Virus record (IMG/VR): IMGVR_UViG_3300038696_000352
Span: 1 to 32,099 of that record
DNA from: a virus
Length of the DNA: 32,099 nt
Reading direction: 5' to 3' (one strand)
In this document: in pieces, positions 1 to 32,099 of the stretch
Layout: every line of letters begins with the position of its first letter
Position numbering within the stretch: position 1 is the stretch's first letter
Program-made: the position numbers and the translations under genes
Notes under the pieces: generated by a model
What the model saw: the letters and a program-made list of their open reading frames with translations, nothing else
Told to the model about the DNA's origin: nothing
The model's database searches: none

Positions 1-2305
1 TGACGACGGGGGCGCTTTCGCGCGGTCCACCCGCGCCGCTGTAGCTTTGGGCTTCCCGGCGGTTGAGCACCCGCTCGCCACGCTGCAGGATCGCCGGGAC
101 CTCGTCGGATTTGAGCCCGGCCCAGCCACCGTTATGTAGGCGCGGCGCGTTGGCAAAAGCCATGGCCGGGACCATGCGCGAGGGCGCAGGACCACCGACC
201 ATACCGCCCTGGTGGAAGACACCGGCGAACATGCCGCCGAGATTGCCGAGCGCGCCGGAGAGTGCATTGGCGATGGGGCCGAGGATGAACTTGCGCGCTC
301 CGAGCTTGGCAAGGTCCGCGATCATCGATGTGACCAGGCCTTTGAAGTCCAGCTTGCCGGTCTTGACGAAGTTGCCGATTGCGTCTTCCGCACTTTGAAA
401 CGCGCTCACGAGCACGTTGCCGATGTCCGCGCCCACATCGCGGGCTTTGTCCGCGTATTCGCTGACCGCGTTCACAACCGCCTGCCAGCCAGTGGCTGCC
501 GCCTCGGCACCCTCGGCTGCGCCTGCGCCCGCCTGCTTTGCCGCACCACCTGCGCGCCCGGCCTGTCCTTCGGTCTCCTCCAGCGCATCGTTGAACCGGT
601 CCGCTGAATTGGCGGCACTTTCGAGCGCCGCCGTGCCTTCATCGCCCGCACCAGAAATGGCATCCTTCAGCGCCTGCCAGGCGGTCATCGGGCGCGAAGC
701 CGCGTCTGACAGCATCCCCGCAGCCTCGGAATAGCCTGCTGCCCGACCTCGCGCATCATCTGCCATGCCGCCAAAGAGTTCAGGCACCTGGAATGGATTG
801 TCCGAGAAGGCGCTGTCGTAAGCTGCCCGCGCACGCTCTCCCAGATTGACGGCTTCCGGGACCGCAGACTTCCATTCCGAGAGATCAGGCGCTGCGATGG
901 CCCACTCCGGACGCAGACCGCCAAGGGTCAACACGCCGTTGACCGCCTCGGTGATGCCCGCAATGCCGGTCTCCATCACTTCGACCAGACCGTTGATCGC
1001 AAGCGCGCCAACCCGCTCAAACACTTCCGGCAGCGCGCCCCAGATGGCCTGCACTGCAAGAAATGTGCCCTCGAAGGTGTTGACGGTGCTGTTTGCCCAG
1101 CCGACCACCGCCGCTGTTGCATCTTGCAGCCCATCGTAAATACCAGCCTGCGCCGTGGCCCATCCGGCTTCCACGCGCGCCCAAGCCGCATCCGCGCTGA
1201 GCGATATCCGGTCCCAGACCTCAACCGCCACGTCCTTGAGCAGGTCCAGCGCGTTGCCGAACCCGCCCGCGCCAGAAACCAGCCGCGTGAACTGATAGAC
1301 CAGCTCGCCTGCGCCAACGATCAGCGCACCGATGCCGGTGCGGATCAGCGCTGCGCGCAGAAAGACCAGACCGGTCACCAGCCCACTGACCGAGAAGGTC
1401 GCGGCCACAAGCCCGGCCACCCACCGGCCCGCCATCACGCCTGCGAAGGTCACGGCGTATGTGGTCAGTCGGCCAATGTTCTCAAACAGACCCTGAATGG
1501 CGCTTCCAAGAGGACCGGTTGTGCGCGCCATGGCCGCCAGCGCATCCGCTACTGCTTCAAGCGCGGGTGCTGCGGCCACCGCCAGCTGGTTTGAGACGCC
1601 GCGCCAGATCAGACCGAGGCGGGAGATCGCATCATTGGTGCGCTCGATCTGGTCCGCGTCCTGCTCAGAGACAACAATGCCAAAATCATTCACATCGGCG
1701 GTGGCCTGGCGCAGCGTTGCGGTATCAATGCGCGTGAACACCAGGGCTGCACGATCGCCAAAGAGCTGGGAGGCGACAGCAGCACGCTCGGCCTCCGGCA
1801 CGAACTCCGCCAGCCGGTCCTGGATCAAAGCGATGCGCTGATCGAGCGGCAGGTTTTGCAGCTCGCTGACCGACAGGCCAAGGCGGTCGAGGGCATCGAC
1901 GGCAGGACCCGCACCGGCGGCAGCCTGGCTGAGCCGTCGTGTCAGCTGCACCGTGGCCTGCTCGACATTGCCCATGGAGACGCCCGAGAGGTCAGCGGCG
2001 CGCTCCAGCACCTGCAAGCTTTCGACGGTGGTATCCAGCGACTGCGCCAGCTTTGCGGTTTGGTCGATCGTTTGCAGTCCGGAGCGGATCATCGCAGCAC
2101 CGGCTGCCACCACAGCTGCACCTGCGGCTGCCGCTGCGATCGTGGCGCGGCGCGTGAAGGCAGCAAGGCGCGCGTTTGCCACATCGACCTCGCGCGACAG
2201 CCGCCCGAGGCCACGGGCCCCGGCGTCGCCAATGCCGGTCAGCTCCGCCTTTACCTGTCGTCCGCCCACGGCGGCGAGGCGCACGAACACGCGCTTTTCA
2301 CTCAT
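1..2305 (-). CDS. Phage tail tape measure protein (3' end outside window)
   Basis: This is the tail length-determining scaffold that sits inside the tail tube. About 768 codons are in the window, and the frame is open from the ATG at 2305 to base 1, so the C-terminus is missing. The N-terminus (MSEKRVFVRLAAVGG) is followed by an Ala-rich segment near residues 55-75. The middle holds long hydrophobic and helical stretches (for example VAGLVAATFSVSGLVTGLVF). The visible end contains HNGGWAGLKSDEVPAILQRG, followed by an ERVLNR stretch; this is the conserved C-terminal signature I associate with lambda-family tape measure proteins. The start overlaps the stop of the preceding small tail gene by 8 bp, the usual place of a tape measure gene after the tail assembly chaperones. 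Family assignment is firm. Full length is unknown. Confidence 0.9.
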   Translation of the reverse strand, partial: MSEKRVFVRLAAVGGRQVKAELTGIGDAGARGLGRLSREVDVANARLAAFTRRATIAAAAAGAAVVAAGAAMIRSGLQTIDQTAKLAQSLDTTVESLQVLERAADLSGVSMGNVEQATVQLTRRLSQAAAGAGPAVDALDRLGLSVSELQNLPLDQRIALIQDRLAEFVPEAERAAVASQLFGDRAALVFTRIDTATLRQATADVNDFGIVVSEQDADQIERTNDAISRLGLIWRGVSNQLAVAAAPALEAVADALAAMARTTGPLGSAIQGLFENIGRLTTYAVTFAGVMAGRWVAGLVAATFSVSGLVTGLVFLRAALIRTGIGALIVGAGELVYQFTRLVSGAGGFGNALDLLKDVAVEVWDRISLSADAAWARVEAGWATAQAGIYDGLQDATAAVVGWANSTVNTFEGTFLAVQAIWGALPEVFERVGALAINGLVEVMETGIAGITEAVNGVLTLGGLRPEWAIAAPDLSEWKSAVPEAVNLGERARAAYDSAFSDNPFQVPELFGGMADDARGRAAGYSEAAGMLSDAASRPMTAWQALKDAISGAGDEGTAALESAANSADRFNDALEETEGQAGRAGGAAKQAGAGAAEGAEAAATGWQAVVNAVSEYADKARDVGADIGNVLVSAFQSAEDAIGNFVKTGKLDFKGLVTSMIADLAKLGARKFILGPIANALSGALGNLGGMFAGVFHQGGMVGGPAPSRMVPAMAFANAPRLHNGGWAGLKSDEVPAILQRGERVLNRREAQSYSGAGGPRESAPVV

Positions 2306-2528
2306 GCTGATCTCCGATCCGTTCGTTGACTCGTTTCACCATCACCGCCTCGATTTCGGGCAGCAGCTCCATCGCTGCGAGGCCGTTCACGCCCAGCGCC
2401 TGCGCCATTGCCAGCGCAGCTCCCATGTCCCAGCCAAGGATGGTCTTCTGCGTCGCCCGCAGCTGGCCGCCCAGCCGTCCGACCAGGTCCCAGACCTGTG
2501 CGCCCTCGAAGGTCTGGGGTTGGTTCAT
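2298..2528 (-). CDS. Small tail assembly protein (lambda T-like position)
   Basis: A 76-residue protein starting MNQPQTFEGAQVWDLVGRLG and ending VKRVNERIGDQHE, predicted soluble and mostly helical. It lies between the tail assembly chaperone and the tape measure gene, where lambda-like phages place the second chaperone reading frame (G-T). The ATG at 2528 overlaps the upstream stop as ATGA, and its stop overlaps the tape measure start. It could be translated alone by re-initiation, or as a C-terminal extension of the upstream gene after a -1 slip on the A6 run at the junction. The sequence itself gives no enzymatic motif. The role is inferred from position and from similar small proteins in Rhodobacteraceae prophages. 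Confidence 0.75.
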   Translation of the reverse strand: MNQPQTFEGAQVWDLVGRLGGQLRATQKTILGWDMGAALAMAQALGVNGLAAMELLPEIEAVMVKRVNERIGDQHE

Positions 2529-2962
2529 TTTTTGCGGGCAGTCCGGGCACGCGCCTTGGCAGGCTTCGCAGTAACGATCGCCCCCGCTGAAGTGCCAGTC
2601 GGCAAGGGCGCGGAGACGTTTTTTTCCTGATCCAACACCAGTGCTTTGGCGACGTAGCCCGCCTGGAAGGCCTCGAAGATTGGATAGATGTCGAGCAAGG
2701 CGTCGACACCTTCCGGGGTGAGGTCCAGCACGTTGCCGTCCATGTCGCCCACGCCCTCCCACTCTACGACGGCGCGCCGCCCCAGCGCTTTGGCAAAGAC
2801 CAGCGCGCGGTCCTCGTTGGTCGCGTCCTCGGGGAGCGCTTCGATGCTGGGATCGTTGCGGGTGGTCACCATCAGCGCGGTGGTGAGCGGGAGCAGACGC
2901 ACGCGCACGCCGGGGGCGAGATCAAGCCAGCGCGGATCGGTCGAGAGGTCAAGTTTGAGCAT
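2525..2962 (-). CDS. Tail assembly chaperone (lambda G-like position)
   Basis: A 145-residue protein starting MLKLDLSTDPRWLDLAPGVR. I chose the ATG at 2962 because the longer frame upstream runs into the tube gene and starts with an implausible Arg/His-rich stretch. The protein is acidic to neutral over most of its length and ends in a basic Ala/Lys/Arg tail (AKPAKARARTARKK). Such proteins bind the tape measure protein and help polymerise the tail tube around it. It sits between the tube gene and the tape measure gene, the canonical chaperone position. Its stop overlaps the next ATG as ATGA, after a run of six A. No enzymatic motif is visible. The name rests on position, size and general resemblance. 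Confidence 0.75.
   Translation of the reverse strand: MLKLDLSTDPRWLDLAPGVRVRLLPLTTALMVTTRNDPSIEALPEDATNEDRALVFAKALGRRAVVEWEGVGDMDGNVLDLTPEGVDALLDIYPIFEAFQAGYVAKALVLDQEKNVSAPLPTGTSAGAIVTAKPAKARARTARKK
2526..2536 (-). other. Possible -1 ribosomal frameshift site (A6 run at chaperone stop)
   Basis: On the minus strand the chaperone gene ends CGC AAA AAA TGA. A -1 slip on the six A residues would read AAA ATG AAC CAA and enter the frame of the 76-residue downstream gene exactly at its ATG. This matches the arrangement of lambda G/G-T. The heptamer is not a perfect X XXY YYZ site (it is C AAA AAA), so simple stop/start coupling through ATGA is an equally good explanation. Confidence 0.4.
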
Positions 2963-2964
2963 GA

Positions 2965-3906
2965 TCAATAGGCCTCCACGCCGTTCATGAGCGTGACGGT
3001 GCACATGCGCCCGACGATGCTATCCTTGGCTGCCTGCCAGTCGAAGGTCGCCTGCACGCCCTGCGGCCCGCCGATCTCGACGCGCGGACGCGGGAGGTAA
3101 ACGGAATGCGCGGTGAAGGTCAGGCTCTCGCCGGTGGGCAGGGTGTAGGCGAACTCAAGCGCGCAGGTCGTGCCGTTGATCGCCTGGTCCATCAGTGTGG
3201 TATCGGCAAAGCGGACCTCCATGCTGCCCGAGAGCATTGCCATGGAGGGATCGGCCCCGTCGATCTTGCCGTCGGCGCGGATCGTCTCGATGCGGTCGAG
3301 ATTGTTGCCATAGGTGATCTGGGTCGAGACCACGTTGCCAAGGGCCACGCCGTCGCGCTTGATTGAGCCATTGAAGTGGCCAAACCGCTGCAGCGTGATC
3401 TCGGTCGGTGTGCCCGCGCCGGTGGCTGCCGCCGGGGTCTCGCCCTGGGCAATGAGGCTGACCGAGGCAGTCAGCAGGCCGGAGCGTGTCATCTGCCAGG
3501 ACAGCTGATCCACCACGCAGCCCGCGTACATCGCGAAGCGCGGCACTTCTGGCATGCCAATCTCGATGGCGAGGCTTGGAAGGGTCCAGCTGCCCGAGCG
3601 GAACTCATGCGTGTAGGGAGCCTCCGCGCCGGTCGTGGTCGAATCGCCAAACGCCGCCTTCAGCCAGTAGCCAAAGCCAATCGCATCGATAGGGACCACC
3701 ACGTCGCCATCGCTGGTCAACGCGTCCTTGATCGGCGCGAGCGGATCCCGGCCATAACCGAGAAGCTCGGACTCGAGCAGTGGTTGCTCTGCGCCAAGCG
3801 TCGAGCTGGCGAAGGGCATCTTGAAATAGCCGCTCGCGGGCGGCGTGCCGTAGACGGATTCGTAGGCGAGCGCCATCTGCGCCCGCGCTCCTTGTGCGCG
3901 TGCCAT
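2965..3906 (-). CDS. Major tail tube protein
   Basis: A 313-residue structural protein that should form the stacked rings of the siphoviral tail tube. It begins MARAQGARAQMALAYESVYG, and several stretches fit the Phage_tube_2 type of tail tube protein: an early aromatic/Pro segment (TPPASGYFKMPF), alternating beta-type sequence (for example PSLAIEIGMPEVPRFAMYAG and VVSTQITYGNNLDRIETIRA) and a C-terminal VQATFDWQAAKDSIVGRMCT region. The start is well supported: GAGGAG lies about 7 nt upstream of the ATG at 3906. It is followed after 2 nt by the chaperone and preceded by the tail terminator, giving the expected order terminator - tube - chaperone - tape measure. Confidence 0.85.
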   Translation of the reverse strand: MARAQGARAQMALAYESVYGTPPASGYFKMPFASSTLGAEQPLLESELLGYGRDPLAPIKDALTSDGDVVVPIDAIGFGYWLKAAFGDSTTTGAEAPYTHEFRSGSWTLPSLAIEIGMPEVPRFAMYAGCVVDQLSWQMTRSGLLTASVSLIAQGETPAAATGAGTPTEITLQRFGHFNGSIKRDGVALGNVVSTQITYGNNLDRIETIRADGKIDGADPSMAMLSGSMEVRFADTTLMDQAINGTTCALEFAYTLPTGESLTFTAHSVYLPRPRVEIGGPQGVQATFDWQAAKDSIVGRMCTVTLMNGVEAY

Positions 3907-3933
3907 TGTGTTCTCCTCAGGTTGTGGGGTGGG

Positions 3934-4407
3934 TCAGGCCAGCGGGTCTGACGTGGAATAATGCAGGACCACTGGGATCACCGCCGCCTTAAGGGTGGCC
4001 GCCCCCTCGACGGGCAGATCCACGGGCTGTGGCGCTTCGGCCTCGACCCACTCGCAACGCCCGCCGAGCGTGCGGTCTGCACGGATGACAGCGCCGATCT
4101 GGGCGCAAAGGGCTGCAAAGGCAGTGTCGCGGTCGTTTGTTCCTTGCAAGGGTCCCCCGGACCCTTGCATCTGCTGCGCAGACCGGGCCTCACTCTGCAC
4201 GATGACTTCAATCTCGGCGCGATGCTGGTAATGATAACTCAGCGGCGACATTGTCACCGCGGGATCGCCAGGATCACCATCACGCAGGATTATCAGCCCC
4301 GCAGGGGAGATGCGCTCCGGCAGGACCTCGCCCCGCAAGGTGGTTGCGGGAATGGCCGAAAGCAGGATGTGAAGGGTGGAGAGAATTGTTTCGCGGGAGG
4401 TAGCCAT
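3934..4407 (-). CDS. Tail terminator / tail completion protein
   Basis: A 157-residue protein (MATSRETILSTLHILLSAIP...) with the helix-then-sheet profile of tail terminators (gpU-like), which cap the tail tube and join it to the head connector. Segments such as LPERISPAGLIILRDGDPGD and YHYQHRAEIEVIVQSEARSA resemble proteins found at this place in Rhodobacteraceae prophages, where they are sometimes mislabelled acyl-CoA transferases. No Shine-Dalgarno sequence is evident before the ATG at 4407. That is unusual here, and it coincides with the edge of the inserted plus-strand gene that begins at 4449. The insertion may have removed the original upstream coupling. Confidence 0.7.
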   Translation of the reverse strand: MATSRETILSTLHILLSAIPATTLRGEVLPERISPAGLIILRDGDPGDPAVTMSPLSYHYQHRAEIEVIVQSEARSAQQMQGSGGPLQGTNDRDTAFAALCAQIGAVIRADRTLGGRCEWVEAEAPQPVDLPVEGAATLKAAVIPVVLHYSTSDPLA

Positions 4408-4412
4408 ATGAT
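4385..4412 (+). promoter_or_regulatory. Possible sigma70-like promoter for the inserted gene
   Basis: TATGAT at 4407-4412 is a good -10 match, and ATTGTT at 4385-4390 is a weak -35 with 16-nt spacing. This would start transcription about 30 nt before the ATG at 4449, and AAGGAA at 4432-4437 would serve as ribosome binding site. The -10 overlaps the start codon of the divergent tail terminator gene. It is a match by eye only. Confidence 0.25.
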
Positions 4413-4448
4413 ACTCTAAGATCCCGATATCAAGGAAACTGTATTGCT

Positions 4449-5315
4449 ATGTCTCGAATCAGACCTTCGACGCCACTTTCGGCCGAACTCACAGAATGGT
4501 TGAACAATGTGTATCCAGCCTGGCTGCAATTGCCGGAGGAAAAGTTTGATGATCTTGATCCCTTCAATTCTGCTGCGTCACCATTGTTCTTGGAATACCT
4601 CGAAAACGCTGCGGAACTTTCTAGTTCCGCCATCTTCGACAATCTGCGTGTGTTCCTGACCCTGATTAATGAGGGGCGGATCGCCTTACTACCTGACGGA
4701 ACAATGACGTCCGACAGCCTCGACCTTCTTCTTGTGACGACCAATTGGCCAAACTTAGATATCGAAGCGACTAAGCTTCTTAGGCGTCCGATTGATCAAG
4801 AAACCATTTGCCCCCTGGACTTTCTCATTTCCCTTGCGATTGCGTGCCAATTTATCGAGGTCGATGCCAAGCGGATCAAAATTACCAAAACCGGGGTTCA
4901 CTTACTCGAAAACCGGATAGACGTGGCAATGGTTCAGAACGTATTCGAAGCTACCTTTACAAAGGTAAACCCGAGAACATTAACGAAGCTTGCGCATCCC
5001 TGGGTTCACGAGCAGGCAGGAATTATTTTTTGGGGCTTATCAATCGCTGCAGACAAGCCGAGAGATGTACAGGAATTGACACGCTACTGTTTTGTCCCAC
5101 CAAAGCAGTTTCTTAATAACACGTTCAGCATACTCGATGGATATATGAGGTCTGTGTTCTTGAATCCGCTGACGTGGTTTGGCCTTATGGAAACAGTTGC
5201 ACCACAGGCGAACATGACAGACGTCTATGATCTTCACTACCAAAAAACGCCACTTTTCGACAAATTTATGCGATTTGACGTTGATCGGCCCCCATCTGTT
5301 GAGGTTCCAAACTGA
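4449..5315 (+). CDS. Unknown 288-aa cargo protein (moron) with winged-helix-like segment
   Basis: I do not recognise this protein. It runs against the late operon, is visibly AT-richer than its neighbours, and fits exactly between the tail terminator start (4407) and the DUF6441 stop (5330), so it looks like a moron-type insertion. Residues about 120-155 (PLDFLISLAIACQFIEVDAK then RIKITKTGVHLLE) have the helix-turn-hairpin pattern of a winged helix. An earlier segment (NEGRIALLPDGTMTSDSLDL) could be a second, degenerate copy. Paired segments of this kind occur in SEC-C/pRiA4b ORF-3 type proteins, but there is no cysteine motif here, so this is only an analogy. Predicted soluble, with no signal peptide or membrane segment. 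Lysogenic conversion or phage exclusion is possible but unproven. Confidence 0.7.
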   Translation: MSRIRPSTPLSAELTEWLNNVYPAWLQLPEEKFDDLDPFNSAASPLFLEYLENAAELSSSAIFDNLRVFLTLINEGRIALLPDGTMTSDSLDLLLVTTNWPNLDIEATKLLRRPIDQETICPLDFLISLAIACQFIEVDAKRIKITKTGVHLLENRIDVAMVQNVFEATFTKVNPRTLTKLAHPWVHEQAGIIFWGLSIAADKPRDVQELTRYCFVPPKQFLNNTFSILDGYMRSVFLNPLTWFGLMETVAPQANMTDVYDLHYQKTPLFDKFMRFDVDRPPSVEVPN

Positions 5316-5329
5316 ATGTCATCAAGCAG

Positions 5330-5965
5330 CTATTTTTGGAACCACCCCTCCACCCACTTCGCCACGATTGCGCCCGGTATCCTCTCCTGCGCCGCCTTTG
5401 CATCGCGCGCCAGATCCAATCGCTTGCGCAGCTTGACTTGCCGGACCAGCAGAAAGATCGGCACTGTGGTCAGCCCGCGCCCCGTCTTTGAGCGCGAAGC
5501 AACACCAACCCCGCGTGCATTCAGCCGTCCTTCAGCCACCAAAAGGCTCGGTCCCCGCCTCCGATAGACAAACCGGAGCCGGAGACCGCGCCGTCGTTCC
5601 CATTCGCCTGGGGTAATCCGGCTTCCGCGCGCGCCCTTGCCTGCCGCCTCTGTTGGGATCGCGAGCCAAAAGCCATCCTTGGATCGGATCAACGGGCCAG
5701 TGTCATGGGCACCGATGATCACCGGTGCTTTCGACCACACAAGTGCTGCGGCATCGAGGCTCTCACCAACCTTCGGATAGGTCTGGTTGCGGATCGAATT
5801 GCCGAGCCGCCGACCAAGCCCCGCTTGCGCAATCTGCCCGCGCCAGTCAGATTTAAGCTGTGTCCCGGCCGCGCGCATTGCCGCTGTGACCGCCTTTTCT
5901 CCAGCCTTGATTTCGGCTGCCATAATCGCGGCCAGATTGGGGGAGATGGTAATGTTGAGTTTCAT
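5330..5965 (-). CDS. DUF6441 family phage protein (likely neck/tail completion)
   Basis: A 211-residue protein starting MKLNITISPNLAAIMAAEIK. The N-terminal half is helical (AGEKAVTAAMRAAGTQLKSD) with a WRGQIAQAGLGRRLGNSIRN segment; the C-terminal half is basic and ends VAKWVEGWFQK. I recognise this as the DUF6441 family, found in Rhodobacteraceae prophages between the head-tail joining protein and the tail terminator. That position, and a likeness to HK97 gp10-type proteins, suggest a neck or tail completion role. The ATG overlaps the upstream stop as ATGA (5962-5965). The 3' end abuts the inserted plus-strand gene, with 14 bp between the two stops. Confidence 0.75.
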   Translation of the reverse strand: MKLNITISPNLAAIMAAEIKAGEKAVTAAMRAAGTQLKSDWRGQIAQAGLGRRLGNSIRNQTYPKVGESLDAAALVWSKAPVIIGAHDTGPLIRSKDGFWLAIPTEAAGKGARGSRITPGEWERRRGLRLRFVYRRRGPSLLVAEGRLNARGVGVASRSKTGRGLTTVPIFLLVRQVKLRKRLDLARDAKAAQERIPGAIVAKWVEGWFQK

Positions 5966-6276
5966 GCAGGTCTCAAATCTATGGTCCAGACAAGCCGCTC
6001 GCGATCGCGCACAGGCTCGCCCTGAATAAGGAAGGCATCACCATCGATCTCGATCCGGTCGCCGGGCCGCGGGTTCGGCACTTCAGCCACCTGCAGGTCG
6101 ACACGGGTGGTTTCCGACCAGAGCCGGGCATCGCCGAACTCAGTGACGTCATCGGCGCGTCGGGCAATGAGGCGCACCAGAACGGGTGCGCCTCCGTCGG
6201 CGATATAGACCGCATCGCGCCCGATATTGCCATCGGCGAAGAGGGCGCCGACAGCAGCGGCAAAGGCAAACATCAC
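5962..6276 (-). CDS. Head-tail joining protein (gpFII-like)
   Basis: A 104-residue protein beginning MMFAFAAAVGALFADGNIGR, followed by a beta-rich region (APVLVRLIARRADDVTEFGD) and ending ERLVWTIDLRPA. It resembles the lambda FII/Phage_attach type of connector component, which completes filled heads so that tails can bind. The start is one of two adjacent ATG codons (6276 or 6273), overlapping the capsid stop as ATGA. The stop overlaps the DUF6441 start. Family size and gene position directly after the capsid agree with this role. Confidence 0.75.
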   Translation of the reverse strand: MMFAFAAAVGALFADGNIGRDAVYIADGGAPVLVRLIARRADDVTEFGDARLWSETTRVDLQVAEVPNPRPGDRIEIDGDAFLIQGEPVRDRERLVWTIDLRPA

Positions 6277-7286
6277 GTCCGCCGCGCCGAACGCAGCACC
6301 TGCGGGCGGGTGCAGATCGGCAGCGGATTGCTTTCAATCTCGAGGCGCACCCATTCGTCGCGATCCCGGTCGGGGATCATCCGCGCATAGAGCGGCAGAC
6401 CCAGCGTGTTCACCGTCTCGAACGTATCCGCAGGCGCGTAGTAAATCTCGAACAGCCCCTCGACGCCTTCAGGATAGAAATAGGCCTTGTCAGTCGGCAC
6501 GCCAAATCCGAGGCCGCCGCGATAGCGGTGGAAGCTGATGCCGCCAAAGCTGACCGCTTCCCCCACGCGCCCCCGCAAATCCGCAGCGGCGGCCGTGTTC
6601 AGATAGGTCTCGCGCACTTCCTTGTGGGCGACCAGATCAGCAAAGAAGGCCGAACCGCATTCAGCGCGCAGTTGCACCTGACCGGCGGCCAGCCCGCCCA
6701 GCGTATCCTCGACACTTTCGATCATCGCCTGGCAACGCTTGCGCAACGCGCCCGAGCCGGGCGTGGCGTTGTCGAGGTCAAAGTCGACCTCGGCGGCCGG
6801 GGTGATGTTGAACTCGGTATAGTAGTTGATCACGGTGGCCCCGTCGCGCGGGTCCTTCACCACGCCCTGAATGCCGTTGAACAGGTGGAACTCAAAAGTG
6901 GCCTCAGCATCGTTGCGCAGCCGCCCCAGCTTGCGCGCAACCTCGGTCTGCACCTGCTGCACGGCCGTTTCCGAGCCAAAATCTCGTATGCCCTGGATTT
7001 CCGAGGCCCAGAGCACATCCTGCTTTTTGAACTGGCGCACGACAAAGGCCCGCATGTCGCGCCGCTCGGGGATCTGGGACTCAAAAGCCGAGCCGCGTTC
7101 GGAGAACGGGATCAGCTGCAATGTGCCGTCGCGGCTCTCGATCATCACGCTGCGCGTGCGCACACCGCAGCTGCCGAACAGCCCCGCACCTGAAAGGATC
7201 GCGGGCTTGAAGGGGATGTTTTCGAGCGCGCGGGTCAGCTCGATAATGGAGAAGGCGTCGCCTTCAAAGATGTCCATGGTGGCCAC
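6273..7286 (-). CDS. Major capsid protein (lambda gpE family)
   Basis: A 337-residue protein forming the icosahedral shell. Recognisable gpE-family segments are the early FSIIELTRALENIPFKPAIL, the IESRDGTLQLIPFSERGSAF region, RRDMRAFVVRQFKKQDVLWA and, near the end, TFETVNTLGLPLYARMIPDR. Length is typical of the family (about 340). The start is a GTG at 7286: AAGGAGG lies 6 nt upstream, which decides it over the ATG three codons downstream. It follows the decoration protein gene by 48 nt, as in lambda D-E, and runs by ATGA overlap into the joining protein. Confidence 0.93.
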   Translation of the reverse strand: MATMDIFEGDAFSIIELTRALENIPFKPAILSGAGLFGSCGVRTRSVMIESRDGTLQLIPFSERGSAFESQIPERRDMRAFVVRQFKKQDVLWASEIQGIRDFGSETAVQQVQTEVARKLGRLRNDAEATFEFHLFNGIQGVVKDPRDGATVINYYTEFNITPAAEVDFDLDNATPGSGALRKRCQAMIESVEDTLGGLAAGQVQLRAECGSAFFADLVAHKEVRETYLNTAAAADLRGRVGEAVSFGGISFHRYRGGLGFGVPTDKAYFYPEGVEGLFEIYYAPADTFETVNTLGLPLYARMIPDRDRDEWVRLEIESNPLPICTRPQVLRSARRT

Positions 7287-7334
7287 AGCGTGCCTCCTTC
7301 TATTTTGGGGATTTTGGTAACGCCGTACTCAGGC

Positions 7335-7706
7335 TCAGCGCAGGATGATGCCGAGTGCGGCCAGAGCCGTGGTGGCGGTGGTGATCTGGGCTTCGGTGGC
7401 CCCCTCGGGCCAGACGATCTCGTGACGGTTCATGATGGCCGGGCCGCGCAGGATCACGACACCTGCGGCATCGGCATCAGTGGCGTCGACACCGTCCCAG
7501 AGCAGGCCAGCTGCATTCTGGCTGCCGTTTGTGGCGGCGGGTGCGAGGGTCGTGTATTTGCCGCCCGTGGTGATCTTGCCCAGCACGGTGCCGGGTGCGA
7601 GCTTGCCCGCGCCGGACGCAAGGGTGACGGTTTCGTGGGTATAATCGCGCAGCACTTCCCAGATCAGGAAGCCGCCTGCGTGTTTGCCCTCAGTGAGTGT
7701 GGTCAT
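7335..7706 (-). CDS. Head decoration protein (lambda gpD family)
   Basis: A 123-residue protein (MTTLTEGKHAGGFLIWEVLR...) that should bind the outside of the expanded capsid and stabilise it. The order GFLIWE, then TVTLASGAGKLAPGTVLGKI, then AGLLWDGVDATDADAAGVVI and a C-terminal ALAALGIILR, matches the HDPD/gpD family, whose members are about 110-130 residues. It lies between the protease and the capsid gene, the same order as lambda C-D-E. Confidence 0.92.
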   Translation of the reverse strand: MTTLTEGKHAGGFLIWEVLRDYTHETVTLASGAGKLAPGTVLGKITTGGKYTTLAPAATNGSQNAAGLLWDGVDATDADAAGVVILRGPAIMNRHEIVWPEGATEAQITTATTALAALGIILR

Positions 7707-7710
7707 GATT

Positions 7711-8784
7711 TCAGCCTTTCAGTTTGAAGGTGCGCGCGATGACATCGCCCCAAGGGCGCGTCGTCGGGCTTGGCCCAGGTTGCGGGTGATGCGAGGTGAT
7801 CTGCGGCTCGGCATCGGCCTTGGTAGCCAGAAGCTTTGCACGCACCTGATCAAGGCCAGCGTCGTCCTCAAGAAGTCGTCCTGCCATTTGGGGCTGGCCT
7901 GCAAGGCGGCAGAGATCGATGACGGCACGGGCATGCGCGATTGCCTCGGCGCGGATAGCGCGGGCCTCCGGTGCAGCGTTGGAGGCCGCATCGCTGCCAG
8001 GGGCGCTTTCATCTGCAACATCGTTCTGTGGCGTTACGGGATCATCAACAGCGGCTGGCCGATCAACGTTCCCGGAGGGAATCTTGGTCGCGTGGCCTCG
8101 TGGTGGTGCCGACACATCGCTGCCCACAACATCGTTGTCGTCTTGAACGATGTTGGTCCCTGCCCCCTTGTCTTCCAAGTCCACAGCCTTGATCATCTCG
8201 ATCAAGCCTGGCGGTGCATTCCGGAACTGGCCAATATCAAAGCTGGCGGCGATGCGGACAGGCTCTGCCATACGCGTGGCCAGCCCTGCCTCCAATGCAT
8301 CTTTTGCATCAAACCAGGTTTCTGCGGCGAGCAATGCTGCAATCTCCGCCTCTGGCTTGCCCGATTTCGCCGCATAGCCACGTGTCATGCTGGCTGCGAT
8401 CTTGTCGAGCGTCCCCGCCATGTCGCGCATATCAGCGGCCGTGCCCATGACAACCCCACTCGGGTCGTGGATCATCATAAAGGCATTTTCCGGCATGACG
8501 ATCTCGTCACCCGCCATGGCGATGTAGCTTGCGGCCGAGGCGGCGATGCCATCGATCCAGACAGTGATACGGCCTGCATGACGGCTCAGTGCGTTGAAGA
8601 TTGCAACCGCGTCAAAAACTGACCCGCCCGGGCTGTTCAGCCGCAGATCAATCGGCGCATCATCCGGCAGCGCGCCCAGCTCAGCCAAAAAGCCTTTCGC
8701 GCTGACGCCGTAGGCGCCGATTTCGTCATAGATCAGCACTTCCGCCCCCGAAGCCCGGGCGCGGATCGTGTACCAAGTGTTCAT
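7711..8784 (-). CDS. Head maturation protease (ClpP-like) with scaffold-like C-terminal tail
   Basis: A 357-residue capsid maturation protease. The ATG at 8784 gives MNTWYTIRARASGAEVLIYD, a normal beginning for the family; the frame stays open further upstream but there reads into the portal gene. The ClpP fold is clear: LRLNSPGGSVFDAVAI near residue 48, the nucleophile region GIAASAASYIAMAG with Ser83, and FMMIHDPSG with His106. The domain ends near residue 190. A low-complexity, Asp/Ala/Pro-rich region and a helical Ala-rich segment follow, ending PWGDVIARTFKLKG. In lambda the comparable C-terminal part of gpC contains the scaffold Nu3, so this tail may be scaffold. Four nt separate it from both the portal and the decoration genes. 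Confidence 0.9.
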   Translation of the reverse strand: MNTWYTIRARASGAEVLIYDEIGAYGVSAKGFLAELGALPDDAPIDLRLNSPGGSVFDAVAIFNALSRHAGRITVWIDGIAASAASYIAMAGDEIVMPENAFMMIHDPSGVVMGTAADMRDMAGTLDKIAASMTRGYAAKSGKPEAEIAALLAAETWFDAKDALEAGLATRMAEPVRIAASFDIGQFRNAPPGLIEMIKAVDLEDKGAGTNIVQDDNDVVGSDVSAPPRGHATKIPSGNVDRPAAVDDPVTPQNDVADESAPGSDAASNAAPEARAIRAEAIAHARAVIDLCRLAGQPQMAGRLLEDDAGLDQVRAKLLATKADAEPQITSHHPQPGPSPTTRPWGDVIARTFKLKG

Positions 8785-8788
8785 GGTG

Positions 8789-10288
8789 TTACTCCTGTTC
8801 GGATTGAGCGGCGGACCCGTCGCCTTCGTCATCTGTTTTCGGCGTCTGGTTCGGTGTCGCACGCGCACCTTGTGTCTCACCGGGGCTGGTGCGGTATACG
8901 AGCCCCAGCTGCTTGGTGCGCGCAGCATCAGCCGCGTTTTCGCGGTCGACCTCTTCGACATCATAGCCGGTGGCCTCGACCACCTTGCGCCGCGAGGTGA
9001 TGCCTGCCTCCATCGCCAGCACCTGTGCCTGAATGTCTTTGAGCGGGTCGACCCAGTCCCACCGGGGCGGGATCCATTGGACCATCCGCGCAACCGCAGG
9101 ATCTGGCAGGTCCAAGCGGCCCGCCAGTTGTGCCGTTTCCAGCCAGCGGACCCAGATGGGTCGGCAAAGTTGATACGCGATCACCCCGTGTTGCAGCTGC
9201 TGCACGCGGCGGCGGAACTCGACCAGCTCGGCGCGTAAAGATGAGTAGTTGGCCTGCCGAACATCGCCGGTGACAAGATGATACGGCAGTCCCAGCGAGG
9301 CCGAGACCGCGAGCAGCGTTCTGTATTGGAACGCCTCATAGCCGCCGCCCACATCAGCAGGGCTGGAGAACTTCACATCCTCCCCCGGCAGCAGCACCTG
9401 CATCGTGCCCGGCTCAAGGCTGGCCATCGCCGTACCGTCTAGATCGGCCTCACTCTCCCCCATCATCGGATCTTCCGGCGCGGTCTTGGTAATGAAGCCC
9501 GCGAACATCGCGGCCGTCTTCTTCCGGTCCAGTTCCGCGTCGTCGTACTGGTCCAGCAGAAATAGCCGCACCATGGCAAGGGCCACATGCGGCAGGCCGC
9601 GGATTTGGCCCGCATCGATGGGCCGGTAGATGTGCAGCACATCCTCGGCTGCCACGCGCACGGTTTCGGGGATGGCCACCCTCTGGTCCGTGCTGTCACC
9701 GGGATGGCTGCGGCGGAAATGATACGCCACGCGCCGCCCGATCAGGTCGAACTCTATGCCGCAGCGGATGCGGTTGCCATTTGCGGCCGTTTCGGTTTTC
9801 TCAAAGGGCAGCATTTCCGATTGCAGCAACTGCATTTGCAGCGGGACCAGCAGGCCATCCTCGGCTCGGCGCGGGCGCATCCGCACAAAACACTCACCCG
9901 CGACAAACATCTCGCGCGCCACCATCGCCTGCAGACCGTAGAAATCGGTCAGCCCGTCGGCATCCGCCTCGTCGGTCCATGCAAGCCATAGGCGCTGGAC
10001 GCGATCACGAAGGCCTGCATCCTCGATCAGCGAGGACGGCTTGATACCGTCGCCCACCAAGTTGGACGCAAAGGCCTCACAGGCATTCGCCGCATAGCCG
10101 TTGGTGACCACCAGTTCCCGCGCGCGAGCCAGAAGACGCGGGCCACCTGAGGCCACCAGCGAGTTGATGTTCTCCAGCGGCGGGTTCCAGCCCCGCAACC
10201 GGCGTTTGGACATCGCACCTTCAAGGCGGGCGCGCACGGCAGCCGGGCCGCCCGGGTTGGCGCGGCGAAACCGATCGAACAGCCCCAT
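8789..10288 (-). CDS. Phage portal protein (lambda gpB family)
   Basis: A 499-residue protein forming the dodecameric portal at the capsid vertex, through which DNA is packaged and ejected. It starts MGLFDRFRRANPGG. Family segments are LLARARELVVTNGYAANACE, FYGLQAMVAREMFVAGECFV, LLQSEMLPFE, the RVAYHFRRSHPGD and AEDVLHIYRPIDAGQIRGLP stretch, and GDVRQANYSSLRAELVEFRR, a well-conserved lambda-type portal motif. Length fits the family. It starts 3 nt after the gpW-like gene and ends 4 nt before the protease gene. Confidence 0.95.
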   Translation of the reverse strand: MGLFDRFRRANPGGPAAVRARLEGAMSKRRLRGWNPPLENINSLVASGGPRLLARARELVVTNGYAANACEAFASNLVGDGIKPSSLIEDAGLRDRVQRLWLAWTDEADADGLTDFYGLQAMVAREMFVAGECFVRMRPRRAEDGLLVPLQMQLLQSEMLPFEKTETAANGNRIRCGIEFDLIGRRVAYHFRRSHPGDSTDQRVAIPETVRVAAEDVLHIYRPIDAGQIRGLPHVALAMVRLFLLDQYDDAELDRKKTAAMFAGFITKTAPEDPMMGESEADLDGTAMASLEPGTMQVLLPGEDVKFSSPADVGGGYEAFQYRTLLAVSASLGLPYHLVTGDVRQANYSSLRAELVEFRRRVQQLQHGVIAYQLCRPIWVRWLETAQLAGRLDLPDPAVARMVQWIPPRWDWVDPLKDIQAQVLAMEAGITSRRKVVEATGYDVEEVDRENAADAARTKQLGLVYRTSPGETQGARATPNQTPKTDDEGDGSAAQSEQE

Positions 10289-10291
10289 GGA

Positions 10292-10507
10292 TTACAGACC
10301 CTTGGATGTGGTGATGCGAACATGGCGCACGATACGGCGTCCCTCGACGGTGGCGATCTCGCGATCCAGCGCCTCAATGGCCCGGTCGATCTCCGCAACG
10401 CTGCGATAATCCACGGTCTTGCCGTCGTAACTAACGCGGGCCACACCGGAGGATCGCTGCGTTGAAAGAGCCTCACGCCGTGCGCGCAGGTCTGTAATTG
10501 ATGACAT
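10292..10507 (-). CDS. gpW-like head-tail joining protein
   Basis: A 71-residue protein (MSSITDLRARREALSTQRSS...) with an N-terminal helix, a central VSYDGKTVDYRSVAEIDRAI beta-hairpin/helix and a basic C-terminus. This is the pattern of lambda gpW and related connector proteins that bind the portal. The ATG at 10507 is preferred over an upstream in-frame ATG whose product begins with a hydrophobic stretch unlike the family. It is normally the first gene after the large terminase. Here two unrelated genes (10573-12090) lie between them. Confidence 0.85.
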   Translation of the reverse strand: MSSITDLRARREALSTQRSSGVARVSYDGKTVDYRSVAEIDRAIEALDREIATVEGRRIVRHVRITTSKGL

Positions 10508-10572
10508 CTGAATTGACCTGACTTGTAGATATGTTTCAATGAGCCAAACGAACCTCAAACAAGAGCAAAACG

Positions 10573-11469
10573 ATGACCCCAAAAGAAATCATGCGCGATC
10601 TTGCGCGCACCGACATTTTTCCAAAGGAAGCCATGGCTGCTGCCCGCACCGATCACGAAACCATGGCCCCGATCTTCGTTGACCTCATAACCCGCCTTGC
10701 AGATCAGGATCGTATTGAGATGGCGGATGACGATGTAACAGCTCTCACCCCGGTCTTTCACATGCTGGGCGAGTTTCGTGAGCCGCGTGCCTATCGTCCA
10801 TTGCTCCAATTGCTGCGCAAGCCAGAGAGGACCCTCGATTATCTCCTTGGCGACACGGTCACGGAAACGAGCTTTATCGTGGTGGCCGGGACATTCGATG
10901 GCGATCTCCAGCCCCTGTTCGAGGCCATCGAGGACCCCGATGCCTACGAATTCGCTCGCTGCGCACTAATGAACGCTCTCGTGAAGATCGCGCAACTGTA
11001 TCCCGATCAACGCGCGACGATCGAAGACTACGTCCGGACCTTTCTCAGCTGCCGACCCGATTTACCCGCCCAGGAGGTACTGATTGGCTGGATGGACGCC
11101 GTCGCCAATCTCGGGCTCGAAGACATGACCGAAGACGTGCGCACGGCCTTCGAAAAAGGATTAATCCCGGATGATTACTGCGATTTTGACCACTTCCTCC
11201 AAGATCTTGATGCCACACGAGATGCGGACGGCGTGCCGACAAATCGCCGGTACCAGAAATCCTTGATCACCGACGCCATCGACGAATTGTCGAGATGGCA
11301 CGGCTACTCTGATGCGTTCTTCGCCGAACTGAAAGGGTACAAGGCCAGACACCTCCTCCACATGCCCCCCTCGACAGAGGCCACCACAAAGATACCTGAA
11401 AAACTTGGCCGCAACGATCCCTGTCCCTGCGGCAGCGGCAAGAAGTTCAAGAAATGCTGCCTGCATTGA
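10573..11469 (+). CDS. DUF1186 domain protein with C-terminal SEC-C zinc motif
   Basis: A 298-residue soluble protein. The bulk ([20 protein letters not shown]... through [20 protein letters not shown]) resembles DUF1186, a helical repeat-type domain. The last 20 residues, [20 protein letters not shown], are a textbook SEC-C zinc-binding motif, found at the end of SecA and in many small prokaryotic proteins where it probably mediates contacts. Its biochemical role is unknown. It is not a known phage structural gene. It is on the opposite strand to the late operon and stops 3 bp before the stop of the convergent DUF1989 gene, so the pair was probably acquired as one block. Confidence 0.85.
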
Positions 11470-11472
11470 GGA

Positions 11473-12090
11473 TCAAGCTGAGACAGGCAGTAAACGGTAA
11501 TGCGCCTCTGTTGGCACGCAGTCAGCGCCATTGATCGGCAACATGTCTTGGGGACAGGCTGACATAGCTACGATGCAGTCCATTTGTGCGCGCAAAATTA
11601 CGTAATCCCCGGGTTTTGACAAAGGCTCGCCCCAACTGGTCGAGCCATCCTTTGCAACAGGAATATTCATCCAGAGGTTTAACGGACTCGGGCACTCCGG
11701 TGCCTTGAGTCCGATCCCTTCCATGGCGGCATGCAGATTGTCCGTGCAGTTGTCGTGGTATTCCCTGCATCCAAGTAGGCCGTAGCGATAATCGTCGCAG
11801 GCCGCGATCAGCGTATCATGCTGCCCGGGCGATGTGTCCTCCTCAATCATCATGATCGCGCGACGCCGGTTCGTGATCAGCGCGTCGCCCTTGCCGGGCC
11901 ATAGCTTGCCCTGCGTCGCTCGCATGTGTTCATTCGACAGAAATTCAGTCAAGTCTTTGGCATTGAACGACCATGTATCAACCACTTGGGATCCATGCGT
12001 GTTGATGATCTGGATCGCCTCTCCTGCACCGAGACGCATCGCACGTCCACGTCGCGCTGGGAGAGTGAAGAGTTCATGTTCAGCAGCCAT
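11473..12090 (-). CDS. DUF1989 (urea carboxylase-associated) family protein
   Basis: A 205-residue protein with the conserved features of DUF1989: GEAIQIINTHGSQVVDTWSF near the N-terminus, LSNEHMRATQGKLWPGKGDA, then HDTLIAACDDYRYGLLGCRE and YHDNCTDNLHAAM, SPLNLWMNIPVAKDG, and the terminal PGDYVILRAQMDCIVAMSAC with PQD. Family members are found beside urea amidolyase/urea carboxylase genes and as solo genes in Rhodobacteraceae; their reaction is not settled and a metal site is likely. No urea or transport genes are nearby, so it looks like a metabolic passenger in the prophage. It is oriented with the late operon and would be transcribed with it. Confidence 0.85.
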   Translation of the reverse strand: MAAEHELFTLPARRGRAMRLGAGEAIQIINTHGSQVVDTWSFNAKDLTEFLSNEHMRATQGKLWPGKGDALITNRRRAIMMIEEDTSPGQHDTLIAACDDYRYGLLGCREYHDNCTDNLHAAMEGIGLKAPECPSPLNLWMNIPVAKDGSTSWGEPLSKPGDYVILRAQMDCIVAMSACPQDMLPINGADCVPTEAHYRLLPVSA

Positions 12091-12179
12091 CGCAACGCCT
12101 CCGTTTCGTATGCTTCACGAGCAGACCAGACAGCCAACGTGATCACAAGCACGAATATACCAAATTTTCCATCGCTCAC
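12070..12179 (-). pseudogene. Possible remnant of the gene that originally followed the large terminase
   Basis: An ATG at 12179 overlaps the terminase stop as ATGA, the same coupling seen at five other junctions in this element. It reads MSDGKFGIFVLVITLAVWSA, a possible short membrane segment. The frame continues to 11949 but soon overlaps the DUF1989 gene that starts at 12090, and its later residues look random. I take the first 30-35 codons as a remnant cut by the DUF1186/DUF1989 insertion. The end coordinate is approximate. Confidence 0.25.
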
Positions 12180-14077
12180 CCCATATAATTTGATCGCATC
12201 GTCCGCCTCCGCGCTGACGGACGCGGTGTTGGTCTCAAAGCCGCGTCACCTGTTGGCCCGCCAGCGTCCACCGCCAGCTGCCGCTCGAGCTCCTGCCACC
12301 GTGCGTCAGACCACCGGTCGGCACCTGCGATCCACGCGGCAGCCCGCGCATAAACACGGCAATCCAACGCCTCGTTGCGCTCGCGTAGCTTTTGCCATTC
12401 GAGCTTTGCAAATCCCCGCTTGTTTTTCACAGTGACCAGCTGTTCCGCGGTCAGCTGCTTGAGCCATTCGCTGTCTGCCCAATTGGGCAAATGCACCGTT
12501 CCCGCCGGGAACGAAGCACATGATGCGATTTCCTCTGGGGTTGGCCGGTCCTGCCGCAGGAAGCGATAGGTCTCAGCCTTGAAGGTCGATGTTGCCACAG
12601 ACCATAGCCGGGCACCGCGCCGCAGACGCTTGCCGCCGATTGTGGCATCCACAAAGGTCGGTCCCGTCACCGGACTTGCGCGGTTGAACCCTTCAAGCCC
12701 TTTCACCGGGGCCACCTGACCAAAGCCAACCTGACGCGCCCATGCATAAACCGCGCTGGTCTCATAGCCGGTGTCGATGGCCAGCTTCGCGATTGCGAGG
12801 TGCTGGCCACTGGCGTGATGCCATGTCCGTCCCAGCAGATCGCTGAGTTTTTGCCAGCACGCAGGATCGCCAGGCCCGCCTTCAATCACCACGTGATCAA
12901 TGAGCCAGCTTTGCAGCCCCCTGCCCCATGCCCAGACGTCAACCTCGATCCGGTCCTTCTGCACATCCGCACCCGCAGTCAGGAACAATCCATCCGGGGG
13001 CACCGTGCCAGGTTTCCATTCTTCCTTCTGCCCCTGCAGGCGCTGCCAATCCGGCGCTTCGCCGCTGTCCATCCATGTCTCGCCCAGCGAGGTGTTGATG
13101 AAGGTCTTCATCATGTCATCCCCACCTGCCCGCGCTGACAGGAAGGTTTTAACCATCGCCGCCAGCCGGACCCAGGGCGAATAGATCTCGTTGAGATGGA
13201 ACCCGGCCGTGCCCGCGAAAGGCTGCTCTGCCACCCAATGCCCTTTTGATACCGCAGCCCAGCGGGTCTCGTCCCGCCACGCTGCATCGCAGTCAACGCA
13301 ATGATACCGCGCCGTGTCTGGCTTGTGGCTGCCGTCAGCACCCTTGTCCCACTTCACCTGCAGCCAGGTCAGGATCTGCTCCACCCCACATTCCGGGCAT
13401 GGCACCCAGAACCGACGCTGATCGCTTTCCTCGAATGCCGTTTCAATCCGGCTTGCGCCCTTATTGGTTGGGGTCGAGACCAGCACGATCTTGCGGTTCC
13501 AGAACGTCACTGTCCGTTTGCGCGCCAAATTGACCGGGTCGCCCTCCGCACCCGCGCTGAACGGGTAGCGGTCTACCTCGTCACAGAGGAGCAAGCGGAT
13601 CGGTCGGCTCGCCAGGCCCGAGGGCGCGTTGGCACCCACAATGGTCAGATGCCCACCTGGAAAGCGCTTGTGTAGGATCTTGTTATTGCCATCCCGCGAT
13701 TTGGGGTTGGCGATCTTGTCCTGCAGACACGGCGTGTCCCGCGCCATAGGTGAGAAGCGATCCTTCGACCAGGTTTCCGCATCCCGCTCGGTCGGCATCA
13801 CCACCATGATCGGTGCCGGGTCATGGTCAATGTGATAGCCGACCATGTTCAACAGCGACTCCGATTTGCCAATTTGGCTGCTGGACATGATCACGACAGT
13901 TTCCGCCGCCGCATCAGAAATCGCATCCATGATCCCGCGCTGGTATTCCGCGCGGCTCGTGCGCCATTGTCCGGGCTCGGCGCTGGCTTCGGAACTCAGC
14001 CGCCGGTTCTGATCCGCCCAGTCACTGATCGTCAGGTCCGGCGGCGGTTTGAGCACCGCCAGCGCGGCTTGCACCAT
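12176..14077 (-). CDS. Terminase large subunit (GpA family)
   Basis: A 633-residue packaging ATPase and nuclease that pumps phage DNA into the head and cuts it at cos-type ends. The start at 14077 (MVQAALAVLKPPPDLTISDW) is chosen because the conserved N-terminal LxPPPDLTxSDWADxxRxLS motif follows at once; the frame is open to an ATG at 14173. Visible motifs are the GpA-type Walker A MSSSQIGKSE (residues about 64-73), Walker B RLLLCDEVDRYP (161-172), coupling-type VLVSTPTNKGASRIE, a CPECGVEQ...CVDCDA zinc ribbon, and the nuclease-region acidic residues in TAGADVQKDRIEVDVWAWGR and AIDTGYET. Length is usual for lambda gpA relatives (about 640). It overlaps the small terminase gene by 56 bp. Confidence 0.95.
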   Translation of the reverse strand: MVQAALAVLKPPPDLTISDWADQNRRLSSEASAEPGQWRTSRAEYQRGIMDAISDAAAETVVIMSSSQIGKSESLLNMVGYHIDHDPAPIMVVMPTERDAETWSKDRFSPMARDTPCLQDKIANPKSRDGNNKILHKRFPGGHLTIVGANAPSGLASRPIRLLLCDEVDRYPFSAGAEGDPVNLARKRTVTFWNRKIVLVSTPTNKGASRIETAFEESDQRRFWVPCPECGVEQILTWLQVKWDKGADGSHKPDTARYHCVDCDAAWRDETRWAAVSKGHWVAEQPFAGTAGFHLNEIYSPWVRLAAMVKTFLSARAGGDDMMKTFINTSLGETWMDSGEAPDWQRLQGQKEEWKPGTVPPDGLFLTAGADVQKDRIEVDVWAWGRGLQSWLIDHVVIEGGPGDPACWQKLSDLLGRTWHHASGQHLAIAKLAIDTGYETSAVYAWARQVGFGQVAPVKGLEGFNRASPVTGPTFVDATIGGKRLRRGARLWSVATSTFKAETYRFLRQDRPTPEEIASCASFPAGTVHLPNWADSEWLKQLTAEQLVTVKNKRGFAKLEWQKLRERNEALDCRVYARAAAWIAGADRWSDARWQELERQLAVDAGGPTGDAALRPTPRPSARRRTMRSNYMG

Positions 14078-14585
14078 CCGCTTCAGGATCGGTGACCCCT
14101 TCAAGGTCAACAGAAGCTTCGAGTTCAATGTCTGGCTGCGCGAGATCATCAAGCACCTCGCGGATCGCGGCACGGATCAGGTTCCGGGTGTCTCCGACGG
14201 TTGGTTGGTCAAAAGCCTGCGAGGCCAGCCGATCCGGCAGCGCCAGCAGGCGGGTTCTCAAAAGCGCCAGAACAGCGATCCACGCCGCCTCGATCTGGTC
14301 GGTTGCGATGAGGGATCGGCGCTTTTCCTGCGCTTCCATTTCAGCAAGATCGGCGCGCGCCCGAATGAAACGTGCCCGCTCTGCCATATAATCTGGGGCG
14401 CCAGCCTGCGACTTCAACGCCTGATCGCGCAGGTAGCGGACATAGCCACGCACCGATCCGATCAGGTCATACTGCCCGCGCTCCGCCTTCGGGATCACGC
14501 CCTCCCGGCTCAGCTGCTGGACGCGCCGTTCCGAGAGATCGAGCAGCTTGGCGATCACGCCGATGGGTTGGGTTGCCGCTGACAT
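14022..14585 (-). CDS. Terminase small subunit (Nu1 family)
   Basis: A 187-residue DNA-binding protein that recognises the packaging site and loads the large subunit. The N-terminal half has the Nu1 winged-helix pattern: GVIAKLLDLSERRVQQLSRE followed by GVIPKAERGQYDLIGSVRGY. A charged helical linker follows (RARFIRARADLAEMEAQEKR), then a C-terminal region ending GAQTAAGPDDQ. It is the first gene of the leftward late operon. A cos site would be expected just upstream or inside the gene, but I could not identify one by eye. Confidence 0.88.
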   Translation of the reverse strand: MSAATQPIGVIAKLLDLSERRVQQLSREGVIPKAERGQYDLIGSVRGYVRYLRDQALKSQAGAPDYMAERARFIRARADLAEMEAQEKRRSLIATDQIEAAWIAVLALLRTRLLALPDRLASQAFDQPTVGDTRNLIRAAIREVLDDLAQPDIELEASVDLEGVTDPEADGASRAGGAQTAAGPDDQ

Positions 14586-14606
14586 GAAGTGATCCCGCCG
14601 TCCCAG

Positions 14607-14636
14607 TTAAAGCAATGTAGTTGCTACGATTATACT
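14607..14636 (+). promoter_or_regulatory. Possible rightward promoter in the divergent region
   Basis: Between the divergent small terminase and the first plus-strand small gene, TATACT at 14631-14636 is a good -10 match. The best -35 candidate, TTAAAG at 14607-14612 with 18-nt spacing, is poor. An imperfect inverted repeat (GTAG-TTG-CTAC, 14617-14627) overlaps the spacer and could bind a regulator. Confidence 0.25.
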
Positions 14637-14699
14637 GGATAGAGCGCCCGAGTAGAGCGACTCTGATTGCACAAACCGACACAGCCAGAGGACCCGCAC

Positions 14700-14882
14700 A
14701 TGACCATCGCAGAACGCTACAACGCCGAGGCCACACGCCTGCTGCCCCACATGGCGGCAGACCTCGCAGTGGACCACACGATCACCACCGCGAACGAGAT
14801 CGACGACATCGTGTTTCGCCGGAGCGAATACCTCGGTGGGATGGCCTGCGCGATCCTCGCCCTGATTGAACAGCAAACCTGA
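14700..14882 (+). CDS. Small conserved phage protein of unknown function (60 aa)
   Basis: The protein begins MTIAERYNAEATRLLPHMAA and is acidic and helical, with no recognised motif. The ATG at 14700 is preferred over one 33 nt upstream because the family-like sequence begins here; the spacing to a strong ribosome binding site is not decisive. It is the first of five small plus-strand genes. Small proteins of this kind are common in Rhodobacteraceae prophages. Function unknown. Confidence 0.6.
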   Translation: MTIAERYNAEATRLLPHMAADLAVDHTITTANEIDDIVFRRSEYLGGMACAILALIEQQT

Positions 14883-14893
14883 AAGGCCACACC

Positions 14894-15112
14894 ATGACCG
14901 CCACAACCACCATCCGCATCGACCATTCCGCTTTGCCCGACCAGTTTGACCGCTCTCGCCCGGACGCCGTGGCCGCCGCCATCGAGGCCGCACTACGCGA
15001 GGACGGGATCACCGCCGAAGCCTCCGACGTGATTTCGCATCTGAAGATCGAACTGCCCACCACACTGCTTGCTGCCGCCTGCGCCACGCTGGCCGATTTG
15101 CAGCTGATCTGA
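14894..15112 (+). CDS. Small phage protein of unknown function (72 aa)
   Basis: The protein starts MTATTTIRIDHSALPDQFDR and ends TLADLQLI. It appears to be a short beta strand, then two helices (RPDAVAAAIEAALREDGITA and LPTTLLAAACATLADLQLI). It begins 11 nt after the previous stop, so both are probably translated from one message. No recognised domain and no cysteine or nucleotide-binding motif. Confidence 0.6.
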   Translation: MTATTTIRIDHSALPDQFDRSRPDAVAAAIEAALREDGITAEASDVISHLKIELPTTLLAAACATLADLQLI

Positions 15113-15124
15113 CTGAGGACGACC

Positions 15125-15409
15125 ATGAGCACCCGCGCACAGATCGCTATCCAGATCGGGCCCGAAGTATGGGCCCATGTCTATGTCCACTTCGACGGCT
15201 ACCCCAGCCACATGCTGCCCGTGCTGGCGAGGTGGACGCCCGACGATATCCTCGCCGCGAACGAAATCCGACAGGTACGCGCCGACGCGCTGGACTGTTT
15301 CGATCCGCCACGAGCCCCGCGCGTCCTGCCACATCCGACCTGCGAGCTGTGCTACCTTTATGTCTGGCAGGATGGCGCATGGGTGGACGCGACCGACCGC
15401 TCCGAATGA
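15125..15409 (+). CDS. Conserved phage protein of unknown function (94 aa)
   Basis: The protein begins MSTRAQIAIQIGPEVWAHVY and continues VHFDGYPSHMLPVLARWTPD, a pattern I associate with a small protein family common in Rhodobacteraceae phages. Two cysteines in PTCELCYLYVW (CxxC) could bind metal with nearby His residues, but no second CxxC is present. It starts 12 nt after the previous gene. The conserved WxHVYVHFDGYPSH core is the reason for trusting the frame. Function unknown. Confidence 0.7.
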   Translation: MSTRAQIAIQIGPEVWAHVYVHFDGYPSHMLPVLARWTPDDILAANEIRQVRADALDCFDPPRAPRVLPHPTCELCYLYVWQDGAWVDATDRSE

Positions 15410-15510
15410 TCAGAAAGCAATATTATGGCTCTGATTTGACTACGTTAATCAACACTGAAGAGCGAAGGTGGTGACAAGAAAAACATGCAACTCACCACGG
15501 AGACACCGCC

Positions 15511-15780
15511 ATGACACGCCTGAACCCGATCACCACGCCCCGCCACCAGCTGCGCGCCGAGAAGGCTGCGCGGAACAAGGAGGCCGCCTTGAACGCCTTC
15601 CTCGGCAAGAAGGCCGAGATCGACGAAATGCTCGCCCGTCTACAAGCGCTCAGCGCGGACCACTTCAACAGCCATCCCGACGAGATAAACTGGGGCGACG
15701 TCGGCACCCTCGAGCACTACGCCAGCTTGCTGAAGCGCATCACCGACAGCGCCTTTGGCGAGGGGGAACACGCGGAATAG
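15511..15780 (+). CDS. Small phage protein of unknown function (89 aa)
   Basis: The protein begins MTRLNPITTPRHQLRAEKAA. The first half is a basic, probably coiled helix (ARNKEAALNAFLGKKAEIDE), and the second half contains NSHPDEINWGDVGTLEHYAS, an acidic helix. It lies about 100 nt after the preceding gene; the gap contains no gene. No recognised domain. Confidence 0.6.
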   Translation: MTRLNPITTPRHQLRAEKAARNKEAALNAFLGKKAEIDEMLARLQALSADHFNSHPDEINWGDVGTLEHYASLLKRITDSAFGEGEHAE

Positions 15781-15876
15781 CCCATAGGCTCGGCAAATCG
15801 CACAGCCCGCCGCCATGGCGGGCTTCACCCGGTAGGAGGCGGCGCACCCTGCGTTGCCCGAACACCGGAGACCAGC

Positions 15877-16398
15877 ATGACCCAACTTTCCGACACTCAG
15901 ACAATCATCCTGTCGCGCGCCGCCCAAAACGAGGACCGCATTGCCCTGCCACTGCCTGACAGCCTGCGCGGCGGAGCCGCCGCCAAGGTGGTCCGCTGCA
16001 TGATCGCCAAAGGGCTGATCGAAGAGGCCGACGCGGACATGCGCAAGGATGAGCTCGTCTGGCGCGAGACCGGCGACGGCCACGGCGTGACGCTGGTCGC
16101 CACCGATGCAGGGCTTGCCGCCATCGGCATCGAAACAGAACGCGCGGCGGCCGAACCAATCGATAAGGCAGCGTCCAAGGTACGCACGCCGCGCGTGGGA
16201 ACCAAACAAGCCACTCTGATCGCCATGCTGCGCACGCCAGAGGGCGCGACCATCGAGGAGATCAGTGCCGCCCTCCAGTGGGCACCGCACACCATCAGGG
16301 GCGCAATGGCTGGGGCGCTGAAAAAGAAACTGGGGCTTGAGGTGACCTCGGAGAAGGTCGAGCACCGAGGGCGCGCTTACAAGCTCCCAGCCGTCTGA
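15877..16398 (+). CDS. DUF3489 domain protein (putative DNA-binding regulator)
   Basis: A 173-residue protein. The N-terminal part (MTQLSDTQTIILSRAAQNED, then AAAKVVRCMIAKGLIEEADA and TLVATDAGLAAIGIE) looks like one winged helix. A Lys/Arg linker leads to the C-terminal DUF3489 segment (GTKQATLIAMLRTPEGATIE, EISAALQWAPHTIRGAMAGA and a final beta-hairpin ending RGRAYKLPAV), a second helix-turn-helix. Two DNA-binding-like domains suggest a transcriptional role, but no target is known. GGAGACC upstream of the ATG is a plausible ribosome binding site. It is the last gene of the plus-strand group. Confidence 0.85.
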   Translation: MTQLSDTQTIILSRAAQNEDRIALPLPDSLRGGAAAKVVRCMIAKGLIEEADADMRKDELVWRETGDGHGVTLVATDAGLAAIGIETERAAAEPIDKAASKVRTPRVGTKQATLIAMLRTPEGATIEEISAALQWAPHTIRGAMAGALKKKLGLEVTSEKVEHRGRAYKLPAV

Positions 16399-16425
16399 CA
16401 TATGGCCACTGCATCGGATCCCGAT

Positions 16426-16446
16426 CGCCGTCCTACTGGGACGGCG
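16426..16446. terminator. Hairpin between convergent genes, possible bidirectional terminator
   Basis: An 8-bp GC-rich stem (CGCCGTCC / GGACGGCG) with a 5-nt loop lies between the stops of the convergent DUF3489 gene (16398) and methyltransferase gene (16456). There is no clear T run on either side, so intrinsic termination would be weak. Confidence 0.4.
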
Positions 16447-16455
16447 GTTGATCTT

Positions 16456-17085
16456 TCAGGGCCCTTTCTTTCGGAAAACGCTGTATTGAAAGCTCTGTTG
16501 ATTGCCTTTCGGCGTAATGTGCACATGCCGTTGTGCGCTGATCATCTCGAACTGTCCCGGCGCAAGTCTGTTCAGCTCTTGTTCCAGTTCTTCTGGCGCA
16601 TAACGAACCACAGGCAATCCGGAGCACTTCTCAGGCCCGTCATCCGCGAACGTCGCAATGATTGCGGCCCCATCGGGACGAAGCGCTTGGGACATCGCTT
16701 GGGCATATGCCGCGCGCGACTCTGCGTCGGTCAGAAAATGAAACACGGCGCGGTCATGCCAGACGGCATAGGCCCGATCAGGCTGCCACGTTGTCACGTC
16801 AGCCTCGATCCAATCGACGCCGTCGCCAAGACTACCAACTCTCTGCCTGCTGGTTTCGAGGGCAGAGCCTGAAAGATCCAGTACGGCCAACGGGCTGAAA
16901 CCCTTGTCGAGCAGAGCATCCACTAGGCGCGACGCGCCCGCCCCAACGTCGATCAGAGCATCGCCAGGGCGCAGATATAATCCGACGAGTTCCAGAGATA
17001 TCGAGGGCGTTGCCTCGAACCATGTCAAGTCATCTTCGGATCGCGCGCCATAAACGCCGTCCCAGTGCTCCTGTCTCCCTGCCAT
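16456..17085 (-). CDS. Class I SAM-dependent methyltransferase (TPMT-like)
   Basis: A 209-residue soluble methyltransferase. The ATG at 17085 is chosen because MAGRQEHWDGVYGARSEDDL is the usual beginning of this family (HWDxVY) and AGGG lies upstream. The SAM-binding motif I is LIDVGAGAS (residues 44-52), with the ribose-binding Asp in LAVLDLSGSAL (about residue 70), motif II-like WIEADVTTW and a VWHDRAVFHFL motif IV region, as in thiopurine/small-molecule methyltransferases. This is a metabolite- or toxicant-type enzyme, not a DNA methyltransferase: there is no DPPY or PCQ motif. It is an unusual neighbour for phage genes, and the gene upstream of it (17201-17386) lacks its usual C-terminus. 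It may be a late arrival that damaged that gene. Confidence 0.88.
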   Translation of the reverse strand: MAGRQEHWDGVYGARSEDDLTWFEATPSISLELVGLYLRPGDALIDVGAGASRLVDALLDKGFSPLAVLDLSGSALETSRQRVGSLGDGVDWIEADVTTWQPDRAYAVWHDRAVFHFLTDAESRAAYAQAMSQALRPDGAAIIATFADDGPEKCSGLPVVRYAPEELEQELNRLAPGQFEMISAQRHVHITPKGNQQSFQYSVFRKKGP

Positions 17086-17200
17086 TCTGTTCGACCCTTT
17101 CTTTGAGATCATCGTATGGGATCGGATCAAAAGTGGCCAACGGATTTGAGGTCTCCCGTCATATTCAAGAATTACGGACACGGATCGCCTCAAACAGGCG

Positions 17201-17386
17201 TCAAAAGATGAACGATCTGAAAATCGATACACCCTTAAATATCAGCCCCATTTGCAGATTCTGCGCCAGCGTCGTGTGCAACCCGAAGATCGGGAAGATC
17301 AGGATCTGCGTGACAACCGCGACGCCGAAGCCGACGAACACGTTGGCGACAGACTCGACCAGCGACATAGCGCGGGACTGCTTCAT
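17201..17386 (-). CDS. DUF7220-like small membrane protein, C-terminally truncated
   Basis: A 61-residue protein (MKQSRAMSLVESVANVFVGF...) with two hydrophobic segments, VANVFVGFGVAVVTQILIFP and a weaker one near GLIFKGVSIF. It matches what I know of the DUF7220 family, whose members run on after VSIxRSF with a basic tail (ALRRLFE-like). Here the reading frame stops after VSIFRSFIF, so the tail is missing. The truncation faces the methyltransferase gene whose start lies about 115 nt further on. The start is well placed: GAGGTG lies about 8 nt upstream, and the ATG also overlaps, as ATGA, the stop of the second open frame of the upstream methyltransferase region. Confidence 0.7.
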   Translation of the reverse strand: MKQSRAMSLVESVANVFVGFGVAVVTQILIFPIFGLHTTLAQNLQMGLIFKGVSIFRSFIF

Positions 17387-18573
17387 GCCGACACCTCATC
17401 CACCAGCCAATAATTCAACTGCGAGAGTTCGCAGCGCATGCGCTGCAACCAAGGGGACCACGCCGTTGCCACAGAGGCGAAGCCGGTCCACCCGGTGGGC
17501 CAGCCCATCAGCGCCTCGACGAACAGCGGGTTCAAGGTCCGGCGCACATCGCAGGTATCGTGCCCAGCCATCGGCGTCACTAGGACTTGGCGGCCAAGCA
17601 GCCCGTTGACCGGCGTATTCGCCAAGGTCGTCGCGCCATCTTTGTGATCCCGCGCTGTCGGCGTCATCCACATGCGGCTGGCATGGGTCAGATCCGCTGT
17701 TTTGCGGTTCCCAGCACTCGGTTTGCAGCCGTCGTTCGCCATCGGCGTCGGCCAGTCGCGCGCCATGCCGTCCAGACCCTTCTCGTGTTTCCGGTCGCCA
17801 CCCCGGCTGCGGAAACTGTCGGTCTGCGGCGTCGGCCACATTACGGCGCTCGTTGCAAGGTTCATCCCATGCTCGCCCGCTTCCTGTGAAGGAGTTGGTT
17901 TCGTCTGCCGGTTCTCGTTTGCACTCGCGCGGGGTGTCGGCCACAGCCGCATCATTTCCGTCCGGTTCCCGCCACTCGACCGGATCCCAGAGTAGGCGCG
18001 CGGGGTCGGCCAGCGCGTCACCCTCGCGGATAGCAAGGATGAACAGGCGCTCGCGCCGGTGGAGCGCACCGACTTCCGCCACCGTAAAGAGGCCTGCCGC
18101 AAGGCGGTAGCCCATGCCGACCAGTCCGCGGGCGACTTCGGGGAAGCCGAGGCGGAGATGATGGGCGACATTCTCGAGGAAGACGAAGGGCGGTTTGATC
18201 TCGCCGATGATGCGGGCGACATGTGGCCAGAGGTGACGCGGGTCGTCAGCACCCCGCCGCTTGCCCGCGACCGAAAACGGCTGGCACGGATAGCCCGCAG
18301 TAACGATATCCACCGCGCCGCGCCAAGGTCGGCCGTCGAAGGTTCCAACATCATCCCAGACAACAGCTTGATCCAGGGACGCGTCTTCCATCCGCGCCAC
18401 GAGAGTGGCTGCGGCGAAGGTTTCCCGTTCGACATGGCCCACAGCACGATATCCGGGGATAGCGATGGTGAGCCCGAGGTCGAGTCCGCCCGCGCCAGAG
18501 CAGAGCGAGAGGCCGAAAAGGCTTGCGTCTGCGGCTCCGGAAACGCGTCCGGAGGAAGGTAAAGCCAGGTCAT
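17383..18573 (-). CDS. Second open frame across the C5 methyltransferase: WPTP-repeat polypeptide
   Basis: This frame is open for 396 codons in +1 register relative to the C5 methyltransferase and starts 4 nt after it. Its first half looks like a shadow (Ser/Arg-rich, motifs all in the other frame). From about residue 190 it becomes regular: RWPTPRAYSG, LWPTPRASAN, MWPTPQTDSF, DWPTPMANDG, MWMTPTARDH, LVTPMAGHD. It then reads LNPLFVEALMGWPTGWTGF, a sequence I recognise as typical of the C-terminal part of many phage C5 methyltransferases or adjacent proteins. Its stop overlaps the next gene's ATG as ATGA. It may therefore be truly translated, by a frameshift or an internal start, or be a relic of an alternative target recognition region. 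Confidence 0.35.
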   Translation of the reverse strand: MTWLYLPPDAFPEPQTQAFSASRSALARADSTSGSPSLSPDIVLWAMSNGKPSPQPLSWRGWKTRPWIKLLSGMMLEPSTADLGAARWISLLRAIRASRFRSRASGGVLTTRVTSGHMSPASSARSNRPSSSSRMSPIISASASPKSPADWSAWATALRQASLRWRKSVRSTGASACSSLLSARVTRWPTPRAYSGIRSSGGNRTEMMRLWPTPRASANENRQTKPTPSQEAGEHGMNLATSAVMWPTPQTDSFRSRGGDRKHEKGLDGMARDWPTPMANDGCKPSAGNRKTADLTHASRMWMTPTARDHKDGATTLANTPVNGLLGRQVLVTPMAGHDTCDVRRTLNPLFVEALMGWPTGWTGFASVATAWSPWLQRMRCELSQLNYWLVDEVSA

Positions 18574-18577
18574 TCAT
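17396..18577 (-). CDS. DNA (cytosine-5) methyltransferase
   Basis: A 393-residue C5 methyltransferase that should methylate phage and host DNA, probably against restriction. Ordered motifs: I LSLCSGAGGLDLGL (residues 23-36), IV GYPCQPFSVAGKRRGADD with catalytic Cys98, VI FVFLENVAHH with ENV at 135-137, VIII HRRERLFIL (173-181), and a late motif X-like RLRLCGNGVVPLVAA. The region between VIII and X, where the target recognition domain should be, is built of imperfect repeats with ADA/ADAD cores (LADPARLL, VADTPRE, NVADAADRQ, RLADADGER, VDDADSAG) and is rich in charged, disorder-promoting residues. The same DNA read one frame over encodes WPTP repeats (separate entry). It starts 3 nt after the ParB-domain methyltransferase stop. 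Confidence 0.92.
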   Translation of the reverse strand: MNDLALPSSGRVSGAADASLFGLSLCSGAGGLDLGLTIAIPGYRAVGHVERETFAAATLVARMEDASLDQAVVWDDVGTFDGRPWRGAVDIVTAGYPCQPFSVAGKRRGADDPRHLWPHVARIIGEIKPPFVFLENVAHHLRLGFPEVARGLVGMGYRLAAGLFTVAEVGALHRRERLFILAIREGDALADPARLLWDPVEWREPDGNDAAVADTPRECKREPADETNSFTGSGRAWDEPCNERRNVADAADRQFPQPGWRPETREGSGRHGARLADADGERRLQTECWEPQNSGSDPCQPHVDDADSAGSQRWRDDLGEYAGQRAAWPPSPSDADGWARYLRCAPDLEPAVRRGADGLAHRVDRLRLCGNGVVPLVAAHALRTLAVELLAGG

Positions 18578-18580
18578 GCC

Positions 18581-19807
18581 TCAATCGTCTTTGGTCTTGA
18601 TCGTGTTGAACGTCTCGTCCGAGCCCGCGAGAACGGCGTCCTTGCCGGTGAACTGCTGCCAGCGTTCCACGGCTACATCGACATAGGCGGGGTTCAACTC
18701 GATCCCGTAGCAGACGCGGCCTGTGGTCTCGGCTGCAATCAGCGTGGTGCCAGACCCCATAAATGGTTCGTAGATCGCCTGACCCGGGCTTGAATTGTTC
18801 AGGATTGGGCGGCGCATGCATTCCACCGGTTTTTGCGTCCCGTGTACCGTCTTGGCATCCTGATCCTTGCTTGGGATCTGCCACAGCGTCGTCTGCTTGC
18901 GGTCACCCGCCCAATGGCCCTTGCCGGTCTTTTTGACGGCGTACCACGCCGGTTCATGTTGCCAGTGATAATCGCCCCGGCTGAGCACCAGCCGCTCCTT
19001 GGCCCAGATGATCTGCGAGCGGATGTTGAAACCTGCAGATTCGAGACTTTCGGCCACGGTCGCCGCATGCAGCGCGCCGTGCCAGACGTAGGCCACATCA
19101 CCCGGAAACAGCGCCCAGGCCTCTCGCCAATCTGCGCGGTCATCGTTCAGCACCTTACCGGTGCGCTTGGTTTTGGCTGCCCCCGCCTGGTTCCGCCAGC
19201 TTGGGTCGTACTCAACACCGTAGGGTGGATCGGTCACCATCAGCATCGGTTTCACAGTGCCGAACAGCCGCTCAGTGTCGGTCGCCACGGTGCTGTCACC
19301 GCAGAGCAGTCGATGGTTGCCAAGGATCCAGAGGTCACCGAGGCGACTGACCGGGTCCTCTGGCGTGTCCGGAATGTCGTCCTCACCCTCCTGCGGACCT
19401 GTGCCTGCATCAAGGCTGTTCATCAGCGCGTTCAGCTCGTCGTCGGTGAAGCCCGTCAGCCCCAGATCAAAATCAGCCTCCAGCAGGTCCGCCAGTTCGA
19501 GGTTCAGCAGGTCCTTGTCCCACTCAGCGTTTTCGCTAGAACGGTTGTCCATGATCCGGAAGGCGCGGGCTTGGGCCTCGGTCAGCCCCTTGGCAACATG
19601 CACCGGTGCGGATTGAAGACCGAGCTTGCGCGCCGCTTCCAGTCGCGTGTGCCCAGCCAAGACGACCATTGCCTCATCGACAACGATGGGCTGCCGCCAG
19701 CCAAACTCCTGGATCGACGCTGCGACCGTGGCGATGGCCTGCTCGTTGCGCCGTGGGTTGCGCGCATAAGGAATGATCTGCCCAAGAGGCAGTTCGATAA
19801 CGTCCAT
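18581..19807 (-). CDS. ParB-domain-containing DNA methyltransferase (DPPY, beta class)
   Basis: A 408-residue protein. Residues 1-90 form a ParB/Srx-like domain (IELPLGQIIPYARNPRRNEQ, SIQEFGWRQPIVVDEAMVVL and the AGHTRLEAARKLGL core). An acidic linker (EDDIPDTPEDPVSRLGDLWI) leads to an N6-adenine/N4-cytosine methyltransferase with LLCGDSTVATD, catalytic DPPYGVEY (193-200) and, late, EPFMGSGTTLIAAE (about 347-360), the SAM site. The catalytic motif before the SAM motif is the beta-class order. The fusion is common in phages, where the enzyme acts without a cognate nuclease, probably shielding DNA or altering gene expression. The specificity cannot be read. It leads into the C5 methyltransferase gene, so the two are probably co-transcribed. 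Confidence 0.93.
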   Translation of the reverse strand: MDVIELPLGQIIPYARNPRRNEQAIATVAASIQEFGWRQPIVVDEAMVVLAGHTRLEAARKLGLQSAPVHVAKGLTEAQARAFRIMDNRSSENAEWDKDLLNLELADLLEADFDLGLTGFTDDELNALMNSLDAGTGPQEGEDDIPDTPEDPVSRLGDLWILGNHRLLCGDSTVATDTERLFGTVKPMLMVTDPPYGVEYDPSWRNQAGAAKTKRTGKVLNDDRADWREAWALFPGDVAYVWHGALHAATVAESLESAGFNIRSQIIWAKERLVLSRGDYHWQHEPAWYAVKKTGKGHWAGDRKQTTLWQIPSKDQDAKTVHGTQKPVECMRRPILNNSSPGQAIYEPFMGSGTTLIAAETTGRVCYGIELNPAYVDVAVERWQQFTGKDAVLAGSDETFNTIKTKDD

Positions 19808-19829
19808 CGGTGTTTCCTGATGTTGGTCC

Positions 19830-19955
19830 CGAAACGAAACGGGTCTGGCCCGCGAAACGAAATGGGGTCAGAGGGCCATTTCGTTTCAACCGGGGTTTAG
19901 GGGCCGTCAGCCCTATGTTTTATTAGGCTTGCGCGCAAACCGAAACGAAACGGGT
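19830..19955. repeat. Four CGAAACGAAA-type repeats upstream of the methyltransferase operon
   Basis: Copies are CGAAACGAAACGGGT at 19830-19844, CGAAACGAAATGGGG at 19853-19867, an inverted ATTTCGTTTCAACC at 19878-19891, and CGAAACGAAACGGGT again at 19941-19955. Copies two and three can pair as a 10-bp stem. They lie 20-150 nt before the start of the ParB-domain methyltransferase, where an operator or autoregulatory site would be expected. Confidence 0.6.
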
Positions 19956-20197
19956 GTTTTCGGCGGTGTCACTGGGAAAGCGTCGCGCTGCGCCCCCCCG
20001 TATACGGTTAGAAACAGGAAGGACCCGTTCAATATCAATGGGTTAAGCGGCGCAAAATCTGAGTGGAGACAGTTTTTTCCAACAATCGGTTACCATTTGC
20101 GACCCTACAAACCCGTTCAAATCGACTTGGCGCTTTTAGCCACACGACGATCATCTTATCGTTTTTATAGCTTCTCGATCTGGATCTGTCACAGATT
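19956..20197. other. Intergenic stretch without a supported gene
   Basis: With the flanking repeats this forms the gene-free region 19808-20402. It contains a run of seven C (19993-19999) in a GC-rich context and then becomes AT-rich. A 157-codon plus-strand frame crosses it, but it has no recognised domain and also covers the repeats, so I do not call it. Confidence 0.5.
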
Positions 20198-20225
20198 AAA
20201 GTGTCTCACCAAAAAGTGTCTCACC
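20198..20225. repeat. Tandem 13-bp direct repeat AAAGTGTCTCACC
   Basis: Two identical copies lie at 20198-20210 and 20213-20225, with a 15-bp period. A looser version (ATGTCTCGCC, GATGTCCCGC) lies at the same distance from the intact DUF6362 gene end, near 21320-21350. This suggests the repeat belongs to the 3' flank of that gene family. Confidence 0.5.
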
Positions 20226-20275
20226 TGCACGAGAGGGGTTGACAGGGCGGTGGCGTTCTCCGCAGCCCCGATCAC

Positions 20276-20323
20276 TCAAGCGATCCGCTGGATAACATAC
20301 TTCATCGACCGCTTGCGCGGCAC
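20276..20323 (-). pseudogene. Remnant of a second DUF6362-type gene 3' end
   Basis: These 48 bases read VPRKRSMKYVIQRIA plus stop. They match the end of the intact gene at 21415-21462 (VPRKRSMDYVIQRTA plus stop) at 43 of 48 bases. Similarity becomes patchy about five codons upstream (HGLA versus NGRT) and extends weakly past the stop. It is the distal half of a direct repeat bracketing the unknown gene at 20403-21116. The substitutions suggest it came from a related phage and is not a recent duplication. Confidence 0.7.
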
Positions 20324-20402
20324 TGCCAGGCCGTGCTGGAGGCTTCGTTTCCTGACACCTACGTGTGTTAATATTTTCAATCTGATCGGTCTGTGGAGTT
20401 AA

Positions 20403-21116
20403 TTATTTAGCTGGTTTAAGAGCGGCACCGTCATTCCATTTCATCCAAATGTACGGATGCATTTCATCGGGGCTGAGAAATGTCCGGACGGAAAAAATCG
20501 GGGCTTTTTGGTCTGCTTCACCCGCAAACCATTCAGGGTCAGGCCTTGAGGCATCAATGCTTCCTGCCCAAACGCCACAGAAGCTCGATCGTATGAATTC
20601 GTCTTCATTGTGCGTAATGGGCTCATCACGCGCCAGTTCCTTGAGTATATGGTTCGCTTCTTGGTCAATCAGCTCAAGAAAGCCTGGGCCAATTTCACAA
20701 TCGCTACGTTCAATCAGCCTTTCAAGGGCATGATAATTCAAGCTGACCCTTGCAATCTGCAAGCTACGTGTTGTGCGTGTGGTTTCAGCAATGACGACGG
20801 AATATAAGAGCACATTTTCTGCAAAAAGCTCCTGTTCTTCATGCTGGGTCTGCATTGCGACTACTTCTCTGTAGACAACTCGGACGGTCCCAGATGATGC
20901 ATAAGAACCGGTAATAACGCCTGGCATTTTCTTGATTTGCTTGATCAATCGTATACGGGCTTTAAGACTGGGTCGGATTTCCCTTATTTTTAAAAAAATA
21001 TCGGGAACATCGGCCGGTTTCTTGCGTGCTAGTGACATCGCCTCGCGAGCATAACCGCGCTTAAACGACAGGCGACGAGCTGCCTCGGCACTTGATAATA
21101 TGTCTTTAGAGGTCAC
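20403..21116 (-). CDS. Unknown 237-aa protein, inserted between repeated DUF6362 ends
   Basis: I do not recognise this protein. It begins MTSKDILSSAEAARRLSFKR and is basic in its first 70 residues (IRPSLKARIRLIKQIKKMPG). A middle section follows with SLNYHALERLIERSDCEIGP, where His and the Arg/Glu pairs could be functional. The C-terminal part is rich in aromatic residues (SSFCGVWAGSIDAS, DEMHPYIWMKWNDG). Predicted soluble, with no signal peptide. The gene is visibly AT-richer than the phage genes around it and is bracketed by two copies of the 3' end of DUF6362. It is therefore probably an acquired cargo gene, conceivably a defence or exclusion function, for which there is no direct evidence. 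Confidence 0.7.
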   Translation of the reverse strand: MTSKDILSSAEAARRLSFKRGYAREAMSLARKKPADVPDIFLKIREIRPSLKARIRLIKQIKKMPGVITGSYASSGTVRVVYREVVAMQTQHEEQELFAENVLLYSVVIAETTRTTRSLQIARVSLNYHALERLIERSDCEIGPGFLELIDQEANHILKELARDEPITHNEDEFIRSSFCGVWAGSIDASRPDPEWFAGEADQKAPIFSVRTFLSPDEMHPYIWMKWNDGAALKPAK

Positions 21117-21414
21117 GGCGTCACCTCCAGAGTTTCAGTTTTGCCTAGCCGATTTGTCGCACTCATCATAAACATGGTCAACGTCCCGGGTTGTCTCAAG
21201 AACGGCAAGGGCACCAAAACGCAGAGGATGACAGGCTGGACCTACGTCGACTCGCTATCAACGAGGTCATGCATCCCACGCGCACGACTTCGAGCATATT
21301 GTTTATTTAGCCTCTCGCTCAGTGAATGTCTCGCCTTCCGATGTCCCGCTGAAAGGTGCCCAGCTGGACCGAAGGGAGTTCACAGGGCGGCCATAGCGAG
21401 ACCGCCCCGCAAGA
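21117..21414. other. Gene-free flank between cargo gene and DUF6362
   Basis: This is about 300 nt, AT-richer at the left and phage-like at the right (from about 21340, where it resembles 20210-20275). It should hold the promoter of the cargo gene, but I see no convincing -35/-10 pair. A 97-codon plus-strand frame here is not supported. Confidence 0.5.
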
Positions 21415-21840
21415 TCAAGCGGTACGCTGAATAACATAATCCATCGACCGCTTGCGCGGCACAGTTCGGCCGTTCAAGCGCCAAACAATCACGGCAAGCC
21501 CATACTCTTGCCGCCGACTGGCCGTGGCCCGGCTGATACCATGCTGCCAGCATATCCCCTTCCACGCCTTGCGGTTGGCGCGTGCCCAAAGGATCTGCCC
21601 GATGTCCTTGTCCACCCACCGCAGCCAGAGCATCGCCTCATCGGCCTGCGTGATCATCCGCGGTGATGGCAGCGGCCGTTTCATCCGAGGCTCCTGCCCT
21701 ACCTGATCGGCAAAGCTGGAGACGTAATCAGGCCAGGCGCTGACAAAACCCTGGGGGCGCACAGGCGGCATGGAGCGCATTACATCCGCTGCGAGGTCCA
21801 GCCGGTCGGCCACCATGGCACGTGTCCAGTCATCTGACAT
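21415..21840 (-). CDS. DUF6362 family phage protein
   Basis: A 141-residue protein starting MSDDWTRAMVADRLDLAADV. The C-terminal half has a helix-turn-helix-like region (WARANRKAWKGICWQHGISR then ATASRRQEYGLAVIVWRLNG) and ends in the conserved RTVPRKRSMDYVIQRTA. The family is found in replication regions of Rhodobacteraceae prophages; a DNA-binding role is plausible. The ATG at 21840 is preferred because GGAGGTG lies 5 nt upstream. The frame is also open to 22041, but only because of an apparent single-base deletion in the preceding small gene. Confidence 0.85.
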   Translation of the reverse strand: MSDDWTRAMVADRLDLAADVMRSMPPVRPQGFVSAWPDYVSSFADQVGQEPRMKRPLPSPRMITQADEAMLWLRWVDKDIGQILWARANRKAWKGICWQHGISRATASRRQEYGLAVIVWRLNGRTVPRKRSMDYVIQRTA

Positions 21841-22041
21841 GTCGCACCTCCATGCCCTGCGGGTGCTTGCCATAGAGCTTTTCGCCAAGCTGCGGACCAG
21901 TTCACGCTCTGGCCAGGTCAGCCTGTGATCATCGAGTGAGACCGCCAGCATCTGCTGTTCCTGCCAGCCATCGCGCTTAACCCGGTCGGCATCACGGCGG
22001 TGACCGCCGTAGCCCTTTGGGGTGAACCGCATGCCGCTCAT
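21830..22041 (-). pseudogene. Small conserved phage gene with a one-base deletion (frameshift near 21892)
   Basis: It starts at 22041 (MSGMRFTPKGYGGHRRDADR) and continues VKRDGWQEQQMLAVSLDDHR then LTWPERELVRS, a well-known small protein of these prophages. After LVRS the observed frame gives LAKSSMASTRRAW and runs on into DUF6362. Moving one base restores GEKLYGKHPQGMEVRHVR and a TGA at 21832-21830 that overlaps the DUF6362 start, the normal coupling. The simplest reading is loss of one base in the AGC-TT context at about 21892. The product, if made, would be a fusion with DUF6362. A sequencing error is possible. Confidence 0.7.
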
Positions 22042-22469
22042 GATGCACCTCCTTCGTCCCCGTCCTGTTCTGTCAGGGTAAAATCAACGGCTATGTCGCT
22101 TGGCACCCTCACCCCATCCGAAGGCAAGGCGTCGTTTTGAGCCTGAGTTTTATCAGGCGCGGCCGAGGCGGACGCACGATTATGGTTCATCATGGCGGCG
22201 CGCCGGGTCTGCTCCGCATCATCCAGCGGAGCACGCCATGGGTTCTTGCCCATCCGGAATGGCCAGCTCGGGCAATCGACCGCTGTGCAGAGCCGCACCT
22301 CTTGCGCAGAGTCGTTGCAGCAATCGAGGCACTTCAACCGCAGGGCACGCAGAGGCGAGACGCGCACGTGGCCCAACTGCTCCAGCTCATCCGTGCGCAT
22401 GCAACGCGGATCGCGGCCGACATCAAAACCGTCGCGATGCTCGAGACCGGTATGGCGATTGGGTTTCAT
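22038..22469 (-). CDS. Cysteine-rich conserved phage protein
   Basis: A 143-residue protein. The conserved core is SPLRALRLKCLDCCNDSAQE then VRLCTAVDCPSWPFRMGKNP, with at least four cysteines in a CxxC...C...C arrangement that probably binds zinc. The C-terminal half is Ala/Asp-rich and probably disordered. I know this core from small proteins beside DUF6362 in Rhodobacteraceae phages; function is unknown, and zinc-mediated DNA or protein binding is the likely mode. The stop overlaps the next ATG and the start overlaps the previous stop, so all four genes of this group are tightly coupled. Confidence 0.8.
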   Translation of the reverse strand: MKPNRHTGLEHRDGFDVGRDPRCMRTDELEQLGHVRVSPLRALRLKCLDCCNDSAQEVRLCTAVDCPSWPFRMGKNPWRAPLDDAEQTRRAAMMNHNRASASAAPDKTQAQNDALPSDGVRVPSDIAVDFTLTEQDGDEGGAS

Positions 22470-22978
22470 GCCACACCTCCCTGAGTCTCACGCAACTGTT
22501 CAAGTCGACGCCGCTCCAGTTCCCGTTTGAGATCGATTTGGCTCTGACCCGTTTCACGATTGATGTGGCTCCCATCGCCATGGCGAGCCTTTGCGATCAA
22601 CGCATTTGCGATTTTGCCTTGCACTTCGAGCATGGCGTATTGCGCCGATGCACCCATCAGCGGGGCCAGATATGTGGACAAAAATGGCAGCCAGTCTTTG
22701 AGATGGATCACGACGATCTGTTCGACCACGGCCAGCGGCGTCTCGATGATGACAAACATACCGGTCATCGCACTCGGCCAGAACCGGATCTCGAGACCCG
22801 CACTGCACAGACCCGCCTCCGTCAGCAGGCTGTACTCGCACTCGAGCACACGCTCAAAGGCCCGGTGCCAATCGACGCGCTCGGTCTCGCTGAGACGGCA
22901 GGCCTTATGATACCAGTCAGGCAGATCTACGTCGTAAAAATGCCCAGCCTCGTACACGCGCAATGTGTCGAAACTCAT
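22466..22978 (-). CDS. Unknown phage protein encoded after the primase-helicase
   Basis: A 170-residue protein starting MSFDTLRVYEAGHFYDVDLP, with helices (WHRAFERVLECEYSLLTEAG), a beta-rich middle (GMFVIIETPLAVVEQIVVIH) and a long charged C-terminal helix (IDLKRELERRRLEQLRETQG). No recognised motif. It overlaps the primase-helicase stop as ATGA (22975-22978) and the next gene by 4 bp, so it is co-translated with replication genes and is probably a replication accessory. That role is inferred from position only. Confidence 0.7.
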   Translation of the reverse strand: MSFDTLRVYEAGHFYDVDLPDWYHKACRLSETERVDWHRAFERVLECEYSLLTEAGLCSAGLEIRFWPSAMTGMFVIIETPLAVVEQIVVIHLKDWLPFLSTYLAPLMGASAQYAMLEVQGKIANALIAKARHGDGSHINRETGQSQIDLKRELERRRLEQLRETQGGVA

Positions 22979-25900
22979 GTTCGGTCCTCCTCTTTGTGGT
23001 TTCGGGTTGGTGATTGGTGCAAGTCGACGGGGGCCACCGCGTCCAGACGCGCAGACAGCGCGTCGAGCGCAGCTCGGCGCTTGGCGAGCACCGCCTGCAT
23101 GCTGCTGGCCAGTCGGGATGTCAGTGCATCAAGGCGATCATGCTGAGCAGCTTGCCCATCGAGCGGCGCTGCGATAACGCACTGGGCAAGCGGTCCCAGG
23201 CGGTTGGTCAGCCAGGCTTCCGGATCGGGAATGCGGGCGAGGTCGACGCGGGCGATACGCGCACGATGGCCGGACCCTGCCGGGCGATAAGTCACCTCCA
23301 CAGAGGAGTGTGACATTTGGCTATTATAGAAGTTCCTATAATAGCAGTTTGTCACACTCCTCGAGCGATCCTGCCGTGCCGCCCCAGCCGAAGACCAGAG
23401 CTCCGGAAAGCAGGTCGCCATGTCGGTGGCGTTCTCAAGGACGATGCCCGACAGCGCCATCAGATCGCGTCGCGTCGGTTTGAGCTCCGACCAAGGCACC
23501 AGCGCATCCACCGTAACGGGCAGGACCACGTCCGTGAGCAGGTCGATCTCGAGCCCCGTGTCAGCAGTGCGATTAACGCCCCTGCCCCGGCCCATGGCCT
23601 GGATCAACTCACCCTCGCAGATGCTCCAGCGCACCGCCTCGGCAATCGGGTCAGCATGGGTTTCCATGGCCAGGGGCGCTGTCCGATCACCTGCCAGCCG
23701 GATGCGCCGCTCACCCATCGGATACCACCAGCCAGCGTCTTTCGGGTTTGGCATGGGTTGTCGACCGGTCAGCGCCTTGGCGAGAAGCTCGACGGCATTC
23801 GGCGCAGGCAGCGTGCGACCCAGAATGATCATTCCGCCGATGCCGCCCCAGCGGTCGAGCCCGCTCAGCGCGTTGAAATGCACCGCCTCCATCCGCGGCG
23901 GCAGACCCGCTGCGCGCAGTGCGTCGATGGCGGCCTTCTGTCCTACGACCAGCAGGTCGACCTGTTGAGCGGGGCGGTGGCACTGTCGCGCGCGCAGCGC
24001 GATCCAGGCGCGCAGATCACGCAGGTGGATCACGGCGGCCTTTCGGTCCCGCGCGGGTGCCTGCGTTGGCGGCGTCAACGCACGTGCCGAGGTCGGGCTG
24101 CCGGTGACCTGGCGGATACGGACATGCGGCTGGCATGCCGCCACGGGCAAGCCGGTGTCGATGCGCGGCAGGTAGGCCCGGACAAGTTCCGGCCGGAGCG
24201 TGGCGTCGAGATGCAGGATCGGTGCCTCACCCGCCCAGCCGGCCCTGATGCGGCTGCGCCAGCGCAGTTTCAGCGCCCGCACGGATCCATTCTCCGTGCG
24301 TTCGTGCACGAGTTCGGCGCCCGCGGCGTCATGCTCGCTCTCCAGCGCCTCGGCAAGGATCAGCCAGAGCGCGGCGCAGCGCCCTGGCGGGGCCCATGGC
24401 TCCGACGCGTGCGGCAGAACCGCCTCCATGCGCTTGCGGCGCTCTGCGGGCGACATGCCCGGCAGCAGCCCGGCATCGCGCATGCGACGCCGTTCCAGCG
24501 TCGCGGCATGGCGGCAATCATCGGATGTGAGGCCGACCGCTTCAAGAAGGCCAAGGCGCAACGGACCGGGTTCCGTGACCCTCAGCGCCTTGCAAAGCCT
24601 CGACCGAGCATCGACGAGATCAGCCGTGGCGCCCACGTCCATCTTGCCCTTGCCGGTGTAGCAGACGAGTGATGTCCGCCCAGGCTCCAGCCCGTCTTGC
24701 GTGAGCGTCGCCTTACCATCGAGACCGCGCAGGCCCGATTGCCAGAAGGCTTCGTCGATCACCAGCAGCCCCACGGTGCCAATGGCCTCAGGCTTCATGT
24801 GGAAAAGGCTGTCATGGGCGCAGACGATGATGTTGGCCGCCTGCGCCTGTGGCTTCTGGCACTGATAGCCGCAGTCGTGAAAATGCGCGCACAGATGCAA
24901 CTCCGCCCCACGCTTGACCTTGCAGCAGCTTTGCTCGACCGGATGCTCGACCTCTAGCGCATCAAAGGTGGCCTCCGGATCGCGGCACATCAGCTGCTCG
25001 GGATTGTTCGGCGCGGGATCGGGGGCCGTACGGCCCTTCCAGAGCATGGCGCGCAGACCGAGCGCCTTAAAGGCCGTGACCTGTTCGACGCCGAGATCGT
25101 GACGCGGGACGGCATAGACGACCTTGCGGCGGCCCAGCCCACCCGTGTCGATCAGCTCGGCGATGGCGGTGCGCGCATGTGAGGTCTTGCCGAGGCCAAC
25201 ATCGACGGGCAGGCCGAGAAGCGGAGGGAAGGCTGCGCTTGCCACGATGTTGAAATCCAACGGATCGCGGTCGGCATCCGCATCCTTTGCCGCCTCCCTT
25301 GCTGCCTCGACGTCCGCCCAATAGCCGGGGATCGCGGCCATGAACCGCGCAATTGCCTCCGCAAGACTGGCCCGCGCAGTATCCGGTGTCAGAGTAGGGG
25401 CTGCATAGGTTGGCGGTGGCGGCGGAATTTTCGCAGCCTCAGCGACAAGCGCCACTACGGCGTCCGGACCTGCGGCACAGAACAGATCGTTGGCATCGCC
25501 CGGTGTCTCGGGCACCGCGATGCGCGCATCAACGGCCAGCGCGGCCTTGCGCGCTGCGTCGACGCCTGGGTTCGTGTCGCGGTCGGGCTTGGTGTCGTTG
25601 TCGGCGACCAGGACGATGTTGGCATCCGGGAAGCGGGCCCGCAGCGCCTCGGCGACGGGCGGCAGGTTGCCAGCATCCATGGCGGCGATGACGGTGTGGC
25701 CCGTCGCGATGTGTAGGCTTGCACCTGTTGCCCAGCCTTCGCAGATCAGAATCGGGCCACGAGGCTCGGCCTGTGGTGTGGGTTCCATGCCCACCACCGC
25801 GAAATGCCCCCGCTTCGCACCACCCGCTAGAAAACGCTTGGCACCGTCGGGGGCGATGGTCTCGAGGCTGTGCAGATGCCCATCGATATCCTGCAGCGGG

Positions 25901-26430
25901 ATAACGAGTTGGCCACGCGCATCCATGCGCAGCGCGCAAGGCGCGACCTGCTTGGCCGCAAGATATGGATGATCCGCGCGGGCAGGATTGGCGTTGGCCC
26001 AGATGCGCATAGCGCGAACGGCGGCCTCTGCGGCTGGCGAAATCAGAGGGATGCTTTCTTCGGCCTTTCGGCCATCCTCCTGCGGCGCAGGGGGTAGATT
26101 GTTTGACGTAGCCTGTGATCTGGCGCGCTGGTGCTTGGGCCGCAGGTCCTGCGCCATGCCGATACGATCGGCGATCCAGTCATTGGCATCGCTGCGAGGC
26201 ATGCCAAGCTCGCGACCAACCAGATCTGAAAAATGGCTGCCGTCACCCGCCTCGTGGTCAAACCACATGCCCGCTTTCGACCCGCTGATGATCATCGCAA
26301 GGCTACCCTTGCGGCCCCAGCGCCATTCCTGGGAAGTCTTTGAACTGGGCTGGCCAAGCAGTTCGACGACAAGCTCTGGCAATCGCCTGCGCAATTCAGC
26401 GTCAAATGCCTGCCAATCACGCGCGCTCAT
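22975..26430 (-). CDS. Toprim primase fused to a helicase with a cysteine cluster
   Basis: About 1151 residues, the main replication protein. The start at 26430 gives MSARDWQAFDAELRRRLPEL; the frame is open to a GTG at 26619, which would add 63 residues including a CRCDPSVACDVC cluster. Residues 1-90 resemble the N-terminal primase domain (EWRWGRKGSLAMIISG, MWFDHEAGDG). The Toprim domain follows: LICEGWATGASLH (Glu231), VLVADNDTKPDRD (Asp277, Asp279). The helicase half has Walker A GLPVDVGLGKTSHA (about 406-419), Walker B GLLVIDEAFW (554-563) and a motif VI-like QAMGRGRGVNRT near 941. Between Walker A and B lie C482, C502, C503, C514, C520 and C524 followed by ANIIVCAHDSLF, recalling iron-sulfur helicases of the DinG/XPD type. 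Residues about 1023-1043 are encoded by a large palindrome. Confidence 0.9.
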   Translation of the reverse strand: MSARDWQAFDAELRRRLPELVVELLGQPSSKTSQEWRWGRKGSLAMIISGSKAGMWFDHEAGDGSHFSDLVGRELGMPRSDANDWIADRIGMAQDLRPKHQRARSQATSNNLPPAPQEDGRKAEESIPLISPAAEAAVRAMRIWANANPARADHPYLAAKQVAPCALRMDARGQLVIPLQDIDGHLHSLETIAPDGAKRFLAGGAKRGHFAVVGMEPTPQAEPRGPILICEGWATGASLHIATGHTVIAAMDAGNLPPVAEALRARFPDANIVLVADNDTKPDRDTNPGVDAARKAALAVDARIAVPETPGDANDLFCAAGPDAVVALVAEAAKIPPPPPTYAAPTLTPDTARASLAEAIARFMAAIPGYWADVEAAREAAKDADADRDPLDFNIVASAAFPPLLGLPVDVGLGKTSHARTAIAELIDTGGLGRRKVVYAVPRHDLGVEQVTAFKALGLRAMLWKGRTAPDPAPNNPEQLMCRDPEATFDALEVEHPVEQSCCKVKRGAELHLCAHFHDCGYQCQKPQAQAANIIVCAHDSLFHMKPEAIGTVGLLVIDEAFWQSGLRGLDGKATLTQDGLEPGRTSLVCYTGKGKMDVGATADLVDARSRLCKALRVTEPGPLRLGLLEAVGLTSDDCRHAATLERRRMRDAGLLPGMSPAERRKRMEAVLPHASEPWAPPGRCAALWLILAEALESEHDAAGAELVHERTENGSVRALKLRWRSRIRAGWAGEAPILHLDATLRPELVRAYLPRIDTGLPVAACQPHVRIRQVTGSPTSARALTPPTQAPARDRKAAVIHLRDLRAWIALRARQCHRPAQQVDLLVVGQKAAIDALRAAGLPPRMEAVHFNALSGLDRWGGIGGMIILGRTLPAPNAVELLAKALTGRQPMPNPKDAGWWYPMGERRIRLAGDRTAPLAMETHADPIAEAVRWSICEGELIQAMGRGRGVNRTADTGLEIDLLTDVVLPVTVDALVPWSELKPTRRDLMALSGIVLENATDMATCFPELWSSAGAARQDRSRSVTNCYYRNFYNSQMSHSSVEVTYRPAGSGHRARIARVDLARIPDPEAWLTNRLGPLAQCVIAAPLDGQAAQHDRLDALTSRLASSMQAVLAKRRAALDALSARLDAVAPVDLHQSPTRNHKEEDRT
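23303..23362. repeat. 60-nt interrupted palindrome inside the primase-helicase gene
   Basis: Outer arms of 13 bp (GAGGAGTGTGACA, 23303-23315, and TGTCACACTCCTC, 23350-23362) and inner arms of 10 bp (GCTATTATAG, 23320-23329, and CTATAATAGC, 23336-23345) share one centre at 23332.5. They are separated by a 4+4-nt mismatch bubble, with a 6-nt loop. The inner arms are very AT-rich in an otherwise GC-rich gene. It would form a strong hairpin in RNA or single-stranded DNA. Confidence 0.9.
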
Positions 26431-26627
26431 GGGCGAACCCCGCGCGGAAGCGCAGACATCACAGGCGACAGATGGGTCGCAGCGGCAATGCGCAGGGGGA
26501 TTTGAGGGTGGAGATGCACGGGCGTTTGGAACCGGGTTGAGGGCGTTGTTGCCCCCGGTTCTGTCACTGGTCACGCAGCCCCCGCGACGTCCGAACCGAT
26601 CCACCCGTTCGCACGGCACCTGATAGG

Positions 26628-26813
26628 AAAGGGTGGAACCCTCCCGACAAGCTCATGAAATCATGACGAATAAAGGGTGGACCCCAAGGGGCCGGAGTGC
26701 CCTTTGCGCGGCTATTGCAATCGGACGACGCGTAGAAGGGTGAACCCCAGTGCAGCGCGAATCAGGTGAACGGTTTCACCCTTTTCAGCAGGGTGCGACA
26801 GGAAGGGTGAATC
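26628..26813. repeat. GGGTGAA-type repeat array upstream of the primase-helicase
   Basis: Copies on the plus strand are AAAGGGTGGAACCC (26628-26641), AAAGGGTGGACCCC (26672-26685), AAGGGTGAACCCC (26736-26748), a palindromic AGGTGAACGGTTTCACCC (26764-26781), a weak CAGGGTGCGAC (26789-26799) and AAGGGTGAATCC (26802-26813). Such repeats just before a replication gene could be an origin (iterons) or operators. Confidence 0.6.
26764..26781. promoter_or_regulatory. Palindromic operator-like site, left copy
   Basis: AGGTGAACGGTTTCACCC is a near-palindrome that shares CGGTTTCACCCT with the perfect palindrome at 31761-31781. One base fewer in the left arm makes it imperfect. It lies upstream of the leftward replication operon. 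Confidence 0.55.
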
Positions 26814-27371
26814 CTTCGGCGACGTGCGAACTCAATCGTTCAGAAACCGGCTAGGCCTACCTTGGCGAGCCACGTTCTCACCAAAACAGGTATCCGGTAA
26901 GTCACGCGAGAAACCCGGGCGGTCGCCTGCCCCGGTTTCAAGAGGGCATCTATTCTTTTCGGACCAGCACTTGCACTCGACACGATCAGTATTGGCGACC
27001 ACAACACTGCTCAGACAAGGCGGGACTGATGGCCCGAACAGATAATCTCAGCTGGGCGCACAGTTCCTGCTGCCTCGCTGGTTTGCAGGCGGCGTCACGA
27101 TCGTCCGCGCATCGGCACCTTGTGTCGTCCAACACGACGCCCAATGTTGCTTAGCGTGCGGGTGTTACAGACAAAAACACCCTCCGTTGGTCGGCGACAG
27201 CGACTAGGCGGGATGCACATCGTTGGAGTTGCGAACGATGTTGCGTCAGCCAACGAAGCCCACCGGGCAGCGAGGCAAATTGGCAAATATACGGAGAAAC
27301 TGGTCGTCTCTCGAGACCGGCCGCTCCAGCCAAGTGCGGGCGGTGCCCGCGTTTCAGTTATGCGGCTCTCA
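26814..27371. other. Gene-poor stretch between replication operon and SNF2 gene
   Basis: No supported gene lies here. Short open frames on both strands lack recognised domains and ribosome binding sites. I looked for tRNA genes and attachment-site-like repeats and saw none. Confidence 0.5.
27336..27350 (-). terminator. GC-rich hairpin after the SNF2 gene
   Basis: A 6-bp stem (GCGGGC / GCCCGC) with a 3-nt loop starts about 20 nt past the stop of the SNF2 helicase. No T run follows, so an intrinsic terminator is only possible. Confidence 0.3.
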
Positions 27372-30300
27372 TCAACTGCTCAGCGGGGCAAACAGATCCT
27401 GCAGCGTCGCTTCGTCCAGCAGGCTTTCCGATACAGTACCGATATCGTCGAAAAGCGCATCGGCCAGCGCCTGCTTGCGCACCTGCATGGCGAGGATCTT
27501 TTCCTCAACGGTGCCAGCGGCCACGAGGCGGTGAACAAAGACCGGCCTCGACTGACCGATCCGGTGGGTGCGGTCCATCGCCTGACGCTCGACCGCCGGG
27601 TTCCACCATGGATCATACAGGATCACTGTGTCGGCCTCTGTCAAGGTCAGCCCGACCCCGCCCGCCTTGAGGCTGAGCAGGAACACCGCCGCATCGCCCT
27701 GCGCGAAGCTGTCTAGGACCTCCGCACGGTTCTGCGTCTGCCCTGTGAGGGTTAGATGGGAAATGCCCGCCTCGGTCAGATCGGCCTCGATCAGCCGCAG
27801 CATCTCGACGAATTGCGAGAACACGAGCACGCGCCGCCCCTCGGCGACCAACTCGCCAAGCAGATCGCGCAGCCGCGTCCGCTTGGCGCTCTCGGTGACG
27901 GAACGCGCGGCTGCTGTTTTGACAAGCGCGGGGTCGCAACAGACCTGCCGCAGCTTCAGAAGCGCATCCAGCACCGTGATCCGCGCCGCAGCTGCGCCGC
28001 GTTTGGCAATAGCCTCACGCACGCGGGCATCCATCGCACTGCGCACCGTCTCGTAAAGCGCCTGCTGCGGTTTGGCCAACTCGACCCGTTCGAGGATTTC
28101 CGTCTTGGGCGGCAGTTCAGCCGCGACCTCTTCCTTGGTACGGCGCAGCAGGAACGGGCGCAAGCGCCGGTTCAGCCGGGCCTGCGCGGTCGCATCACCG
28201 TGCTTTTCAATGGGGGTACGGAACAGTGTTTGAAATTTCTTCCGATCCCCCAGCAGGCCCGGATTGATCCAGTCGATCAGCGTCCAGATATCCTGCAGCG
28301 AGTTTTCCAGCGGCGTGCCGGTCAGCGCCAGCCGTCCCTTGGCGGGGATCTCGCGCAGGGTTTTCGCCATCTGCGAGGCCGGGTTCTTAAGTGTCTGCGC
28401 TTCATCGAGGATGACCAGCGGCCAATCCTGCGCCGCCAGCCAGTCGCGGTCGCGCGCAAGCAGCGGATAGGTGGTCACCACCAGATCGGCCTCGAGCGCT
28501 GCCTCACGCCGGGCCGCACGGCCTGTGCCGTGCAGGGTCACCAGCCGCAGACCGGGCGTGAACTGCACGGCTTGCGACTCCCAACCATGCAAGAGGCTCG
28601 TCGGCACGATCAGCAGCGCCGGTCCGGGCGCGCCCGCCTCGCGCCGTGCCTGCAAAAGCGCCAGCGTCTGCACCGTCTTGCCCAGTCCCATGTCATCGGC
28701 CAGCACGCCGCCAAAGCCTGCCTCCACAAGGCTGCCCATCCAGGCAGCACCGTAGGCCTGATAATCCCGCAACTGCGCCGTCAGACCTGTAGGCGGCGCA
28801 AAGCTGTCGGCCTCGGCCAGCGCCCGCAGGCTGCGCGCCAGCGGCAGGATCCCGGCATTGTCGGCAAAGCGGATAGAACTCCCCATCAACGCCTCCTCCG
28901 CCAGCCGCGCAACATCGGCATCAGAGGGGTGCAGCGCGCCCAGTTCGGCATGATGGGTCAGAAACAAATGCAGAAGTGGCGCCAACGGACTGAGATCCAC
29001 CGCAACGTAACCGGTCTTGCCCCGGTTCAGATAGACTGGCCTATTGGACAAATGCTGCGCCAGCGTCTCGACATCGGGCAGTTCCTCCCATTCGTCGCGG
29101 ACCTGTTCAAGAAACGCCGCCACCACTGGGGCCACATCCAGCTGTTTGCCGCTGATCTCGACCTGAAACCCCAGCGAGAACCAGTCATTGCCCTGAAACG
29201 CGTCACCCGCCTCGGCTCGCGTCGCAACCGAGAGTTCGGCAGTTTCCTCGCTCAGGCGGTAGGGCCATTGCGGCGTCTCGATCACCTCCCAGCCCTCACG
29301 GCGCAGTAAGGGAACCTTATGAAAGGCGAATTCCATCGGCTCGCGCGGCCCGGTAATCTCAAGGGTGTGCAGGTTCATCTCGTTCTCGGCAAATACGAAA
29401 TCGCAGGCCATCATGCGCTTGCCCGGCCAATGGATCTCGAGTTCCTGCACCAGCAGCGCGCCCGCCTCCATCAGCCGTGCAGCGCAAGCCGCCTCCCAGC
29501 GAGGATCGCGGGTAATTGTCACGATCTCACCGTCATTGACCATGCGCGGATCAGCAGCACCCTCTGCGACCTCGTGGCCTTCATAGACAAACCGCAAGGT
29601 CAGCGTCGGCAGGACCACGGTATCGTCCCAGTGCCGCGGTCCGTCGCGTGCCGTCTCGGCCCCTAGGGTCAGCCGCGCGACACGCTGCTTTGCCGCGCGC
29701 CGTGTTTGCCGAATGACCCGCGGGCGCGGCAGCGGTAGTTCAGCCAGCATGTCGGGCAGCGCCGCGCCAAGTGCCTCAATCTCTTGCGGCGCCACTTGCG
29801 GGCTGGATGCGACAAGGCGCAACGCATCCATGTCCACCGGTTGCTCCAGCGCCCCGATACAGCCTGCCTTGGTGTCGATCCAGACTGTCGCCCCGTCCAG
29901 CCCTTGCAGATCAAGCGGCTGTTCGCCCGCGCCCTCGAAGCCCAGTCGTTGAGTGCCATCTGACGCCATTTGCCAGCTCAGGCGAGGTTCGGGACAGTCC
30001 TCGCACCATGTCAATTGCGCACCGGGAGTGTTGTCATGCAAGAGGCGTCCTGTCTCAGCGACTCGGCGCAGCAGCGCTATCGCGTCCGCGCCTTTCGGTC
30101 GAAAGAGTTCAGACAGGCCGTAGATGTGGTGCGACTCCCAAATCTGGGCCTGCGCCAGCGCCGACAGCAGCTTGAGATCGACAGGACGAATGAACTTCGC
30201 TGGGGCGCCGCGCAGAGCATTGGCCGCATCATAGCGCCGGATCGACGGGTTGAGCGCGGTGCCCACAGCATTGATCCGGCCCTTGTAAGTGTCGATCTTC

Positions 30301-30716
30301 AGCTGCGCGCCATTCGGGGTCAGCACATAAAGCAGGCGATCCTTGACATTGTCCGGGTAATCGTTCGGCCGCTCTTCAGGTAGCTGCCGCGTTGGAGTAC
30401 TTTCACGCACTTGGCGGAGCCAGCCCTGGACAGGCCCGGCGAGGCCAGGGCGTTCGTTTTGCCGCGCCGCCCATGCCATCAGTATCGCGGCCACATGCTT
30501 GCAGTTATGGCCCACCGGACAGGAGCAGATGCCGTCAACCAGTTCTCCATGCACAGCGATACGCTGCTGATAGCTCTTGCCACGTCCGTTCGAGACACGC
30601 CCCTTTATCGCACCGTCCAGCAGCAGCTCGACCGAAACAACCAAACCACGGAGAAAATAATCGCGTCCGCGCTCCAGCGTCAGCCCATCGAAATGATCCT
30701 TCAGTCGAATATCCAT
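27372..30716 (-). CDS. SWI2/SNF2 family helicase with N-terminal SWIM zinc finger
   Basis: A 1114-residue DNA-dependent ATPase (translocase). The N-terminal SWIM finger is CSCPVGHNCKH (Cys64, Cys66, Cys72, His74), typically a DNA or protein contact. A long middle region of unknown fold follows. The SNF2 ATPase core occupies about residues 640-1100: motif I DDMGLGKTVQTLALL (Lys near 679), motif II VILDEAQTLKN (near 766), LTGTPLENSLQDIWTLIDW, motif V-like LSLKAGGVGLTLTEADTVI and motif VI MDRTHRIGQSRPVFVHRLVA (near 1045). This is the stand-alone bacterial HepA-like architecture. It may help remodel stalled transcription or repair complexes. It is not part of a recognisable DISARM, Zorya or Druantia operon here. 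It is unusual in a phage and could be cargo. Confidence 0.92.
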   Translation of the reverse strand: MDIRLKDHFDGLTLERGRDYFLRGLVVSVELLLDGAIKGRVSNGRGKSYQQRIAVHGELVDGICSCPVGHNCKHVAAILMAWAARQNERPGLAGPVQGWLRQVRESTPTRQLPEERPNDYPDNVKDRLLYVLTPNGAQLKIDTYKGRINAVGTALNPSIRRYDAANALRGAPAKFIRPVDLKLLSALAQAQIWESHHIYGLSELFRPKGADAIALLRRVAETGRLLHDNTPGAQLTWCEDCPEPRLSWQMASDGTQRLGFEGAGEQPLDLQGLDGATVWIDTKAGCIGALEQPVDMDALRLVASSPQVAPQEIEALGAALPDMLAELPLPRPRVIRQTRRAAKQRVARLTLGAETARDGPRHWDDTVVLPTLTLRFVYEGHEVAEGAADPRMVNDGEIVTITRDPRWEAACAARLMEAGALLVQELEIHWPGKRMMACDFVFAENEMNLHTLEITGPREPMEFAFHKVPLLRREGWEVIETPQWPYRLSEETAELSVATRAEAGDAFQGNDWFSLGFQVEISGKQLDVAPVVAAFLEQVRDEWEELPDVETLAQHLSNRPVYLNRGKTGYVAVDLSPLAPLLHLFLTHHAELGALHPSDADVARLAEEALMGSSIRFADNAGILPLARSLRALAEADSFAPPTGLTAQLRDYQAYGAAWMGSLVEAGFGGVLADDMGLGKTVQTLALLQARREAGAPGPALLIVPTSLLHGWESQAVQFTPGLRLVTLHGTGRAARREAALEADLVVTTYPLLARDRDWLAAQDWPLVILDEAQTLKNPASQMAKTLREIPAKGRLALTGTPLENSLQDIWTLIDWINPGLLGDRKKFQTLFRTPIEKHGDATAQARLNRRLRPFLLRRTKEEVAAELPPKTEILERVELAKPQQALYETVRSAMDARVREAIAKRGAAAARITVLDALLKLRQVCCDPALVKTAAARSVTESAKRTRLRDLLGELVAEGRRVLVFSQFVEMLRLIEADLTEAGISHLTLTGQTQNRAEVLDSFAQGDAAVFLLSLKAGGVGLTLTEADTVILYDPWWNPAVERQAMDRTHRIGQSRPVFVHRLVAAGTVEEKILAMQVRKQALADALFDDIGTVSESLLDEATLQDLFAPLSS

Positions 30717-30978
30717 GCTGTCCCATCACGATCACTTTTGGCGACCCGGCACCGGTCTGTCTCGAAGGCAACGATTGGCTCGTCATCTCGCTTACTGCGC
30801 GAAACCGAGTCCTGCCCGATCAGGCGACGGTGTCAAGTGGCCGAAGCGCACTTCACTGAAAAGGAACGCGTGGGAAATGTCGAGCGCCGGCGTCAAGGGT
30901 GGCACGGGACGCAAGGCCGTATGATTCGCACCAATTTCGAAAACGGCAACGTCGTGATATCTGCTCCACCTTAGGCAA

Positions 30979-31680
30979 TTAGGGCTTCGGCGTCCGCTTC
31001 GCTCCACCGCGCTGCGCCGTCGGCAACCGGATCAATGTGGCCATGGATTTTGCGATGTTGCGAGAAATCGGCTCACCCTCGATCCGCTTTTCAAAAAACC
31101 AGTCAGAGAGGTTTTCCTTCTTGCTCTGGTAATCGTCCGTCAGGCCAAAATACCTGATCGCTTCCTGCATGAGTTCAAGATAGGGGGTGGTGTATGTCTT
31201 GGCTGTCGCTTGTCGAGGGGACTGGACAGGTCCCGGCGCATCATTCGGCCATATCGCCTTCACCATGAATTCCGGCACTTCGATCTGGATGTATTGCCAC
31301 GACGGGCCTGTGAGGTCCCCGCGACTGAAGTTGAACTCTCCACAACGCCATTCCGTTGTCGTAATCAAGCTAGGATCACTCGCATGAAGGCGCCAGCTCC
31401 GCTCGGCAGCCGGATCCACAAACAACGCTGCCGTCGTCGACAGGCGACCAGTGGCACGGATGTAACCATCGCGCAGCGCCATTAGCAGGCCATCGCGCGC
31501 CCTGCGCCGCACCTGTCGCGCAGATGCGGCCGTCAGTTCGATTGCATCCGGCACCGGATGATCCTCCCCAAGAAACGCAATGTTTAAAGATTCGGTATGA
31601 TCTCGAAGTTCGATGTCTTCCACATGGGCAAGTGCAACCGAGAAGCTCCAAGACAAGCCGAATGTGCTTGGTGTCTGCAT
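30979..31680 (-). CDS. Conserved unknown protein of the integration-region neighbourhood
   Basis: A 233-residue protein starting MQTPSTFGLSWSFSVALAHV. The middle carries ASARQVRRRARDGLLMALRD then GYIRATGRLS, a compact helical stretch. The C-terminus holds YLELMQEAIRYFGLTDDYQS, KKENLSDWFFEKRIEGEPIS and RNIAKSMATLIRLPTAQRGG, a pattern I associate with proteins beside DUF2924/recombinase genes in alphaproteobacterial islands and prophages. Function unknown. It is divergent from the small gene at 31874, and a perfect palindrome lies between them. Confidence 0.75.
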   Translation of the reverse strand: MQTPSTFGLSWSFSVALAHVEDIELRDHTESLNIAFLGEDHPVPDAIELTAASARQVRRRARDGLLMALRDGYIRATGRLSTTAALFVDPAAERSWRLHASDPSLITTTEWRCGEFNFSRGDLTGPSWQYIQIEVPEFMVKAIWPNDAPGPVQSPRQATAKTYTTPYLELMQEAIRYFGLTDDYQSKKENLSDWFFEKRIEGEPISRNIAKSMATLIRLPTAQRGGAKRTPKP

Positions 31681-31760
31681 GCAAACCTCCCCTAATCACA
31701 GTGAATTCAGACACGAAACATAAGGTGAACACTCCGAGCTGACAAGGGACCATGTTTAGA

Positions 31761-31781
31761 AGGGTGAAACGGTTTCACCCT
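31761..31781. promoter_or_regulatory. Perfect palindromic operator-like site, right copy
   Basis: Arms AGGGTGAAAC and GTTTCACCCT flank a central G, a perfect 21-bp palindrome. It lies in the 193-nt divergent region, 80 nt before one gene and 93 nt before the other, the usual place for a repressor or activator site. A near-copy lies at 26764-26781. Confidence 0.7.
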
Positions 31782-31873
31782 CGTTTCGCGAGCGTGGGTG
31801 TACCCGTTTGAAGGTAGAAGCGGGTTTGGCAAAGCTGTTTTCTGAGGACATGTCCACTGCCCTGAGGATCATC

Positions 31874-32077
31874 ATGATACGACCCAATCCCCTGCCCCCC
31901 GACCGCATGACGGCGCATGAGCGGCGCACCGAGCTTTACGGCCTGCTAGCCACGGCCGTGGTGCGCCTTTTTGACCGCGATCGCGACCATCCATCCCAAA
32001 ATACTGGAGACAGTTCGCTACACTTCCGGCCAGAACAGAGCGGTACTGCAGCTCCAACCCAGAGGAGATCTGCATGA
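31874..32077 (+). CDS. Small conserved protein upstream of DUF2924/recombinase genes
   Basis: A 67-residue protein starting MIRPNPLPPDRMTAHERRTE. The motifs NPLPPDRMT...ERR near the start and TGDSSLHFRPEQSG near the end are ones I know from a widespread small protein preceding DUF2924 and recombinase genes in alphaproteobacterial prophages and islands. The ATG at 31874 has GAGG 8-11 nt upstream and gives this typical beginning; an ATG 24 nt further upstream (31850) is possible. The stop overlaps the next ATG as ATGA. Function unknown. Confidence 0.8.
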   Translation: MIRPNPLPPDRMTAHERRTELYGLLATAVVRLFDRDRDHPSQNTGDSSLHFRPEQSGTAAPTQRRSA

Positions 32078-32099
32078 CCACACATGAACCCATCCTAGC
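32074..32099 (+). CDS. Start of the next gene (probably DUF2924), cut by window end
   Basis: Only eight complete codons are visible (MTTHEPIL). The ATG overlaps the previous stop as ATGA and has GAGGAG 6 nt upstream, so the start is firm. The identity is inferred only from the usual order small LPPDRMT protein - DUF2924 protein - recombinase. Confidence 0.5.

What the first reader, a model, noticed from the sequence alone, without database searches (positions are those of the whole stretch)
17383..18010. Two meaningful reading frames over the same DNA in the C5 methyltransferase C-terminal half
The methyltransferase frame (catalytic motifs I, IV, VI, VIII and a late GNGVVP motif) has ADA/ADAD repeats in its recognition region. 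The same DNA one base over reads six WPTPxAxD-like repeats and then LNPLFVEALMGWPTGWT, which also looks like real, conserved phage protein. TGG CCG ACG CCG gives WPTP in one frame and ADA in the other, so each repeat unit codes in both. The second frame stops in an ATGA overlap with the next gene, matching the coupling used throughout this element, although the methyltransferase frame also ends close by with GAGGTG for re-initiation. Either the region is dual-coding, or two families in databases are alternative readings of one repeat DNA.
Basis: partly seen in the sequence, partly recalled or inferred. Interest (0 to 1): 0.7.

Follow-up and report, generated by a model that had tools for sequence, protein, structure and literature searches.

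The report
Two-frame phage DNA methyltransferase gene
One stretch of phage DNA is read in two frames to make two proteins, a DNA-methylating enzyme and what looks like its separate, mix-and-match DNA-recognition partner, and gene-finding programs usually list only one of them.

Summary
ORF A (C5-methyltransferase, 393 aa, 18577-17396, minus strand) and ORF B (WPTP frame, 396 aa, 18573-17383) overlap over almost their whole length, in frames +1 apart, with start codons 4 nt apart (ATGAATG).

In 84 relatives both frames are stop-free, but selection switches frame along the gene: A over motifs I-VIII, B over the WPTP units, both in a short motif-IX stretch, A again over motif X. Twenty-seven independent pairs from other lineages repeat this.

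Stop codons are avoided where only translation explains it. A is open across the unit array in 104 of 108 distant loci (1.5 expected). B is open across the catalytic half in 80 of 87 (1.8 expected; unused frame 1 versus 1.4). So both proteins are almost certainly made.

B carries motif IX plus a shuffled array of about 30-45 aa units. Mycobacteriophages carry such units in frame, between motifs VIII and IX of a single-chain methyltransferase. Best reading: A is the catalytic subunit and B a nested, modular target-recognition subunit, like M.EcoHK31I in layout and multispecific Bacillus-phage enzymes in modularity. Expression, complex formation and specificity are untested.

The parts
17396..18577 (-). 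ORF A: C5-cytosine DNA methyltransferase, catalytic (alpha-like) chain, 393 aa
   Evidence: PF00145 1.1e-29; phrog_363 6.9e-55; M.HhaI 2.1e-11
17383..18573 (-). ORF B: proposed specificity (beta-like) chain, 396 aa, frame +1 to A
   Evidence: (phrog_1008, phrog_27243)
18571..18577 (-). Double start ATGAATG: ATG of A (18577-18575) and ATG of B (18573-18571)
   Evidence: B's ATG kept in 92/92 relatives; A codon 2 is always NAT (82 CAT, 7 AAT, 3 GAT)
18473..18505 (-). Motif I (LCSGAGGLDLG), frame A
   Evidence: frame A selected here
18263..18295 (-). Motif IV with catalytic Cys (GYPCQPFSVAG), frame A
18158..18178 (-). Motif VI (LENVAHH), frame A
18035..18073 (-). Motif VIII region (VGALHRRERLFIL), frame A
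17944..18012 (-). WPTP unit 1, frame B residues 188-210
   Evidence: recurrent unit type M3
17839..17943 (-). WPTP unit 2, frame B residues 211-245
   Evidence: unit type M2, also in Verrucomicrobia L248 and in swapped order in L234
17755..17838 (-). WPTP unit 3, frame B residues 246-273
   Evidence: unit type M9
17671..17754 (-). WPTP unit 4, frame B residues 274-301
   Evidence: unit type M10
17566..17670 (-). WMTP unit 5, frame B residues 302-336 (end approximate)
   Evidence: unit type M8
17485..17535 (-). Motif IX (LNPLFVEALMGWPTGWT), frame B; both frames constrained here
   Evidence: dNS 0.046, dSN 0.012; L347, N348, P349, L355, M356, G357, P359 invariant in 10 diverse members
17453..17494 (-). 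Motif X (RVDRLRLCGNGVVP), frame A
17201..17386 (-). Next gene, DUF7220 (PF23858 3e-26); its ATG overlaps B's TGA stop (ATGA)

Best explanation
The locus encodes a two-chain C5-cytosine DNA methyltransferase whose second chain is nested in another frame of the first. Chain A has motifs I-VIII and X; its middle is a sequence-neutral linker that only has to stay open. Chain B starts 4 nt after A, runs +1 over the same DNA, and supplies an array of about 30-45 aa WPTP units plus motif IX, that is the target-recognition part. Shown by computation: both frames kept open far beyond chance, selection switching A->B->A, units shuffled between loci, and the same kind of unit in frame between motifs VIII and IX in mycobacteriophage single-chain enzymes. 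Inferred: both chains are translated by reinitiation at the double start, A and B form a complex, each unit recognises a DNA target, and the enzyme protects phage DNA from restriction.
For: Codon-position variability and rates switch frame. 27 independent pairs outside the window family: differences at A positions 1/2/3 are 417/223/949 over the catalytic part, 650/275/230 over the units, 90/38/179 over motif X. Stop avoidance: within the family, 0/2285 T at B third positions where T would stop A against 923/6990 at safe ones; A open over the array in 104/108 distant loci, 1.5 expected; B open over 120 codons of the catalytic half in 80/87, 1.8 expected, control frame 1 against 1.4. Motif IX lies +1 to the catalytic motif and/or motif X in nearly every dual-frame locus where they could be placed (one, L270, is frameshifted upstream), in phages and bacteria of several phyla. 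B's N-terminus M(T/A)WLYxP and the RTGA|ATG start context recur in distant loci; K1ind2-like loci have ggag before TAG|ATG. Units recur in different orders and positions: 49 types covering 274 of 453 units. Single-frame mycobacteriophage enzymes hold such units between motifs VIII and IX; all 42 have a B-frame match, best 77% over 26 aa, E 7e-11. A single-chain model aligns to M.HhaI end to end, Z 22.8.
Against: No expression data. AlphaFold2 of B alone is poor (mean pLDDT 44), and the unit region stays unmodelled (pLDDT < 50) even in the single-chain relative, so a DNA-binding fold for the units is not shown. A is interrupted in the array in L234-L236 and L261 and in two close relatives (L020, L046), so an unbroken A is not universal; B is interrupted in L081. 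The best unit matches across frames fall in a few types; weaker ones may rest on the shared TP core alone.
Confidence: 0.82

Rival explanations
1. B is not a separate protein; programmed frameshifting (A to B before the units, B back to A after motif IX) makes one full-length methyltransferase.
For: The selected frame switches exactly twice, and single-chain enzymes with the same order exist in mycobacteriophages. L234-L236 keep motif X in frame A although A has stops in the array.
Against: It predicts no need for B to be open over the catalytic half, nor for A to be open over the array; both are strongly kept open. B has its own conserved start, and in the window its own stop overlaps the next gene's start.
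Confidence: 0.06
2. Two proteins are made and B pairs with A, but the WPTP units do something other than recognise DNA targets, for example act as a flexible or decoy region.
For: The units are not modelled by AlphaFold2, have no Pfam match and no related solved structure.
Against: They lie between motifs VIII and IX of single-chain enzymes, are under purifying selection and are shuffled as cassettes, as expected of target-recognition units.
Confidence: 0.12
3. Only A is real; B is a mechanical shadow of A in GC-rich DNA.
For: A alone is recognised by Pfam; over the unit region, keeping A's protein leaves B open by chance about 62% of the time.
Against: Over the units selection follows B, not A; B is open over the catalytic half in 80/87 loci against 1.8 expected.
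Confidence: 0.01
4. B is the protein that matters and A is a decaying methyltransferase reading.
For: A is near neutral over the array and broken there in a few loci.
Against: A is under strong purifying selection over motifs I-VIII and X and open over the array in 104/108 loci.
Confidence: 0.02

Closest known systems
M.EcoHK31I (YGGCCR), two-chain C5-methyltransferase
   Same: Two polypeptides; the large chain has motifs I-VIII and X, motif IX is in the small chain (PMC3404938). From memory, not checked: the small chain is encoded in another frame inside the large one (Lee, Kam and Shaw 1995; not held). K1ind2 chain A is 309 aa, the length I remember for EcoHK31I alpha.
   Different: PMC3404938 says its predicted target-recognition domain is in the large chain; here the selected array is in the small chain.
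Multispecific C5-methyltransferases of Bacillus phages (SPR, phi3T and others)
   Same: A variable region of consecutive, exchangeable short target-recognition units in a phage C5-methyltransferase. Behrens 1987 and Trautner 1996 are cited in PMC4081073 and PMC12707154; unit sizes of about 38-54 aa are from memory.
   Different: Those are single chains in one frame (from memory); here the unit array is on a second chain in another frame, and multispecificity is not shown.
M.AquI
   Same: Natural two-chain C5-methyltransferase (PMC3404938).
   Different: M.AquI is cut once within the variable region, with IX and X together on the small chain; here X stays with the catalytic chain.
Single-chain mycobacteriophage (Cheoctovirus-type) methyltransferases, e.g. 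IrishSherpFalk gp71
   Same: Related units and motif IX.
   Different: All in one frame, though several also carry a unit in frame +1.
Hidden HNH endonuclease in phage methylases (ShiLan domain, PMC11855218)
   Same: An out-of-frame protein inside a phage methylase gene that stays open in the methylase frame.
   Different: It is an inserted homing endonuclease, not a part of the enzyme.

Membership tests
C5-cytosine DNA methyltransferase (PF00145), chain A | PF00145 domain with motifs I, IV (PCQ), VI (ENV), VIII | tested here: met
   PF00145 E 1.1e-29, 104.4 bits (cut-off 22), residues 23-188; motifs located
C5-cytosine DNA methyltransferase (PF00145), chain A | Recognisable target-recognition domain and motif IX in the same chain | tested here: inconclusive
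   Pfam match ends at residue 188; residues ~200-335 near neutral in frame A; motif IX found in frame B. No structure of A was predicted.
M.EcoHK31I-type two-chain methyltransferase | Motifs I-VIII and X on one chain, motif IX on another | tested here: met
   Window; motif IX in frame +1 to both the catalytic motif and motif X in 52 viral and 54 further loci, a few of which have A interrupted between them
M.EcoHK31I-type two-chain methyltransferase | Both chains required for methylation | not testable with these tools
   Needs purified proteins
M.EcoHK31I-type two-chain methyltransferase | Sequence homology to M.EcoHK31I alpha and beta | not tested
   Sequence not found by name; original paper not held
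Multispecific phage C5-methyltransferase | Tandem, exchangeable recognition units between motifs VIII and IX | tested here: met
   1-7 units per array, shuffled unit types, in frame between VIII and IX in mycobacteriophage homologues. That the units recognise DNA is not shown.
Multispecific phage C5-methyltransferase | Methylates several different target sequences, one per unit | not testable with these tools
   Needs methylome data
Multispecific phage C5-methyltransferase | All regions in one polypeptide | tested here: not met
   Units lie in frame B, catalytic motifs in frame A

The most novel reading that the evidence does not exclude
A widespread class of phage and prophage methyltransferases keeps its DNA-recognition code as a shuffled array of interchangeable units in a second frame of the catalytic gene. 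Each unit is swapped as a cassette that must stay open in two frames, and different unit combinations give different, possibly multiple, methylation specificities.
Probability: 0.5. Interest if true: 0.85.

Novelty: new variant of a known kind. Interest (0 to 1): 0.76.

Why it matters
Gene callers usually keep one of the two frames, so many phage and prophage records appear to lack either the catalytic or the recognition chain, and expression of the listed gene alone would be expected to fail. It is a long same-strand overlap with strong, repeatable selection evidence across several phyla, which is uncommon outside a few textbook viruses. If the units are target-recognition modules, the array offers a readable and exchangeable specificity code for cytosine methylation and a way to follow how phages track host restriction systems.

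Tried and rejected
A single-chain proxy (catalytic part of A joined to B by a +1 four-letter codon) was abandoned because the mixed alignment A2 appeared to put WPTP units onto the catalytic LWP motif; it was never folded. AlphaFold2 of B alone gave no usable fold. B against the PDB gave only weak matches to phage MS2 coat protein (best E 0.0022), taken as chance; a motif IX-X fragment matched only antibodies at E about 0.7 or worse. The motif scans could not place all three motifs in every locus, so the counts refer to those placed. The flanking upstream gene could not serve as a neutral reference (12 loci only), the downstream DUF7220 gene could. Single-linkage unit clusters merged into one large group and were replaced by a stricter clustering. 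Literature searches found no account of this arrangement beyond M.EcoHK31I; most subscription papers are not held.

Full report
What is in the window. On the minus strand two long ORFs cover the same DNA: A, 18577-17396 (393 aa), and B, 18573-17383 (396 aa), B being +1 to A. A is a C5-cytosine methyltransferase (PF00145 1.1e-29; phrog_363 6.9e-55). B has no Pfam or NCBIfam match but matches phrog_1008 and phrog_27243, as do all 53 members of its alignment. Their starts are 4 nt apart (ATGAATG). B stops in an ATGA overlap with a DUF7220 gene. The window is a virus record of 32,099 bases.

Selection. In 84 equal-length relatives (median nucleotide identity 0.89) both frames are stop-free. Variability sits mostly at A's third position over codons 1-180, at A's first position (B's third) over about 205-335, and at A's third again after about 362. 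With changes sorted by effect on each frame, codons 206-335 give 0.338 for changes silent in B only and 0.048 for changes silent in A only; codons 21-190 give 0.067 and 0.252; codons 347-361 are low for both. So the DNA is not dual-selected base by base: the selected frame switches A->B->A, with a short shared stretch at motif IX. B also has conserved patches over the catalytic half: MTWLYLP at its start, the LSWRGWKTRPW block and the DWSAW block. The downstream gene has third-position variability 0.338; the peaks here, 0.20-0.30 over most of the array, come close to that. Twenty-seven independent pairs from other lineages repeat the switch.

Translation of both frames. Inside the family, B codons never end in T where that would put a stop into A (0/2285 against 923/6990 elsewhere), and A's Leu/Val codons before an A avoid TG/TA endings that would stop B (0/122 against 841/2904). 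These counts are not phylogenetically independent. Across 108 distant loci, A is stop-free over the array in 104 where 1.5 are expected if only B were constrained. Across 87 loci, B is open for 120 codons upstream of the end of motif VIII in 80 where 1.8 are expected, while the unused frame is open in 1 where 1.4 are expected. These loci are partly related and were mostly found through B, so the expectation is a guide and not a p-value, but the control frame shows that the method is not biased towards openness.

Starts. B's ATG is kept in 92/92 relatives although A's second residue varies (His, Asn, Asp; always NAT). In many distant alphaproteobacterial loci the context is RTGA|ATGTGGCTC: A's start, a stop in B's frame, then B's start. 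Several K1ind2-like loci have ggag a few bases before B's ATG. Reinitiation at closely spaced starts is an inference.

Distribution. The same arrangement appears in phages of Komagataeibacter, Synechococcus, Acidovorax and E. coli, in E. coli prophages, on Sphingomonas, Roseicitreum and Paenibacillus plasmids, and in bacterial genomes labelled Alpha-, Beta-, Gamma- and Deltaproteobacteria, Verrucomicrobia, Acidobacteria and Omnitrophota. Wherever motif IX and motif X could both be placed in a dual-frame locus, motif IX was +1 to motif X, with one locus (L270) frameshifted upstream. Annotation keeps A in some records and B in others, and both only in K1ind2.

Exceptions. In L234-L236 frame A has several stops in the array; the catalytic part ends after motif VIII and motif X lies in a separate frame-A ORF, with B intact. 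L261 has one such stop. Two close relatives (L020, L046) have A stopped in the array, and one (L081) has B stopped at about codon 177.

What B is. B ends in motif IX, invariant at LNP...LMG.P in diverse members. Before it lies an array of W[x]TP units. In 132 thinned arrays, 453 units fall into 49 recurrent types covering 274 units. One type (M4) occurs in 12 loci with 9 different left and 9 different right neighbours; M3 and M2 are in opposite order in the window and in L234; M2 also occurs in a Verrucomicrobia genome. Mycobacteriophage relatives carry such units in the methyltransferase frame between motifs VIII and IX, and all 42 have a match among the B units, the best 77% identical over 26 residues. 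A model of one such single-chain enzyme has a confident catalytic domain and motif IX-X part and aligns to M.HhaI over residues 1-367 (Z 22.8, rmsd 3.4, 234 residues), but its unit region is not modelled. PHROG families 1008 and 10223 match both B (units or motif IX) and A (motif X), though 10223 matches B only weakly, as expected if other phages have these parts in one chain.

Function. Most likely A and B form one enzyme in which B reads the target and A transfers the methyl group, protecting phage DNA from restriction. The complex, the activity, the targets and the anti-restriction role are inferred. Split C5-methyltransferases that reassemble are established (PMC3404938).

Status. Layout resembles M.EcoHK31I (motif IX on the second chain), modularity resembles the multispecific Bacillus-phage enzymes. 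No prior description combining the two was found in the papers searched. I file it as a new variant of a known kind.

Noticed in passing
L234, L235, L236: Frame A is broken by several stops in the unit array; a separate ~100-aa frame-A ORF keeps motif X, suggesting a possible three-chain version of the enzyme.
   Followed up: partly
L311-L340, e.g. L318, L320, L328: Mycobacteriophage single-chain methyltransferases hold most LLPTP units in the enzyme frame, but several genes also have one or more units in frame +1, so cassettes seem to occur in either frame within one gene.
   Followed up: partly
L001, L002, L003, L169, L170 versus L166-L168, L171 and L005: Public annotation lists only frame B in the first group (sometimes as 'methyltransferase'), only frame A in the second, and both only in K1ind2 (L005).
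   Followed up: yes
window 18581-19807 and 16456-17232, minus strand: The pair is flanked by a ParB-domain plus N4/N6 DNA methyltransferase (phrog_498, 4e-146) and a class I SAM methyltransferase (Methyltransf_25), so three methyltransferase genes lie close together.
   Followed up: no
L309 (Arthrobacter phage 1191A), 642-1772: Units lie in frame +1 but a motif-IX-like EWMMG lies in the enzyme frame, an arrangement between the two-chain and single-chain forms.
   Followed up: no
Shinella sp. PSBB067 replicon NZ_CP069303.1, 790636-791541: A 72% identical relative of B with no annotated feature under the match.
   Followed up: no
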